NCBI GenBank assembly: GCA_036395115.1
Contig: DASWDU010000028.1
Coordinates: 1-59,827, forward strand
Origin: Thermoplasmata archaeon
Lineage (GTDB): Archaea > Thermoplasmatota > Thermoplasmata > RBG-16-68-12
Direction: 5' to 3'
DNA: 59,827 nucleotides
Both the position numbers and the translations under genes were made by a program. Every line of letters begins with the position of its first letter. Within the stretch, counting starts at the first letter, position 1. The notes beneath the pieces were generated by a model. That model did not search any database. It worked only from the letters and a program-made list of their open reading frames with translations, and was not told the origin of the DNA. Below, piece after piece: positions 1 to 59,827 of this stretch.

Positions 1-763
1 ACACCGTCGCGAGCACGTCCAGGACCAGGCCTCGGCCCGACGGGTCGTCGGCGTGACGCGTGTCGAACGGGGCCGCCGAGAAGCCGAACGGCCTGGGATC
101 GAGCGACGCCTGGAGCAGGGCGGGGCTCTCGCGCAGCATCGGCACGAGCGCCTGGGACGTGTCCGGCGGGAGCTGGAGGCGGGCGGCCGCGCTGTCCCCG
201 ATGAGCGCGTGGAGGCGATCGCGGAGCTCCCGTGCATCCCCCGCGGAACGGACGGCCTCCAGGACCGCCTTGGGCAGCTCCTCCCGCAGGAGGCTGTCGC
301 GGGGGACCGCGTCCGATACGACGACCAACTCCTGGATCGCGTCGGCTGTGATCCTCGCTTTCACTGCCTTGCTCGTCAACACCCGCTGGAGGAGCCCCTC
401 CAGGCGGTAGCGAAGGTACGCGTCGGAGAGGACCCGCGGGAACCGGGAGGCCATCAGCTCGCCCCAGCGAGACCGGTCCGATAGGAGCAGGGCGACGGCC
501 TTGTCGACTTTCTCGGGGTCGTCCAGCGTCGCTCTCCAGCCCTCCGGGGTCCGTTCGACCGGGAGGCCGTCCTGCGCCAAGCGGGCCAGGTTCCGCTTCA
601 CGGTCATGCGCGGTAGGTCGAGTTCCTTGGCGAGCCTCCCGTGGGGCACGGAGGCGCCCCGGCCCGCGTCGTCCAGGCGGGTGAGCAGGGCCAGCATGAC
701 CGTCCATTGGTGTCGGTGCGGTCGCCCCCTCCTGCGGCTGTGGCTCGGAACGGAATCGGTCAT
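1..763 (-). CDS. HTH-domain protein, 3' end beyond left edge
   Basis: An open frame starts at ATG 763 and stays open to base 1, so the C-terminus is missing; 254 residues are visible. Residues 18-70 look like a winged helix-turn-helix: a hydrophobic helix (WTVMLALLTRL), then a recognition-helix segment (LAKELDLPRMTVKRNLARL). The rest is leucine/arginine-rich and predicted helical, with no catalytic motif that I recognise. Probable DNA-binding regulator; target unknown. It is divergent from the small membrane protein at 824, and the 60 bp between them must hold both promoters. Confidence 0.7.
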   Translation of the reverse strand, partial: MTDSVPSHSRRRGRPHRHQWTVMLALLTRLDDAGRGASVPHGRLAKELDLPRMTVKRNLARLAQDGLPVERTPEGWRATLDDPEKVDKAVALLLSDRSRWGELMASRFPRVLSDAYLRYRLEGLLQRVLTSKAVKARITADAIQELVVVSDAVPRDSLLREELPKAVLEAVRSAGDARELRDRLHALIGDSAAARLQLPPDTSQALVPMLRESPALLQASLDPRPFGFSAAPFDTRHADDPSGRGLVLDVLATV

Positions 764-823
764 TTCGTCCCCTCGTCCTCAAGTACCGGCGCACCCCTCG
801 AAGGCGTAGGAGGTGAAAAAAAG

Positions 824-1003
824 ATGCCTGAACCCGGCGCCGCCGTGCCCCTCATCCTCGCCGCCGTCGTAGCCCTCGGAGCTTTGGCCCTGGGGACGGC
901 CGCGATGACCGGCACCGCGACCGATCCGACGGTCGTCGCCGTCGCGGGGGGCCTCGCCCTATTCGGCGCGATTGGGGCGGCGATCAAGAAGCAGATCGCA
1001 TAG
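824..1003 (+). CDS. Small two-helix membrane protein (59 aa)
   Basis: ATG 824 is preceded by a strong ribosome binding site (taggaggtg at 807-815). The 59-residue product has two hydrophobic stretches, about residues 7-28 and 36-54, joined by a short polar loop with TATDP, and ends in a basic tail (KKQIA). Function unknown. It could be a small membrane anchor or a stress peptide. The good Shine-Dalgarno and clean hydropathy pattern are the reasons to call it, and to prefer this start over the longer in-frame opening at 641. Confidence 0.6.
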   Translation: MPEPGAAVPLILAAVVALGALALGTAAMTGTATDPTVVAVAGGLALFGAIGAAIKKQIA

Positions 1004-1214
1004 AGAGAGGTCTCTCGGAACAGGTACGTCGCGAGCGAGCCACGGCTTCGTCAGCGAGGGTCAACGGGAATACGGCGCTGCCGTGAAAGTCCCCCCCGGA
1101 TCATGCGGGGAGTCGCCACCCTGGCTCGAGGCCTAACGGACCTCTATCTGCAGAAGAACTGCATGAGGCCGATCAGCAGCTTCGGTTCGTTCAGTCGCGG
1201 GCGTGTCCTGGCTC

Positions 1215-1715
1215 TCACCCAAATGTGCAATCGACGGTGACCTTGTCCATGACGCTCTTGAGGGCAGCCAGCTCTTTTTGATCGAGTCGCGCGACAAAGA
1301 GATCGGAGACCCCGCGCAGGTGGATTCGCGCCGCCTCGGTCAGGCGGGCCACGCCCGCATCGGTCAGTACGACCACGACACCACGTCCGTCTGCATCGGT
1401 GTCGGCTCGACGAACGAGGCCTTCGTCAACCAGCCGCGCGACACGGCGAGTCATGCCCGACCGCGAGATGAGCGCCCGGGCCGCGAGGTCGGTCATGCGC
1501 AGCTCGCCACCCGCGAGCGCCAGCTGCGCGAGCACGTCGAAATCGGCCAAGGCCAGGCCGGTCTTCTTCTCGAGATCCGTATCGAGTTGGCGCATGAGCG
1601 TGGCGTGTGCTCGCAGCAGGGAGCGCCATGCCTCCAATCCGCGCCGGCTCGGCAGCTCTTTCGCGACGAGCCGGTCGAAGAGCCCAGTGACGTCCCGCTT
1701 TGATCTTACTTGCAT
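1215..1715 (-). CDS. MarR-family transcriptional regulator
   Basis: 166 residues with the MarR layout: an N-terminal dimerisation helix (LRAHATLMRQLDTDL), a winged helix at about 58-120 with recognition helix (ISRSGMTRRVARLVDEGLV) and wing (DADGRGVVVVLTDAG), and a C-terminal dimer helix. ATG 1715 is chosen; an in-frame TTG at 1721 is the alternative. It is divergent from the LUD-domain gene at 1798, and two inverted repeats lie between them, so it probably represses itself and that gene. MarR proteins usually sense small aromatic or phenolic ligands; the ligand here is unknown. Confidence 0.88.
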   Translation of the reverse strand: MQVRSKRDVTGLFDRLVAKELPSRRGLEAWRSLLRAHATLMRQLDTDLEKKTGLALADFDVLAQLALAGGELRMTDLAARALISRSGMTRRVARLVDEGLVRRADTDADGRGVVVVLTDAGVARLTEAARIHLRGVSDLFVARLDQKELAALKSVMDKVTVDCTFG

Positions 1716-1720
1716 CCGCA

Positions 1721-1764
1721 ACCTTATACACCACCCAGGGTATAAGGTACTTGCACTTGCAAGT
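1721..1764. promoter_or_regulatory. Two inverted repeats, probable MarR operator
   Basis: A perfect 9-bp inverted repeat (accttatac at 1721-1729, gtataaggt at 1740-1748, 10-nt spacer) is followed at once by a perfect 7-bp one (acttgca at 1749-1755, tgcaagt at 1758-1764). A further acttgca occurs at 1708-1714 over the marR start codon. Both lie in the divergent marR/LUD intergenic region, where MarR proteins usually bind. Binding is inferred. Confidence 0.55.
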
Positions 1765-1797
1765 TATTCCACTGGAACAACGCGGAAGGGAGTGTCA

Positions 1798-2448
1798 ATG
1801 ACCACCGAGCTCTACGCCGACCTGGATCGGTCCATCAGACGTCGGTTCGGGACTCTGGCGGACGACACCCGCGTGAGGCGCACCGCGGCCGCCCTCGAAG
1901 CAAACGGAATTACCGTTCTCCGGGCGCCGGACGCCGCAGAAGCCAAACGGATCGTGCTGGGTCTCATCCCCGACGGATCCCAGGTGCATCACGGCGCCTC
2001 GCAATCTCTCGAGCTGTCGGGCATCGCCGAGGAGATCGAGAAATCCGGTCGCTACGAGCCGCTCCGGCCGAGAATCTGGAGCATGGATCGCAAGACGCAG
2101 GCCGACGAGATCCGCCGCCTCACCTCTGCGCCCGACGTCATGCTCGGCAGCGTGCATGCGGTCACCGAGAGTGGATCGCTGCTCGCGGTCTCGGCCAGTG
2201 GCAGCCAGCTCGGCCCCTACGTCACCGGTGCGGGGCGACTTATCCTCGTCGTGGGGACGCAGAAGATCGTGTCCGACCTCGAGGAGGGTCTCCGCCGCAT
2301 CGACGAGTACGTCTTCCCGCTCGAGGATGCCCGCGCCCAGGCGGCGTATGGCGTGCACAGCGGCGTCAACAAGGTCCTCATCATCAACCGCGAGATCGTG
2401 CCCGGCCGCATCACCGTCGTCTTCGTTGACGAGGTCCTCGGCTTCTAG
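1798..2448 (+). CDS. LUD-domain protein (LutC/YkgG-like)
   Basis: 216 residues matching the LUD fold: an N-terminal helical part, then VLRAPDAAEAKRIVLGLIP, the glycine/serine run in SVHAVTESGSLLAVSASGSQ and the strand RLILVVGTQKIV typical of LutC/YkgG proteins. LUD proteins act in lactate utilisation or related redox steps, but LutA and LutB partners are absent here. ATG 1798 follows a purine-rich site (ggaaggga). The next gene begins 24 bp downstream on the same strand, so the two are probably co-transcribed under the MarR protein. Confidence 0.8.
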   Translation: MTTELYADLDRSIRRRFGTLADDTRVRRTAAALEANGITVLRAPDAAEAKRIVLGLIPDGSQVHHGASQSLELSGIAEEIEKSGRYEPLRPRIWSMDRKTQADEIRRLTSAPDVMLGSVHAVTESGSLLAVSASGSQLGPYVTGAGRLILVVGTQKIVSDLEEGLRRIDEYVFPLEDARAQAAYGVHSGVNKVLIINREIVPGRITVVFVDEVLGF

Positions 2449-2472
2449 CGCCAGCCGACGGAGGAATCCACC

Positions 2473-3588
2473 ATGGCCACCCAAATCGAATCGACGCTGG
2501 GTGTCGGCATCATCGGTGTTAGCCCCGTCCGGGGCTGGGCCGCCACCGCCCACATCCCGGCACTGCACGCGCTGCCAAACTACGAGATTCGGGCACTCAG
2601 CGGGCACAGCGCGGAATCCGCGCGCGCAGCGGGCGAAGCGTTCGGGGTCAGCGCGGTGTTCTCAGACCCCAAGCAGCTGGTGAGCCAACCCGACATCGAT
2701 GTGGTCGCGGTTACGGTCAAGGTCCCGCACCACCGAGAGCTCGTCTCCGCCGCACTTGCCGCCGGCAAGGCCGTCTACTGCGAGTGGCCCCTTGGCCGCG
2801 ACCTCGACGACGCGCGAGCGATGGCCGCACTCGCCGCCAAGCAGGGGGTGCGCACGGTCGTCGGGTTGCAGGCCCGCCAGGCCCCGGCGATCGAGTTCGT
2901 TCGAGAGCTGCTCCGCGACGGATACGTCGGTGAGGTCCTGTCAACGACCATGGTCGGGCTGTCGGTCCCGGGCGACGTGATCGTCCAGCCCAACGCGTAC
3001 ATGCTCGACAAGACAAACGGGGCCAACGTGCTGACGATCGCCGTCGGCCACAGCCTGGACATACTCAACTACGTACTGGGCGAGTTCGCCGACCTGTCGG
3101 CCGTCTCGAATCTCCGCAGGCCGCTCATCACCATCGAGGAGACCGGGGAGCAGATCGTGAAAACGGCGGCCGACCAAATCGCGGTGATCGGCACCCTGAC
3201 GTCCGGCGCGATCGCCAGCGTGCATGTCCGTGAGGCCGTGGCGGGTGGTACCGGGTTCCTGTGGGAAATCAATGGAACCGACGGAACGCTTCGTATAACC
3301 GCTGACGCAGCATACCCCGAAATCTATCCCTTGACCGTCGCGGGAGCACACGGGCGGAGCGAGCCCGCCGAGCTTGCTGTCCCGGCGACGCTGACGCAGA
3401 AATGGCCCGCGCTCACCCGCCTGCAAGGAGCGCCCGCCTACAACGTCGGGCGTGCCTACGCCGCGTTCGCGGCAGACATCGAGAACGGGACTCACACCGT
3501 TCCGGACTTCGCGGACGCCGTCCGGCGCCACGAGGTCATCGCGGCCATCGAGAGGTCCGCGGCATCAGGGGAACGCTTGAAGGTGTAG
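2473..3588 (+). CDS. Gfo/Idh/MocA oxidoreductase, Gal80-like clade
   Basis: 371 residues. The N-terminal Rossmann domain opens with GVGIIGVSPVRGWAATAHIP; the G-x-x-G-x-x-x-x-x-GWA pattern, with the HIPAL segment after it, resembles yeast Gal80 and its bacterial relatives more than typical Gfo/Idh enzymes. The usual EKP motif is EWP (VYCEWPLG). The C-terminal alpha/beta domain carries GHSLDILNYVLGEF, where catalytic or sugar-contacting residues sit. Start ATG 2473 follows ggagga. It probably uses NAD(P) on a sugar-like substrate. Co-transcribed with the LUD gene. Confidence 0.85.
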   Translation: MATQIESTLGVGIIGVSPVRGWAATAHIPALHALPNYEIRALSGHSAESARAAGEAFGVSAVFSDPKQLVSQPDIDVVAVTVKVPHHRELVSAALAAGKAVYCEWPLGRDLDDARAMAALAAKQGVRTVVGLQARQAPAIEFVRELLRDGYVGEVLSTTMVGLSVPGDVIVQPNAYMLDKTNGANVLTIAVGHSLDILNYVLGEFADLSAVSNLRRPLITIEETGEQIVKTAADQIAVIGTLTSGAIASVHVREAVAGGTGFLWEINGTDGTLRITADAAYPEIYPLTVAGAHGRSEPAELAVPATLTQKWPALTRLQGAPAYNVGRAYAAFAADIENGTHTVPDFADAVRRHEVIAAIERSAASGERLKV

Positions 3589-3620
3589 CCCGTGCGCCGA
3601 GCCGAGTAGCAGAGCCTCGA

Positions 3621-3698
3621 GAAGGCGCTTGCGCCGCTCGATGCAGACGGCGGTCAGGCACTACGCCGACCTGCGAACGACACGAGGTCCGAAGGCGT
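3621..3698. repeat. Dispersed repeat, copy 1
   Basis: About 78 bp closely resembling 5821-5897; the shared core includes atgcagacggcggtc and ggcactac. Copies are in the same orientation, 2.2 kb apart, and differ by scattered substitutions and a 1-nt indel. The nature of the repeat is unknown. Confidence 0.6.
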
Positions 3699-3787
3699 TC
3701 ATTTCCCCGGTCAACAGAAAGCCGACGCCAGGCTCGTCGTGTCTCAGAGACCGCACGGATCGGCAGGGGGGCCTGCGCGCCAGACGG

Positions 3788-4231
3788 TCAGGGCCACACA
3801 ACGAACAGCGCCAGAACCGTGCCGTACGCCAAACGGGTCAGGAAGCTTGTCGTGACCGCAGCGGATCTGAGCCCTTCCGACCAGGGGCTGCCAGCCGTGG
3901 CCCGCCTGTGGATAGCGAGCGTGATGGCGAACAGGGCGATGCCATATCCGGGTCCCAAGATCCAGGGCAAAAGCCCGGACGGGAACAGGGGAAGGACCAA
4001 CACGAAGACGACGCCTAGGACCAGCCCGTGGAGGAAGTGGAGCCCGAGCCCTGGGAGCAGAACGGCGTCCGCAGGCCGCCTGAGAATCCTCGAAGCCATC
4101 CTCTGATTCACCTGCCAATCGAGGAGGCCTTCGATCCCCCAACGAAACCGCACAGGGAGTTCCACGAGGGTCATCGCTCCCGTGGCCGCGAGGCCCGCGG
4201 CGAGCCCCCGCACGATCACGAGGACGTCCAT
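3788..4231 (-). CDS. Small integral membrane protein, about four helices
   Basis: 147 residues, mostly hydrophobic, with likely membrane helices at about 4-22, 57-82, 88-106 and 120-146. Short loops carry arginines (RFRWGIEG, RRPAD, HRRATA), and LGLHFLHGLVLG has two histidines inside the second helix. I do not recognise the family; it loosely resembles uncharacterised archaeal membrane proteins. It starts at ATG 4231 with no strong Shine-Dalgarno. It stands alone between the Gal80-like gene and the DUF835 region. Confidence 0.6.
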   Translation of the reverse strand: MDVLVIVRGLAAGLAATGAMTLVELPVRFRWGIEGLLDWQVNQRMASRILRRPADAVLLPGLGLHFLHGLVLGVVFVLVLPLFPSGLLPWILGPGYGIALFAITLAIHRRATAGSPWSEGLRSAAVTTSFLTRLAYGTVLALFVVWP

Positions 4232-4825
4232 GGTCTCACATTGCCAGGCCGTCAGGTCGGCGTGAGGCCTCGGCGCCGAGGCGACGCGGAGCGCCTCGAA
4301 TCGGTTCCTCGCACGTCGAAGCCACTTTCGGACATCGAGTTACGACCTATAATCATCCCTGCATGGACTTGCTCCGCGCACCTTCCCCGTGGTCTCACAA
4401 GGCCCAATCCACCCGACCTAGGCGCGATACGCAGCGGGACACGCCGTCATAGGAGAATAGCGGACCCTGAGGGATTCGTGTGTTCTCCATATGGACATGT
4501 CAACGTCTGACAGAACAGCGGACCAATCGAGGTACGCGAAGAGCAGTAGGTCGTCCCGTCCCAACATGCTCCCTTGGGAGGTCACAGGCATTGGCGGGAA
4601 CGAGGGCTTCAACGACATGATCCGAACAGAAGCGTCCGTAGCTGTCTTCGAAGTGCTTTGTCTCGACCTCCTGGCTGAATCGAAAATCTTGCCCCTCGCG
4701 CGACGTCCCTCGGTACGTCCGTTTGGTTGTCCCGTGGAGGCCACAATGACTCCCAAACTTGATAACGGCGCCGCAAGTCTGAACCGAGCGACTAGCATCC
4801 CAACGGATCAGTAAGGCACTCCGCC
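4232..4825. other. Gene-poor stretch with tRNA-Arg 3'-end copy
   Basis: 594 bp without a gene that I can support. A frame at 4491-4814 (+) and one at 4418-4798 (-) overlap each other and show no protein-like hydropathy, family motif or ribosome binding site. The notable content is 4448-4478, which resembles the 3' end and flank of tRNA-Arg. Confidence 0.5.
4448..4478. repeat. Copy of tRNA-Arg 3' end, candidate att site
   Basis: Aligned without gaps to 6011-6041, 25 of 31 bases agree, and 19 of the last 20 (agcggaccc then gagggattcg). 6025-6041 is the acceptor 3' strand and T-arm of the tRNA-Arg gene. This copy lacks the rest of the tRNA, as expected for an attachment site left by integration at a tRNA 3' end. 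Confidence 0.5.
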
Positions 4826-5449
4826 ATGAAAGCAGAGACCGAGAACGACCGCCCAGTGCTCGGTAAGACCGAGAACGACCGCACAGTGCTCGGTAAGACC
4901 GAGAACGACCGCACAGTGCTCAACAATTTGTTCGGATTGGAAGAGGGGACATGCTACCTCGTTCGGGGGAAAAAGGCCGAAACGAGCTACCTGCTCTTCC
5001 AAGCCATTGTGGAACAGGGGACTCCTGGCCTTTGCATTACGACGAGGTACCCGGAGAAAGTGCGTTTGCGGTACCGTCTCGCCTCCTTTCCGGTCTGGTG
5101 GATTTCCTTCGTCCCAGGGGATCAACACTACGCCCCAACCGCGATCGGCGTCCTTGCGAAGGTGATCGAGGGCTTCGTCGACGAGAACCCAGCCGGCTGC
5201 GTTGTACTCCTGGACGGTGTTGAATCGATCATGAACAACATCGGGTTCGACAAGGACATGCTCTTCGTCGAGCATCTGAACGAGTACATGATGTCGCGGA
5301 AAGCGATCGTCCTCTTCACCGTGGATCCGGAGTGTTTCAAGCTATCCGAATTCGCCCGCCTCGAGAGATCCCTCGAAAGCATCGACGAACCGCAGTTGCG
5401 TCAAGCCCTGGACAACCCGGAACACTATCCTCGAACTGGAATCCGCTGA
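4826..5449 (+). CDS. DUF835-domain protein with repeated N-terminus
   Basis: 207 residues. From about residue 35 it fits DUF835, a P-loop-like archaeal domain common in Thermoplasmata and often attached to sensor modules: GTCYLVRG, GLCITTRYPEKVR, VVLLDGVESI, then FVEHLNEYMMSRKAIVLF and the final KLSEFARLERSLESI. Here no sensor is attached; residues 4-33 are a tandem repeat of TENDRTVLGK. ATG 4826 follows aaggcactccgcc with only a weak ribosome binding site. The role is probably regulatory or signalling, but unproven. Confidence 0.75.
   Translation: MKAETENDRPVLGKTENDRTVLGKTENDRTVLNNLFGLEEGTCYLVRGKKAETSYLLFQAIVEQGTPGLCITTRYPEKVRLRYRLASFPVWWISFVPGDQHYAPTAIGVLAKVIEGFVDENPAGCVVLLDGVESIMNNIGFDKDMLFVEHLNEYMMSRKAIVLFTVDPECFKLSEFARLERSLESIDEPQLRQALDNPEHYPRTGIR
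4837..4920 (+). repeat. 30-bp in-frame tandem repeat (about 2.8 copies)
   Basis: 4861-4890 and 4891-4920 are identical 30-bp units, preceded by a partial unit at 4837-4860 with a single substitution. Each unit encodes ten residues (TENDRTVLGK, register arbitrary), so copy-number change keeps the DUF835 frame. Confidence 0.9.
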
Positions 5450-6024
5450 CTGACGCGGACCCAAACATGAACGAACGGTCTCCCGGTGGCGGGACGAAGT
5501 GAAGGGATACCACCTCAGCCGTCCACCTCGCCGAGGAACGCATCCTTCGCCGCCCGCAGGTGATGGATTCACCCAAGGATGCCCTTGCGCGAATCAAACG
5601 CGGCTTCGCGGGGCCCTTGATTGACCGCGATTCGCATGGGAAAGAGCGCCGTCGTGCGGATTCGCTCTGTACGAGGCAATTTGGGCCAGTTCCGTCCTAT
5701 GGATTCAAGGACGCGGGCATCGAGGCGACTACCGTGTCCTTCAACGTACGCACGAGCAAATCCTGATGGACCGGTTCGAGGCCCGTGACCACAAGGAAGG
5801 CAGCGTCATCGAGATTTCTGCGAAGCGGTTGCGCCATTCAATGCAGACGGCGGTCCGGCACTACCGGACCTGCGGACCAGCAGAGGTCAGAAGGCGGCGC
5901 AAGACGCTTGGGAGACGCCGATCGTCAAGGTCAGTGATCGTCGCGACTAGGCGTCGGCAAAACGTCAGACACGGACCCACCGAAAACCATGACCCCCTCG
6001 GACACGTCGCCATGGAGGAGCAGC
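5450..6024. other. Degraded stretch between DUF835 gene and tRNA-Arg
   Basis: 575 bp. Two short frames (5560-5766 and 5766-6062, +) run through it but show no recognisable domain, and the second enters the tRNA, so neither is called. It holds the second copy of the dispersed repeat at 5821-5897. It may be the remains of a decayed gene. Confidence 0.4.
5821..5897. repeat. Dispersed repeat, copy 2
   Basis: Partner of 3621-3698, in the same orientation. In one frame both copies read as a similar peptide beginning SMQTAVRHY before a 1-nt indel shifts them, so they may be fragments of a once-coding sequence. Confidence 0.6.
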
Positions 6025-6098
6025 GGACCCGGAGGGATTCGAACCCTCGACAGCCGGATTAGAAATCCGGTGCCCTATCCGTGCTAGGCGACGGGTCC
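6025..6098 (-). tRNA. tRNA-Arg (anticodon TCT)
   Basis: Complete cloverleaf on the minus strand: 7-bp acceptor ggacccg/cgggtcc; anticodon stem ccgga/tccgg with loop TTTCTAA, giving anticodon TCT; T-arm gaggg-TTCGAAT-ccctc. 74 nt, no intron and no encoded CCA, as usual in archaea. It reads AGA codons. Its 3' end faces the DUF835 region and is duplicated at 4448-4478. Confidence 0.96.
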
Positions 6099-6199
6099 GG
6101 TCTCAGGGACAGAACGGCAATCTTAATAACCCATCGACCCCGCACTCCGAGAACCGTTATCTAGCCCGGCCCATCCTTCCGATCCGGAGTTTTGACACC

Positions 6200-6325
6200 A
6201 TCAAGGTCGTCCTCCTCGGAGCCGGCGCGATTTGCTCCGTCGTCGCCACACTCCTCGCGAAGAGCCCGAACGAATCGGGGGCGTGGGTCGGGGGCTCTCC
6301 GTGCCGCGCTTATACCTCTAAGTAG
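6200..6325 (+). pseudogene. Truncated Rossmann-fold gene start
   Basis: Reading from ATC 6200 gives IKVVLLGAGAICSVVATLLA, a typical nucleotide-binding N-terminus like that of saccharopine dehydrogenase-type oxidoreductases, with ATC where ATG is expected. Similarity fades after about 25 codons, and the frame stops at TAG 6323-6325. It is best read as the surviving first exon-length fragment of a deleted gene, lying just beyond the 5' end of tRNA-Arg. A chance match is possible because the motif is short. Confidence 0.4.
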
Positions 6326-6332
6326 AGGTATA
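6311..6332. promoter_or_regulatory. 22-bp palindrome downstream of fdhD
   Basis: tatacctcta and tagaggtata form a perfect 10-bp inverted repeat with a 2-nt centre. It lies 53 bp beyond the fdhD stop. It could be an operator or an RNA hairpin at the end of the fdh operon; there is no T-tract to settle it. Confidence 0.5.
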
Positions 6333-6384
6333 TTACCGGCCGAGCCCAGGTGGGGACCGCGGTCTCACTTCCCGTGCAGTGCGG

Positions 6385-7239
6385 CTACGCGGAGAGGTCC
6401 TCGATGCGGTGTTGGCCCGCGTACACGTTGAATCGCTCGCCGCGCGCGAATCCGACGAGCGTCATCCCGAACTCGTTCGCCAGGGTGACCGCCAAGCTGG
6501 AGGGCGCTCCGACCGCTATGACGAACGGCGCGCCAGCCACCGCGGCCTTCTGCATGATCTCGAAGCTCGCGCGGCCGCTCACGGCAAGGATCCGGTCCGA
6601 CAACGGGACGCGGTCCGAGAGGAACTGCTCCCCGACGACCTTGTCGACCGCATTGTGCCGGCCGACGTCCTCTCGAATGCTCACGCGGCGGCCGGCGGCT
6701 TCGAACAGCCCAGCGGCGTGAATCCCGCCCGTCTGCGAGAACAACGTCTGACCTGTCCGGAGGCGCTCCGGGATCGCCGCGATCGTCTCGGCGGTGGCGA
6801 GAGGCCGGTCCTTCGGAATCGGATGGCGGGCGGCGACGCGGACCGCTTCCAGGGACGTCTTGCCGCAGACGCCGCAGCTGGACGACATGTAGAAATGGCG
6901 GCTCAATCGGTCCGCGTTGAACTCGATTTCGGGCCGGAGGACCGCGCTCACGATGTTGTACTCCTGCGCGATGCCGGCGTCCGTGCAGTACTCGATCCGC
7001 ACGAGGTCCCGTTTCCGGGCGACGATCCCCTCCGTCAGGAGGAATCCGGCCGCGAGCTCGAAGTCGTTCCCCGGAGTCCGCATCGTGACCGCTAGGGAAG
7101 TCGTGGCGCGGCGTTTCCCGCCGTGCTCCACGCGGATTTCTAGCGGCTCTTCGGCGGCGAGCCGGTCCTCTTCCTCGACGAGGCTCCCAGGGCTTCGCTT
7201 CCAGACGTCCGCGGTCGCCGTGGGGCCGGGGCGGTTCAC
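6385..7239 (-). CDS. fdhD: FdhD, sulfurtransferase for formate dehydrogenase
   Basis: 284 residues from GTG 7239, which overlaps the upstream gene's stop in GTGA, so translation is coupled. FdhD transfers sulfur from a cysteine desulfurase to the molybdenum cofactor of formate dehydrogenases. The catalytic pair is in [12 protein letters not shown] (Cys122 and Cys125 from this start, close to Cys121/124 in E. coli). Other family marks are [25 protein letters not shown] and [13 protein letters not shown]. Its partner is the adjacent molybdopterin oxidoreductase. Confidence 0.95.
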
Positions 7240-9476
7240 GGGCCCTCCGGAGGTGTCGAGGGCCGGGTGATCTGCACGAGGGCGTTGTAGTCGGGCATCT
7301 CGCACGCGGGATCGACGACGCCACGGCGGATCAGGACGTTGCCCTCGGGCCAGTAGATCTGGACGTTCCGCGGTCGGATCGGCGCGATCCGGACGGGGCC
7401 CCGCAGCGATCCGAGCGGGTTCGAGACGAGGACTTCGTCGCCTTCATGGATGCCGAGCGCGTTCGCGTCGTCGGCGGACATGAGGACGTCTCGGCGCGCC
7501 GCACCCAACAAGAAGTCGACGTCGCCGTGAATCATCGAGTTGAACTGCTTCCCGCGTCGCGTGCTCAGCAGGAACTGCCCCTCCGGGATGTCCGCATCCG
7601 GCAGGCCGACCGTCGTGAAGCGCGCCCTTCCGTCCGGCGTCGGGAAGACGCCTCCCTCGCAGAGGCGCGGGCCGCTGTACTGAAAGGCGTCTCCCTTGGC
7701 CGCGAGGTTCTGGATGCCGTCGTACGTCGGGATCGCCCGGGCGATCTCCGCACGGATGGCGGCGGCGTCCTTGAAATGGATGAGCCGCGTGGCGTTCGGG
7801 ATGGCGCGCTCGGCGAGGCCCATGAAGATCTCCCACTCCGCTCGCGCCTCGCCCACCCTTCGGCGGGGGATCTGCGGCGAGAAGTACACGCGGCGCTCCG
7901 TGGACGTCTCCGTGCCTCCGCCGGGCTGCTCGTACCGGGTCTGCGCGGGGAACAGGAGGACCTTCTCCGCGGGGTCGACGAGCATCGACGACGTGACGAC
8001 GAGGTCTTGGTGGATCCGGAGGGGGATGCGCCCGAGCGCCTCGCGGACGTACTCCGGCTCCGGGAGCGTCTCGAGGAAGTTGCCTCCCGCCTGGTACAGG
8101 ATGTCGAGGAGGCCCTCGTGCGCGGCGTCGATCATCCCGACCGCCGTCATGCCGGGGATCGTCGGCGGCCGGAAGCCCCAGATCCCCGCGAACCGGTCCG
8201 CGTTCTCGTCGTCCACGGGGAAGCCGAGTCCGAACGCCGCGGGCTGCGCCCCCATCTCCGAGCCGCCCTGGACGCCGCTGTGTCCCCGGATCGGCATGAG
8301 GCCGCACTTCTCCCGCCCGACGAAGCCGCGCGCCAGGGCGAGGTTCACGATCGCCTTGACGTTGTCCACGCCAAAGCGGTGGTGCGTGATCCCCATGCTC
8401 CACACGAAGACCGCGGAGCGCGCCTCGTGGTACATCCGCGCGAAATCGAGCATCCGCTCCCGAGAGACCCCCGCCTGCCGTTCGAGCTCTTCCCACGGTT
8501 GCGCCGCGAGCTGCACCCGCAAGGCGTAGAAGCCGCTCGTGTGCTTCTCGACGAATTCCTCATCGAGCCAGTCGTTCTCGAGGAGGTGCTTCAGGACCCC
8601 GGTGATGAAGGCGATGTCGCCCCCCGTGTGGACCGTGAAGAATTCGTCGGCGAAGTGCGTGCCGAACAGGGCGCTTCGCGGGACCGACGGCACCCAGTAC
8701 CGTTCGAGGCCGGGCTCCCGCATCGGATTCACGACCGCGACTTTCGTGCCCTGCTCCTTCGCGTAGTACAGGTACTTCATCGTCACGGGCTGGTTGTTCG
8801 GGACGTCGGAGCCGAAGAAGACGATCAGATCGGTCCCGATCCAGTCCTTGTAGGAGCACGTCGAGGCGGCGACGCCGAGCGTCTCCTTGAGCCCGGTCGT
8901 GCTCGGCGAGTGGCACGGCCGGCTCGAGTTATCGATGTGGTTCGTCCCGATGAAACGGGCGACCTTGTTCGCGACGTAGTACGATTCGTTGGTCATTCCG
9001 CGGGAGGTGATGAAGAACGCGATCCGGTCCGGAGTCGTCGCTCGGATGCCCGTTGCCGCGGTCTGCAGCGCCTCGTCCCACGTGATCCGGCGGAAGCCCC
9101 GGTCGCCCCGGTCGCGGACCATCGGAAAGGCGAGTCGGCCGAGCCCCCGCAGCTCCTGCGAGGACTTCGTCCGCAGCGGCTCGACGTCCTTCAGCACCCG
9201 CGTCCGCAGGCGTCCCATCGTGTTCAGCGGCAGGAGGTCCAGGCGCACCGTGCAGAGGTGGATCCCTTCCATCGTGAAGTCGCGGAGGCCCGTCGTGCCC
9301 AGGGCGCAACCGTCGCACACCCCGTTTCGAAGGATCCGCGTGGCGAGCAGCGGCCGCCGTTTGTTGTCCCACGCCGATCGCAGGACTTCGCGGTAGTTGT
9401 GTGGCTTCACGAAGCCGAGGCCGAAGGGGACCGGGCTCACGCGCCGCATGGTCGTCCGTCGCCCCGGAGACGCCAC
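7236..9476 (-). CDS. FdhF/YdeP-like molybdopterin oxidoreductase
   Basis: 746 residues of the formate dehydrogenase alpha-like family closest in layout to YdeP. The N-terminus keeps a reduced cysteine cluster (Cys54, Cys57, Cys75: [10 protein letters not shown] and HLC) rather than a full ferredoxin-type set. Cys188 in [12 protein letters not shown] aligns with the selenocysteine/cysteine molybdenum ligand of FdhF (U-H-G-P-S). The C-terminal molybdopterin-binding domain has [18 protein letters not shown] 9476 is supported by a TATA-like taagataaa centred 26 bp upstream (leaderless); ATG 9449 is the alternative. Substrate may be formate or another small oxidant/reductant. No small subunit is adjacent. 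Confidence 0.9.
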
Positions 9477-9497
9477 GTGCCTGGGAAGCGCATGCGG

Positions 9498-9506
9498 TTT
9501 ATCTTA
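9498..9506 (-). promoter_or_regulatory. TATA box for the fdhF-like operon
   Basis: taagataaa on the minus strand, centred about 26 bp upstream of GTG 9476, the standard archaeal spacing to a transcription start. It implies a leaderless mRNA. Confidence 0.5.
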
Positions 9507-9571
9507 TCTTCCCCCTGCGAATCACACCGACGACGGACCCCTTTTCAAATCCCGAAGCCATCCCGTGCCCC

Positions 9572-10177
9572 ATGGACACGGCCCTCATCCTCGCGGGCGG
9601 GGAATCCGCCCGATTCGGAAGGCCGAAGGCCCTCGTGGACGTCGGCGGCAAACCGATGGTGTCTCGGGTGTTCGACGCCGTCCAACCCCTCGCCGGGGAA
9701 GTCATCGTGGCGGTCGCTGACGCGGGCATGGCGGCCGCGATGAAACCCACGGTACCCTTAGTGAAATTCGCGGTCGACCGCCGGCGCGGGGTGGGCCCGA
9801 TCGAAGGACTTGCTCGCGGCTTCAGCGTCGCGCTCGGAGATCGGGTCCTCGTCGCACCCTGCGACGCTCCCCTGTTGCGCGCCGAAATGTATCGACTGCT
9901 GCTCACGGACCTCGGAGACCATGACGTAGCCGTGCCCCGGTTGGACGTCCTCGATCCGGTTCGAGCCGTCTACCGGAAGACCGCGGTCCTGCGGATTCTC
10001 GCGAAGGCAACGGAGCCGGTGCCGTCCCCGTCGGCCCTGGTCGATCGACTCGACGCGGTCTTCGTGAGCGAAGAGCGGTTGCGGTCTGTCGATCCGCGAC
10101 TCGACTCGTTCCTCGATGTGAACACGCACGCGGACCTGGACCAAGCCCTCCGGAGGATGAAGACACCCGCGGACTAG
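9572..10177 (+). CDS. mobA: MobA, molybdenum cofactor guanylyltransferase
   Basis: 201 residues. Attaches GMP to molybdopterin to make the guanine dinucleotide cofactor used by FdhF-type enzymes. The nucleotide-binding start ALILAGGESARFGRPKAL is typical, with the later VLVAPCDAPLL (MobA P-C-D-x-P) and the C-terminal FLDVNTHADLDQA. ATG 9572 is preferred over longer openings because it sits exactly at the conserved start of the fold. It is divergent from the fdhF-like gene, which would use its product. Confidence 0.93.
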   Translation: MDTALILAGGESARFGRPKALVDVGGKPMVSRVFDAVQPLAGEVIVAVADAGMAAAMKPTVPLVKFAVDRRRGVGPIEGLARGFSVALGDRVLVAPCDAPLLRAEMYRLLLTDLGDHDVAVPRLDVLDPVRAVYRKTAVLRILAKATEPVPSPSALVDRLDAVFVSEERLRSVDPRLDSFLDVNTHADLDQALRRMKTPAD

Positions 10178-10202
10178 CACAGCGGGGCAAGGTCTGCGAA
10201 GG

Positions 10203-10679
10203 CTATGGTCGTCGGAGCCCTCGGAACAGACTCAGGACGGCCTTGCGGTGCTCCCCACGCCGGATTTCTTTGGCCTTTAGGAGTTCCTCGATCTTTTCAG
10301 GCGTGTATTCGCGGAACGTGGCGTCATCCATCGCCGCAAGCCGATCCAGCTCGCCGGCGTCGAGCCAGACCCCGTTGCAGTCGAGGCACACGTCCACGCG
10401 GATGTCCTCGATGTCCTCGCCATCCATCAGGCCGCCGCAGTTCGGGCAAACGAGCTGGCTGTCGGAATCGAGGCCCAGTTTTTTCGTGAGTAGTCTGTTC
10501 AGACTCCGGCTGCCTGTCAACGTCCGGATTTCCCCTCGGTCGAGGAACAGCCCACCGCAAGTCGGGCACACGTCCGTCTCCACGGTCCGGAGGTGCGTTT
10601 GCCGCGGTTCCTTCCGTAAGGGAGTCCAATCTTTGGGGCACTCCCGCGCCTCGCGGATCTTCTTGGTCACGGGCCTCAT
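10203..10679 (-). CDS. Double zf-TFIIB zinc-binding protein
   Basis: 158 residues with two zf-TFIIB-type modules. The first has C-P-K-D near residue 14 and C-P-T-C-G-G-LFLDRGE at 38-50; the second has C-P-N-C-G-G at 78-83 and C-L-D-C-N-G-VWLDAGEL at 98-111. The VWLDAGEL signature is diagnostic. The C-terminal tail is basic and helical. Function unknown; such proteins may bind RNA or act as zinc carriers. Start ATG 10679. Confidence 0.85.
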   Translation of the reverse strand: MRPVTKKIREARECPKDWTPLRKEPRQTHLRTVETDVCPTCGGLFLDRGEIRTLTGSRSLNRLLTKKLGLDSDSQLVCPNCGGLMDGEDIEDIRVDVCLDCNGVWLDAGELDRLAAMDDATFREYTPEKIEELLKAKEIRRGEHRKAVLSLFRGLRRP

Positions 10680-10717
10680 GACGGAGACGTTGGCGGAAGA
10701 GGCTTTCGCCTCGTGGG

Positions 10718-11443
10718 TCAGGTCAACCGAACATTCCGCGCGACGGGGGCGACCGTCTGCACGTAGCCTTTCGGCTCCGTGTTGGCGAAGATGTCCTGGA
10801 GGAGCTTCGCCCGATCCTTCTCCGGCACCCCATCGAGGAACTTCCGCTTCTTGCTGGTCTTCTCCCACTCGCGGAACTCTTCCTGCTTCGAGACGTACAG
10901 GGACTTGACCGTGTTCTGCACGAATCGCGTCCCGCCCGCGCTGACGGCGTCCGGATCATAGTCCCGCTGGACGAACTCGATGAAGAACCACTCGTCGTCG
11001 AACAATTCGCGCGTGAAGGCCTGGAGGAGCGGCCCGAAGGAATCTTTGTCCTTGTAGATGGGCGTGAGGAACTCGCCCCCCTTCGACTCGAGATGCGCCT
11101 TCAGCTTGGCGAGGTCCGTCGTCCGGAGCGCGAGGTGCTGCATGTACGTGTGCGCATCCTTCTGCGGCTGGCCCGCGAACCCGTAGACGAACGGCGCCTG
11201 CGCATGGGAGACCTCGTTGGGGGCGCTCAGCCCCATGACCACTGCGAGACATTCACCCGTCAAGCCGCTCCGGCACGCGAACGTAGCCATGGCGGTCTTC
11301 TCCTCGCCAACGCGTTCGGTCTCGTACACGCCGACGTAGCCGCTGTTCAGGAGGAAGTCGCGCAGGGCACGGTAGGTGTTCAGGTCGCGGCAGAGGACGG
11401 TCTTGTGGTCCACCTTGAGTTTCATGAACGGGGGAGCGGGCAT
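10718..11443 (-). CDS. 4-hydroxyphenylpyruvate dioxygenase-like VOC protein
   Basis: About 241 residues, far shorter than usual HPPD (about 350), apparently only the catalytic VOC module. It resembles HPPD C-terminal regions: VDHKTVLC, then YMQHLALRTTDLAKLKAHLESKG, then an FTREL...FFIEFVQRDYDP end. The likely iron ligands His13, His103 and Glu156 are all present. HPPD turns 4-hydroxyphenylpyruvate into homogentisate, and hmgA and an FAH-family gene follow upstream on the same strand. Start is uncertain: ATG 11443 (weak gagg upstream), ATG 11425 or GTG 11494. Confidence 0.7.
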   Translation of the reverse strand: MPAPPFMKLKVDHKTVLCRDLNTYRALRDFLLNSGYVGVYETERVGEEKTAMATFACRSGLTGECLAVVMGLSAPNEVSHAQAPFVYGFAGQPQKDAHTYMQHLALRTTDLAKLKAHLESKGGEFLTPIYKDKDSFGPLLQAFTRELFDDEWFFIEFVQRDYDPDAVSAGGTRFVQNTVKSLYVSKQEEFREWEKTSKKRKFLDGVPEKDRAKLLQDIFANTEPKGYVQTVAPVARNVRLT

Positions 11444-11624
11444 TCCGTCACCGGCCTCGGAGGGGAAACTGGGGCGATAACCCTTTCGTGGCACGAGGTC
11501 GCACGGAGTGTGACGCCGTCGAGTGTGCTCCGAACTAGCCCCCTCCGATGCGCATTGAAGGCGACCTCGCGGGGGGCTCGAGTCTCGCGTGTCCGCGCAT
11601 CGAGGAACGAAAGTAATGCGATGA

Positions 11625-12638
11625 TCACGTCCGCGCGATGGAGTTCGCCAAGACGCCGATTCCCTCGATTTCGATCTCGACTCGGTCTCCGGGCATCAGG
11701 TACCTCGCCCGGTCGCCTCGCTCAAACTCGCAGCCGCCTGGAATCGTCCCGCTCCCCCACACCTCGCCTGCTTGGATCGGTTGGAAACGCGAGGCGAACT
11801 CGACCATCTCGGGGAACGACCACAAGGCGCGCGGACCTTCCTTCGCCCACGGGTTCTCGAAGACCATGTTGCGATAGCGGTCGCGCAGCCGCTCCTCATT
11901 GTTCACGCGGACCACAACGGCTTGGTCCCGCAGCTCCCCGAACTCGTCGCGGGTCACGATGGCGGGTCCGAGGGCGTTCGCCCAGTCCTTTCCCGGAGCG
12001 GGACCCATCCCGATCTTCCCGGCCGTAACTTGGATGTCACGCGCCGAGAAGTCGTTGAAAATCGTGACGCCGAACAGATGCGCAGGGGCCCTCATCGCAT
12101 CGATCTCCCGACCGCCCTTGCCCAGGACGAAACCGATTTCTGCCTCGTAGTCCATCTTCGGCGAGAGGATGAGCCGGGGCGTCTTGCCGTCGAACATCTC
12201 GTAGCGCATCGGCCCGACCTCTTCCCCCGTCCCGACGATGTTCAGGTGGTTTCCATTGTAGTAGCCGGGCATCCAGTTCCATTCCGGCGGGATCGACGTC
12301 CACGCGGCCGCCCGTGTGCGGGCCACATGGGCACGGAACGCAAGGAAGTCTCGCAGGAGGCGGGGCAGGATCGGCGGATGGATCCGGACGTCGGGGGGTC
12401 GGAAGGCCCACGGAGGCGGATCCGACACGATCCGTTCGGCCTCAGAGAGGATTCGATGGGCGCGGTCCCAGATGTCCCCGGTCAGGTCCGGACAGGCGTC
12501 GATGAACCCGAGGGTGTCCGACGGGATGGCGGCGTCGGCTGCCGAGAGGTCTGCGATCCACTCCCAGCGGTCCCAGGGCCCGACGACGGCTCCGAGTCGG
12601 GGAGCGGAGCCGCCGCGGGAGAAGGTGACGAGCTTCAT
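11625..12638 (-). CDS. Fumarylacetoacetate hydrolase family protein
   Basis: 337 residues of the FAH fold. Metal-binding residues fit Glu165 and Glu167 in MDYEAEIGFV and the Asp in FNDFSARD (Asp196). The active-site stretch continues as GKDWANALGP, and the C-terminal half holds the usual GSGTIPGGCEFERGD. ATG 12638 overlaps the upstream PRTase-like gene's stop (ATGA), so the two are coupled. With hmgA nearby it probably cleaves fumarylacetoacetate or maleylacetoacetate; no maleylacetoacetate isomerase is visible. Confidence 0.88.
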   Translation of the reverse strand: MKLVTFSRGGSAPRLGAVVGPWDRWEWIADLSAADAAIPSDTLGFIDACPDLTGDIWDRAHRILSEAERIVSDPPPWAFRPPDVRIHPPILPRLLRDFLAFRAHVARTRAAAWTSIPPEWNWMPGYYNGNHLNIVGTGEEVGPMRYEMFDGKTPRLILSPKMDYEAEIGFVLGKGGREIDAMRAPAHLFGVTIFNDFSARDIQVTAGKIGMGPAPGKDWANALGPAIVTRDEFGELRDQAVVVRVNNEERLRDRYRNMVFENPWAKEGPRALWSFPEMVEFASRFQPIQAGEVWGSGTIPGGCEFERGDRARYLMPGDRVEIEIEGIGVLANSIART

Positions 12639-13303
12639 CGGCGCGGGCCTTCCGCGAATTCCCTCCAGGACACCGGGGGCGAATTCGTCGCGACGCACTC
12701 CGGACACGAGGCGGGCGGATAGAGCGGCACGTCGACCTGGAGCGTGCTGTAGAAGCGCGGGCCAAACCGCTCCTCCGTTTGGCGGACGAGGTCGGTGGCG
12801 CCCTTGACAAAGACCGCGGCCGAGACGACCTCCGCTCCGAGGCGCGTCACGAACTGCGGGAGGCGCAGGCCGACGCACCGCCCTTGGAGGCTCACGCCGT
12901 TGAAGGCGAGGACCTTCGAGTTCGAGGGCACCCATCCTTCGACGAGCGCGTTGCCAAAGCGTCCGCTCGGCCGGTATTCCCAGTAGGCCACGGGCCGACG
13001 CAGGCGCTGGGCGAACGCCTCGGCGAGCGGACGCACGGCCGGCTGAGCCGGCGCGAAGACCAGGTCGACGTCGATTCCCTCCCTCAACGCCCAGGCCGCC
13101 ATGTCGTCCGCGATCGCGTCGACGAACGGCGCGTACGCGGTGACCGGCTCGATTGCGAAGAAGCCCCGCGTGTGATTGCCATCCTCGTCCGCGGGGTACA
13201 CGAAGTGACCCTCCGCGGTGGACGGTCGGGAGACGTCGAGGATCTCCTCGAGGAATTGCGGCTTGAACGTGGGCGACACGAGTCGGATCGGGAGCGGCGG
13301 CAT
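12635..13303 (-). CDS. PRTase-fold protein with altered PRPP motif
   Basis: 222 residues, resembling orotate-phosphoribosyltransferase-like proteins, including the C-terminal YPPASCPEC segment. The PRPP loop (usually hhhhDD-x-x-T-G) reads KVLAFNGVSLQG here, without the acidic pair, so normal PRPP chemistry is doubtful. ATG 13303 has a Shine-Dalgarno (gagggg) nine bases upstream and sits 13 bp after the hmgA stop. Its conserved place between hmgA and the FAH gene suggests a regulatory or aromatic-pathway role, but this is inference. Confidence 0.65.
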   Translation of the reverse strand: MPPLPIRLVSPTFKPQFLEEILDVSRPSTAEGHFVYPADEDGNHTRGFFAIEPVTAYAPFVDAIADDMAAWALREGIDVDLVFAPAQPAVRPLAEAFAQRLRRPVAYWEYRPSGRFGNALVEGWVPSNSKVLAFNGVSLQGRCVGLRLPQFVTRLGAEVVSAAVFVKGATDLVRQTEERFGPRFYSTLQVDVPLYPPASCPECVATNSPPVSWREFAEGPRR

Positions 13304-13316
13304 CGGTATCAACCCC

Positions 13317-14567
13317 TCACGCGGACGGCGATTCCCAGCCTTCGCCTTTCGGCGCGTGCACGCGGCTCTCGTCCCAGCTCAGGACGTACTCCGGGTCCCG
13401 GAACGCGTAGCCGTGGGTCGTGATGCGCATGCTCTCGAAGTAGGTATCGAGCATGACCGCGAGGCGGCCTTGCAATTTTCCGCGGCCGGCGAGGGACTTC
13501 TGCGCCGCGTTGCCTTGCGGACTGTGCGGCGTCGCGCCCGGATGGAATGTGAACGAGCCTTCCTCGACGACGCCCTCCCGCGCTCCGTAGAACGGATTGC
13601 AGAAGAACATGAGCTCGTCGGAGTCGACGTTGAAGTGGGCGTACGGCGCGGGGACCTCCTGCGGATGCCATCCGGCCATGACGGGCACGAACGAACAGAG
13701 GGAGAAGCCGCTGTGCGGCACGTTGCCCGCCTGGAACGTCTGGTGCATCGGCGGCGCCGTGTGGATCTCCCGCGCGATCCCGTGGTGGCTCTTGATGTCG
13801 AAGACGTACGGATAGAGGGCGCCCTCCCAGCCCGCAAGGTCGAACGGATGGTGGCCGAGCGTGAGCCGCGTGACCTTGCCGCCGGTGTGTCTCACGTCGA
13901 TTGGGAATTCGCCGCGCTCGTCCTGGAACGGCGGTAGGACCGGCGTCTCGATCTCCGTCTCCACGACGGGCGACATCAGGGTGGCCTGGCCTTCCTTATT
14001 GAAATAGTGGGGCGCGAAGTTGACCGGATAGATCGACTCGACGAGGAGGAACCATGCCTTCGGCGACGTCAGCTCGACGCGGTACGTCGTGCCCTTCGGA
14101 ATCACGACGTAGACGTCCTTGCGGAACGTCAGGTCGCCGTACTCCGACCGCACGACGCCCTCGCCTTCCTGCACGAAATAGACCTCGTGCCGCTCGCCGT
14201 TCCGAAAGAACGTGTCCGGCGGCATCGACTCCGCGGGCTTTGAGATCGACAGCGTCGTGCGCGGGCCGTGGACGACCGGCTTGCGGGAGCGGATCGCGTC
14301 TCTCTCGAAGGGCATGCGGCCCGTGTAGATGTGGTATGGCTGGAGCACGTCGGCCTCGGGAGGGAACTCTGGGACGAGATCGAAGTCCCCCTTGCGCGGG
14401 GGCTGGACCTGCTCCGTCGGATAGAACCGGACGTGGACCTTCCGCGACCAGGCGCCGCTGAAACCGTAGCTGCCATGGATCTCCTCCCTCGCGAGGACGT
14501 CGGGGATCGCATAGAATTCCGTGTGCGGTGTCGGCGGGAGCGTCCCCTTCTTGACGATCATCACCAT
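13317..14567 (-). CDS. hmgA: Homogentisate 1,2-dioxygenase
   Basis: 416 residues, a normal family length. Opens the ring of homogentisate to maleylacetoacetate using Fe(II) and oxygen, so the organism uses O2. The iron-site residues appear as His311 and Glu318 in AHFNVDSDELMFF and His348 in HPGATPHSPQG. The double-cupin core also shows RHEVYFVQEGEGVV. ATG 14567 follows ggggagg. It heads a run with the PRTase-like, FAH-family and HPPD-like genes. Confidence 0.93.
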   Translation of the reverse strand: MVMIVKKGTLPPTPHTEFYAIPDVLAREEIHGSYGFSGAWSRKVHVRFYPTEQVQPPRKGDFDLVPEFPPEADVLQPYHIYTGRMPFERDAIRSRKPVVHGPRTTLSISKPAESMPPDTFFRNGERHEVYFVQEGEGVVRSEYGDLTFRKDVYVVIPKGTTYRVELTSPKAWFLLVESIYPVNFAPHYFNKEGQATLMSPVVETEIETPVLPPFQDERGEFPIDVRHTGGKVTRLTLGHHPFDLAGWEGALYPYVFDIKSHHGIAREIHTAPPMHQTFQAGNVPHSGFSLCSFVPVMAGWHPQEVPAPYAHFNVDSDELMFFCNPFYGAREGVVEEGSFTFHPGATPHSPQGNAAQKSLAGRGKLQGRLAVMLDTYFESMRITTHGYAFRDPEYVLSWDESRVHAPKGEGWESPSA

Positions 14568-14621
14568 GGCCGCCTCCCCCTCGGGGGGATATCGGCGCGC
14601 GCCGACTTAAACCCGCGCGGC

Positions 14622-16556
14622 TCATCCTGCGCGATGGGCCTGCGCGTACCGGATGCCGCCGCCCGCGAGGAGGACCTCACGCTGGTGTGGCCTCAGGTCA
14701 ACCCGGACCGCCGTCCGCGTGCCGCGGGTCAGGTCCTCCACCTCGGCGTCGCGCTCGCCGCGGATCGCGGCGAAGACGTTCGTGATCCGCAGTCGGTCGC
14801 CCGCCCCGATCGCATCGTACCCCGTCGGATCCGCGAAGGTGACCGGCGGGATGCCCGAGTTCACGAGGTTGTCCAGGTGGATCCGGGCGAAGCTCTTCGC
14901 GAGGACCAGTCGCACGCCGAGGAACATCGGGGCGACGGCCGCATGCTCCCGGGAGGACCCTTGGCCGTAGTTCTCGCCGGCGACGATGAAGCCGCCGCCT
15001 CCCTTCTTCGCCCGCGCCGGAAACGTCGGGTCGACGTACTCGAAGACGTGTTGCGCCATTGCGGGGATGTTCGACCGCAGCGGGAGCACCTTCGCGCCGG
15101 CCGGCATGATGTGGTCCGTCGAGATGTTGTCGCCGAGCCGGATCAGGACCTCGCCATCGAGCGTGTCCGGTGGCGGCTGCGCGACCGGGAGCGGCGCGAT
15201 ATTCGGGCCCCGGATGACTTGGACCGACGCCCGGTCGTTCGGCGGCCATTCGAACCCGGACGTGTCGATGGGATACTTCGTCGGCTCCTTGACGATCGGA
15301 GCCTCCCCGAGGTCCCGCGGATCCGCGATCTCGCCTCGCACAGCGGTGGCTGCCGCCGTCTCGGGGCTGCACAGGTAGACGAGATCGTCCGCGGTCCCGC
15401 TGCGCCCCTCGAAGTTGCGGTTGAACGTCCGGACGGACGCCCCTTTCGTCGGCGGCGCGAAGCCCATGCCGATGCACGGCCCGCACGCGACCTCGAGTTC
15501 CCGGACGCCCGCCTTGATGAGTTTCGTCATGAGGCCGCTCGTCAGCATCAAGAGGAGCGTCTGGCGGGAGCCCGGCGAGACGGCCATCGAGATCCCGGGG
15601 GCCACACGCTTCCCGTCGAGGGCGTGCGCGACCACGCCTAGGTCTCGGAACGACGAGTTCACGCTGCTCCCCACCGCGACCTGGGCGACGTCCGTCCCCG
15701 CGACTTCTCGGACCGGCCTCACGTTATCCGGACTCGACGGGCAGGCGATGAGCGGTTCGATTTCGCCCAAGTCGACGTCCACGGTGTCATCGTACGCCGC
15801 GTCCCCTTCCGCCGCCAGCGGCCGGAACTCCTTCGAGCGCTCCTGCGCCGCGAGAAACTGCTTCGTCATCGTGTCTGCCGGGAATACGGACGCGGTCGCG
15901 CCGAGCTCGGTTCCCATGTTCGCGATCGTCCCCCGGGACGGGACGGTCAGTTCCTTCAGCCCCGGGCCGGTGTACTCGAGGACCTTGTTCTTCCCCCACT
16001 TCACGTCGAACCGGCGCAGGAGCTCGAGGATCACGTCCTTCGCGCTCACCCAGGGCCTGAATTCGCCGGTCAGCTTGACGTTGACGACCTCAGGCATCGT
16101 GAGTCGATACGGTTCCCCCGCCATCGCGCTCGCCACTTCGAAACCGCCGGCCCCGATCGCCAGCATCCCGCAAGCGCCCGCGTGGGGCGTGTGGGAGTCG
16201 CATCCGAGCATTGTCTCCCCCGGCACATCGAACCGTTCCATGTGGGCCCAGTGGCTGATCCCGTTGCCGGGTCCCGAGAAGAGGGCTCCGTACCGTTGAC
16301 ATACGCTCCGAAGGAAGCGGTGGTCGTCCGCGCTCTCGAATCCGGTCTGTAGGATGTTGTGGTCCACATACTGGGTCGCCTGCCGGATCGCGACGCCGTC
16401 CCGGCCCATCTGTTCGAATTCGAGCCACGCGAGCGTGCCCGTCGCGTCCTGGAGGAGCGTTTGGTCCATCCGGATGGCGATCTCCTCGCCGGCCTGCATC
16501 TTGCCATCGGCGAGGTGCGACTTGACGAGCTTGTGGGTCAGCGTCTCTCCGGACAT
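14622..16556 (-). CDS. Aconitate hydratase (aconitase)
   Basis: 644 residues, the short monomeric aconitase type. Interconverts citrate and isocitrate with a 4Fe-4S cluster. Cluster cysteines are seen in LIACPSS and VACGPCIGMG; substrate-binding motifs include MLGCDSHTPHAGACG, GSSVNSS, and in the swivel domain LGDNISTDHIMPAG and ENYGQGSSREHAA. ATG 16556 follows a gaggcggg site; the longer frame has no such signal. It lies 55 bp upstream of hmgA and may share a transcript, feeding fumarate and acetoacetate products into the TCA cycle. Confidence 0.95.
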   Translation of the reverse strand: MSGETLTHKLVKSHLADGKMQAGEEIAIRMDQTLLQDATGTLAWLEFEQMGRDGVAIRQATQYVDHNILQTGFESADDHRFLRSVCQRYGALFSGPGNGISHWAHMERFDVPGETMLGCDSHTPHAGACGMLAIGAGGFEVASAMAGEPYRLTMPEVVNVKLTGEFRPWVSAKDVILELLRRFDVKWGKNKVLEYTGPGLKELTVPSRGTIANMGTELGATASVFPADTMTKQFLAAQERSKEFRPLAAEGDAAYDDTVDVDLGEIEPLIACPSSPDNVRPVREVAGTDVAQVAVGSSVNSSFRDLGVVAHALDGKRVAPGISMAVSPGSRQTLLLMLTSGLMTKLIKAGVRELEVACGPCIGMGFAPPTKGASVRTFNRNFEGRSGTADDLVYLCSPETAAATAVRGEIADPRDLGEAPIVKEPTKYPIDTSGFEWPPNDRASVQVIRGPNIAPLPVAQPPPDTLDGEVLIRLGDNISTDHIMPAGAKVLPLRSNIPAMAQHVFEYVDPTFPARAKKGGGGFIVAGENYGQGSSREHAAVAPMFLGVRLVLAKSFARIHLDNLVNSGIPPVTFADPTGYDAIGAGDRLRITNVFAAIRGERDAEVEDLTRGTRTAVRVDLRPHQREVLLAGGGIRYAQAHRAG

Positions 16557-16625
16557 GTCCCGCCTCGTCCGTGCGGATGACGGCTCCCGTTCATGAGCCT
16601 TCCCACCCACTCGGCCGCCGCGCCT

Positions 16626-17606
16626 CTATCGGTTCACGGACGACATGTCGGCGTAGCGGTCCCCGGCGGCGGCCCCTTTCGGGAATGCCGCGTCAATCCG
16701 TTCGAGGTCCGACCGCGTGAGGTGCACGTCGACGGCGCGGACGTTCTCCTCGAGATACCTGCGCTGCTTCGTCCCGGGGATCGGGACGATGTCGTCCCCC
16801 TGGCGCAGGAGCCAGGCGAGTGCCAGCTGCCCCGAGGTCACCCGTTTCTCCGCCGCAATTTCGCGGATCCGCTCGACGAGTTCTTGGTTCCGGTGGAAGT
16901 TGTCACGTTGAAAGCGAGGAAGGGACCGTCGGAAGTCGTCGGCGTCGAGTTCGTCCGGAGATTGAATCGTCCCCGTGAAGAATCCGCGGCCTAGAGGACT
17001 GAACGCGACGAACCCGATGCCGAGCTCCCGCACGGTGGACAGGATCTCCCCTTCCGGGTCGCGGGTCCAGAGCGAATACTCGGATTGGAGCGCCGAAATC
17101 GGATGGACCGCATGGGCCCGCCGGATCGTCTTCGACGACGCCTCAGAGAGGCCCAGGTATCGAACCTTGCCCTCGTCGACGAGCTCGGCCATGGCGGCGA
17201 CCGTCTCCTCGATCGGCGTCTTCGGGTCGACCCGGTGGAGGTAATAGAGGTCGATCGTGTCGACGCCAAGCCGCTCGAGCGAAGCGTGACACGCCTCTCG
17301 GACGTGCGCCGGGCTGCCGTCCAGGCTGCGGCTGCCTGGTTCGCTTGAGCGAACGAGGCCGAATTTCGTGGCCAACACGACCTCGTCGCGGCGGCCCGCA
17401 ATCGCCCGGCCAACGAGCTTCTCGTTCGTGAAGGGACCATACACGTCGGCGGTATCGAGAAAATTCACCCCGAGCTCCAGCGCACGATGAATCGTGTGGA
17501 TCGCCTCGGCCTCGTCCGGCTGTCCGTAGACCTTGGACATGCCCATGCAGCCCAACCCGATTTCGGAGACCTTGAGGCCTTGCCGTCCCAGCGTGCGCGT
17601 TTTCAT
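16626..17606 (-). CDS. Aldo/keto reductase (AKR13-like)
   Basis: 326 residues, TIM-barrel NADPH-dependent carbonyl reductase. The catalytic tetrad is visible: Asp51 and Tyr56 (FLDTADVYG), Lys81 (VVLATKFG) and His124 (YYLHRVDP). The GLGCMGMS opening and [11 protein letters not shown] resemble the YakC/pyridoxal reductase group. The cofactor site is [15 protein letters not shown]. Substrate unknown. ATG 17606; the aconitase gene follows on the same strand. Confidence 0.92.
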
Positions 17607-17690
17607 GACTCGTAGCCCCCTATGAAGGTCCGCCGAAAAGCCGCCGTTTGGGAAAAGGTTGACGCCGCTCGTGACGTGCGCGCGGGAAAC

Positions 17691-17728
17691 CGTTCATCGA
17701 TCCGAACAAGGAGATCCCGAAATCGTAG
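17691..17728 (+). repeat. 38-nt coding-like repeat, copy 1
   Basis: Reads [11 protein letters not shown] then stop (TAG). It matches 19582-19619, where the same frame reads FVDPKKEIPKS then stop (TGA). Half of the differences fall at synonymous third positions, which suggests a once-coding 3' end. An in-frame stop lies about 20 bases upstream, so no intact gene is present. It lies 85 bp upstream of an aldo/keto reductase gene, in antisense orientation. Confidence 0.5.
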
Positions 17729-17743
17729 GCCGAGCGTCTCCGG

Positions 17744-18472
17744 TCACTCGCCGCCCGAGACGAAGACCGTCTCCGCGGTCACGAAATCGTTCTCGATGAG
17801 GAACCGGACCACGTGGGCGATCTCTTCTGGCTTTGCCATGCGGCCGAGCGGGATGTGCGCCACCCGTTCCGCGAGGTTCGGAATCCCCCGTCGGACCATT
17901 TCCGTGTCCGTGAGGCCCGGGGCGACCGCGGCGACCCGGACGTTGGCGTGCGCCACCTCGAGGCCCAGCGCCCGCGTGAGCCCGAGGAGCGCCGCCTTTG
18001 CGGCCGCGTAGTGGGCGCGGCCCGGACCGGGCGGACGCACCGCCGCGAATGAGGCGATGTTCACGATGACCCCTCGCTTTCGTTCGATCATCGTCGGCAG
18101 CACGTGGCGGATCATGTTGAACGCGCCGAAGACGTGGACGCGGAAGATGGACTCCCAGTCCCGTGGTTCCATCACCGCGGCCTTCTTGAGCTCGAAGATC
18201 CCCGCGTTGTTCACCAAGACATCGACGGGTCCGAATCGCTCGACGGCGGACCGCACGATCGTCCGACACGCATCGAAGTCTCCGACGTCCCCCGCGGCGA
18301 CGAGCACCGGGCCTCGGGCCTGGAGCTCCTTCGCGACGCCCAGCAAGCCCTCGCTTTCCTTCCGCGCGTTCACGACGACCTTCGCGCCATGCTCGGCCAG
18401 CAACGAGGCGGTCGCTCGCCCGATGCCGCGCGAGGCTCCCGTGACGATCGCGACCGAATCACGGATCTCCAT
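17744..18472 (-). CDS. Short-chain dehydrogenase/reductase
   Basis: 242 residues, classical SDR. NAD(P)-binding TGASRGIG at 11-18, NNAG at 88-91, catalytic Ser141 (VNIAS), Tyr155 and Lys159 (HYAAAK). ATG 18472 follows gggagagg and sits at the family's normal start. Substrate unknown; FabG-like reductases and sugar or polyol dehydrogenases share this pattern. It faces the same way as the aldo/keto reductase. Confidence 0.93.
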   Translation of the reverse strand: MEIRDSVAIVTGASRGIGRATASLLAEHGAKVVVNARKESEGLLGVAKELQARGPVLVAAGDVGDFDACRTIVRSAVERFGPVDVLVNNAGIFELKKAAVMEPRDWESIFRVHVFGAFNMIRHVLPTMIERKRGVIVNIASFAAVRPPGPGRAHYAAAKAALLGLTRALGLEVAHANVRVAAVAPGLTDTEMVRRGIPNLAERVAHIPLGRMAKPEEIAHVVRFLIENDFVTAETVFVSGGE

Positions 18473-18512
18473 CGGCCTCTCCCCTGCAGACCGGAATCGG
18501 GCCGGGTACTTC

Positions 18513-18530
18513 AACCCCCCTCAAGGGGGT
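18513..18530. promoter_or_regulatory. GC-rich inverted repeat upstream of SDR
   Basis: accccc and gggggt arms around ctcaa, just upstream of the SDR start and between it and the DDAH-like gene. It may be a hairpin ending the DDAH-like transcript or an operator. The sequence alone does not decide. Confidence 0.3.
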
Positions 18531-18606
18531 CGTCCGATGGCGCAAAGGCGCGGACCCCACCGCCTGGATAGACTGCCTCGAGACGCCCCCTCCCGTGCTT
18601 GAGATG

Positions 18607-19449
18607 TCAACGAGCTCGGAGGATGGGGCGGGTCAGACAGGTCGCGCCACCTTCCGCTTTCAGCGAGATCTCGTTCCCCCGGTATGTGCGCACGCGGCAC
18701 CCGGCGTCTTCGAGCAGTCGCCTCGTGATCGGATTGCCTTCGAGAGTGATGCAGTCCCGCGGGGCCACCGCGAGCACGTTGGGAGCCATCGTCTCGAACT
18801 CGTGCTCGGGCACGTCGATGAAGTCGAATCCCCTCTCTCGGAGGTCCGTCCAGAACGGCACCGGCAGCAGGCGCCGGTAGACGACCGCGAGGTCCTCGTC
18901 GACGAGGCTAATCAGGGACATTAAATGGAGGCACGCGTCCGGTCCTCGGTGGTAGGGAAGCGGGACCGGCTCGGTGCGTACGCCTGATTCGCCGAGGATC
19001 TCGCGAAGTTGCCGGAGCCCATCGGCGTTCGTGCGGAAGCCTCGTCCGACCGCGAGCACGTCGTGGTTCACCCAGAGGAGGTCACCGCCTTCTGCGGTGG
19101 CCGGGGCCCGCAGGCTCCCGACGATCGGCACGCCCTCCTTGGCGAGGGCCTTTCCGATCGACGCCTCCTCGCCTCGCCGGAGCTCCTTGCCCATCCGCAA
19201 CACGATCGCGCCTCGGTCCGTCACGATCGCGGGGTCGTGCACGAAGATCGCATCGGCCCGGCCCGGCTGCGGTTCGGCATCCCTGCGGACGTCGACGCCG
19301 GACGCACGCAACAGGGCCACGAGCCCGTCGTGTTCGTTCCGGGCGGCTTCCAGATTCGGCCGTGCCGTGTAGCCCCACGCCTTCGGATCCGCGACTGAGA
19401 ACGAATCGTCCGGTCGACGGACGAGAACAATTCGCAACGGGTCGGTCAT
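18607..19449 (-). CDS. Amidinotransferase-family hydrolase (DDAH-like)
   Basis: 280 residues of the guanidino-modifying superfamily. Motifs fit dimethylarginine dimethylaminohydrolase or related enzymes: AIFVHDPAIV, EGGD at 120-123, catalytic His175 in CLHLMSLISL and nucleophile Cys271 in EGGATCLT. Such enzymes convert methylated arginine (or a related guanidino compound) to citrulline or ornithine. ATG 19449 is chosen; an upstream in-frame start exists at 19476. No arginine-catabolism partner is adjacent. Confidence 0.85.
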   Translation of the reverse strand: MTDPLRIVLVRRPDDSFSVADPKAWGYTARPNLEAARNEHDGLVALLRASGVDVRRDAEPQPGRADAIFVHDPAIVTDRGAIVLRMGKELRRGEEASIGKALAKEGVPIVGSLRAPATAEGGDLLWVNHDVLAVGRGFRTNADGLRQLREILGESGVRTEPVPLPYHRGPDACLHLMSLISLVDEDLAVVYRRLLPVPFWTDLRERGFDFIDVPEHEFETMAPNVLAVAPRDCITLEGNPITRRLLEDAGCRVRTYRGNEISLKAEGGATCLTRPILRAR

Positions 19450-19581
19450 GCTCTGGGATCCGTAGGACGCGGTCACGGCTGTCCGGATGACGAAAACCTG
19501 CGGGGCTCTTACGCTTTCCTCCGCGGGGCCGGCTTGGCGGGACGGAGGTCAAACAAATCCTGGCGTTCCCGCGCAGGAGGT

Positions 19582-19619
19582 CGTTCGTCGACCCGAAGAA
19601 GGAGATTCCGAAGTCCTGA
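19582..19619 (+). repeat. 38-nt coding-like repeat, copy 2
   Basis: Partner of 17691-17728. Here it lies 42 bp upstream of the aldo/keto reductase start at 19662, in the sense direction. Both copies are therefore next to the 5' end of an aldo/keto reductase gene. Confidence 0.5.
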
Positions 19620-19661
19620 GGCGCTCAAGATTCAAGTAGCGCGCCCGCGGTCGCCGCCCGG

Positions 19662-20489
19662 ATGGCGCTCTCCCTCGACACCCGCGTCCCGCTGACCGAC
19701 GGGACGAAGATGCCGGCCCTCGGGCTCGGGGTGTGGCAGGCCGCATCCGGGAAGGAGACGCAGCGGGCGGTCGCGGCGGCGCTCGAGGCCGGCTACCGAC
19801 TGATCGACACGGCGAAGCTCTACGGGAACGAGCAGGACGTCGGCTTGGCGGTCCGTGCGAGCAAGATCCCGCGCGACGAGATCTTCATCACGACGAAATT
19901 GTGGAACACGGACCACGGATACGAGGCGGCGCTCCGGGCGTTCGAGCGAAGCCGGCGGGAGCTCGACGTCGGCTCAATCGACCTCTACCTCATCCACTGG
20001 CCCGTGCCGGAGCTGCGCCTGGAATCGTGGAAGGCGCTGCTCCAACTCAAGGAGAAGGGGCTGGCGCGGTCGATCGGTGTGAGCAACTACACGATTCGCC
20101 ACCTCGAGGCTCTCCTGGCGTCCTCGCCCAGCCCGCCGTCGGTGAACCAGGTCGAGTTCCATCCGTTCCTCTATCAATCGGATCTGCTCGCGTTCTGCCG
20201 GGGCCGCGACATCCAGCTCGAAGCCTACAGCCCGCTCACCCGCGGACATCGACTCGACCATCCCGTAATCAGGGCCCTCGCCGCAGAATACGGACAAACG
20301 CCCGCCCAAGTCCTGATCCGTTGGGGACTCCAGCATGGCCTCGTCGTGATCCCGAAGTCGGTCCGACCCGAACGGATCCGCGAGAACGCACAGGTCTTCG
20401 ATTTCGAGCTCTCGCGGGCCGCGATGGCGCGCCTCGACGCGCTCGACGAGGGGTCCCATGTCGACTGGGACCCGGACGACCAGCCGTAG
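19662..20489 (+). CDS. Aldo/keto reductase (AKR5/DkgA-like)
   Basis: 275 residues with the canonical AKR tetrad: Asp49 and Tyr54 (LIDTAKLYGNE), Lys79 (FITTKLW), His112 (LIHWPVP). Further signatures are IGVSNYTIRHLE and the cofactor loop VVIPKSVRPERIREN. Closest in pattern to 2,5-diketo-D-gluconate reductases. Probably reduces aldehydes or keto-sugars with NADPH. ATG 19662. Confidence 0.93.
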   Translation: MALSLDTRVPLTDGTKMPALGLGVWQAASGKETQRAVAAALEAGYRLIDTAKLYGNEQDVGLAVRASKIPRDEIFITTKLWNTDHGYEAALRAFERSRRELDVGSIDLYLIHWPVPELRLESWKALLQLKEKGLARSIGVSNYTIRHLEALLASSPSPPSVNQVEFHPFLYQSDLLAFCRGRDIQLEAYSPLTRGHRLDHPVIRALAAEYGQTPAQVLIRWGLQHGLVVIPKSVRPERIRENAQVFDFELSRAAMARLDALDEGSHVDWDPDDQP

Positions 20490-20536
20490 CGGCTCGACGA
20501 GCAGGCTTTACGCGTCGCGGCCGTTCCCGGGGCGTG

Positions 20537-21349
20537 GTGCGCCGACGGTACGAGCTGCCCGGAGACCTGGAACCGGCCTCCCTCGAGACGCGACGCGCAT
20601 TCTATCGCGATCGGATGGACTACGGGGCGGCGGAGCGCTGGATGGCCCGGCCCCCCGGAGACCGGGCATACGCGCTCATCGTGGGCCGTCATTCGGGGAT
20701 CTACCCGCGGCGCTTCCGGTCCCTGAAGAACGTGCCGCTCATCGTGGACGACGTGCGGGGCCCGAGGGGCTTGCGTCCGTTCCTGACGAAGTACCTGCCC
20801 GAAGGCGTGTACTACGACCGGAATGTCTATTCCTCTCTGGTCGACGCACGCGAGGCGGGCATCGACTATGCGCATGCGTGGCGCAGCCGCTACTTTCTCG
20901 GCCAGGAGCTCGCCTTCGACCTCGATCCGGAGAACCTCGACTGTCCCGTCCACGGCGACATCGCGGAGAAGATGAGGCGCGGGCAAGGCCTGTCGTTCTG
21001 CGATTGGGAGTTCGAGGAAGTGCGGCGGCAGGCGGCGGAACTCCACGATGAGTTGTCGCGGCGATGGACCCGCCTCCGCGTCGTCTACTCGGGACGGGGC
21101 TTCCACATCCACGTCTTCGATGCGGACGGCTTCCGCCTGAGTCGGAAGGAGCGGGGGACGATTGCGCGGCGCGTCGCCCGGAGATACGCAGTCGACGAAT
21201 GGGTCACCTCGGGAGAGATGCGGCTCATCCGTCTGCCCTATTCCCTCCACGGGATGGTCTCTCGAATCGTGGTCCCCGTGGATCGCTCCCGTCTGGAACG
21301 GTTCCGTTATGACGACCCTCGGGCCCGACCCCGCAGCGCGCGTCCCTGA
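20537..21349 (+). CDS. DNA primase small subunit (PriS)-like protein
   Basis: About 270 residues from GTG 20537 (GTG 20534 is equally possible), short for archaeal PriS. The AEP active site is recognisable: DLD at 128-130 (ELAFDLDPE), SGRGFHIHVFD with His190/His192, and the RLIRLPYSLHGM segment. A possible zinc site has Cys136, His139 and Cys155. The enzyme would make primers for replication or act in repair. Whether it is the main PriS or a shorter paralogue cannot be told without the rest of the genome; PriL is not in this window. Confidence 0.75.
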   Translation: MRRRYELPGDLEPASLETRRAFYRDRMDYGAAERWMARPPGDRAYALIVGRHSGIYPRRFRSLKNVPLIVDDVRGPRGLRPFLTKYLPEGVYYDRNVYSSLVDAREAGIDYAHAWRSRYFLGQELAFDLDPENLDCPVHGDIAEKMRRGQGLSFCDWEFEEVRRQAAELHDELSRRWTRLRVVYSGRGFHIHVFDADGFRLSRKERGTIARRVARRYAVDEWVTSGEMRLIRLPYSLHGMVSRIVVPVDRSRLERFRYDDPRARPRSARP

Positions 21350-21442
21350 CTACTTCTTTGCCCGAAGTTCTTTGCGGCCCGCGTAGTAGGCCTTCTTCTT
21401 CGCCGCCTTCTTCCCGGCCTTCTTCCGCTTCTTCTGCGCCAT
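21350..21442 (-). CDS. Tiny lysine/alanine-rich basic protein (30 aa)
   Basis: ATG 21442 to the stop at 21350: MAQKKRKKAGKKAAKKKAYY then AGRKELRAKK. Fourteen of 30 residues are lysine or arginine, as in histone-H1-like tails or very small nucleic-acid-binding proteins. It ends exactly one base after the primase-like gene, tail to tail. There is no clear ribosome binding site, so translation is uncertain. Confidence 0.4.
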   Translation of the reverse strand: MAQKKRKKAGKKAAKKKAYYAGRKELRAKK

Positions 21443-21540
21443 CGGCACCGCATGGCCCACGGTGGATTGAAACCTTTGCGCCTCGGGTCGCAAACATTGT
21501 ATCCCACGGCGATCTTCGGTTTTCCGAGGAGTCCGGAGGA

Positions 21541-21882
21541 GTGCGAACGGCTGCCACGGCCTTCGATCCACTCGAGCCCTTTGCGAACAAGGAACGCTTA
21601 GACGAACTGGTCGAGGAGCTCGGAAAGTTCCGGTACAAGCTCTATGGCTCGATCCCGATCCGATTCCACCGAGGAGGGCCGACGAAGTACGAGTTCGATT
21701 TGAACCTCGGGGTGGTCCACTTCACGGAACAGGACTTTCAGAAGCTCAGCGAACTCTTTCAGCGGCTCAACAAGAAGTGGGGCGCGCGGATGACGTTCTG
21801 CGTCTACCCGTCGAAGGAGAAGGCGAGGGACATGATCCTCAACGTCCGCGGATCGCCACGTGCGCCCTCGGAGATCGACTGA
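21541..21882 (+). CDS. Conserved-looking small protein of unknown function
   Basis: 113 residues with a balanced alpha/beta composition: LDELVEELGKFRYKLYGSIP, RFHRGGPTKYEFDLNLGVVHFTEQDF, then LSELFQRLNKKWGARMTFCVYPS. No known motif is seen. GTG 21541 has ggagga directly next to it, too close to be an ordinary Shine-Dalgarno, so the start is unsure. Probably a lineage-specific archaeal protein. Confidence 0.55.
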   Translation: MRTAATAFDPLEPFANKERLDELVEELGKFRYKLYGSIPIRFHRGGPTKYEFDLNLGVVHFTEQDFQKLSELFQRLNKKWGARMTFCVYPSKEKARDMILNVRGSPRAPSEID

Positions 21883-21906
21883 GGCGACCGTCAAGTCCGT
21901 CTGGGC

Positions 21907-22290
21907 CTACGATTCGGGAACGTACGCGATTCCTTGGATCTCCACCTTCATCCCGAAGAGCAGGTCCGCTCGCACGGTCGCCCGGGCGGGTCTCGGTTCC
22001 CGCGGGAAGAACGTCGCGTACACCTCGTTCATCGCCGCGAATTCTCCGAGGTCCTTCAGATAGACCGTCGTCGAGAGGACGTGGTCCATTCCAGATCCGG
22101 CCGCCGCCACGACGCCTCGGAAGTTCTCGAGCGTCCGTCGCGTCTGTTCTCGGATGTCGCCGTCGACCACCTTTCCGTCGGGCCCGAGCGGCCCTTGCCC
22201 CGCGACGAAAACGAGATCCCGCCACCGCACGCCCCAAGAGAACGGGAGCCCCATCGCGGGCAGGTCCGTCCGCACCGCCTCATGCGTCAT
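21907..22290 (-). CDS. RidA/YjgF family enamine-imine deaminase
   Basis: 127 residues, the usual RidA length. Typical features: GVRWRDLVFVAGQGPLGPDG, a central helix with REQTRRTLENFRGVVAAAG, the TTVYLKDLGEFAAMNEVYATFF signature and ARATVRADLLFGMKVEIQGIA, with the arginine that binds the substrate carboxylate (PARATV). RidA hydrolyses reactive 2-aminoacrylate and similar imines. ATG 22290. Confidence 0.92.
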   Translation of the reverse strand: MTHEAVRTDLPAMGLPFSWGVRWRDLVFVAGQGPLGPDGKVVDGDIREQTRRTLENFRGVVAAAGSGMDHVLSTTVYLKDLGEFAAMNEVYATFFPREPRPARATVRADLLFGMKVEIQGIAYVPES

Positions 22291-22437
22291 GGCCGGCGTA
22301 TCCGCGTCGACGGGGATAGGGATTCCGTCGTGTCCGCGAGCAACCGCCAGCAGCGTCGGCTTTTTTGGCCGGATTCCGATGACGGGTTCGATGTCGCAAT
22401 CCGCGTCGGGATTGGTCGCGTTCCGAGGGTTCCGTCC

Positions 22438-22962
22438 TTGACCTATCTGAAGAGCGTGAAGCGCGGATGGTCGGAGGGGGCGGTTCAGCAGAGCATCCGA
22501 CGGATCGTGGGCGAGAACGTGCTGTGCTCGATGTCGACGATTCGACCTCGGAACGGGGCGCACATCAACACCGCGTACTTCTGTTATTCCCCCGCAATGG
22601 AAATCTTCTTCCTTTCGGACGCCAGCTCGACGCACTGCCGCAACCTCGATCGGAATCCGTCGATGGCCGTGGCGGTGTTCCGCTCGACGCAGGTTTGGGG
22701 CAGGCCCGACCGCGGACTCCAGCTCTTCGGAACGTGCCATCAGGCTGTGGGTCCCCTTGCGCGGCGGGCGGAACGGCTTTACGGCCAGCGGTTCCCCCGC
22801 TACGCCCGAAACGTCGCGATGACATCCGGCGCGTCGAAGCGCGGGGCCGATCAGCTTCGGTCCTATCGCTTTTATCGGTTCGTGCCGAGGACGGTCAAGA
22901 TCCTGGACGAACGGGTGTTCGGGGGCGCCGTGTTCGTGATCGTGTCGGTGCCGAAGCCATGA
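22438..22962 (+). CDS. Pyridoxamine 5'-phosphate oxidase-like protein
   Basis: 174 residues of the split-barrel FMN-binding family: the N-terminal AVQQSIRRIVGENVLCSMST, AHINTAYFCYSPAMEIFFLSD, then NPSMAVAVF and RGLQLFGTCHQA. Probably an FMN- or F420-dependent oxidoreductase rather than true PdxH. TTG 22438 is chosen because gaggg lies nine bases upstream and the frame starts at the family's first helix; no ATG occurs before the conserved core. Confidence 0.75.
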   Translation: MTYLKSVKRGWSEGAVQQSIRRIVGENVLCSMSTIRPRNGAHINTAYFCYSPAMEIFFLSDASSTHCRNLDRNPSMAVAVFRSTQVWGRPDRGLQLFGTCHQAVGPLARRAERLYGQRFPRYARNVAMTSGASKRGADQLRSYRFYRFVPRTVKILDERVFGGAVFVIVSVPKP

Positions 22963-22977
22963 GGTCGGGCGTTCACG

Positions 22978-23913
22978 TCATATCGATTCGCCGAGGCGCT
23001 TCAGGACGAGCATCGCGCGCAGCGTGACCATCTTGCTCGGTTCTCCCGGTTTCTCGAGCGCGAACGGAGTCGGCAGACCTTTCGTGTACCACTTGGCCAC
23101 TTTGGCATCGAGGTCGGGATGGACCGCGTCGAGGTTCCATCGGCCGTCCGCCCGCCGCTTCTCTTTGAGGAGCGACACGGCGGCGCGCATGCGCGGATCT
23201 GCGCCGTAGCCGAGGGAGGTCATGAAGTCAAGGCCGACCAGGATGTCGTAGTAGTAGTGGATCGGATAGTGGAAGCGATACCAGGGCTCGTAGCGGGAAC
23301 CCTGCTTGTGCAGCTCCCGCTGAAGGTAGAACTCGGCCGCGTCCTCGACCGCGCGCTTCATCCCCTCTGTCCACTTCTCCCTCGGGTAGGCGGCGAAGGC
23401 GCTCATCCCCTCCCACGAGTCCAGGTTGCGGCCGCTCCCGAAGCAGCTCCAGCCGCCGTTCTTGTCTCGATGCTGGACGAGCCACTCGAGGGCGCTTCGG
23501 ACCTTCGGGTGGTCCGCGTAGCCGAACTTCACGAGGGCACGGGCCGTGTTCCCGACGACGCACAGGTGGCTCGCCTTCGCGCCGTCCATGGAGAATCCGC
23601 CATCGTCCTTCGCGAACCGCTCGATCCACAGCTCGCACGCCGCGCGGGTTCGAGGCTCTTCTTTCGTGAGGCCGAGGTCCGAGAGGATCAGCAGCATCCA
23701 GTTCGTGGACAGGTACTTCGGGCGGTACAGGCTCTCGTCGTTGATCCAGAATCCTCCCGGTCGCTGTGCCGCGAGGATGTCCGCCGCCCACCCCTTCCGA
23801 GGGATGGCCTCCTTCGCGCCGCTCGCGTCAGGATCATCTTCCGGCCGCTCGAGCAGTTGCGTGAGCGCCAGATACCGCACGGAGGGCTGGTCCTCCTCCA
23901 GGAGCCAGGCCAA
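22978..23913 (-). CDS. Prenyltransferase/squalene-cyclase-fold repeat protein
   Basis: 311 residues made of alpha-alpha-toroid repeats of the squalene-oxidase/prenyltransferase superfamily. QW-like motifs are GGFWINDESLYRPKYLSTNW, GGFSMDGAKASHLCVVGNTA, NGGWSCFGSGRNLDSWEG and DGRWNLDAV. The DxDD or DCTAE catalytic motifs of true cyclases are not seen, so it may be a non-catalytic or unknown enzyme. The only available start is TTG 23913 (weak ggaagg upstream). It is common in archaea and bacteria as a hypothetical. Confidence 0.75.
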   Translation of the reverse strand: MAWLLEEDQPSVRYLALTQLLERPEDDPDASGAKEAIPRKGWAADILAAQRPGGFWINDESLYRPKYLSTNWMLLILSDLGLTKEEPRTRAACELWIERFAKDDGGFSMDGAKASHLCVVGNTARALVKFGYADHPKVRSALEWLVQHRDKNGGWSCFGSGRNLDSWEGMSAFAAYPREKWTEGMKRAVEDAAEFYLQRELHKQGSRYEPWYRFHYPIHYYYDILVGLDFMTSLGYGADPRMRAAVSLLKEKRRADGRWNLDAVHPDLDAKVAKWYTKGLPTPFALEKPGEPSKMVTLRAMLVLKRLGESI

Positions 23914-23962
23914 TGCGCCTTCCGACGTCGCGGAGCCTCCCGTCGGAACGTGAGGCGTCTCG

Positions 23963-25261
23963 CTACTTCATTGTTGGCACGCGGTCGGTGAATCCCGTCT
24001 CGGGGGGATCGATGGGACTCAAGGCCGACGGCTCGACGCCGACGGGATCAAGCGGCCCGGGATCGTCCCGCCGAAACAAGTTCTCCCAGGACCGCCGCGC
24101 AATTCCGGCTGGTCGCCAGCCACGCGTGCGCGACTGCCAGGGCGGCCTCAAGAGCGATGCGTACAGTGTGGAAAGCCACCGCGCAACCTGCTTGATCCGT
24201 ACTCGTTCGTCGTTCGTTCCTGAAGGCGAGCCGTGGCCTCGCGGCCGTTCAGAGGCGCGGCGGCCGGTTCTCGTTCCGACCTCGGGATGGCTGCGGGCCG
24301 CTTCTGCCCCGGCAACAGCGGTCACGAGAGGAGTCTCCCCGAGCGCCAAGACATCGCTCCCGTTAATGTCAACGGATTGCAACGCGAGCCGAAGGGCGTC
24401 AACCATCGTCTCGGGGCTGCCGATGTCCAAGGCCACCTCGTCCGAACCGAGCCGGACGCCGATCACGGTCTCGCCCGCCACGATGAGTTCCTGGATCGCA
24501 TCCGTGAGTTGCAGCTCACCGTTCTTGCCGGGGGGGACGCTCGACAGGGCGTCAAAAATCCGGTCCGTGAAGACGTAGACCGGCATGATCGCGTGGTTGC
24601 TCTTCGGCGCCCGAGGTTTTTCCACCGCGGACGTGATTCTCAGGACTCCGTCTTCGAGGCGAATCCCCTCGAGCACCCCGTACGCCCTCGGATCCGGGAC
24701 GTCACGGAACAGGACCGTCGCCGCCGCGCGGTACTTTCGGTGCGCCGTTTCCAGCCGATGCAGGTATCGGTCCCCCGCCGACTGGATGAACGTGTCGGCC
24801 GCTTGGAGCAAAAAGTTCCCGCGGATGACGGGCCGGCCGAGGAGGACCGCATCCCCGAACCCCCGGGGTTCGGCCTGATTGAGGAACACGAGGTTCGAGG
24901 ATCGGATCTTCTCGTAGAATTCAGCGAGGCTCTTCCATGCCTTCCCGTCCTTGTCCAGGTACTCCAGCAACCCCGAATCCACGGAGAAGTGATCCTCGAT
25001 GGCCCGCTTGCCTCGTCCGACGACGATGTAGAAGCTACGGACTCCGGCCGCGTGGAGCTGCTCGAAGATCGCCTGGATCAACGGCTTCAGGATCAGGGAA
25101 CCATCCCGATCGGAGCAGATCATGGGGAACATTTCCTTCGGGATTTCTTTGGAGAACGGAAGGAGTCTCGTCCCCGCGCCGCCCGCGGTGATGAGCGCCT
25201 CGTGCCCATCGAGCCGTGAAGGGGTCGACAGCGTTGTTGGTTGGGAGTCCACGCGCGCCAC
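23963..25261 (-). CDS. GalU-like sugar-1-phosphate nucleotidyltransferase
   Basis: 432 residues. The first 300 or so form a UDP-glucose pyrophosphorylase-type domain: ALITAGGAGTRLLPFSKEIPKEM, the AEPRGFGDAVLLGRP loop, and EKPRAPKSNHAIMPVYVF. It would activate glucose-1-phosphate or a similar sugar with UTP or dTTP. The last 120 residues (from about RSHPEVGTRTGRRASERPRG) are low-complexity, basic and unlike the family; they may be a disordered tail or result from loss of the original stop. GTG 25261 follows gaggagg. It opens the glycan region. Confidence 0.85.
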   Translation of the reverse strand: MARVDSQPTTLSTPSRLDGHEALITAGGAGTRLLPFSKEIPKEMFPMICSDRDGSLILKPLIQAIFEQLHAAGVRSFYIVVGRGKRAIEDHFSVDSGLLEYLDKDGKAWKSLAEFYEKIRSSNLVFLNQAEPRGFGDAVLLGRPVIRGNFLLQAADTFIQSAGDRYLHRLETAHRKYRAAATVLFRDVPDPRAYGVLEGIRLEDGVLRITSAVEKPRAPKSNHAIMPVYVFTDRIFDALSSVPPGKNGELQLTDAIQELIVAGETVIGVRLGSDEVALDIGSPETMVDALRLALQSVDINGSDVLALGETPLVTAVAGAEAARSHPEVGTRTGRRASERPRGHGSPSGTNDERVRIKQVARWLSTLYASLLRPPWQSRTRGWRPAGIARRSWENLFRRDDPGPLDPVGVEPSALSPIDPPETGFTDRVPTMK

Positions 25262-25385
25262 CGAGTCCTCCTCAGACTTGGAGGGGTGTCAAAAGGATAT
25301 TCCGTCACGTTCTCGACATCCGTGACAGTTCGACTCTCTTTGAGCACATCCGAACACACGGCCCATATGACCCGCGCCTTTCTCC

Positions 25386-25393
25386 TATATAGA
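25386..25393 (+). promoter_or_regulatory. TATA box for first epimerase
   Basis: ctatatag. Transcription would begin near 25415, about 27 bp upstream of the conserved protein start at 25442, with a purine-rich aggggggac between. Confidence 0.6.
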
Positions 25394-25441
25394 ACGGGTC
25401 CCACGGACGGTCATCGAACCGTACGACCAGGGGGGACGTCG

Positions 25442-26443
25442 ATCGGAAAGGTCTTGGTGACGGGAGGCAACGGGTTCATCGCGAGCCATCTCGCGGAGCG
25501 ACTCGAGGACCTCGGCGATGACGTTACCCTCCTCGACCTCGAATTCAACGCGAACACGAAGTCCCTCGATTGCGAGCGGGTCCGGGCGGACGTCCGCGAT
25601 TACGCCGCGATTCACGATGCGGTCGAAGGGAAGGACGCGGTCTTCCATTTCGCGGCGGTCTCTCGCGTCGCGTGGGGCCAAGAGGATCCGTACAATTGCT
25701 GGACGACGAACCAGCTCGGCACGTTGAATGTCCTGGAGGCGTGCCGGAAGTCGGAGTCCCGGCCGACGCTCTTCTATGCGTCGAGCCGCGAGGTCTACGG
25801 CGAGCCTCGCTACCTGCCCGTCGACGAGGCCCACCCCAAGGCGCCCGTGTCGGTCTACGGCGTGACGAAGCTCTGCGCGGAGCGGGCCTGTCGGTCGTAT
25901 GCCGCTTCGAGCGGACTCGACCGCTCGGTCGACGAGGTGATCTTCCGGTTCTCGAACGTGTACGGGAGCGAGCGGGATCTGCCGGAGCGGGTGATCCCGA
26001 AGTTCATGGCGAGCGCCCTGCGGGGCGAGGACATCGTCCTGTACGGCGGCGAGCAAGTGCTCGACTTCACCTTCATCGACGACACGGTCGGCGGAATCCT
26101 GCGGGCGTACCTCGCGACGATCGACAACGGCCGCGACCTCGTCGGCGAGGAATTCCACTTCGTCACCGGGAGGGGGGTGTCCGTCTCCGAGCTCGCCGAG
26201 ATGATCGTCAACCTGACAGGTTCGTCCTCCCGGATCGTCAGGGGCTCCGCGAACGGGTTCGAGGTCCGCCGTTTCATCGGCGATCCGCGGAAATCGCAGA
26301 AGATGCTCGGGTACGCTCCGCGTGTCCGGCTCGAAGACGGACTGAAACGCTTGAAGGAGAGAATGCTCTCGACGAGTCATCGAGATTTTACTCGTGGGGT
26401 CCGTGGGTCTCCCACCGTCGTCGAGGAGCTCCCGGGGTGGTGA
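25442..26443 (+). CDS. NAD-dependent sugar epimerase/dehydratase, copy 1
   Basis: About 333 residues of the extended SDR family. GGNGFIASHLAERL binds NAD; the catalytic Ser-Tyr-Lys set is in LFYASSREVYG and VSVYGVTKLC. It probably converts UDP- or dTDP-sugars (UDP-glucose 4-epimerase or a dehydratase). It is closely similar throughout to the gene at 27109. No ATG/GTG/TTG lies at the expected start; alignment with the paralogue puts it at ATC 25442, after aggggggac. ATG 25367 would add 25 odd residues and overlap the TATA box. The C-terminal tail after KERML is longer than in the paralogue. Confidence 0.85.
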   Translation: MGKVLVTGGNGFIASHLAERLEDLGDDVTLLDLEFNANTKSLDCERVRADVRDYAAIHDAVEGKDAVFHFAAVSRVAWGQEDPYNCWTTNQLGTLNVLEACRKSESRPTLFYASSREVYGEPRYLPVDEAHPKAPVSVYGVTKLCAERACRSYAASSGLDRSVDEVIFRFSNVYGSERDLPERVIPKFMASALRGEDIVLYGGEQVLDFTFIDDTVGGILRAYLATIDNGRDLVGEEFHFVTGRGVSVSELAEMIVNLTGSSSRIVRGSANGFEVRRFIGDPRKSQKMLGYAPRVRLEDGLKRLKERMLSTSHRDFTRGVRGSPTVVEELPGW

Positions 26444-26469
26444 ATGTGTCGCAGGTAACGAGGAAGCTC

Positions 26470-26800
26470 TGACGGAACCGAGCGTGGTCCTCGGGCGGCC
26501 CTGCGTCCGCGGTAAGACCTTTTGCGTCGGCTCGGAGAAAGTTCTGGTCCGCGGCGTGAGCTACGGCACCTTCCAGGTGGACGAGTCGGGTCAGGAGCGC
26601 ACCTGACGCCCAAGGTGGTCGATCATGGCTTCGCGCGGATGACGGAGGAAGGCTTTCAGCGTCGTCCGGATGCACATCGGCCCGCCGCGGTGCGTCTTGG
26701 GTAGGGCCTTCAAGCCGGGCTCTGGGTCATGGTCGGCCGCAACTGGAACAACCATACGCGCCGAAGGCTCCCACGGATTCCAGAGCGGACATTTCACGCG
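26470..26800 (+). pseudogene. Decayed start of a glycosidase-GT2 gene
   Basis: VVLGRPCVRGKTFCVGSEKV then LVRGVSYGTFQVDESGQERT closely matches residues 17-54 of the intact fusion protein at 30740. A stop and frameshift follow, then degraded but alignable pieces in other frames (for example GLQAGLWVMVGRNWNNHT against ALEHGLRVMIGLNWGEHM). Similarity is lost by about 26800, and the GT2 part is gone. Its place directly behind epimerase copy 1 suggests an ancestral epimerase plus fusion-gene block. Confidence 0.8.
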
Positions 26801-27108
26801 ATGAAATGCAGAGGGCGATCTTGCGGCACTAGACGACTGGAGCGGTAGACCGCCGCACCGTCGTGAGGGCCGCCCTCGGGTTCGCCTCCACCAGGATTCC
26901 TACGGGAGGTCTAGTTTCAATTTTGATAGCACCACAACCTGTTGATTTACCCCTGGTCCCATTATAGCTATGGCAGTGGGGGCACGGCCGGGGACGCACC
27001 GCATCACGACGGCGTCGTGGCGTCGAGCGTCTGCAAAAACTGTTCCAATATGACTAAGTATCTGCCGTCTCACTTATTACGCCCTTGCCGGGGGTGTGGA
27101 GAAATCGA
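26801..27108. other. Intergenic stretch before second epimerase
   Basis: 308 bp. An AT-rich patch around 26923-26970, including ccattatagc, is a plausible promoter for the second epimerase. A 60-codon frame at 26942-27124 carries two CxxC motifs (VCKNC, PCRGC) but overlaps the next gene's start and begins with TTG, so it is not called. Confidence 0.4.
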
Positions 27109-28065
27109 GTGGGCAGGATTTTGATCACGGGAGGAAATGGTTTTGTCGGAAGCCATTTGGCTGAACGCCTGGTGGCTCTCGGCCAATCGGTAACGCTATT
27201 TGACCTCCATTTCACCTCGAATTCCCGAGGGCTTGGGTGCGCGAAGGTCCGCGGCGATGTCCGAGATTACAGGTCCGTGCGAGAAGCCGCGAGGGGGAAG
27301 GACGCCGTCTTCCATTTCGCCGCGGTGTCGCGCGTCGCTTGGGGCCAGCAAGATCCGTACAGTTGTTGGGTTACGAATCAGCTGGGCACGTTGAACGTCC
27401 TCGAGTCCTGCCGGAAATCGAGGTCCAAGCCGGTCCTCTTCTATGCGTCGAGCCGGGAGGTGTACGGCGAGCCGGAGACTCTCCCGGTGACCGAGAGCGC
27501 ACCGAACAACCCGATTTCGGTATACGGCATGACGAAACTGTGCGCGGAACGGGCGTGTCTGACGTATGCGGCCCCCGAGACCAATGGTCACAAGGTCAAT
27601 CAGGTGATCTTCCGCTTCTCGAACGTGTACGGTAGCGAGCGAGACGTGCCGGAGCGGGTGATTCCGAAGTTCATGGCGAAGGCTCTTCGAGGGGAAGACA
27701 TCACCCTCTTCGGCGGCGACCAAGTGCTGGATTTCACGTTTATCGATGACACCGTCTTCGGGATTCTGAAAGCGTACCAGGCCACCTTGGATGGCAGGGA
27801 CGACCTCTTCGGTCAGAAGTTTCATTTCGTTACCGGGCGCGGCGTGTCCATCTCGGACCTTGCGAAGATGGTCGTGGAGGTGACGGGCTCGTCGTCCCAG
27901 ATCCTCAAGGGCTCCTCGAACGGCTTCGACGTCCGCCGGTTCATCGGAGATCCCGCGAAGTCTCGGACAGTGCTTGGCTTTGAGGCCAGAGTGCCCTTGG
28001 AGGAAGGATTGGAGACCCTCAAGGAGCGCCTGCTCACGATCGAGACGACCCCGGCTGCGACCTGA
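27109..28065 (+). CDS. NAD-dependent sugar epimerase/dehydratase, copy 2
   Basis: 318 residues, paralogue of the gene at 25442. NAD site GGNGFVGSHLAERL, SSREVYG, and catalytic YGMTK; RFSNVYGSERDVPERVIPKF is the typical substrate-binding segment. GTG 27109 is preceded by ggtgtggag and sits at the family start (MGRILITGG). Probably interconverts nucleotide sugars made by the GalU-like enzyme for the glycosyltransferases downstream. Confidence 0.92.
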   Translation: MGRILITGGNGFVGSHLAERLVALGQSVTLFDLHFTSNSRGLGCAKVRGDVRDYRSVREAARGKDAVFHFAAVSRVAWGQQDPYSCWVTNQLGTLNVLESCRKSRSKPVLFYASSREVYGEPETLPVTESAPNNPISVYGMTKLCAERACLTYAAPETNGHKVNQVIFRFSNVYGSERDVPERVIPKFMAKALRGEDITLFGGDQVLDFTFIDDTVFGILKAYQATLDGRDDLFGQKFHFVTGRGVSISDLAKMVVEVTGSSSQILKGSSNGFDVRRFIGDPAKSRTVLGFEARVPLEEGLETLKERLLTIETTPAAT

Positions 28066-28298
28066 GAAGGTCTGAGAAGCCTGCGAGTCCTGAAGACCAC
28101 GTCGGCCTGCCTGGGGAATCTCGACCGAGACGTCGGCGGCTTGATGGTAGCTGATGAGGGGGATCCTCCGCTCGGCGGACGCGCGGTGGATGCGGGGGCC
28201 ACACAGCGTTGGCGACTCGATTTCGCGCTCAATGCGATAGCTCGTCACATGACCGTCGTCAACCCCTTGGCCCGGAGGAGCGATTCGATCCCGTTTCG

Positions 28299-29471
28299 CT
28301 AGGACCCACCTTGAGTCAGCGCGTGGCTCAGGATTCCTGCCATGACTTTCTTGGTGTCGAAGTGGGCCTCCGCCAGCTTTCGCGCCGCACGACAGTGGCG
28401 TTCATAATCGGCATTGATAATGTCGAACGCCTGTGCCGCCTGCTCAGGCGTCGTGAAGCGGAACATGCCCTCATCGTTGGGCAGGAATGCGCTCGGACCG
28501 GTGTCCTGGACCACGACCGGCTTGCCGCTCGCCAAGTAGCACGCAGTACGGTCACTCACCCATGCGTTCTGGAATTCGATGTACGAACGTTTGGCGCAGC
28601 TGAATTCGCCGCGCGACTGCTGGATGTACTTCTGATACATCTCGGGTGTGGCCGCCACGTCGCGTGAGAGGCGGATCCGCCAACCCCGCCCTTCCATCTC
28701 CTTCGACTCCTTCATGTCCCTCTCCCTCTTCAGAAACAAGGCCAGCTCCAGCGGTTGCCGGGTCAGCCGGGGTAGGTCGGAATACTCCAGGAACGCGGCT
28801 CGTTTCGTGTTCTCGTATTTCTGGTCCCCGTCCACGACCCAATCTGAGGAATCCCAGATGGAGACAGTCGTGAAAGCTTCGCAGTTCGGGTCGAACCGGT
28901 AGGGCCATTGATCGAGGTAGACGGGCGGCCGGATGGAGATCCAGCTCAAACCGCAATCGGGAATTCTGCCGCCCGGCTTGCCCACGTTCTCGCCTACGGT
29001 GAAATACAGGTCATGTCGAGGGACGGTCAGTTGCCCGCGGGAGATCCAGAACTGGAGGAGCCCTGGATCGATATCCACCAACGCGGTGCGTTGGAAGCGC
29101 GCGAGCAGCGCGGGGCTGATCCCGTAGTGAAAATTCAACAAGAAATCCGCTCCCTCAAAGATTGTTTCCGCCTCGTCCCGTTTCATGTCGAGGTATCCAG
29201 TCGGCGCCTTGGAAGGAGGCTTCTTCGTATCCGTCACGTACACGATGGACTTGCCCTCAAGCCCGTACCGTTGCATCCGCTCGCGGAAGGTAGCCAGCGC
29301 GGCGGCCTCCTGGTCGGTGCGACCTTTGGTTCGAAAGGCCTCCAGCCAGTATACGTCGCAGCCGAGTTGGCGCAGTCCCAGCGCATATTGGAGGTAGACC
29401 CAGAAGTGCCCTCCGCCCTCAGGAAAGGCGACGGTATTGTAGGCTGCGATGACCACGGTTGGCTTGGTCAC
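28299..29471 (-). CDS. Glycosyltransferase (GT-B-like)
   Basis: 390 residues with a GT-B-type pattern: an N-terminal domain with TVVIAAYNTVAFPEGGGHFWVYLQYALGLRQLGCDVYWLE and a C-terminal donor domain with FSCAKRSYIEFQNAWVSDRTACYLASGKPVVVQDTGPSAFLP. The last segment matches the nucleotide-sugar end of many group-1 transferases. Start GTG 29471 lies four bases after the stop of the APH-fold gene upstream, so the two are coupled. The likely role is adding a sugar to a surface glycan. Confidence 0.8.
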   Translation of the reverse strand: MTKPTVVIAAYNTVAFPEGGGHFWVYLQYALGLRQLGCDVYWLEAFRTKGRTDQEAAALATFRERMQRYGLEGKSIVYVTDTKKPPSKAPTGYLDMKRDEAETIFEGADFLLNFHYGISPALLARFQRTALVDIDPGLLQFWISRGQLTVPRHDLYFTVGENVGKPGGRIPDCGLSWISIRPPVYLDQWPYRFDPNCEAFTTVSIWDSSDWVVDGDQKYENTKRAAFLEYSDLPRLTRQPLELALFLKRERDMKESKEMEGRGWRIRLSRDVAATPEMYQKYIQQSRGEFSCAKRSYIEFQNAWVSDRTACYLASGKPVVVQDTGPSAFLPNDEGMFRFTTPEQAAQAFDIINADYERHCRAARKLAEAHFDTKKVMAGILSHALTQGGS

Positions 29472-29475
29472 GCCG

Positions 29476-30555
29476 TCACCCCGCGCGCTCAAGCGTTCGC
29501 TCAGGCGGCACAGGCGACGGGAGGACGGGTTTGAACTGATCAAACCACCCCTCGACCTCCGTGAGCGCCTCGGTCGCCCACTCGGCGTGGTCCATGACCA
29601 AAGCGATTGCCGGCCAGATGATCCGGTTGACGATTCGAGCGTACTCGGCGGTCTGGAAGAGGGCGTTCAGGGTGTCCTGCTCGGGGAGCCGCGATCCCTG
29701 TGTTTCCACTTCTTTGCGGTAGAATTCGAGGATGGATTGCCTCTGATCGACCGGGAAGCGCAGGAGAAACGTCGATAGGTCGTAGCTGAACGGGCCGACG
29801 GCAACGTGGTCCCAGTCGATGAGGCGTGCCTGCAGTCCGTCTTTCGTCTCAATCACGAAGACGTTCATGGCCCACAGATCGCCATGGAGCAAGGTCTCCG
29901 CTCCTCCCGAGTCCTCGACGAGTCGTTCCCGCTCAGGAAGGTCTCGTCGGAGGGCGTCGAGACGTTGGAGGAGGCGGAGGCGCAGGGCTTCGTCGCTTGC
30001 GCCCGCCTCCCACGCGTCGAGGGCGTAGACGGCGTCTTTCACGTTCGCCCTGAAGAACTGCATCCCCAGGTCACCGCCGTGGAGCCGGACTTCCCCCAGC
30101 AGTGGATGCCTGGCAAACCGAGTGTGCATCCGCGCGATTTGTTCGACGGCCGCTCGGACCGCCTCGGGTGCAGCACGTTGCGGGTCCAACCCGTGCGGAC
30201 CGAGGTCGTTGTACACATGCCAGACGCAGGCCCCAGTGGGGTCGGCGACGCTGCCCGCCAACGGTGGACCGATGCTGCCCAGACCGGCCGCGGGAAGCCA
30301 GCGCTTCGCCGCAAGTTCGTTCCGGTGGGCGATTGCGGGACTCAGACGCTTGACGATGAGTGTGTCGGGATGGCCGTTGACGGCGAAGCGCAAGCGGAAC
30401 ACCCGCGTGGACTGCGGCTTCAGTTGCGAATGTCCGAGGAAGCTCCCCTTGGCGGCCGGCCCTCCGAGGAGTTCCTGCAGCAATCCGCGGAGTTCGGGCA
30501 GGCCCGGCTGCCCGGAGCCAGCGAGAAGCTGGTCCAGACCGTCAATCAGGGCCAT
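29476..30555 (-). CDS. APH-fold phosphotransferase (small-molecule kinase)
   Basis: 359 residues of the aminoglycoside phosphotransferase-like kinase family. Catalytic loop LLHGDLWAMNVF and metal-binding RLIDWDHVAVG; the N-lobe lysine is in TLIVKRLSP. In a glycan cluster such kinases often phosphorylate sugars or lipid-linked sugars rather than antibiotics. ATG 30555. It is first in a two-gene unit with the glycosyltransferase and divergent from the fusion gene at 30740. Confidence 0.88.
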   Translation of the reverse strand: MALIDGLDQLLAGSGQPGLPELRGLLQELLGGPAAKGSFLGHSQLKPQSTRVFRLRFAVNGHPDTLIVKRLSPAIAHRNELAAKRWLPAAGLGSIGPPLAGSVADPTGACVWHVYNDLGPHGLDPQRAAPEAVRAAVEQIARMHTRFARHPLLGEVRLHGGDLGMQFFRANVKDAVYALDAWEAGASDEALRLRLLQRLDALRRDLPERERLVEDSGGAETLLHGDLWAMNVFVIETKDGLQARLIDWDHVAVGPFSYDLSTFLLRFPVDQRQSILEFYRKEVETQGSRLPEQDTLNALFQTAEYARIVNRIIWPAIALVMDHAEWATEALTEVEGWFDQFKPVLPSPVPPERTLERAG

Positions 30556-30739
30556 ACCTCACGATGGCCGAACGAATGGCCTCATCGGACACCACATCGA
30601 GTTCGGTTCGAGGGCCTCTGACCACCATCATCGGTCGTCCACAGAACCGTGTTCCGGGTATATCCAGATAAGCTTTGCGTTGTGTTCGGATGTACCGACA
30701 ACCTCTTGATATCCGAGAATCGTAGAAGTTGGCGGTGAG

Positions 30740-33346
30740 ATGACCGTCCCCGAAGCGACGCCGGAGTCTCGGACCCAACGGAGCACCGTTGTGGGCCGTC
30801 CCACGGTCCGAGGAAAGTACCTGTTCGTGGGGGCCGAGAAGTTCTGGGTTCGCGGCATCAGTTATGGTACATTCTATATGGACGAAAACCGGCAGGAGCG
30901 TCTGACGCCCGAGAAGGTGGAGAGGGACTTCTCGCAGATGGCGGCGCACGGCTTCAACGTCGTACGCGTGTACACCGCGCCGCCTCGGTGGCTCTTGGAC
31001 GCAGCCTTGGAGCATGGGCTCCGGGTCATGATCGGACTCAACTGGGGCGAGCACATGGCCTTCCTGGGCGAGCCGAGGAGGGTCGAGGAGATCGAAGGAC
31101 GAGTCCGAACCTGGATTCGTTCGTCCGCGGGCCATCCCGCCGTGTTCTGTTACATCATCGGGAATGAGATCCCCACGTCGATCGTCCGGTGGCACGGACG
31201 GCGTCGCGTCGAAAGATTCATCGAACGCTTGTACCGGATTGCCAAGGAGGAGGATCCGGATGCCTTGGTCACCTACGTAAACTACCCGTCGACCGAATAC
31301 CTGCGCCTACCATTCCTGGATTTTTTCTGCTTCAATGTTTACCTCGAATCCCGTGATTCGTTCGAGGGCTATCTCTCCCGTTTGCACAGTTTGAGCGACG
31401 ATCGTCCCGTGATGCTCGCGGAGATTGGGCTGGACAGTCTGCGCGGGGGGGAACAACGGCAAGCCACGATGCTGGAGTCGCAGGTCAAAGCCGCGTTCCT
31501 GCTCGGCTGTGCCGGGGTCATCATCTTCGCCTGGACGGATGAATGGTACCACGGGAAGTACCGGGTCGAGGACTGGGCCTTCGGCTTGACGACCCTCGAT
31601 CGAACGCCGAAGCTCGCCCTTCCCGCAGTGTCAAAAGCCTTCGCGGAATCGCCCTTTCCGCCCGGACTCCAGTGGCCGAAATTCTCAGTGGTTGTGTGCA
31701 CGTACAACGGCGCGTCGACGATTCGCGACACACTGGAAGCCCTACGCAACTTGGACTATCCCTCCTTTGAAGTGATCGTCGTGAACGACGGCTCGACCGA
31801 CGGGACCGCGCAGATCATCTCGAGCTATCCCTACAGGGTCATCCACGAGGAGAATCAAGGCCTGAGCCGAGCGCGCAACATCGGAATCGCAGCGGCCACG
31901 GGAGAGATGGTGGCGTTCATCGACGACGACGCCTACCCGGACCCACACTGGTTGCGGTTCCTCGCCCTTTCCTTCATGGAAGCCAAATACGCTGCGGTCG
32001 GCGGCCCGAACCTCGCCCCATCGACTGACGGATGGAGGGCAGGCGCGATTGCGAACGCCCCCGGCGGGCCGAACGCGGTTCTCCTCACCGATCGGACTGC
32101 GGAGCACATCCCAGGATGCAACATGGCGTTCCGGAAGAGCGCGCTCGAAGCGATCGGAGGGTTTGACCCCGTGTTCCGGACCGCGGGCGACGACGTCGAT
32201 CTCTGTTGGCGACTACGGGACCGCGGGGAGGTCATCGGATATTCCGCCGCGGCGGTCGTCTGGCACCATCGCCGCCGGTCCCTTCGAACGTATTGGAAAC
32301 AGCAGGTCGGATACGGAAAGGCGGAAGCGTTGCTGGAGAAAAAATGGCCTTCGCGGTACGATTCCCTCGGGCGGTTGAGCTGGCTCGGCAGGATCTATGG
32401 CAGAGGCGTCTCCTACGATCTGTCTTCGTTGGGCGGACGTGTCTACCAAGGCGTCTGGGGCACGGCACCGTTCCAGTCGCTGTACCAACCGATCCGTTCT
32501 CGCTGGTCTTGGGCTCTGATGCCCGAGTGGTACCTGCTCGTCGCGATCCTCTCTGGGATGTTCCTGCTCAGCCTGGGGTGGGAAGCGTCCTTCCTCCTCG
32601 GGCCGTGCCTGCTCCTTTCCCTCGCTGTGCCGGTCGCCCAAGCCGCGATCTCCGCCGCCCGGGCCCGCTTCCTCGGCTCTCGTGCGACCAGCCGGTGGTC
32701 ACTCCTCGAACTCCGGACGGTCGTCCTGGTCCTGCATCTCTCCCAACCGATGGCCAGGCTCGTCGGGAGGATGCGGGGCGGCTTGACTCCCTGGCGGAGG
32801 CGAGGCCCGAAGACGCGACCTCGGCTCCGACCCCTTCGCATGATTTACTGGCGTGACGAGCGCGAACCGCCGGAGGATACATTGAGAGCGCTTCAGAAGG
32901 ACCTCCAAACGGCGGGCGCGATCGTGAGGGTCGGCGGGGAGTTCGACGCATGGGACTTGGAGGTCCTTGGAGGACCGTTCGGAAGGAGTCAGTTACTCCT
33001 CGCCGTGGAGGACCACGCCCCGCGGAAGCAACTCTTGCGCTTCCGAATTTCTCCGAAGGTTTCCCGGTCGGCGATCGGCCTCTCCGCCGCGTTTGGGGCT
33101 CTCGCGGTGGGAGCCCTTCAATCCGGCGTGTGGGTATCGAGCATCGTGGCGGCCGTGATCGCGGCCTTTGTCGCTGCGCGGGCGTTGGCCGACTGCGGAT
33201 TCTCGGCGGGCATCCTAGGCGAATGGGTCAGACGGTTCGGAGCCACCGAACCGGCGCCGTCCACGACGGTAGAAGGGAGAGACGAAATCAAGCAGGCCGA
33301 TGAACCGCCTCGACCACGGGAGCCACACGAGGAGGTACTGGAGTGA
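30740..33346 (+). CDS. Glycoside hydrolase-GT2 fusion membrane protein
   Basis: 868 residues. Residues 20-305 form a (beta/alpha)8 glycosidase of the GH-A type: YIIGNEIP (Glu143, likely acid/base) and MLAEIGLD (Glu228, likely nucleophile). Residues 313-560 form a GT2 domain: FSVVVCTYNGASTIRDTLEA, DxD-type IDDDAYPD (395-397) and GDDVDLCWRL. Membrane helices follow at about 592-645, and two more near 775-815. It would polymerise a glucan-like chain in the membrane and remodel it outside or on the same face. ATG 30740; its stop overlaps the ABC gene. A truncated copy of its N-terminus is at 26470. Confidence 0.85.
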   Translation: MTVPEATPESRTQRSTVVGRPTVRGKYLFVGAEKFWVRGISYGTFYMDENRQERLTPEKVERDFSQMAAHGFNVVRVYTAPPRWLLDAALEHGLRVMIGLNWGEHMAFLGEPRRVEEIEGRVRTWIRSSAGHPAVFCYIIGNEIPTSIVRWHGRRRVERFIERLYRIAKEEDPDALVTYVNYPSTEYLRLPFLDFFCFNVYLESRDSFEGYLSRLHSLSDDRPVMLAEIGLDSLRGGEQRQATMLESQVKAAFLLGCAGVIIFAWTDEWYHGKYRVEDWAFGLTTLDRTPKLALPAVSKAFAESPFPPGLQWPKFSVVVCTYNGASTIRDTLEALRNLDYPSFEVIVVNDGSTDGTAQIISSYPYRVIHEENQGLSRARNIGIAAATGEMVAFIDDDAYPDPHWLRFLALSFMEAKYAAVGGPNLAPSTDGWRAGAIANAPGGPNAVLLTDRTAEHIPGCNMAFRKSALEAIGGFDPVFRTAGDDVDLCWRLRDRGEVIGYSAAAVVWHHRRRSLRTYWKQQVGYGKAEALLEKKWPSRYDSLGRLSWLGRIYGRGVSYDLSSLGGRVYQGVWGTAPFQSLYQPIRSRWSWALMPEWYLLVAILSGMFLLSLGWEASFLLGPCLLLSLAVPVAQAAISAARARFLGSRATSRWSLLELRTVVLVLHLSQPMARLVGRMRGGLTPWRRRGPKTRPRLRPLRMIYWRDEREPPEDTLRALQKDLQTAGAIVRVGGEFDAWDLEVLGGPFGRSQLLLAVEDHAPRKQLLRFRISPKVSRSAIGLSAAFGALAVGALQSGVWVSSIVAAVIAAFVAARALADCGFSAGILGEWVRRFGATEPAPSTTVEGRDEIKQADEPPRPREPHEEVLE

Positions 33347-35622
33347 CCCCGCCTGACGATGGGCCGAAGGAGGAGACGAAGCGGCGGTCCCCCAAACGCG
33401 TCGATCCCGATGAATTTCGTGGCGCGACCGACGGAGCGTCCCATCGGCCTCTCGACGAGCAACAGGCCACCGACCGGAAGTCCGATCGCCCTTCCCATGA
33501 GCCGCGGCGCCTCGACGACAAACGAAGGGCCCACGACAGCCCCGCGATCCCGAGCCGGAGGACAACCCCGCAGCGGTCCGAGCCCGTGGGCGCCCATCCG
33601 CCTTCGGTCCGCGACAAGCGTGACCGGAGGTTCATCGCAACCGCGGCCGAACTGATCACCGGCGCGTTCCTTTCGTATTTTGCGCTCGACGCGCTCTCGA
33701 CGGTCCCCACACGGTGGGTCCGCTTCATTGGGCCGATTTTCGCGTTGGGAGTTTTGTGGCTCATCACCGCACGTCAAGTCCTGCAAACTCGGGAGCGCCC
33801 TCCGGCCAAGCGGCGGATGGGTCGGAGGCTACTCCGTGCAATGCGCCCATACGTCCCATCCATCGCTTTGCTCTTCCTCGTGTCCTTCGCGTCGGTGCCG
33901 CTGACCTTGATCACTCCCTTGCCGATCAAGCTCATCGTAGACAACGTCGTCGGGTCGAAACCGCTCCCGGGTTATGTGGCGTGGCTGATGCCCTATGTCG
34001 CGTGGCTGACGCCTAATCCCTCTGGGGCCGCGAATGAGGCGGTGTTGGCGATCGCAATTGGCATCCTCCTGGGAGCGACGGTCCTCACCCAACTGCAAAA
34101 TCTCGCGAACGCCTGGCTTACCAATCGCCTCGGAAACCAAATGAACGTCGACATGCGAGTCCGATTATTTCGTCAATTGCAGCGTCTATCGACCGCGTAT
34201 CACGACACGAAGGGGACCACGGATTCCACGTACCGCATCCAGTACGATGCGACCGCGCTCTCATCTCTGTCGACGGAAATCCTCGTCCCTCTCGTCACGG
34301 CCATCCTCACGCTCGGAGGGATGATCGTGGTCATGGCCAGCCTCGACCTGCAGCTCGCCTTCATCGCCTTGCTCGTGTCCCCTTTCATGTTCTTGCTCAC
34401 GCTCACCTATCGACGTCGGATTCGTGTCGGCTGGCGCAACGTGAAGTCCTCTGAGAGTGCGGCGATGTCCGTCGCACAGGAGTCGTTGAGCGCATCACGC
34501 GTCGTGAAGGCGTATGGCCAGGAAGCCCGAGCGAACGAGCAGTTCCGTTCCCGTTACACGAAGACGGCCTCAGCCTCGCTCAACGTGACCGTCGACCAGG
34601 GTAAATACAGCCTGATTGTCGGTGTCGTAACGGCAATCGGTTTGGCGGCCGTCCTGTTCATCGGCGTCCAGCACGTGCAGGCGGGGACCCTGCTCGCCGG
34701 CGACCTGCTAGTGGTCTACTACTACATGACCCAATTCTACTCGCCTTTGAAAGACGTGGGGAAAAAGGTCCTCGACATCCAGAAGTCGATGGCTGGGATG
34801 GAGCGATTTCTCGAAATTCTGGACGAAAAAGCCGACGTCCCAGAGAAACCCGATGCACGTCCGCTCGAGTCCGCCGTCGGCCATATCGCCTTCAAAGGAG
34901 TGTCCTTCGGATACGATGCAAGTCGGCCCGTCTTGCGCGATGTGTCCTTCGATCTGCCCCGCGGCATGTGCCTTGGCATCGTCGGCCCGACCGGGTCTGG
35001 GAAGACGACCCTCGCCAACCTCCTCGTGCGGTTCTTCGACCCGACGGAGGGCGCGATCACCCTCGACGGGATCGACCTCCGCGACTACAAGGTCGCCGAT
35101 CTCCGGAACCAGTTCGCCGTTGTCCTCCAAGACACCCTCCTCTTCTCGACGACCATCGCCGAGAACATCCGCTTCGCCAAGCCGGACGCGACCGATCGTG
35201 AAATCGAAGCGGCGGCGAGGCTAGCCAACGCAAGTGAGTTCATCACGAATCTTCCGGACGGGTACGAAACACAGGTGGGCGAGCGGGGGATGAAACTGTC
35301 GGGTGGGGAGCGTCAGCGCATCTCACTCGCCCGTGCCTTCCTGAAGGACGCGCGGATCTTGATCCTCGATGAGCCGACGAGTTCGCTCGACTTGCGTACC
35401 GAGGCCTCGGTCATCGACGCGATCCACCGGCTGATGAATGGCCGTACGACCCTGATGATCGCGCACCGGCCGAGCACGCTGAGGGCGTGCGACGTCATCC
35501 TCTTCTTGGAGCCGAACGGGATGAGCCGGTTGACCAACGAGGTCGCGGCGAGCCTCCAGCAGTTGGCCGCGGCCGGCACGGAAGCGTCCGGAAGCGCCCT
35601 CGTCGGCGAGGGGAGCGTCTGA
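33343..35622 (+). CDS. ABC exporter, fused TMD-NBD, with long N-terminal tail
   Basis: 759 residues. It starts at GTG 33343, which overlaps the fusion gene's stop (GTGA). Residues 1-95 are hydrophilic, charged and probably disordered. Two hydrophobic segments (about 98-117 and 126-143) precede the usual six-helix transmembrane domain (170-470). The ATPase domain has Walker A GPTGSGKTT (548-556), signature LSGGERQ (652-658) and Walker B ILILDEP (672-678). It resembles MsbA/NdvA-type half-transporters and would export the product of the fused glycosyltransferase. Confidence 0.93.
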   Translation: MTPPDDGPKEETKRRSPKRVDPDEFRGATDGASHRPLDEQQATDRKSDRPSHEPRRLDDKRRAHDSPAIPSRRTTPQRSEPVGAHPPSVRDKRDRRFIATAAELITGAFLSYFALDALSTVPTRWVRFIGPIFALGVLWLITARQVLQTRERPPAKRRMGRRLLRAMRPYVPSIALLFLVSFASVPLTLITPLPIKLIVDNVVGSKPLPGYVAWLMPYVAWLTPNPSGAANEAVLAIAIGILLGATVLTQLQNLANAWLTNRLGNQMNVDMRVRLFRQLQRLSTAYHDTKGTTDSTYRIQYDATALSSLSTEILVPLVTAILTLGGMIVVMASLDLQLAFIALLVSPFMFLLTLTYRRRIRVGWRNVKSSESAAMSVAQESLSASRVVKAYGQEARANEQFRSRYTKTASASLNVTVDQGKYSLIVGVVTAIGLAAVLFIGVQHVQAGTLLAGDLLVVYYYMTQFYSPLKDVGKKVLDIQKSMAGMERFLEILDEKADVPEKPDARPLESAVGHIAFKGVSFGYDASRPVLRDVSFDLPRGMCLGIVGPTGSGKTTLANLLVRFFDPTEGAITLDGIDLRDYKVADLRNQFAVVLQDTLLFSTTIAENIRFAKPDATDREIEAAARLANASEFITNLPDGYETQVGERGMKLSGGERQRISLARAFLKDARILILDEPTSSLDLRTEASVIDAIHRLMNGRTTLMIAHRPSTLRACDVILFLEPNGMSRLTNEVAASLQQLAAAGTEASGSALVGEGSV

Positions 35623-35865
35623 TTCTGGCAAGGTCGGACCCTCGCTGCCGAAGCTCGATCAACTGACCGCCGGGCTCACGAACGGTCTCCGTCCGTGGCT
35701 TTCATCGTGAACTGTCACTGCCAAGTGCGCGACCCCCGAAATCGACTGACCCATTCCTGGTTCCACTTGTGGGTGCTGAAGTCCGAAAGGAGGTGCTGAA
35801 CAAAGCGCCGTGGCCCAGATGGCGCGCCCGACGGGCTCGGGGATGTCATCGCTGTGGCTCGACCC

Positions 35866-36912
35866 TTAGTCAACTTCCGTTCGCTCATCGATCCGACCCG
35901 GATGACGCCCTCGTACTTGCCGGGCGCCCCGCGGGACAAGCGGAGGCGTCTGAAGGTCGTCGCGATCCGCGTCTTCCCATCGAGGCGAATTGATTCCTTC
36001 ATCGAGCATGATCTCGCTCCAGTCCGGGACGGGAGGCTGGAGTTTGCAGAGATCGCGATGCGCTTGAAACAGAAACGCTGTGGCTCTGAAAAAAGGCAGA
36101 TGGCTCAGTCCGATCGGCGGACCTGAGCACGCGTACCCGCGGAGGAACTCTTCGATCACACGGTCGTAGACACGGAGGGATTTCCGTTCCTCCAGGCCGA
36201 GCCGTTGGAGCGATATGATAAACCATGCCAGATCTTGGGCCGGGTCCGCGATATGATACTCGTCGAGGTCGATGGAGACGGTCCGGGCTCCGGACAGCAT
36301 GACGTGTTCGGGCATGTACGTTCCGTGGCTCGCGCGCGGCTCGAACTCGCCGAGGACGGTGGGGGCTTCGGCCTCCAATTTCCGCAGCAGGCGTTCGGCC
36401 TTGCCCGCGAACGGCCCACCGGCGTCGCAGAGCCCCTGCGCCCAAAATCGGATAGCGAAGCGCACCCGGTCCGGCCCGCGGAGGGCGCCTTGTAGCGGTG
36501 CCTTCGTGTGGAAGTGCCCGAGCCAAGTCCCGCATCGCCTGGCCGCTTCGATTTGCCTCTCCATTTCGTCGCCCCTGAAAATCTCCACGGCCTCGGTCCC
36601 GAGGACCTTTTCCTGCACGAGGATGCGAGCAGAATCCAGGCAAGCCAGGGGCCTGGCGATCGCGAACAATGCATCAGAGTCGAAACCTGCGGCGACGACC
36701 GACTCCATCACGTCAAAGACATCGGAGCGATCCTTGTCGTACACCTTCACAATGACGCTTCGTTCGTCATCCTCCGGCCCGAACGAAACTTCGAAGGTGC
36801 AACGATGCCGATGCGCTCGGAGGTCTCGGACGTGCATCCCCCCGGGCGCGTGGTCAGGCCAGCGGGATTGGATGATCCGTTGCAGTTCAACGCGGACGTC
36901 AGGTTGCTCCAA
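35866..36912 (-). CDS. APH-fold phosphotransferase, second copy type
   Basis: 348 residues, distantly related to the kinase at 29476. Key regions: RSVIVKVYDK (N-lobe lysine), RILVQEKVLG, ASHGTYMPEHVMLSG replacing HGDLHxxN, and VSIDLDEYHIADPAQDLAWF (metal-binding Asp). The catalytic loop is unusual because HGD has become HGT, so activity is open. TTG 36912 is the first standard start; the protein-like sequence extends about 20 codons upstream without one (PIELSKAISQFKAV). Confidence 0.7.
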   Translation of the reverse strand: MEQPDVRVELQRIIQSRWPDHAPGGMHVRDLRAHRHRCTFEVSFGPEDDERSVIVKVYDKDRSDVFDVMESVVAAGFDSDALFAIARPLACLDSARILVQEKVLGTEAVEIFRGDEMERQIEAARRCGTWLGHFHTKAPLQGALRGPDRVRFAIRFWAQGLCDAGGPFAGKAERLLRKLEAEAPTVLGEFEPRASHGTYMPEHVMLSGARTVSIDLDEYHIADPAQDLAWFIISLQRLGLEERKSLRVYDRVIEEFLRGYACSGPPIGLSHLPFFRATAFLFQAHRDLCKLQPPVPDWSEIMLDEGINSPRWEDADRDDLQTPPLVPRGARQVRGRHPGRIDERTEVD

Positions 36913-37233
36913 GACTGCCTTGAATTGCGAGATTGCTTTCGACAGCTCGATTGGATCCGCGGGACCATCCTCCGATGTCCGATTGGGCCCTGGCCTCTAT
37001 AATCCATTGACGCGGACGGAATGGATGAACGGGAGGCTCACACGCGAGCACAGGCGGTTAGTCTCGAACACACACTCGGGGGGGGGGTAGATATCCTTGG
37101 CCGTCGCCGGGCTTCAGCCGGATGGGAATCGCCGATCCAGCTCTGCGAAGGGCTCCTCTCTCGCGAGGACGCTCGAGAAGTAAGCCGCCGGATCGACGAT
37201 CGTGGCCGGCTCGTGTCTCCCCTTCCACGCTGC
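36913..37233. other. Intergenic stretch with an orphan coding-like tail
   Basis: 321 bp. On the minus strand 37227-37114 reads as a plausible protein end (WKGRHEPATIVDPAAYFSSV ... then stop) without a start codon, possibly the remnant of a gene. A TATA-like attata near 36996-37003 points towards the APH-fold gene, and a run of ten G occurs at 37078-37087. Nothing else is supported. Confidence 0.35.
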
Positions 37234-38604
37234 TTACCGCCGTGGGACGTCGCTCCCCTTCGCATGATCATGACCCCGGCCAATCGCGAGGACCCGCACA
37301 CCGTCGAGTTCTTCCGGTCGGTAGAGCCGCCTCGCGTCGACGAGATTCGGAGACCGCATGGTCGCGGTAAAGTCCTCCGCTTTGAGCGCACGGAACTCGT
37401 CCCACTCCGTAATCACGATGCAACAATCCGCCTCGGCGAGGGCGGCTTTCGGATCCGCCGCGAATTCGACTTCGTCACCGAGGGCGCGGCGTGCAGCGGG
37501 GATCGCCATCGGGTCATATGCTGCGACTCGTGCGCCCTTTTCTCGCAGCCGATGGATGACCCGAATCGCCGCCGCGTCGCGAATGTCGTCCGTGTCCTTC
37601 TTGAACGCGAGGCCCAGGACCGCGACGCGTTTGTTTTCTAGGGATCCCACGAGCCGCTCGGAGAGTTCTACCACCTCGTCCGCTTGTCTCTCGTTCACGT
37701 CTTCGACGGCGTCGAGGAGGCTCGGGTCGTATCCTCGCGTGCGGGCGAAGGCGATGAGCGCTTGGACATCCTTGGGGAAGCATGACCCTCCGTATCCCGG
37801 GCCCGCTTTCAGGAAGTGCGGCCCGATCCTCGGGTCGCGGCCGATCGCGTCCGCCACCTCTTCGACGTCGACGCCGGGTACGCGCTGGGCGATGTTTGCG
37901 ATCGTGTTGATGTAGCTGACCTTCGTGGCGAGGAACGCGTTGCTTGCGTACTTGATCATCTCCGCGGTCTCCGGCGTCGTCACGATCGTGGGCGGAAGGT
38001 CCTTCCCATAGAGGGTTCGGTAGAGCCGTTTCAGTCGACGTCCCGATTCGGCATCGGCGCATCCGATGACCAGCTTGTCGGGATGGAAGGCATCTTGGAT
38101 CGCAGTTCCTTCTCGCAGGAACTCGGGGTTCATGCAGAGGCCGAGGCCGTCGCCGACCATCTTCCCGCTCGATTCCTCGAGCAGCGGCTTCACGATTGTC
38201 CGCGTGGTGCCCGGGGTGACGGTGGACTTCACGATGAAGAGTCGGTAGCCCGCTTCGCCGCGAAGCGCGTTCCCGATTTGGCGCGTCGCGCCCTCGACGT
38301 AACTCGTGTCAATCGCCCCATCCGCACGGCTCGGTGTCCCGACCGTCACGAAGATCGCATCCGTCGACGCGACATCCGCCACATCGTCCGTCACGGTCAG
38401 TCGCTTGGTCCGCAACGCATCGTGCAGCATCCGGTCGAGCCGCGGCTCGTGGATTGGCGCTCGCCCCGCCTTGACGAGGGCGACCCGTTCCCTGTCGACG
38501 TCCATGCCGACCGTCTCAAACCCGCGCTGGGCGAATGTAACAGCCGTGCACAAGCCGACGTAACCCAGGCCCACGAGCGAGACGGAAGGCCGATGTCGTG
38601 CCAT
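37234..38604 (-). CDS. UDP-glucose/UDP-sugar 6-dehydrogenase
   Basis: 456 residues. Oxidises a UDP-hexose at C6 to the uronate using two NAD. N-terminal VGLGYVGLCTA binds NAD; catalytic Cys275 is in GYGGSCFPKD; the middle domain has MIKYASNAFLATKVSYINTI; the C-terminal domain has VAVLGLAFKKDTDDIRD. ATG 38604 is at the family start; ATG 38634 would add ten residues. It would supply a UDP-uronic acid for the glycan built by the neighbouring transferases. Confidence 0.94.
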   Translation of the reverse strand: MARHRPSVSLVGLGYVGLCTAVTFAQRGFETVGMDVDRERVALVKAGRAPIHEPRLDRMLHDALRTKRLTVTDDVADVASTDAIFVTVGTPSRADGAIDTSYVEGATRQIGNALRGEAGYRLFIVKSTVTPGTTRTIVKPLLEESSGKMVGDGLGLCMNPEFLREGTAIQDAFHPDKLVIGCADAESGRRLKRLYRTLYGKDLPPTIVTTPETAEMIKYASNAFLATKVSYINTIANIAQRVPGVDVEEVADAIGRDPRIGPHFLKAGPGYGGSCFPKDVQALIAFARTRGYDPSLLDAVEDVNERQADEVVELSERLVGSLENKRVAVLGLAFKKDTDDIRDAAAIRVIHRLREKGARVAAYDPMAIPAARRALGDEVEFAADPKAALAEADCCIVITEWDEFRALKAEDFTATMRSPNLVDARRLYRPEELDGVRVLAIGRGHDHAKGSDVPRR

Positions 38605-38757
38605 TGGAATCAGAGTGACGTGGTGCCCCCTCATACGCTGGGGGTCGCGCTGGTGTTCGCTTGTAATGTTTCGTGTTCGATTCGAATCGTCGGCCCAAGA
38701 AATCGAAGGGTCTTCCGCTCCGGGCCCGGAGTGTCCACGGGATCAAGGCGAACCGAA

Positions 38758-39690
38758 TCAGCCGAGCCGGCCTCGCCGGTCCGCTCGCGATGGGCCTCGG
38801 CCGACAAGATCGGTGTAGAGTCGCAAGGCGCGGCCGCTCGAGCGCCAGTCGCCCGACACCTTCACGGCCGGGAGTTCTTCCTGGCTCGCGCGTAGGCTCA
38901 GATACTTCGCGGAATACGGCGACCCCTTCGACAAGGCACGGAGCGGTTTCAGCTCGTCCTCGCGGGTGCCGACGAGGTCCAGGAGGTCGAGCAAGGATCG
39001 GCCCATGGTCGTCCGCAGAAGTGCCTCGAGGTCGGAGAGGTTTCCACCGTGGCCTCGGTCGAGGGCGTGGAGGTATCGGTCCCGGTCCGGTGGCAAGATG
39101 TGCACGGGCGGCCAGCTGTGCCTTAAGAAATGGAGGTTGAGGAGGAGCCGTCCAACCCGGCCATTGCCGTCGCTGAACGGATGGATGGACTCAAATTCGA
39201 AGTGCATCCATGCGCCTAGGGCGAACGGATCTTCGCCGAAGATGTCTCGCTTGCCGTACTCTTCCTCCCATGCGGACATCATCGGTACGACCTTCTCCAT
39301 CCGCGGGGGGGCGTGCTTCATGCCCGCGATTCGAACGTTGACCTGCCGCCATTGTCCTGCATCCGACTTGATGCCTCGGAACACCTCCTCATGCAGCTCC
39401 CGTACGGTGGCGAGGCGGATCGGGGCCTTCCGACGCTCAAGGAGGTTCGCAAACGCTGCGGCGTGCTGGATCGTCTCGATGACGTCGGGCAGCGGATGGT
39501 TGCCGACGGATCTTTGCTCGAGCAATATTCGCTCGACGTCGGAGCGACTCAAGGTGTTCCCCTCGATTGCATTCGTGCCCCACGTGTTGAGCGCACCCGC
39601 GCGCTTCCACACGCCTTCCGGCAGGGCATCGAGGGCGCCGCGCGTCAGCAGCTCGTCCCGGAGGGTGCGTAATATGCCTTCTCGCATCAT
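38758..39690 (-). CDS. Fic-domain protein
   Basis: 310 residues. The Fic core HPFSDGNGRVGR (170-181) is intact, so it should transfer AMP or another phosphate group to a protein hydroxyl. The N-terminal motif TNAIEGN (39-45) matches the inhibitory (S/T)xxxE(G/N) helix of class II Fic proteins, so it is self-inhibited. The C-terminal tail is a variable helical domain. ATG 39690 lies 26-28 bp from a TATA box, fitting a leaderless mRNA. A palindrome upstream suggests repression. No antitoxin gene is adjacent. Confidence 0.92.
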   Translation of the reverse strand: MMREGILRTLRDELLTRGALDALPEGVWKRAGALNTWGTNAIEGNTLSRSDVERILLEQRSVGNHPLPDVIETIQHAAAFANLLERRKAPIRLATVRELHEEVFRGIKSDAGQWRQVNVRIAGMKHAPPRMEKVVPMMSAWEEEYGKRDIFGEDPFALGAWMHFEFESIHPFSDGNGRVGRLLLNLHFLRHSWPPVHILPPDRDRYLHALDRGHGGNLSDLEALLRTTMGRSLLDLLDLVGTREDELKPLRALSKGSPYSAKYLSLRASQEELPAVKVSGDWRSSGRALRLYTDLVGRGPSRADRRGRLG

Positions 39691-39714
39691 GACATGTGTA
39701 GGACATACAGACTA

Positions 39715-39722
39715 CTTATAAG
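39715..39722 (-). promoter_or_regulatory. TATA box for fic
   Basis: cttataag, itself palindromic, centred about 28 bp from ATG 39690. Confidence 0.6.
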
Positions 39723-39723
39723 A

Positions 39724-39760
39724 GTATGGTATACACATATTATGTCCATAAATACCATAC
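39724..39760. promoter_or_regulatory. Palindrome TATGGTAT-N19, candidate operator of fic
   Basis: gtatggtat (39724-39732) and ataccatac (39752-39760) are a perfect 9-bp inverted repeat with 19 nt between. It abuts the fic TATA box. The same half-site and spacing recur at 42214-42250. Confidence 0.55.
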
Positions 39761-39856
39761 CGAGGTACCTTGCGCCCGCGGAGGTCGGAGCACAGCCTCT
39801 GGGAAACGGTCATCGATGTCCGCGTTCGCCATCGAACGGGATAAGGCGATGACTGC

Positions 39857-40414
39857 TCAGGGTCCGTCGCGTCGGAAGCAGTGAAGCACGTGGTCATTGA
39901 CCATGCCGATGGCCTGCATGTATGCATAGCACGTGGTTGATCCAACGAACTTAAAGCCCCGTTCTTTGAGGTCGCGGCTCATCGCGTCGGATCGCTCCGT
40001 CTTGGCCGGAAGGTCCCGCAAGTGTTTCCAGCGGTTCTCGATTGGCTTCCCACCGACGAACCCCCAGATGTAGGCATCGAAGCTCCCGAACTCTTTCTGG
40101 ACGTCCCGTACCGCCTTCGCATTCCGGACGGCCGCCTCGATCTTCAACCGGTTCCTGACGATGCGATCGTCTTCGAGGAGCGCTTTCACCTTTCTGGAGT
40201 CGTACCGGGAGACCTTCGCGGGATCGAACCCATCGAACGCTCTCCGGTAGTGTTCGCGCTTCTTTAGGATCGTCAGCCAGGAAAGGCCCGCCTGAGCGCC
40301 CTCGAGCACGAGAAATTCAAAGAGCTTGCGGTCGTCGTGTTCCGGGAACCCCCACTCCGTGTCGTGGTACACCTGTAGAAGCACGTCGCGGGCTGCCCAC
40401 TCGCATCGTCTCAT
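39857..40414 (-). CDS. tag: DNA-3-methyladenine glycosylase I
   Basis: 185 residues, typical Tag. Removes 3-methyladenine from alkylated DNA. The structural zinc ligands Cys4, His17, His175 and Cys179 sit at the same numbers as in E. coli, and Glu38 (LEGAQAGLSW) is the base-recognition residue. ATG 40414. The neighbour upstream is an alpha/beta hydrolase with no clear link. Confidence 0.96.
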   Translation of the reverse strand: MRRCEWAARDVLLQVYHDTEWGFPEHDDRKLFEFLVLEGAQAGLSWLTILKKREHYRRAFDGFDPAKVSRYDSRKVKALLEDDRIVRNRLKIEAAVRNAKAVRDVQKEFGSFDAYIWGFVGGKPIENRWKHLRDLPAKTERSDAMSRDLKERGFKFVGSTTCYAYMQAIGMVNDHVLHCFRRDGP

Positions 40415-40443
40415 CGAAGCCCCTCGCGTCGTTCGAGGACCCC

Positions 40444-41193
40444 CTACTCCCGCCTACCGTAGAGACTGTCCACCGACTCAACGAACTTCTCAAGCGACTG
40501 CAAGTATCGACTGCTGTCGGGCTTCCAGATTTCGTGGCCGGCGTCGTGGAAGACCTGAATCGATGCTGTCCTGAGGTGCGTTTCGTATTTCCTCGCGTCT
40601 TCCGGAGAGAGCAGGGAATCCTCGCGGCCGCCACGGAGGACCAAGGCCGGACACGAGATCTTGGACAAAAGGCCCCACAGGGGTCTCTCCGCCGCTTCGC
40701 GTTGAAGCCCGACCGCCGCGTGCCGTTTCGATTCGTCCATCATCGGTTTCGCCCGCTCGACCCAACTCTCCGAGAACGCCGGGTATCGGGCGGGGTAGTC
40801 AATCAGGACCAGGCCTCGCAGGAGCTCGGGGAACTCAGACGCAAATCCGATGGCGTATGCCACCCCGACCGAATAGCCGCACAGACAGAAACCCGAAAGG
40901 TTGGCCGTCGTCACCACCGCCTCGATATCGGCCACGTGATCTTCGAATCGGTAGCCCGTTTCCGGCGCGTCGCTCAACCCCCGGCCGCGAAGGCTCATCG
41001 CCACACATCGACGCGACGCGAACGCTTGCATCTCGGTGAGACAGTCCTCGGCGGATCCGAGCACCCCCGGAACGAACACGATCGGTGTCCTGGATCCTGT
41101 CCCCTCCTGATCGCTGTCCAGAAAGTGGATCCGGACCTCCCTGTTTAGCGCCCACCTTTCTTCGACCACGATCGAGGCCGATACATGAGCCAT
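40444..41193 (-). CDS. Alpha/beta hydrolase
   Basis: 249 residues. Oxyanion region FVPGVLGSAEDC, nucleophile Ser108 in CGYSVGVA, acid in GGREDSLLSP and catalytic His in DAGHEIWKPD. Sequence style fits small esterases or C-C hydrolases. Substrate unknown. ATG 41193. The next gene on the same strand (41296) is a dienelactone-hydrolase-family protein. Confidence 0.9.
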   Translation of the reverse strand: MAHVSASIVVEERWALNREVRIHFLDSDQEGTGSRTPIVFVPGVLGSAEDCLTEMQAFASRRCVAMSLRGRGLSDAPETGYRFEDHVADIEAVVTTANLSGFCLCGYSVGVAYAIGFASEFPELLRGLVLIDYPARYPAFSESWVERAKPMMDESKRHAAVGLQREAAERPLWGLLSKISCPALVLRGGREDSLLSPEDARKYETHLRTASIQVFHDAGHEIWKPDSSRYLQSLEKFVESVDSLYGRRE

Positions 41194-41295
41194 GCCAAGA
41201 TGGTTGCGCCGCCCAAAGGGAGCGGGTGGCGGTCTCGGCCGATCGCGACGTACCGTTCCATCGTCGATGGGGCCGATGAGATTGAATCCGACCCC

Positions 41296-41988
41296 TTACG
41301 CCTTCGGCGTGTCGAGGTGGCGGGTCAGGAGCTGAAGCGTCCGCTGCCATGCGAGATCCGCGGCGGCTGCGTTGTACGCATCGGGTCGATCCTCCTCGAA
41401 GAACCAGTGCGACGTCCCAGGATATGTGTAGAATGTGACGTCCCTTCCGCTGGTCCGGAGGAGCTTCTCGAGTTCTTGCACGGAAGCGGGAGATTCGAAT
41501 TCGTCGGTCTCCGCGAAGTGACCCAGGAAGGCCGCCATTGAGTCGGCAAATCCCCGCTCGTAGTTGCCTTCCCTGGTCCCGTAGAAGAGGACGACGGCAG
41601 CCAGGTCCGCGGGGAGCTCCTGCGCCAACCAAAGAGCCCAGAACGCTCCCAACGAAAAACCGATGACTCCGGGGCGTTTTCCCCGCACGCCGGGATGGAT
41701 TTGAAGGGCCCTCACGCTCCTTACGATCTCCTCGCTCGCCTCCTTCTCACTCAGTTTCGACATCAGGGCTTTGGCCCCGTCTCTTGTCGACGCGGTCGCG
41801 CCGCGGTACAGGTCGGGAGCGAACGCGACGAATCCGGCCGTTGCCAAGCGATCGCAGAGTTCCTTGAAGAATTCGTTCAACCCCCACCAAGCATGGAGGA
41901 CGAGGACGCCAGGCCCCTTGCCCTTCGTTGGGACCGCCAAATATCCCTTCACTGACCCCTCGTCGCTTTTCAGCTCAACCATTCCCAT
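41296..41988 (-). CDS. Dienelactone hydrolase family protein
   Basis: 230 residues. The fold is clear from GVLVLHAWWGLNEFFKELCDRLA, nucleophile Ser112 in IGFSLGAFWALW (serine in place of the cysteine of true dienelactone hydrolases), and catalytic His in YPGTSHWFFEEDR. It may hydrolyse lactones or esters. ATG 41988. Confidence 0.9.
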   Translation of the reverse strand: MGMVELKSDEGSVKGYLAVPTKGKGPGVLVLHAWWGLNEFFKELCDRLATAGFVAFAPDLYRGATASTRDGAKALMSKLSEKEASEEIVRSVRALQIHPGVRGKRPGVIGFSLGAFWALWLAQELPADLAAVVLFYGTREGNYERGFADSMAAFLGHFAETDEFESPASVQELEKLLRTSGRDVTFYTYPGTSHWFFEEDRPDAYNAAAADLAWQRTLQLLTRHLDTPKA

Positions 41989-42347
41989 GTTTCACGTCTC
42001 CTTGCCAGGCGGAGCTTCCTGAATCCGGGATCTGTCCTTAAGTCTTAACGCTCGAGTCGACGCTTCCTCGCGCAGACCCAGAGTGAGGCGGATGGGACTG
42101 AGCCTCGAACCTCAGTCGGTGGCTCTGACCGGCCGACCGGGTCGCTCCAACGCCCGGCCCACGAGATGGCGGTCGGCTCGGAGCGCGCGCTCGCTCGAGT
42201 GCTATTTAGGCATATATGGTCTCCATTTCTGCAGCTCAGGAAGACCATATGACTCTCGGTGGTCGCTCTTGTCAGATTACTCCCGGAGTGCAACGGATTT
42301 CATTGGGGCCAACGATTATCTACTAGACGGATAGTAATCCCGCCCGG
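41989..42347. other. Intergenic region with a strong palindrome
   Basis: 359 bp between the divergent hydrolase and FnIII genes. No gene is supported. It holds the palindrome at 42214-42250. Nothing else stands out. Confidence 0.5.
42214..42250. promoter_or_regulatory. Palindrome TATGGTCT-N19, shared operator-like site
   Basis: atatggtct (42214-42222) and agaccatat (42242-42250) form a perfect 9-bp inverted repeat, 19 nt apart. Half-site and geometry match the site upstream of fic, with TATGGTNT in common. It lies about 100 bp upstream of the FnIII gene. Confidence 0.5.
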
Positions 42348-43331
42348 GTGGGTCACATGGAATGCCGCTCCACGTCGTCCGGTTGCCGAGTGCTGTGGGT
42401 CATCGCGGTTGGCTTCGCGGCGGTCCTGTTTCTTGCGGCGATGGCGGTCGGATCGAATCCCGCGTCGGCTCGCGGCGGACCGAAAGATCGGACGCCGCCG
42501 ACGGCGCCGACGGACCTTCAGGTCCTGAACGTCACGTCGTTCAGCGTGTCGCTCGCATGGAACCCGTCCACGGACAACTCGGGGGTCGCCTCGTACATCG
42601 TCCAGGGGTCCCACGGCGCGGGTCTCTGGGTCCCCCACCCCACGACAAGCGTGGTCTTCCTCGCCGGGTTGGAAGGAGGATTCACGTACTCGTTCTACGC
42701 CTACGCCGTGGACCTCGTCGGACTCAGCTCGAGCCGGAGCAACACGGTGACGGTCACGCTGCCCCGCGACACGTCGCCGCCGACGGCGCCCATCGTCACC
42801 GTGACCGACATTGGTCCCACTCACGTGTCGTTGTCGTTCTCGTCCACGGACGATAGTCCGTTCGTCTTCTACACGGTGTTCCTCGACGGGACGCCGATTT
42901 TCTGGGCGGGCACGACCACGTCAGCCACGATCAAGACTCTCGCCCCGGACACGACATACACCTTCACGGTGCAGGCTCGAGACAACGGGATCAACTGGTC
43001 TCCGTTCAGCGAACCCCTCACCGTCAAGACGGAACCGAAGAATCCGGACGACACGACGCCTCCGACTGCGGTGACGGGTTTGACGACGAACGGTCTCGTC
43101 TTCGGTGAAGAGATCTGGTTGTTCTGGGTGCAGTCCACGGACGACTTCGCGCCTCCGGAGTTCATCCGATACGACATCTACGACAACGGGGTGTTGGTCT
43201 CTCAGACTGTCGGTCGCGGCGAGACCGTCTTCTACGGGACGGCCGGAATCGTCAACACGATCTCCGTAGTCGCCGTAGACACGGCCGGAAACGAATCTGC
43301 GTCGGCCACGTTGACGATCGACCTGAGCTGA
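42348..43331 (+). CDS. Secreted fibronectin type III repeat protein
   Basis: 327 residues. A signal peptide or anchor at about 15-42 (VLWVIAVGFAAVLFLAAMAV then GSNPASARG) is followed by three FnIII-like domains, each introduced by D-x-T-x-P-P-T-A-P or V: near residues 48, 139 and 238. The FnIII modules suggest binding to cell-surface or extracellular carbohydrate. GTG 42348 or ATG 42357 is the start. No enzyme domain is seen. Confidence 0.85.
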   Translation: MGHMECRSTSSGCRVLWVIAVGFAAVLFLAAMAVGSNPASARGGPKDRTPPTAPTDLQVLNVTSFSVSLAWNPSTDNSGVASYIVQGSHGAGLWVPHPTTSVVFLAGLEGGFTYSFYAYAVDLVGLSSSRSNTVTVTLPRDTSPPTAPIVTVTDIGPTHVSLSFSSTDDSPFVFYTVFLDGTPIFWAGTTTSATIKTLAPDTTYTFTVQARDNGINWSPFSEPLTVKTEPKNPDDTTPPTAVTGLTTNGLVFGEEIWLFWVQSTDDFAPPEFIRYDIYDNGVLVSQTVGRGETVFYGTAGIVNTISVVAVDTAGNESASATLTIDLS

Positions 43332-43525
43332 AGTCCCGCGAACGCGTGTCGTGCGATCACGATCGGCGAGCCATCCAACGTGTCTCGGTCCGGCGCTCCG
43401 GTTCGCTCTTCCAACGGGCCGCGCGAAGCAGAGCCCACGCAATGTTTCGCCGTGCGGCCAACCGGGCGGGAGTTGAATAGCTGACTTAATGCGGCGCATT
43501 CCATTCGGTTTGCTTGCTGTCCACG

Positions 43526-44572
43526 ATGGCCATCCTCTCAATCACCCGCGAGAATGTGCTTGCGTTCCGGCGACGCGCGACGTACCTACACACGCGCTTG
43601 CCGCGGGGACGACTCGTTGAGGCCGCGTTTGCAGGACTCCAAGATAGCGCTCCGCGATCCGCCGTCTTGGCGCTCCACGCGCGCGTCAGAGATGTCTCGC
43701 CGTCCGCCTGGAAGGATCCCCGGTTCGTCCAAGTCTGGGGCCCTCGCGGCGCCGTGTACGTCGTGCCGGCTCACGATGTGGCCGTCTTCACTCTGGGTCG
43801 GTCGCCGCGCAATTCCATCTTGCGAGCTTCTGTGAGCGCCGCCTCCGAAAGAGCAAGGCGCGCGTTCCGCGCCCAAGGGGCTCAACCGGGCCGCGTCCTC
43901 TCGGATCGAGCAGCGGGGGTGAATTTCCGCGAGCTGAGAATCGCATCGATGACCGGGGCGCTGAGGATCGAGTGGGATGGAGCCTCGACAGCCTGGCGGC
44001 TTGTCGAGCCTCCGACCGAGGCGGCGGAACCGGCCCGCCTCGAGCTCGCGCGTCGGTTCCTGCGGTCGGTTGGGCCTTCGACGCCCCGGGAATTCATGTG
44101 GTGGTCGGGCGGGTGGGCTGGATCCTTTGGCCCATCCACACGCGGAGAGCTCTCCGACGCGCAGCAGACGTTCCGTTCTCTCGAAGAGGAACTTAGCGAG
44201 GTTGAACTCGAAGGCCGGAAACGGTGGGTCCTTCGGACGGACCGCTCCAGGTTGGAACGCGCGGTGCCCGTCGAAACGGTGCGCCTGCTGCCGCCCGGAG
44301 ACCCGTATCTGGCGTCCGCAGACCGGGCATTGCTCGTACCGGAGCCACGATTTCGATCCGAATTGTGGCCCAAGTCCGTGTGGCCGGGTGCGCTCATGCT
44401 GAACTGTGAGATCGTGGGTACCTGGCGTCGGCAGGTGGGCCGAGTCACCGTGCGAGCTTGGCGACCGTTGGGACCCGAAGTCAAAGCCGCAGTCGAGGAG
44501 GAGGTCTCCGGCATGCCCATCGAATCGGCGAGGAAGGAGGTCCGTTGGTCGACGGGCGATGTGCCCCTCTGA
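43526..44572 (+). CDS. Winged-helix HTH_42 (AlkZ-like) protein
   Basis: 348 residues of the HTH_42 family, which includes the AlkZ/AlkX DNA glycosylases acting on bulky or crosslinked bases. Family features are the three winged-helix segments, ETVRLLPPGDPYLASADRALL and LMLNCEIVGTWRRQVGRVTVRAWRPL near the C-terminus. The catalytic QxQ motif of AlkZ is not obvious here (LHARVRD in its place), so activity is uncertain. ATG 43526 is preferred to TTG 43514. Confidence 0.8.
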   Translation: MAILSITRENVLAFRRRATYLHTRLPRGRLVEAAFAGLQDSAPRSAVLALHARVRDVSPSAWKDPRFVQVWGPRGAVYVVPAHDVAVFTLGRSPRNSILRASVSAASERARRAFRAQGAQPGRVLSDRAAGVNFRELRIASMTGALRIEWDGASTAWRLVEPPTEAAEPARLELARRFLRSVGPSTPREFMWWSGGWAGSFGPSTRGELSDAQQTFRSLEEELSEVELEGRKRWVLRTDRSRLERAVPVETVRLLPPGDPYLASADRALLVPEPRFRSELWPKSVWPGALMLNCEIVGTWRRQVGRVTVRAWRPLGPEVKAAVEEEVSGMPIESARKEVRWSTGDVPL

Positions 44573-44630
44573 GTTGCGCGGTGACCGATCGTTCCCTCGA
44601 GAACGATGCCATCGCACCTTGTGTTTGTCG

Positions 44631-45095
44631 CTAATCGTGCTCCGGATGGCCCTTCATCCACCGCTCCTCATCCTCCGTGGGAGTAAGGGGATATCCGACC
44701 GACCAGAGGAACACTCGAGCGGTTGCGGGGCCGATGTGCTTGAACTCGTACTGGAGATCCTCGAGGAGCTTCCCTTCGCGCTTCCCAAAGCCGGCGATGT
44801 ACCCCTTCACCGAACCGTGTTCCTTCGCCAAGTCCAAAATCGTCCTGGCGTTCTCGACCGTCGCGCGGATTTTCTTTTCGTTCCGGACGATTCCTGGATC
44901 CTGCAGCAATGCCCGGATGTCGCGCTCCGATAGCCGGGCGACCTTCTCGGGTGAGAAATCACGAAACGCCTTTCGAAAGTGGGGCCACTTCTTCTCAACC
45001 ATCTGCCAATTCAAGCCCGCGCTGAAGATCGCCCTGGACATCAGGTCGAGGTACCCGTGGTCGTCCTTCGGGGGGACCGCTTTCCATCCCGGCAT
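44631..45095 (-). CDS. Tag-like HhH-GPD glycosylase without zinc site
   Basis: About 154 residues, similar in the central part to 3-methyladenine glycosylase I (FSPEKVARLSERDIRALLQDPGIVRN, ILDLAKEHGSVKGYIAGFGKRE). The zinc ligands of Tag are absent, and the position of Glu38 (Tag LEGAQAGLSW) reads SRAIFSAGLNW. The C-terminus has GPATARVFLWSVGYPLTP. ATG 45095 is 26-28 bp downstream of a TATA box, so a leaderless mRNA is likely; ATG 45110 is the longer option. Function may have changed from base excision. Confidence 0.75.
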   Translation of the reverse strand: MPGWKAVPPKDDHGYLDLMSRAIFSAGLNWQMVEKKWPHFRKAFRDFSPEKVARLSERDIRALLQDPGIVRNEKKIRATVENARTILDLAKEHGSVKGYIAGFGKREGKLLEDLQYEFKHIGPATARVFLWSVGYPLTPTEDEERWMKGHPEHD

Positions 45096-45118
45096 GGGGA
45101 CTGCGACCATGTTCGCTC

Positions 45119-45126
45119 TATTTATG
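45119..45126 (-). promoter_or_regulatory. TATA box for the second Tag-like gene
   Basis: cataaata on the minus strand; its centre lies about 27 bp upstream of ATG 45095, which argues for that start. Confidence 0.5.
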
Positions 45127-45186
45127 CCTACCTTCGCATCGGTCCTCGCCCCGCCTTGAGTGGGGCCCATTCTTGAATGCTCCTCG

Positions 45187-45543
45187 TCATCGATTCTTGC
45201 TTCTGCTCAATCGCGTTGTGGGCTTTACCCCCGACAGGCCTAGCGCGATCCACCCCTTGAGGTTATCATCCTCGCCGAGGCCCTTGCTGGCGACAAACAC
45301 AAATCCTCGCAACGGTCGACCCGTGAAGTCCATAGGACGTGTATGAGGATGTCTTAGCGCTTCCGAGTAGTTCTCTGGGCCGACCCGGACCATCAATTCA
45401 TCTCTGACGATCCCCAAGACCATCCGCCCGCGGTGCATGATGGCGAGTCCGCCGAACATCTCCTTTTCCGCGATGTCAGGCTCGTGTCGAAGGATTCGTC
45501 GAACCCGGTCGGCGAGTCGTTGTTCGTACGCCACAGTTATCAT
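45187..45543 (-). CDS. TfoX N-terminal domain protein
   Basis: 118 residues. TfoX-N pattern: AYEQRLADRVRRILRHEP, EKEMFGGLAIMHRGRMVLGIV, LMVRVGPENY, then RPMDFTGRPLRGFVFVASKG. In bacteria the domain belongs to competence regulators; free-standing archaeal copies are of unknown function. ATG 45543 is at the domain start; a longer frame from 45624 would add an unrelated stretch. Confidence 0.85.
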   Translation of the reverse strand: MITVAYEQRLADRVRRILRHEPDIAEKEMFGGLAIMHRGRMVLGIVRDELMVRVGPENYSEALRHPHTRPMDFTGRPLRGFVFVASKGLGEDDNLKGWIALGLSGVKPTTRLSRSKNR

Positions 45544-45620
45544 CCCTTGGGTCCGCAAGGCGGAAACGAGGCTCGGATGAGGTAGTCGGAATCCCTCCAC
45601 CGCGCGCGGCTGGCCGGAGT

Positions 45621-45989
45621 TCAAAGCATCCCAAAGGCCTTTGCGAACTCGCGAGGATCGTAGTATATCCGCTGTTCCACGATCTTGCCCTCGGCGACTC
45701 GAATCCAGTCAGCGATCTGGAGCGTAATAACGGTGCCCGACGGGGTTTTCAGATCCATCTCGTAGATCGAGCAGACCTGGTTGCCCTTCTCGAACTGGCT
45801 CTGCATCCGGGTTTGGAGGTGAGAAGGGAGGAGCTGTTCGTTCATTGCGATGTATTGCTTCGCTCCGCTTGCGTTCATCACCGGGCCAGCGAACGACATG
45901 TCCTCTGCCAGTAGATCTTCGAGTCCCTTCGTTTTCTTCCCGTCCGTCATCTCATAGAGCTTGTTCACGACCTTGAGCGCTTCTCCCAT
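45621..45989 (-). CDS. SnoaL/NTF2-like protein
   Basis: 122 residues with the cone-shaped NTF2-like fold: EALKVVNKLYEMTDGKK, LEDLLAEDMSFAGPVMNASG, and a C-terminal sheet with TLQIADWIRVAEGKIVEQRIYYDP. ATG 45989 has ggagg nine bases upstream. Such proteins bind or isomerise small molecules. It is divergent from the HxlR regulator at 46085, which probably controls it. Confidence 0.8.
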   Translation of the reverse strand: MGEALKVVNKLYEMTDGKKTKGLEDLLAEDMSFAGPVMNASGAKQYIAMNEQLLPSHLQTRMQSQFEKGNQVCSIYEMDLKTPSGTVITLQIADWIRVAEGKIVEQRIYYDPREFAKAFGML

Positions 45990-46045
45990 CGTCCTGCCTC
46001 CTTCGGGTTCCGCTTGGCAGCCCCGAGGGAGCATTGTATCAAAAG

Positions 46046-46052
46046 TATATAA
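46046..46052. promoter_or_regulatory. TATA box in the SnoaL/HxlR divergent region
   Basis: tatataa. On the plus strand transcription would start near 46075, just before ATG 46085 of the HxlR gene. It may serve both directions because the intergenic gap is under 100 bp. Confidence 0.55.
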
Positions 46053-46084
46053 GCCCTGAAGGGAATCGGATGATAGTGGTCCTG

Positions 46085-46675
46085 ATGCGGGACAAACTCA
46101 TGCTCACCCCACGAGGTTTCGCGATTCCTACGGTGCAGCCTAAAGCCTGCCCCATCCACGCGAGTCTCGGGGTCCTTGGGCGGAAGTGGGCGCTGTTGCT
46201 GCTGCGAGACGTTGCTTTTCATGAGCATGTCCGCTTTAGTGACATGCTGCGAAACAGCCCCGGCCTGACACCTAGGATCCTGACAATGCGCTTGAAGGAA
46301 CTGCAGGAGGAAGGATTCCTCATTCGCGTGACCGACGGAGTTCGGAGTGGCGCAATTACTTACGAGCTCGCGTCCAAGGGCCGGGACGTCATCCCGATCC
46401 TCACGGCCATAACGAATTTTGGTATCAAGCATCACGCCCACGTCGTCTTTGAGGATGGCGAGCCAAGGTCGTTGGACGAGATGTTTCCACGGTCACAATC
46501 GGAATTGCTCCGCGACCTAAAGGAGTACGCGGATCGGTCCCCCACGGCCAAGGAAGTTTCAGCGAAAGGTCGTCTTCGCGGCCGGAACTTGAACGGTTCC
46601 AGAGCCCGGGGGAAATCTCGTGCCGGGAGAGCTCCCGCGGCCACCATCCCGCGTGGCCGAGCTCCGCCCGAATGA
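46085..46675 (+). CDS. HxlR-family transcriptional regulator
   Basis: 196 residues. The HxlR winged helix follows the signature cysteine: CPIHASLGVLGRKWALLLLR, VRFSDMLRNSPGLTPRILTMRLKELQEEGFL. The C-terminal 60 residues are basic and low-complexity (RGRNLNGSRARGKSRAGRAP). HxlR proteins respond to redox or electrophiles. ATG 46085 is chosen from the TATA position; ATG 46070 is possible. Confidence 0.88.
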   Translation: MRDKLMLTPRGFAIPTVQPKACPIHASLGVLGRKWALLLLRDVAFHEHVRFSDMLRNSPGLTPRILTMRLKELQEEGFLIRVTDGVRSGAITYELASKGRDVIPILTAITNFGIKHHAHVVFEDGEPRSLDEMFPRSQSELLRDLKEYADRSPTAKEVSAKGRLRGRNLNGSRARGKSRAGRAPAATIPRGRAPPE

Positions 46676-46744
46676 TAGAAGTGTCCCCAGAATCGTCCCG
46701 GCTCGGCCCTCATTCATGCATTATCGGATCTTGCCCGGATGCCG

Positions 46745-46776
46745 TAGAATAGTGGACCGGGTGGGATTTGAACCCA
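46745..46776. repeat. att-like copy of tRNA-Ala 3' end
   Basis: 32 bp identical to 50139-50170 except for one base. It contains the T-arm and acceptor 3' strand of tRNA-Ala plus nine flanking bases. No matching 5' half follows, so this is a fragment and not a tRNA gene. Confidence 0.8.
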
Positions 46777-46916
46777 GAACACCAACCGGACCTGTGCCAG
46801 CATGTCTGCTACACTCGTCGGATCTGGGGTTTGTCGCTCGGGTGGAGTCTTGAAGACGACTCGGTGCTGGCCTAGAACCGCTCGGCAAGGGATTTATAGT
46901 CGTCATGCTATAGGAT

Positions 46917-46922
46917 TATATC
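46917..46922 (+). promoter_or_regulatory. TATA box for the HTH/nucleotidyltransferase operon
   Basis: ttatat, centred about 46 bp upstream of ATG 46965; aggaa at 46951-46955 may be the ribosome binding site. Confidence 0.45.
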
Positions 46923-46964
46923 AGATAGACCATAGTCATCGGACACGCAGAGGAATAGATCCAC

Positions 46965-48017
46965 ATGGATGAGACAGAATTTAGAATCCTTGACACTCTG
47001 TCGCGAGATCCTGGAAGGGAACTCTCGATCAGTGGACTGACCAGGGAAATCCGCCGTCTGCATGGTACCGCCCATTATGCGAACACTTACCGGGCGCTCA
47101 TGAGTCTGCAGAAACAGGGTGTTGTCCACCTCAAGAAAACCGGGAACATATCATTAGTCTCGCTCGATCTCAAGAACCGTGGAACCATTGATTCACTGTC
47201 CGAGATGGAGTTGCGCAGAAGGCACACTCTGCTCGAGAAGCGGGAGGAGCTGCAACGGCTGTACGATGCGTTTTCCGACGCCTCATACCTCGGACCGATA
47301 TCGCTAATTGATGCCGAGAGGAACATTAAGCTCAATCGCGCGGAACTCCTCATTCAACTTCCAGACTGGGCCTGGAATAGGGCGTCAGCCGATATGTTCG
47401 AGGGGAAGCTTGAGGAGGCCGAAGGTAGGCTGGGTATCCGGATTGACGCTCTGACCTTGGACGACGATCGCTTTCGATCTCTGCTAGCCGCACAAGAAAA
47501 GAATCCGCTCAAGGAAATGCTGTCAAAGCACACCACCCTGCTGGCTCCTGATCTTTTCTGGAACCAGATCAGAAATGCTTGGGCACGTGGAATTCAGATT
47601 CGATTCGATGAAGATGAGACAAATCCTCTCAAGATTTCGGAACAGAATCTTCTGTACAATCTTGCCCGATTCGGATACACTGAGTTCGGCCCTCAGATTA
47701 AGGAAGGTCAAGACTTCGGGATTGAGTACGTCGTGATCGCCCTGCTCTTGCGAGGAGATGCAAGACGCATTAGGGCGATACCAGGCCTTCTTGCCAAGAA
47801 TGCGCCTAACTACGAGTTGATCCTCTTCCTATCAAAGAAATATGGAATGCAAAGCAAGCTCTTCGGGCTCCTCAGAGCCTTGGCGAAACACGAGCGTGAC
47901 AAGGATCTTGAAAGCGTCTTGCGGATCTTGGAGAAGTCGGGTGTCAAGGAAATCAAGACCGATGGTAGGAGCATCGAAGAGATGATGAGGACCTCTAATG
48001 CCCTCAAAAGAGCCTGA
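46965..48017 (+). CDS. HTH protein with degenerate MNT-like domain
   Basis: 350 residues. Residues 1-70 form a winged helix (RILDTLSRDPGRELSISGLT, YRALMSLQKQGVVHLKKTGN). The middle (SLIDAERNIKLNRAELLIQL, ALTLDDDRFRSLLAAQEKNP, TLLAPDLFWNQI) resembles archaeal HTH-linked minimal nucleotidyltransferases, but the GS-x10-D-x-D active site is absent, so it is probably inactive. The C-terminal third is helical and unknown. It overlaps the next gene by 20 bp. A likely role is regulator or antitoxin of that nucleotidyltransferase (inference). Confidence 0.7.
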   Translation: MDETEFRILDTLSRDPGRELSISGLTREIRRLHGTAHYANTYRALMSLQKQGVVHLKKTGNISLVSLDLKNRGTIDSLSEMELRRRHTLLEKREELQRLYDAFSDASYLGPISLIDAERNIKLNRAELLIQLPDWAWNRASADMFEGKLEEAEGRLGIRIDALTLDDDRFRSLLAAQEKNPLKEMLSKHTTLLAPDLFWNQIRNAWARGIQIRFDEDETNPLKISEQNLLYNLARFGYTEFGPQIKEGQDFGIEYVVIALLLRGDARRIRAIPGLLAKNAPNYELILFLSKKYGMQSKLFGLLRALAKHERDKDLESVLRILEKSGVKEIKTDGRSIEEMMRTSNALKRA

Positions 48018-48528
48018 AATCGATCCTTCCAGCCTGCTGGACTTTCTTCGGTTGGTTGGCAGAGAGTTGTCCCGTGCAATTGTGTTGGTCGCCGCCGGGG
48101 GCACGGCGCTGACGCTCCTTGGTGTCAAGCCTTCCACGCGAGATATTGACTTCACTGGCCCAGGCGAAGACATTGAGGCCTTCAAGCGGGCGCTTGGCGG
48201 CATCCCGCACGGGATGAAAGTCGACACTTGGCCGGGTGGTCAAGTATTCACCCAGTTCCTGCCCTCGGACTATCTCGCGAGGAGCAAACCAATCAAGCAG
48301 CTGACGAACATCGATCTGAGAGCGCTTCATCCAGTGGATGTCATCGTAACCAAGATCGGTCGCCTGGACGAGCGAGATGAGCAAGACATCGAAGCCTGCA
48401 TTCGCGAGTTCAAGATCTCGAAATCTGCCGTGGCAAAGAGAGCGAAGAGGGTTGCCTACGTCGGCAACGAGGAACTCTTCAGATCGAACGTCGAGTACGC
48501 CCTTCGTCGGTTCTTCGGTTCCAAGTAG
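47998..48528 (+). CDS. Nucleotidyltransferase (DUF6036/AbiEii-like)
   Basis: 176 residues. The polymerase-beta-type active site is present: VAAGGTALTLLGVKPSTRDIDF, with the two glycines at 34-35 and DID at 49-51. It resembles DUF6036/AbiEii-like nucleotidyltransferases, several of which are toxins that modify tRNA. ATG 47998 lies inside the end of the HTH gene (20-bp overlap), so the two are co-translated. A toxin-antitoxin role is plausible but not shown. Confidence 0.75.
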   Translation: MPSKEPEIDPSSLLDFLRLVGRELSRAIVLVAAGGTALTLLGVKPSTRDIDFTGPGEDIEAFKRALGGIPHGMKVDTWPGGQVFTQFLPSDYLARSKPIKQLTNIDLRALHPVDVIVTKIGRLDERDEQDIEACIREFKISKSAVAKRAKRVAYVGNEELFRSNVEYALRRFFGSK

Positions 48529-48644
48529 GTTGCGAATCGGCAGACGGTCTGTCCCTAAAGGGTGTCGAGTCAATATCGTGACACGTACTGTATGATCAGG
48601 TAGGCGTGGTTCAGTCTCGACAGGGCGCGGACCGGGTCTTTCTT

Positions 48645-48723
48645 GCGGTTGCAACCGCGCCCTTGCGGCCTCAACAACCCTCCAGCGGACTGTCCGGGGG
48701 GCAACGGGATTCCGATCGGAATC
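48645..48723. other. Two perfect palindromes between island genes
   Basis: gcggttgcaaccgc (48645-48658) and gattccgatcggaatc (48708-48723) are uninterrupted palindromes of 14 and 16 bp in the gap between the nucleotidyltransferase and DUF2080 stop codons. They may be convergent terminators or binding sites. Confidence 0.4.
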
Positions 48724-48737
48724 GGCTCGTTCACTGT

Positions 48738-48914
48738 TCACTCTAGCTCGGTGATGTCGACGACCACGACTTTACGTCCTTCCCACTCCTTGGGTAGGTA
48801 GACCTGGTTTCCGCGCCCATAATTCTTCACTTCAGTAAGGGCGACGTTGAGTGGATTCCCTTTCTCATCAAGCGCGGCGAGAGCCTCCCGCCGTTTTCGG
48901 ATTTCGATTCGCAT
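48738..48914 (-). CDS. DUF2080 transposon-associated small protein
   Basis: 58 residues, ATG 48914 to TGA at 48738. It begins MRIEIRKRREALAALDEKGN and ends with VKNYGRGNQVYLPKEWEGRK followed by a VVVVDITELE tail; the G-x-V-Y-L-P-K-E-W-x-G-x-K-V core is the DUF2080 signature. These small AbrB-like proteins occur beside archaeal transposons and are probably DNA-binding. No transposase is intact here. It supports the mobile origin of the island. Confidence 0.8.
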   Translation of the reverse strand: MRIEIRKRREALAALDEKGNPLNVALTEVKNYGRGNQVYLPKEWEGRKVVVVDITELE

Positions 48915-49081
48915 ATGGTTGGCGTTCGTGGATGGTCTTGTCGGCTTGTTTGTAGAGGACGAGACGAAGGGAGAGGCATGAGTCTGGGTAGCCGCCAGAT
49001 TGTGGTCCCAGCCTGCACTGCTCTGGAGATCGGGAAGGCTGACATCTTATTTGTATCGAAAAGACATTCTAGAGACCTGGA

Positions 49082-49822
49082 ATGGGCGCGGATCGAGGGA
49101 CGACCCAAGACGGAGTGTTCGAGCAGCTCTTCTTGCGCGCCTTGGAACTCATGTACTCAGACATTGAGCCTGAGCCAGGCTTTCACCGATTCATCAATGA
49201 ATGTAGTGATGTTGTTCGAAGCCGTGCATGGGACTCTCTCAGGAGGCTCGACATCCCGTCGGATCTCCGCCATATTGAGAGTTGGCTCAGCTCTCTTCTC
49301 GAGGACGAGCCCCCCGAACCGCAGATCAGGGGTCTGTACTTTGGAATCTCGGATCCGTTCGTGGGCGTCGGCTACGAACTCTACTTGTGCGGCTCGAGCC
49401 GTTATGATTCAGCGGATGTTGACTTCGCTTGGGCTGCTAATCCGGACTATTGGCCGGAGGATCGATACTCGAAATCCGATGTCTTCCATGCGATGTGGGC
49501 GCCGTCAGGGCAAAGACAGCTGCCCTATCAGCTCGCGGACGATGCGATCCCGCTTGTCTATGCGGGTCTCTTGGCTAACTGGCTCTCTTCCCGCATGTCA
49601 CGGGTCGTCCTGGGTAACGCGAAGTCGCGCGTGATTGCGGTCGGTCATGACGAAGGTGATGCGTATCTCTTGGGTATTGTCGACTCAGACGGATATCACA
49701 AGTCGAGCCTCAAGGCTACGTTGGAAGCGATTGGTGAAAGGGAACGCCAGGTCGAGAGGTTTGTCGCCGGACTTGAGCCTGGCCAACGTGGCCACACCGA
49801 TGAAAACCGGGACTTTCCCTAG
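49082..49822 (+). CDS. Orphan protein of unknown function
   Basis: 246 residues, acidic, with mixed alpha/beta character: FLRALELMYSDIEPEPGFHR, IRGLYFGISDPFVGVGYELY, VDFAWAANPDYWPED. No family motif, signal peptide or membrane segment is seen. Composition resembles immunity or accessory proteins of mobile elements, but this is only an impression. ATG 49082; no ribosome binding site is clear. It is the last gene of the island. Confidence 0.6.
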   Translation: MGADRGTTQDGVFEQLFLRALELMYSDIEPEPGFHRFINECSDVVRSRAWDSLRRLDIPSDLRHIESWLSSLLEDEPPEPQIRGLYFGISDPFVGVGYELYLCGSSRYDSADVDFAWAANPDYWPEDRYSKSDVFHAMWAPSGQRQLPYQLADDAIPLVYAGLLANWLSSRMSRVVLGNAKSRVIAVGHDEGDAYLLGIVDSDGYHKSSLKATLEAIGERERQVERFVAGLEPGQRGHTDENRDFP

Positions 49823-50138
49823 TCCGTCGCCAAGTCTGGAAGCTTCAGAGCGACGCATAACCGAATCTCTCTCGATCCCGCGAACCGCTTGGAGGTCGAC
49901 GAGGTCGAGAAGATCGTTCACGGGCCGGCTCCGGCCTGCCGTGGATGGCGTATGTTTGGCGGATGCCTGGCTGGTTCAATGGAAGAGAGCGCGTTCCCGG
50001 GCCCGATGAGGTTGCGTCTCGGTGGTGAGGCCGCAGGATTCCTTGGGTTTCCTGACTATAGTGTCAAATACCATGAGGAACCGCTTCGAGGAGGTCCCTT
50101 CTTAAGTGACCCTCAGGTCTTTCGAATGTCCCACTCCA
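49823..50138. other. Non-coding end of the tRNA-Ala island
   Basis: 316 bp. Frames here (for example 49889-50251, +) run into the tRNA and have no recognisable features. Nothing else is supported. Confidence 0.5.
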
Positions 50139-50170
50139 TAGAAAAGTGGACCGGGTGGGATTTGAACCCA
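50139..50170. repeat. att-like repeat at tRNA-Ala 3' end
   Basis: Partner of 46745-46776 with a single mismatch (t to a at 50144). It overlaps the 3' part of the intact tRNA-Ala gene and eight bases beyond it. Confidence 0.8.
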
Positions 50171-50219
50171 CGGCCTCTACCATGCCAAGATAGCGATCTT
50201 CCAGCTGATCTACCGGCCC
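50147..50219 (-). tRNA. tRNA-Ala (anticodon GGC)
   Basis: Complete cloverleaf: acceptor gggccgg/ccggtcc with the G3-U70 wobble pair that identifies tRNA-Ala; D-stem gatc/gatc; anticodon stem ctatc/ggtag with loop TTGGCAT, anticodon GGC; T-arm gtggg-TTCAAAT-cccac; A73. No intron, no CCA. Its 3' end is an integration site. Confidence 0.95.
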
Positions 50220-50296
50220 GCGAGCGGTGTGTATTCGAGGAGGGGATATGAACTCTTGCGGGCAGGTTCCCGCACTCCCAAAGCGGAGTTCGCTGG

Positions 50297-50878
50297 CTAG
50301 GGAGAGATCATCTTACGCATGAGGACTCCGCTCGTCCCCAGGCGGGCGACGGTCTTGAAGCCCTCCCGCCGGAACATCCCCGGAGTCCCGAACCATCGCC
50401 ATTCCGGCACGGCGGCCATTCTTTCGGAGACGACGGGATACGCCTCAACGACTCCGCCTCCCTGTCTCTTGATCGACTCCAGCGCCGCGTGCAGCGCGAA
50501 CTTGGCGATTCCCTTCCCTCGGTGGCTCCTCGCCACGAAGAAGCACGTGATTCGCCATAACGTCTCCGTCGGGTCCGGAGCGGCCACTTTGCGGTAGTTC
50601 CGTCCCGCATCGATCCTCGGGAGCTCCTCCCGTCTTCCATACTGGCACCATCCGACCGGACTCTTGCCATCGTAGACGAGGATCGCGTGGGACCGCCCTT
50701 CGCGGACGAGCGCCTCTTTGTCGGTCCGATTCAGCGCCTTGCGTTGTTCACCGGACAACCCGCGTCCAATCGGCTTCGGCCGTTGGTAATAGATGCACCA
50801 ACACTGCCCCTGTTGGACCGCCAACACCGCGAAATCGTCGAACGTTCGAGCGCTCAGCTCGCGCGTGGTGTACGCCAC
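50297..50878 (-). CDS. GNAT-family acetyltransferase
   Basis: 193 residues. Acetyl-CoA site in RITCFFVARSHRGKGIAKFAL (R-x-x-G-x-G/A) with a preceding beta strand, and VVEAYPV plus FGTPGMFRREGFKTVAR near the end, typical of small uncharacterised GNATs. Substrate unknown. GTG 50878. It follows purF on the same strand. Confidence 0.88.
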   Translation of the reverse strand: MAYTTRELSARTFDDFAVLAVQQGQCWCIYYQRPKPIGRGLSGEQRKALNRTDKEALVREGRSHAILVYDGKSPVGWCQYGRREELPRIDAGRNYRKVAAPDPTETLWRITCFFVARSHRGKGIAKFALHAALESIKRQGGGVVEAYPVVSERMAAVPEWRWFGTPGMFRREGFKTVARLGTSGVLMRKMISP

Positions 50879-50934
50879 CGTGGCCCTCGCCTATGGGTTC
50901 GAGATGAATGCGCGAACAGTCGTGTCGAAACCCA

Positions 50935-52425
50935 TCAGGCCGCCGCCTTCGACTTCTTGGCAGGAGGAGCCTTTCGCGCGGGCTCCGCGAACATCTCCAA
51001 CGGCTTCTCCCGCCGGAGCTTCTCCCCTGGAATCGGAACGGGATATTCGCCGACGAGGCAGCCCAGGCAGACGTCGTCCCGCGAGTGCTTGAGCGCCGCG
51101 ATGAGTCCCTTGAGAGACAAGTATCCCAGCGAGTCGGCGGTGATGAACTCCGCGATCTCCGGCACGGTCTTCTCGTTCGCGATGAACTGGTCCCGCGTCT
51201 TCATGTCGATACCGAGGTAACACGGGAATCGGATCGGCGGACAGCCGATGCGAACGTGCACCTCCTTCGCGCCGGCCTGCCGCAGGATCTGCACGATCTT
51301 CCGGAGCGTCGTCCCGCGGATGATGGAGTCGTCGATCAGGACGATCCGCTTGTTCTTCACCGCCGAACGGATGGGGTTCAACTTGAGCATGACGCCGATC
51401 TCGCGATCCTGCTGGTCCGGCATGATGAACGTGCGCTCAATGTAGCGATTCTTGATTAGGCCCTCCACGAGGGGAAGCCCCGCCATCTGCGCGTATCCCT
51501 GCGCCTGCGCCCGGCCCGACTCCGGCACCGGGACGATGATGTCGGCTTCGACCGGATGCTCCTTCGCCAGTTGCTCCCCGATCTTCACCCGAGCGTCGTA
51601 CACGAGGCGCTCGTCGAGGACGCTGTCCGGCCGCGCGAAGTAGACCCACTCGAACATGCAGTGCGCCGTGTGGTTCGGATGTGGGAGGCGCATCGACTCG
51701 AAGCCGTCCGCGCGCAGTTCGACGATTTCCCCGGGCTTCAGGTCGCGGATGAACTTCCATCCGGGCAGCGTATCGAACACGACGCTCTCCGACGCGATCA
51801 TCATCCGACCGTCCCCTTCCCCGATGCAAAGGGGCCGGACCGCGTACGGATCGCGGACCGCGTAGACGGTGTCCTTGATCATGAGCGCGAGGCTGTACGC
51901 GCCGACGAGACGCCGGGTGAACTCTTTCAGCGCGCGATGCACATCGCCGCCGGTGTTGACGATCTCGTTCGCGAGGAGGCGGACGATCACCTCGCTGTCC
52001 GAGGTCGTCATGAACGCCCAGCCCTTCTTGCTCAGCTCCCGCCGAATCTCGTCCGCGTTCGCGATGTCCCCGTTGTGCGCGAGGGCGATGTCGCCGTACG
52101 ACGTCCTCACGACGATCGGCTGCGCGTTCTCGAGCACGCTCGAGCCCGTCGTGGAGTACCGCACATGGCCGATGCCCGAATTCCCGCTCATTTCAGCGAG
52201 GTCCTCGTGGGAGAAGACTTCGTGGACCAGGCCCATCCCCCGCTTCGCCTTCAGGCCGCCGTCGTAGACCGCTAGGCCGGCCGACTCCTGGCCGCGGTGC
52301 TGGAGGATCCTCAGGCCGTAGTACAGGTCCGACGCCACGGACGACGTGCCGGCACAGCCGATGATTCCGCACTTTTCCGTCGGGCGAAGGTCGGAGTATT
52401 CCGACGTCCCTTCCTCGCGGGCCAT
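50935..52425 (-). CDS. purF: Amidophosphoribosyltransferase
   Basis: 496 residues. First step of purine synthesis: PRPP plus glutamine to phosphoribosylamine. An 18-residue propeptide precedes catalytic Cys19 (EKCGIIGCAG). The PRPP site is IVLIDDSIIRGTT. Cysteines in AHCMFEW, GCPPIRFPCYLG and VCLGCLVGE match the 4Fe-4S ligands of the B. subtilis-type enzyme. ATG 52425 comes just after the L37e stop (TGAGGATG), so purF is coupled to the L37e-LSm operon. The basic C-terminal tail is extra. Confidence 0.96.
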   Translation of the reverse strand: MAREEGTSEYSDLRPTEKCGIIGCAGTSSVASDLYYGLRILQHRGQESAGLAVYDGGLKAKRGMGLVHEVFSHEDLAEMSGNSGIGHVRYSTTGSSVLENAQPIVVRTSYGDIALAHNGDIANADEIRRELSKKGWAFMTTSDSEVIVRLLANEIVNTGGDVHRALKEFTRRLVGAYSLALMIKDTVYAVRDPYAVRPLCIGEGDGRMMIASESVVFDTLPGWKFIRDLKPGEIVELRADGFESMRLPHPNHTAHCMFEWVYFARPDSVLDERLVYDARVKIGEQLAKEHPVEADIIVPVPESGRAQAQGYAQMAGLPLVEGLIKNRYIERTFIMPDQQDREIGVMLKLNPIRSAVKNKRIVLIDDSIIRGTTLRKIVQILRQAGAKEVHVRIGCPPIRFPCYLGIDMKTRDQFIANEKTVPEIAEFITADSLGYLSLKGLIAALKHSRDDVCLGCLVGEYPVPIPGEKLRREKPLEMFAEPARKAPPAKKSKAAA

Positions 52426-52427
52426 CC

Positions 52428-52595
52428 TCAATGCCTCTTCGCCCAGGTGAAACTCCGAATCCGCTTCGTGCGTCCGTACCCGCAGGACGCGCAGTACCCT
52501 TTCTGCTTGTGGAACGAATGCTTGCCGCAACGACGGCATCGGATGTGGACGCTCTTCCGTCCCATCTTGCCGAGCGATGCGGTCCCCTTCGTCAC
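52428..52595 (-). CDS. rpl37e: Ribosomal protein L37e
   Basis: 55 residues, GTG 52595 to TGA at 52428. It begins MTKGTASLGKMGRKSVHIRC and has the zinc-ribbon C-R-R-C and C-A-S-C-G-Y-G pairs, ending in TWAKRH. L37e is a large-subunit protein found only in archaea and eukaryotes. It follows the LSm gene by 13 bp, a pairing widespread in archaea. Confidence 0.95.
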   Translation of the reverse strand: MTKGTASLGKMGRKSVHIRCRRCGKHSFHKQKGYCASCGYGRTKRIRSFTWAKRH

Positions 52596-52608
52596 GAAGC
52601 CCACCCGC

Positions 52609-52824
52609 TCATGGGGAGATGTAGATCACGTTGTCTCCGCGGACGATCGCGAGGTCCATCTTCCGCTGGGCCTGGTTGTCCTGCATCTCCTCCGCGTTGC
52701 GGAGGACGAGGTTCATGTGCGGGTCGAATCCGTCCAGGATTCCGCGGTACCCGCGCCCGCCCTTCAATTCAACCATCACGTTCGAGCTGATCCGCTGGTT
52801 GAGGAGAGAGAGCGGCTTAATCAT
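52609..52824 (-). CDS. Archaeal LSm (Sm-like) RNA-binding protein
   Basis: 71 residues. Sm1 motif RISSNVMVELKGGRGYRGILDGFDPHMNLVL and Sm2 motif LAIVRGDNVIYISP. Forms heptameric rings that bind U-rich RNA. ATG 52824. Upstream of L37e and purF in one operon. Confidence 0.96.
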   Translation of the reverse strand: MIKPLSLLNQRISSNVMVELKGGRGYRGILDGFDPHMNLVLRNAEEMQDNQAQRKMDLAIVRGDNVIYISP

Positions 52825-52864
52825 TGGACCACGGCGCAGCCATGGAGGCGCGCTACTTAAAGGT

Positions 52865-53284
52865 TTACGGGTTGCGCGAACTTCGGCCGTCGACGTCGCG
52901 GCCGTTGCCCTTCGACGGATCGACGAGGAATCCTGAATCGCGGAGGACATCCATCCCCACGATCATGTGATACCGCATGTCTTTGCGGTCCGTGATCGCC
53001 ACCGCGACGTCGAATTCCCGCCCGGCGATCTTGAGCCTTGCGTCGGCCACGTCGCGTTCCTCGAGCGCCTCGGCGGCGGCCGCACGGACCCGGACTCGGT
53101 CGAAGACGGGCCCCAGCCCCGCGCGGGCGGCGAGGTCCGTGTCCAGGCTCGTGCGAGCCGCGCCGGTGTCGATCCTCGCCAGGACGCGGAGTTCCCCCTT
53201 GCTCCCGAGGATCGTCACTTCTTCCACGACGCCGATCGTCGTCCGCGCGACGTTCCGTCGACGGTCCGAAACCACGGGGTGCAC
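52865..53284 (-). CDS. Retropepsin-like RimK-associated protease
   Basis: 139 residues of the DUF785/zinc-protease family associated with RimK. The active-site motif is VLARIDTGAARTSLD with Asp39-Thr-Gly; later come MRYHMIVGMDVL and FLVDPSKG. GTG 53284 has ggagaagg upstream and lies after a TATA box; the longer frame would contain the promoter. It is divergent from the RimK-like ligase and probably trims or controls its product. Confidence 0.82.
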   Translation of the reverse strand: MHPVVSDRRRNVARTTIGVVEEVTILGSKGELRVLARIDTGAARTSLDTDLAARAGLGPVFDRVRVRAAAAEALEERDVADARLKIAGREFDVAVAITDRKDMRYHMIVGMDVLRDSGFLVDPSKGNGRDVDGRSSRNP

Positions 53285-53322
53285 CCGCCTTCTCCCTTCG
53301 GCCGGGCCGATACTCGTCCGTC

Positions 53323-53330
53323 GATATATC
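53323..53330. promoter_or_regulatory. TATA box between rimK-like and protease genes
   Basis: gatatatc, a palindrome. On the minus strand transcription would start near 53301, just before the protease ribosome binding site; on the plus strand near 53353, giving the RimK-like gene a short leader. Confidence 0.5.
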
Positions 53331-53409
53331 CTTAACCGCCTCATTCTCTCGACACGTTTTTCTGCCGCGAACCGCATCGCGGGGTTCTGCATTTGGCCGG
53401 CGGCCTCCC

Positions 53410-54297
53410 ATGAAAATCGGCGTGATCTCGAAGAAGGCGGCGTACTGGTCGACGAAGGCGCTCCTCGCGGCGATCCGTGACGCCGGCCACGAGGCCACCT
53501 ATGTGAAGACGGACGAAGTCCGCTTGATCGTCGCGGGCGAGGACGACGCGACGTACAACGGGGCGTCGCTCCGACGACAGGACGTCCTCATCCCTAGGAT
53601 CGGGCGATCGATGACCGATTTCGGCAAGATGCTCCTCCGGCAGCTCGAGCTCATGGGCGTCCGCACGACACTCGCGAGCGACGGCCTCATCACCGCGCGG
53701 AACAAGTTCCTCGCACTCCAGTCGTTGCGGCAGGCGGACATCCCGATACCCCGCAGCATCCTCCTCGCCTCCCGGCCGAACCTGATGGAGGCCGCGCAAC
53801 TCGTCCATTATCCCGCGATCCTGAAGATCCTGTCCGGGACCCAAGGGATCGGGGTGATGCGGGTCAAGAGCATCGAGGAGACCGCTTCGATTGTCGACAC
53901 GTTGAAGTTTTTCGGCGAGGTCATGTGCCTCCAGGAATACATCCCGAATCCGGGCGTGGACATCCGCGCCCTCGTCGTCGGAGACCGCGTCGTGGGGTCG
54001 ATGAAGCGGGTCGCGCCACACTACGAGTGGCGGGCGAACATCCACCTTGGCGCGAAAGGCATCGCGATGGACCTCGACGACCGCGCGAAGGAGGTCGCCG
54101 TGAGGGCGTCGAAGGCAGTCGGCCTCGAGATCAGCGGCGTCGACATGATCTTCCGCGGCGATACGCCGTACGTCCTCGAGGTGAACGCGTCTCCGGGTTT
54201 CCGAGGACTCCTCGAGGCCACCGGGATCAACGCGGCGGAGGCGATGGTCGAGTACGCCGTCGGGAAGGCGAAAGCCGGGTCGCCGAAACGTCCTTGA
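53410..54297 (+). CDS. RimK-family ATP-grasp ligase
   Basis: 295 residues. Adds amino acids (usually glutamate) to a carboxyl end. ATP-grasp elements: PRSILLASRPNLMEAAQLVH, ILKILSGTQGIGVMRVKS, MCLQEYIPNPGVDIRALVVG, and the metal site GVDMIFRGDTPYVLEVNASPGF. It could modify ribosomal protein S6-like substrates or act as CofF, MptN or LysX; no LysW is nearby. ATG 53410; the zinc-protease-like gene is divergent. Confidence 0.92.
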   Translation: MKIGVISKKAAYWSTKALLAAIRDAGHEATYVKTDEVRLIVAGEDDATYNGASLRRQDVLIPRIGRSMTDFGKMLLRQLELMGVRTTLASDGLITARNKFLALQSLRQADIPIPRSILLASRPNLMEAAQLVHYPAILKILSGTQGIGVMRVKSIEETASIVDTLKFFGEVMCLQEYIPNPGVDIRALVVGDRVVGSMKRVAPHYEWRANIHLGAKGIAMDLDDRAKEVAVRASKAVGLEISGVDMIFRGDTPYVLEVNASPGFRGLLEATGINAAEAMVEYAVGKAKAGSPKRP

Positions 54298-54319
54298 GCG
54301 GGGCGACCGTTTCCTCGGC

Positions 54320-54760
54320 ATGGACGAGGCGCCGATCCCCGGGTCGCGCGTCCGGGCGGCCACGAAGCACGGCACCCTCACCGTCGACGACATCGCGGCG
54401 ATGCAGCCGGGCATGGCCCGGCTCATGGACGAGCTCAGCCGCCGCTACTGGGTGCTCTACTACGCCGCGAAGGCGGGGAACTGGGACCTCGCCCGGTACA
54501 TGGAGCAGGAATCGGAGAAGCTCCTGACGACCGCCGCGGTCGCGCGGCCGAAGTATCGGGACGACATCGGCTCGTTCCTGCGGGATCGCTTCGGGCCCAT
54601 CGCCCGTTCGATCGAGTCACGGGACTGGCCCGCCTTCGAGGCCGCGTACCGCCGGGGGATCGAGGATTCCGACACATATCACGAGAAGTACAACAAGCGC
54701 TTCATCCGGTTCCGCCTCCCGGACCACCCGCCGGAATGGTTCGACCTCGCCCCGCGATAG
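54320..54760 (+). CDS. Conserved helical protein of unknown function
   Basis: 146 residues, nearly all helical: MARLMDELSRRYWVLYYAAKAGNWDLARYMEQESEKLL, DDIGSFLRDRFGPIARSIESRDWPAFEAAYRRGIEDSDTYH, FIRFRLPDHPP. I have a recollection of similar uncharacterised bacterial proteins but cannot name the family. A histidine and two tyrosines near YHEKY could bind a ligand. ATG 54320, 22 bp after the RimK-like gene, probably the same transcript. Confidence 0.65.
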   Translation: MDEAPIPGSRVRAATKHGTLTVDDIAAMQPGMARLMDELSRRYWVLYYAAKAGNWDLARYMEQESEKLLTTAAVARPKYRDDIGSFLRDRFGPIARSIESRDWPAFEAAYRRGIEDSDTYHEKYNKRFIRFRLPDHPPEWFDLAPR

Positions 54761-54798
54761 CTTTTTGGCCCGCATATGCGTGCCCGTGGCGTATTCGC

Positions 54799-55737
54799 AT
54801 GGACTACGTCACTTTGGGACGAGGCGGTCCGAAGGTCTCCGTGATCGGGGTGGGGATGTGGCAGGCGGGCGGCAAGGCGTGGGGCGCCGACGTCCGAGAC
54901 GAGGACTGCCGCAAGGCGATGGAGCACGCGGTCGAACTGGGGATCAACCTCGTCGACACCGCGGAGGCGTACGGCGACGGGCACTCGGAGAGCGTCATGG
55001 CCCAGGCGATCCGAAACGTCGGCCGCGACAACGTCTTCCTCGCGACGAAGGTCGCGGGATGGCACCTCCATCCCGACGACGTCAAGAGGGCGTGCGCGGC
55101 AAGCCTGAAGCGGCTCGGCGTGCGGGAGATCGATCTGTACCAGGTGCACTGGCCGGATCCCTGGAGTCAGGTGCCGCTGCGGGAGACGATGAAGACGCTC
55201 GAGGCGTTGCGCCGCTGGGGCAAGATCCGCCACATCGGCGTGAGCAACTTCGGCGTGCGAGACCTGGAGGAAGCACGGGCCGCCCTTTCGAGAGACGACA
55301 TCGTCTCGGACCAGGTGCGGTACAACATGCTGCAGCGAGAGGTCGAGGCGGAGGTCTTGCCGTACTGCGAGCGGGAGGGGATCGGCGTCCTCGCGTGGAG
55401 CCCGATCGGGAAAGGCGTCCTCTCCGGCAAGTACCACCGCGGGAAGCGGCCCAAGGACCGCGTCCGAGCCGACGAGGAACTGTTCAAGCCCGCGAACCTG
55501 CGCGCCGCGGCGCCCCTGGTCCAGGAGCTCCGGAAGATCGGGAAGGCCCATCGCAAGACGCCGGCGCAGGTGGCGCTGGCGTGGCTCCGCCGGCATCGAC
55601 ATGTGATCCCGATCCCCGGCGTGAAGCGGTCCTCGCAGGCGGAAGAGAACGCGGGAGGCGCAGGCTGGTCTTTGGACTCCCGCGAAATCCGGGGGCTGGC
55701 CGGGATCCTGCGGCGATTGAGGATCGACACCTTCTAG
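54799..55737 (+). CDS. Aldo/keto reductase (YajO/PetE-like)
   Basis: 312 residues. NADPH-dependent TIM-barrel reductase with the tetrad Asp/Tyr in VDTAEAYGDG, Lys in FLATKVAG and His in YQVHWPDP. Start ATG 54799 at MDYVTLGRGG. Substrate unknown; members act on aldehydes, ketones or sugars. It overlaps the stop of the cupredoxin gene, tail to tail. Confidence 0.92.
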   Translation: MDYVTLGRGGPKVSVIGVGMWQAGGKAWGADVRDEDCRKAMEHAVELGINLVDTAEAYGDGHSESVMAQAIRNVGRDNVFLATKVAGWHLHPDDVKRACAASLKRLGVREIDLYQVHWPDPWSQVPLRETMKTLEALRRWGKIRHIGVSNFGVRDLEEARAALSRDDIVSDQVRYNMLQREVEAEVLPYCEREGIGVLAWSPIGKGVLSGKYHRGKRPKDRVRADEELFKPANLRAAAPLVQELRKIGKAHRKTPAQVALAWLRRHRHVIPIPGVKRSSQAEENAGGAGWSLDSREIRGLAGILRRLRIDTF

Positions 55738-56594
55738 GGCCCGGGTTTCTTCCGACGCATCAAGACGGCCGCCGCCACCGCGACGATCGCGACGACGATG
55801 ACGACGCCCCCGATCAGGAGCGTCGTGTTGATTCCGGTCGTCCCGCCTCCGCCTCCGACGGCGCGGACGGTGAACGTCCCGTTCATCACGTCCGGATGGT
55901 ACTGGCATCGATACGTGTAGTTGCCCGGAGCCAAGGTCACCTGGAAGCTGTAGCGGATCGAAGCCCCGAAGTCGTTCGAGTGGGGTTCGCTCGTCTGCTG
56001 GACCCGGTCGTTGTTGAGATCGATGAACCAACTGTGGAGCTGGCCGTCCGCCGACGTCAGATCGATCGTGACCGTGTCGCTCTGGTTGACCACCAACGTG
56101 GGACCGGGTTTCGTGAACGTCCCGTTCACCTCGCCCCAGCCGAGCGTGCCGTCTCCGTACAACTCGAACGTCGGCGCCACCCGGACGACGATCTGGCCCT
56201 TCATGATGGCCGGATGGTAGTGGCACCGATACGTGAAGGTCCCGACGCGGTCCGCGGTGAACGAAAAGGTCCCAGCGGTGTTCCCGCTAAAGTCGCTCGA
56301 ATGCGGCTCGCCGGTGTCCACGGCGGAGTTGTCGTTGTAGTCGACGAACCAGTCGTGAAATACGCCGGTGCCGTCGACCGAGTGGAGAGTGAGGTCGACC
56401 GTATCGCCCACGGTCACGGTGATGGTCGGTCCCGGGTTCGTGAGCGGGGTGCTCGTGAACCCCCAGCCGGTGTTCTGACCACCGTACAGCGTGAACGGCT
56501 CGACGTCGGCCCGCACCGGCGCGAGCGCAAACGCCGACGCGACGAATGCAAACGCCAGAGCGGCGACGTAGACTGCCTTTCGAGTTCGACTCAT
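55734..56594 (-). CDS. Membrane-anchored double cupredoxin
   Basis: 286 residues. Signal peptide at 1-29 (AALAFAFVASAFALAPVRAD), two cupredoxin domains and a C-terminal helix (about 256-278, ending RRKKPGP) that anchors it outside the membrane. Type-1 copper ligands fit His80, Cys124, His127 and Met131 in domain 1 and His187, Cys230, His233 and Met237 in domain 2 (motif YRC-x-YHP-x-x-M). It is probably an extracellular electron carrier of an aerobic respiratory chain. ATG 56594. Confidence 0.9.
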   Translation of the reverse strand: MSRTRKAVYVAALAFAFVASAFALAPVRADVEPFTLYGGQNTGWGFTSTPLTNPGPTITVTVGDTVDLTLHSVDGTGVFHDWFVDYNDNSAVDTGEPHSSDFSGNTAGTFSFTADRVGTFTYRCHYHPAIMKGQIVVRVAPTFELYGDGTLGWGEVNGTFTKPGPTLVVNQSDTVTIDLTSADGQLHSWFIDLNNDRVQQTSEPHSNDFGASIRYSFQVTLAPGNYTYRCQYHPDVMNGTFTVRAVGGGGGTTGINTTLLIGGVVIVVAIVAVAAAVLMRRKKPGP

Positions 56595-56675
56595 GGTCCG
56601 TTCCTCCGGCTCGGCGAGCCGATTCCCCGTGATAAACCTTTCCCGGAATCATCATGTGGATAGAGCTGAGTGTGG

Positions 56676-56789
56676 TGCGGGGGATGGGAATTTCCGCCCC
56701 GCGCGTGCGCGCGGAGCATTTGAACCCACGGACTCCTGCGAGACCGGATCTTAAGTCCGGCGCCGTTGTCCTAGCTTGGCTACCCCCGC
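56676..56789 (-). tRNA. tRNA-Leu (anticodon TAA) with T-loop intron
   Basis: 5' half: acceptor gcggggg, TA, D-arm, anticodon stem ccgga/tccgg with loop CTTAAGA (anticodon TAA), long variable arm and T-stem gtggg followed by TTCAAAT. A 29-nt insert (56689-56717) then separates this from cccat and acceptor 3' cccccgc plus A73 (56676). Removing it restores a 5-bp T-stem, a 7-nt T-loop, a perfect 7-bp acceptor and an 85-nt tRNA. The insert folds into a 9-bp GC hairpin. Without the insert model the 3' half does not pair at all. Confidence 0.88.
56689..56717 (-). other. Noncanonical tRNA intron in the T-loop
   Basis: 29 nt after the T-loop bases TTCAAAT, with 1-nt ambiguity at the border. gctccgcgc pairs with gcgcggggc (one G-U) around the loop gcac. 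The exon-intron borders carry similar aaat sequences, compatible with a bulge-helix-bulge for the archaeal splicing endonuclease. Confidence 0.8.
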
Positions 56790-56951
56790 GCCGCGCCCAT
56801 CGGGCCGTCGGTTAATGCCTTTTACGTTCGGTCGCCTCGGGCGTTCGCCGAACGGCTCCGGCCGCATGGACGCGCGGCAGGCCCGATGCAACGCAACGAC
56901 GTCGGTCCCCCGCGATGCGAATTCGCCCTCATTTCGTTCGCGGTCCGAGGC

Positions 56952-56958
56952 TTTAATA
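56952..56958 (+). promoter_or_regulatory. TATA box for SDR gene
   Basis: tttaata, centred 27 bp upstream of GTG 56982; predicts a leaderless mRNA starting at or next to that codon. Confidence 0.55.
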
Positions 56959-56981
56959 GAAAGGGCGCGGGTCCGGTCCCC

Positions 56982-57746
56982 GTGGCGCGCCTCGACGGGC
57001 GAGTGGCGTTGGTGACGGGAGGGAGCGGAGGCATCGGCCGCGCGGCCGTCGTCGAGCTGGCGAAAGAAGGTGCGGACATCGCGGTGCAATTCAACCGGGG
57101 GAAGGAATCCGCCGATGCGGTCGTCGAGCGGGCGCAGAAGCTAGGCCGCCGCGGCATCGCAATCCAAGCGGATGTCGGAGATCCCAAGGCGTGCGAGCGC
57201 CTCGTCCGCGAGGCGATTCGGTCGCTCGGCCGACTCGATGTCGTCGCTTGCTTCGCGGGCCACCCGTACCGCGACGAGGAGTGGAACAAACCGTTCGAGG
57301 AACTCACGCCCGCGGAAATTCGCCGTCCCCTCGACGTCGACCTCCTCGGATCCGTCTACGTCGCGCAGGCCGCCATCCCGGCGATGGTCGAGCGAGGTCG
57401 CGGCAGCCTCATCTTGACCGGCTCGACCCCCGCGATCACCGGGGACGCCGTCGGGATTTCGTACCTGATGGCGAAGGCGGCGATTCACGCGCTGGCCCGC
57501 GCGCTCGCCCAAGCGTACGGCCCGAAGGGCGTGCGCGTGAACGCGCTCGCGCTCGGGAACATCACGACCGGCCCGATGGAAGCCGTATCCGATGTAGAGC
57601 GGCGCAAGCTCGCGGAGGAACCCGCCCTGAAGCGGTGGGGAACGCCCGAGGAGGTCGGACGCGTCGTGGTCTTCCTGGCCTCCGACGACTCGGCGTACAT
57701 CACCGGCCAGACGCTCGTCGTCGACGGCGGGTACGCGATGCGCTGA
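56982..57746 (+). CDS. Short-chain dehydrogenase/reductase
   Basis: 254 residues. NAD(P) site TGGSGGIGRA, ADVGDPKACERL, catalytic Ser in LTGSTP, Tyr and Lys in SYLMAKAA, and the C-terminal ITGQTLVVDGGYAM, typical of FabG-like classical SDRs. The usual NNAG motif reads CFAG. GTG 56982 is favoured by the TATA spacing; a longer frame has no start signal. Substrate unknown. Confidence 0.92.
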   Translation: MARLDGRVALVTGGSGGIGRAAVVELAKEGADIAVQFNRGKESADAVVERAQKLGRRGIAIQADVGDPKACERLVREAIRSLGRLDVVACFAGHPYRDEEWNKPFEELTPAEIRRPLDVDLLGSVYVAQAAIPAMVERGRGSLILTGSTPAITGDAVGISYLMAKAAIHALARALAQAYGPKGVRVNALALGNITTGPMEAVSDVERRKLAEEPALKRWGTPEEVGRVVVFLASDDSAYITGQTLVVDGGYAMR

Positions 57747-57751
57747 TCCGC

Positions 57752-58003
57752 TCACGGCGCGGGCAGCGTCACGCCTTCCATCGCGAACGTCGCACGCGTC
57801 CCGCAATTGTGGCACGTGAGGAGAAGGAGCGCCTTGCCATCGGAGAATTGTTCGCGGATGATCCAGTGGCATCGGCCGCACCGGCACTGGAGCCGGAATT
57901 CGTCGTCGGAGCCGCGGACCTGGAGCCGGAGCCCGTCTTCCGCGCTCCTCCAGCGCTGGACGACCATTGAGGGAGTCGCATCGTAGCGGACGTCGCGGAC
58001 CAT
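57752..58003 (-). CDS. Small zinc-ribbon protein
   Basis: 83 residues. Two knuckles, C-R-C-G-R-C-H (40-46) and C-H-N-C-G (64-68), would bind one zinc. ATG 58003 has ggagg six bases upstream. No enzyme motif; probably nucleic-acid or protein binding. It lies between DUF488 and the SDR, tail to tail with the latter. Confidence 0.75.
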   Translation of the reverse strand: MVRDVRYDATPSMVVQRWRSAEDGLRLQVRGSDDEFRLQCRCGRCHWIIREQFSDGKALLLLTCHNCGTRATFAMEGVTLPAP

Positions 58004-58019
58004 TCACTCCTCCGACCGT

Positions 58020-58583
58020 TCAACGGCTCGGCGCCTTAAACACCTTTCCCACGGCCGATGGATACGAGACTCGGCCTTCGCGGACCTTCGCGAACTTCGT
58101 GAGCCGATGCGGTTGCGTCGCGTGCGGGCCGAGGATGTGCGTGACCCGAGCGCCCCGTGCGAGGAGCGCATCGGAGAGGAGCGACCGGTGGCATTTCCAC
58201 GGCACCGCTTCGGCGCACATGATGGCGGCTCGTCGCTCCGTTGCCGAGAGGAGCAGCCGGTCCAACGCGGCGGCGAATTCGGGCGAAGCCATGTGGTCCG
58301 CATAGCCGCGGAAGCCCGCGCTCTCCCAGCCCGTGTTCCGGCTGTCCGGCCGTGGCTTGCGGTAGCCTCCCAGGTCCACGAGGTGTTCGTATCCGACGCC
58401 GTGCGCCAGTAGCTCTCGCCCGAGGAACGCGGCCGTGGCCCACGGCGCCCGGGTGGACGTCGGGAAGTGGCGGACGTCGACGAGCAACTGGATCCGGTGT
58501 CCCTCGAGGAGCGAGAGGAATTCCGCGAACGTTCGCGTGGAATGTCCGATCGTGCAAATCGCCCCCGTGGCCGGCCCGAACAT
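58020..58583 (-). CDS. DUF488 family protein
   Basis: 187 residues. Typical DUF488: ICTIGHSTRTFAEFLSLL, LLVDVRHFPTS, YEHLVDLGGYRKP, and CAEAVPWKCHRSLLSD with conserved cysteines. Function is not established. ATG 58583. The zinc-ribbon gene follows by 16 bp on the same strand, so they may be one transcript. Confidence 0.9.
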   Translation of the reverse strand: MFGPATGAICTIGHSTRTFAEFLSLLEGHRIQLLVDVRHFPTSTRAPWATAAFLGRELLAHGVGYEHLVDLGGYRKPRPDSRNTGWESAGFRGYADHMASPEFAAALDRLLLSATERRAAIMCAEAVPWKCHRSLLSDALLARGARVTHILGPHATQPHRLTKFAKVREGRVSYPSAVGKVFKAPSR

Positions 58584-58753
58584 CGCGATCCTGTCCGCGT
58601 CAGAGACGACGATCCCCCGTTACGAACCTATCGGAGCTGCAGGTGTACGATCTCGATGAGTCCGTTCGACGGCGGTTCGAAGGACCTTGATTCGGCCGCG
58701 GACTCGCAGGCGCTGGCGCCGATCGGTCTCCGGCGCCGTACCCGACGCCCGGT

Positions 58754-59827
58754 CTACGAGACGGTTGCCGTGTAGATGTCCTGGTCTCGGGGCGTCGCCG
58801 CGGCGACGTTCCGGTTGTCGGCCCAGATCGGATGGACGCCCGCCGCGTTCGAGGCGATCCCGTTGTAGTCGCCGAGGAACGCGCCTCCGCCAGCCGTGAT
58901 CCCGAGATTCGGGTCGAACGGGGCGTCCGTCACCCGGACGTTCGGGAGGAAGCTGACGCCGTCGTCATCGGACTGCGCGTAGTACACGTCCAGGAGCTTC
59001 CCGTCCGGATCGTTCCGGCTGTCGTAGAACGAGACGTCCACGCGCCCGTCGAAGGTCGTGATGGCGGGGAAGATCTGGTGGTTCGTGGCGACATCGTTCA
59101 CCCGGCTCGGTGCGGACCAAGACCCTCCGAGGTCCATCGAACGGGCGATCACGATATCCGCGTTGCCGGTCGAGTAGTCCGCCCACGTCACGAAGACGGT
59201 GCCTGTCGTCTGGCTCACTGCCATCCGCGGGAAGCTGTCGAGGCGGTACCGGCTCCCCGGGAGCGGCTCGGGCACGGGGACGATCGAGGCGATCGGCCGC
59301 TCGGGCTCGAATGTCGCCCCGCAATCCAGGGAGCGTGTGAATAGGATCGTGTCCTTGCGGAAGTCCTCCCATGCCACGTACACTTGGCCTCCCGGTCCCA
59401 CAGCCACCGTGGTGCCCTGGTTCTGCGAGTTCGGCGAGTGGCTCAGATGGATGATCGGGGTCCACGACCGTCCGCCGTCGACGGATCGCTGGAACACGAT
59501 GGGGACGGACCCGCCGGCGCTTTCGAAGAGGGCCCACGGCATGTACAAGTTGCCATCGCACGATCCGCCGGTGTCGTCGACGGCGATCCATTCCTTGTCG
59601 GTGACGCGCGAGTTCCCCGGGCCGCCCAGCTTGTCGCTTGGCGTGTCGTGCCCCGCGTACACGACCGAGGTGAAGTCGTACGTCGCCCCGAAGTCCGAGT
59701 ATCGCGTGAGGACGACCCACCCCGCGAACTCCGTCGTCGTCGGCCCGAACGCGAGCCACGCCAGGTAGACGCGTCCCTCTCGGTCCGCCGTGATGACGGG
59801 GTCGCTGCCGATCGTCCAGCCGGCGTC
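58754..59827 (-). CDS. BNR/sialidase-like secreted protein, 5' end missing
   Basis: The frame is open to the right edge; 357 residues are visible. Repeated Asp-box (BNR) motifs S-x-D-x-G-x-x-W or F: RSVDGGRSWT, RSLDCGATFE, RSMDLGGSWS and QSDDDGVSF, with blade strands such as VYVAWEDFR, VFVTWADYS. This is a six-bladed propeller of the exo-alpha-sialidase-like group; sialidase catalytic residues cannot be judged, and many such archaeal proteins are only carbohydrate-binding. Probably secreted. Confidence 0.85.
   Translation of the reverse strand, partial: DAGWTIGSDPVITADREGRVYLAWLAFGPTTTEFAGWVVLTRYSDFGATYDFTSVVYAGHDTPSDKLGGPGNSRVTDKEWIAVDDTGGSCDGNLYMPWALFESAGGSVPIVFQRSVDGGRSWTPIIHLSHSPNSQNQGTTVAVGPGGQVYVAWEDFRKDTILFTRSLDCGATFEPERPIASIVPVPEPLPGSRYRLDSFPRMAVSQTTGTVFVTWADYSTGNADIVIARSMDLGGSWSAPSRVNDVATNHQIFPAITTFDGRVDVSFYDSRNDPDGKLLDVYYAQSDDDGVSFLPNVRVTDAPFDPNLGITAGGGAFLGDYNGIASNAAGVHPIWADNRNVAAATPRDQDIYTATVS

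Follow-up and report, generated by a model that had tools for sequence, protein, structure and literature searches.

Evidence for a BHB intron in the T-loop of tRNA-Leu(UAA) in a Thermoplasmata archaeon with a fused alpha'2-like splicing endonuclease

The tRNA-Leu(UAA) gene in the 59,827-nt window (the whole stretch of DNA that was analysed, from a soil-type Thermoplasmata archaeon) is interrupted within its T-loop by 29 nt that take the form of a near-strict BHB intron. Comparative analysis makes it very probable that the gene is functional and that this intron, at position 59/60, is spliced by a fused alpha'2-like endonuclease, with RtcB as the probable ligase. The features of the locus are as follows.

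56676..56789, minus strand: pre-tRNA-Leu(UAA) gene, 114 nt (ARAGORN on the excised form, Rfam score, orthologs, coordinates)
56719..56789, minus strand: 5' exon, tRNA positions 1-59, 71 nt, with the T-stem strand GUGGG and UUCAAA at its 3' end
56751..56753, minus strand: anticodon UAA (ARAGORN, coordinates)
56690..56718, minus strand: probable intron, 29 nt, position 59/60, U GCUCCGCGC GCAC GCGCGGGGC GGAA AU (geometry, helix pairing, covariation)
56676..56689, minus strand: 3' exon, tRNA positions 60-73, U CCCAU CCCCCGC A
56721..56724, minus strand: 5' strand of the central BHB helix, UUCA (T-loop 54-57), pairing with GGAA at 56692-56695, with A57·G as a mismatch
56718..56720, minus strand: 5' bulge AA^U, predicted 5' splice site between 56719 and 56718 (geometry)
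56696..56717, minus strand: intron helix h', 9 bp with a GCAC loop (fold; compensatory changes in 7 of 7 tested pairs)
56689..56691, minus strand: 3' bulge AU^U, predicted 3' splice site between 56690 and 56689 (U60 invariant)
56812..56826, minus strand: CGTAAAAGGCATTAA, a probable promoter element lying about 30 bases upstream (5' flanks of 17 orthologs compared)

The tRNA runs on the minus strand from G1 at 56789 to A73 at 56676, and possesses an acceptor stem (GCGGGGG/CCCCCGC), a long variable arm and a T-stem (GUGGG/CCCAU); the span and anticodon are as an earlier, sequence-only reading had given them. With the 29 nt in place, ARAGORN finds no tRNA in the precursor, whether introns are allowed or not, and the Rfam tRNA model assigns the unspliced gene 24.8 bits, which lies below the gathering score of 29. 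Removal of the 29 nt leads ARAGORN to call tRNA-Leu(taa), bearing out the earlier proposal that one excision restores the tRNA; a full tRNA is regained upon excision, as in archaeal BHB tRNA introns.

BHB introns of archaeal tRNAs are laid out with a 5-bp outer helix, 3-nt bulges and a 4-nt centre, and cleavage falls behind the second base in either bulge. The T-arm RNA, GUGGG-UUCA-AA^U-GCUCCGCGC-GCAC-GCGCGGGGC-GGAA-AU^U-CCCAU, follows this layout closely: the T-stem, the 5' strand of the centre, the 5' bulge, the intron helix, the 3' strand of the centre, the 3' bulge and the T-stem again succeed one another, giving a 5-bp T-stem, a 3-nt bulge, a UUCA/GGAA centre, a second 3-nt bulge and a 9-bp intron helix. 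Folding confirms the hairpin GCUCCGCGC-GCAC-GCGCGGGGC that had previously been described within the 29-nt insert. The only departure is the A·G mismatch, which sits at the inner end of the central helix. A search over 60 relatives returned full-length orthologs within the genus, the family and the order, and the ortholog set, comprising search matches and loci read directly, contains 26 genomes (this one and 25 relatives). Two 3-nt bulges, a 4-bp centre, an outer exon helix and an inner intron helix are present in all 26. The centre is fully paired in six (UUCA with UGAA or UGGA), while the remaining 20, this gene included, carry the single A57·G mismatch. The motif is thus not perfectly strict in the genus, although these counts suggest that the strict form can be reached and that the A·G variant is a small relaxation of it.

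In the proposed mechanism, the T-stem, the UUCA·GGAA pairing and the intron hairpin of the transcript would fold into an arm whose 4-bp centre has a 3-nt bulge on either side. The endonuclease, as a homodimer of one fused two-repeat protein, would then cleave both bulges behind their second base. The exons would be sealed by a putative ligase, probably RtcB, to leave the T-loop UUCAAAU. Transcription, cutting and ligation, like the exact cut sites, are predicted here from sequence comparison.

The genome (2.40 Mb in 50 contigs, 98.45% complete) encodes one splicing endonuclease, in which two EndA repeats (two PF01974 domains) are fused in a single gene. Tyr290, His298 and Lys329 of the second repeat are invariant in 47 of 47 homologs, while the degenerate first repeat has a proline at the histidine position in all 47; a single gene with two fused repeats and the catalytic Tyr-His-Lys confined to the C-terminal one is the alpha'2 arrangement. 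The enzyme is therefore described as an alpha'2-like homodimer, the dimer being deduced from the gene architecture. Its best match in the PDB is the M. kandleri enzyme (5x89). With that enzyme and the alpha'2 EndA proteins of A. fulgidus and T. acidophilum (PDB 1r0v, 2ohc, 5x89), it shares two EndA repeats, a Tyr-His-Lys triad in the second only, and the lack of a CSL or ASL, but it is longer, at about 350 residues compared with 289-305 for the alpha'2 structures. Furthermore, the M. kandleri EndA is of a two-subunit type, with constrained broad specificity in the absence of either loop (PMC6379350), whereas the repeats here are fused in one gene.

The sequence-only reading had suggested looking for an endonuclease of broad specificity, and this expectation did not hold. 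In sequence alignment, the CSL, an insert of about 11 residues in A. pernix EndA (3p1z), is absent from the protein, and none of the 47 homologs appears from its sequence to have an insert at this site. A loop of this kind, inserted after YYG/FFG and bearing a conserved lysine, marks the enzymes of broad specificity, as the CSL of (alpha-beta)2 or the ASL of epsilon2 enzymes; judged from sequence, the protein has neither. Against splicing by this enzyme stand the A·G mismatch in the centre and the description of alpha'2-type enzymes as narrow in specificity (PMC6379350), taking only introns of the anticodon loop. Non-canonical introns, moreover, have been described together with (alpha-beta)2 or epsilon2 enzymes (PMC4033280, PMC6379350), which would favour removal of the intron by a second, undetected subunit or by an unrelated nuclease of broad specificity. 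We consider this improbable, since a single gene with two PF01974 domains was found in all 12 genomes with T-loop introns that were checked (this one and eleven others). As a near-strict BHB geometry stands on the T-stem, the simplest account is that the alpha'2-like enzyme itself would splice the intron.

The intron is best placed at 59/60, where cuts after the second base of each bulge would produce the T-loop UUCAAAU and an intron spanning 56690-56718. The insert had earlier been assigned the same length of 29 nt, which stands, but a position at 60/61, one base away from that favoured by the 26 orthologs. A cut at 60/61 or in another nearby register would give the same mature sequence in this gene, because a U precedes both sites. 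Across the orthologs, however, the base before the 3' T-stem strand is U in 26 of 26, whereas A59 is followed by U, G or A, so that base 60 of the T-loop would vary between species if the cut lay at 60/61 and is always U if it lies at 59/60. Only the latter register, furthermore, sets each cut within a 3-nt bulge. A different register for a real intron is accordingly given only a slight chance.

Comparison of the orthologs shows that the exons are nearly constant across the 26 genomes while the intron diverges, ranging in length from 19 to 34 nt, and that excision gives UUCAAAU in every case. The genus lies near the soil MAGs named Euryarchaeota archaeon EA_n. In family f2, tRNA-Leu(UAA) contains three introns, in the D-loop, at 37/38 and at 59/60 (L109-L111); two introns are present in f6 and in one f2 genome (L112-L114). 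Two members of the order, for example G025 (L115), have an intron-free UAA gene, and the T-loop intron is therefore dispensable in evolution. The UAA genes inspected elsewhere in the class are without a T-loop intron, and some have an intron at 37/38 (L069, L116, L118, L119).

Despite its divergence, the intron retains its pairing. Pairing at the six outer positions of the intron helix, scored over 42 distinct introns, stands at 89%; sliding the register lowers it to 41-46%, and combining strands from different introns lowers it to 53% (at most 63%). The whole motif was tested for covariation on an alignment of 42 distinct T-arms (alignment A1) with 500 shuffles: 90.7% of cells are paired, as opposed to 70.3% after shuffling and 38-58% in slid versions of the motif; 122 cells have changed on both sides, as opposed to 41; and the covariation score is 0.542, as opposed to 0.182. 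Double-sided changes occur in all seven of the intron-helix pairs tested, and none of the 500 shuffles reached the observed covariation values. The BHB assignment thus has covariation behind it. Together, the covariation of the motif and the affiliation of the endonuclease, whose closest relatives are from Euryarchaeota/Thermoplasmata archaea, support the presence of a T-loop intron in the tRNA-Leu(UAA) of a Thermoplasmata archaeon.

Could the locus instead be a pseudogene, decayed through an insertion that is never spliced, with another tRNA reading UUA? That standard gene finders overlook the gene would agree with this, as would the rarity of UUA, which occurs 7 times among the 1037 leucine codons that 28 long ORFs in the window contain. 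Yet the codon is used, and no second UAA gene was found in the 98%-complete genome when the gene itself served as query and the other leucine tRNAs were read; the latter are intact and have the anticodons CAA, CAG, GAG and UAG. A second intact tRNA-Leu(TAA), named beforehand, together with a lack of spliced RNA, as what would speak against an intron, did not turn up. Moreover, the exons have hardly changed within the genus, in contrast to the intron, whose divergence includes compensatory changes, and an AT-rich element about 30 bases upstream, CGTAAAAGGCATTAA here and AAAGGCATTATACC in the genus, is conserved in 17 orthologs and is probably the promoter element of the gene. Because the exons are conserved, decay is very unlikely, and this reading was rejected on the comparative evidence. 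Insertion of the hairpin by an assembly or sequencing artefact, conceivable in a draft genome of 50 contigs, was likewise rejected and can be practically dismissed, since inserts that differ in sequence and nonetheless pair recur at the same site in 25 independent, related genomes.

The spliced tRNA-Leu(UAA) proposed here would not be an isolated case. A covariance model built from this T-arm was used for genome searches and gave two matches in the genome of the window, namely tRNA-Leu(UAA) and a CAU tRNA (G000:C34:84969-85016, L205), whose 59/60 intron is conserved in the genus (L226-L235). This CAU tRNA is probably Ile2 (Ile2/Met), because its acceptor stem is identical to that of tRNA-Ile(GAU). 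A general T-loop pattern gave many chance matches in the same genome, compared with 9 in a reversed control, and only those at the tRNA-Leu(UAA) gene and C34:84972 fit a tRNA. Of 19 further model matches, 18 become recognised tRNAs upon 59/60 excision: Ile2/Met(CAU), Glu(CUC), Arg(UCU), Ser(GGA), Ser(CGA), His(GUG), Asp(GUC), Gln(CUG) and Pro(GGG). In addition, a pattern search of 400 genomes of the class showed that nearly every member of family f15 has T-loop introns in Ser(GCU) and Leu(UAG); a variant of the pattern one C shorter, which serves as a chance estimate, gave only 2 chance matches in 400 genomes. In total, 11 further tRNA species have T-loop introns, with up to seven per genome.

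In a sample of 250 genomes from across the phylum, only 37 give matches at E<=1e-5, and these belong to the order of the window and to f15; the other 213 have no match at this threshold, under strict filters that may miss weak cases. Family f15 was placed in Ca. Lutacidiplasmatales, the order of AcS5-107 (PMC9287336), so that two groups of Thermoplasmata carry such introns. The sequence-only reading was thus right to see a T-loop intron in a member of Thermoplasmatota, but what it took for an unusual oddity has been retained by most of the order and occurs in many tRNAs of a second group. Separately, inserts of related form, 13 nt long, interrupt the T-loops of Leu(UAA) and Ser(GCU) in a genome of family f28 (G156; L217, L218); they possess a perfect UUCA/UGAA centre and no intron helix.

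Other tRNA loci of the genome also merit description. An apparent D-loop intron with a CUUG/CAAG centre is found in tRNA-Pro(GGG) (L037, G000:C27:1602-1712). The 3' part of tRNA-Thr(GGU) is copied 4.7 kb from the intact gene (L202, G000:C37:73803-73868 and C37:78598-78669), as would be left by an integrated element with the tRNA as its attachment site. A second copy of tRNA-Ser(CGA), its 5' end replaced, lies about 0.6 kb from the intact gene (L038, G000:C11:30301-30374), and a degenerate tRNA-Arg(UCG)-like gene adjoins the intact tRNA-Arg(UCG) (L029 and L203, G000:C16:74021-74093).

Non-canonical BHB introns at 59/60 are known from Thermoproteales and other Crenarchaeota (PMC4090602), and the present introns share with them the T-loop position, the BHB splice logic and the occurrence of D-loop and 37/38 introns in the same gene (L109-L111). 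Unlike those, they belong to Thermoplasmata (Euryarchaeota in the older sense), have a near-strict hBHBh' motif and accompany a single alpha'2-like enzyme without a CSL. Canonical 37/38 introns, which in this genome interrupt the tRNAs for Tyr, Lys and Met, have the same BHB layout and, we propose, the same endonuclease; in the present gene, the outer helix is the T-stem in place of the anticodon stem, and T-loop 54-57 forms the centre. A further parallel is Korarchaeum cryptofilum, which a 2014 account named as the sole alpha2 archaeon known to have non-canonical introns (PMC4033280): it too combines an alpha2-type enzyme with introns outside 37/38, but its enzyme has a specific loop that is missing from those described here.

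According to reviews, Euryarchaeota whose endonuclease is of the alpha4 or alpha2 type have only single introns at 37/38, and introns at other positions arose after a broad-specificity enzyme had been acquired (PMC4090602, PMC4033280). The open literature on tRNA introns of Thermoplasmatota, Thermoplasmata, Thermoplasmatales and Methanomassiliicoccales held no report of such T-loop introns; subscription papers and tRNA databases lay outside this scope, so an earlier listing is possible. The text of the Lutacidiplasmatales genome paper, in which tRNAscan-SE was run, does not mention introns (PMC9287336). As far as the open literature searched shows, what is new is the extent of 59/60 introns in Thermoplasmata and their occurrence together with a fused enzyme that lacks the loop.

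T-loop introns, up to seven in a genome, thus occur alongside a loopless fused alpha'2-like enzyme, against the rule of single 37/38 introns. On balance, it appears somewhat probable that in two groups of Thermoplasmata this enzyme regularly excises T-loop (and D-loop) introns, and that introns spread outside the anticodon loop by way of a near-strict BHB built from the T-arm, without an enzyme of broad specificity. Since intron-bearing and intron-free families share the enzyme type, the co-evolution of enzyme and intron position can be tested within one clade. Annotation that is blind to T-loop introns will, moreover, lose essential tRNA genes, as ARAGORN overlooked tRNA-Leu(UAA).
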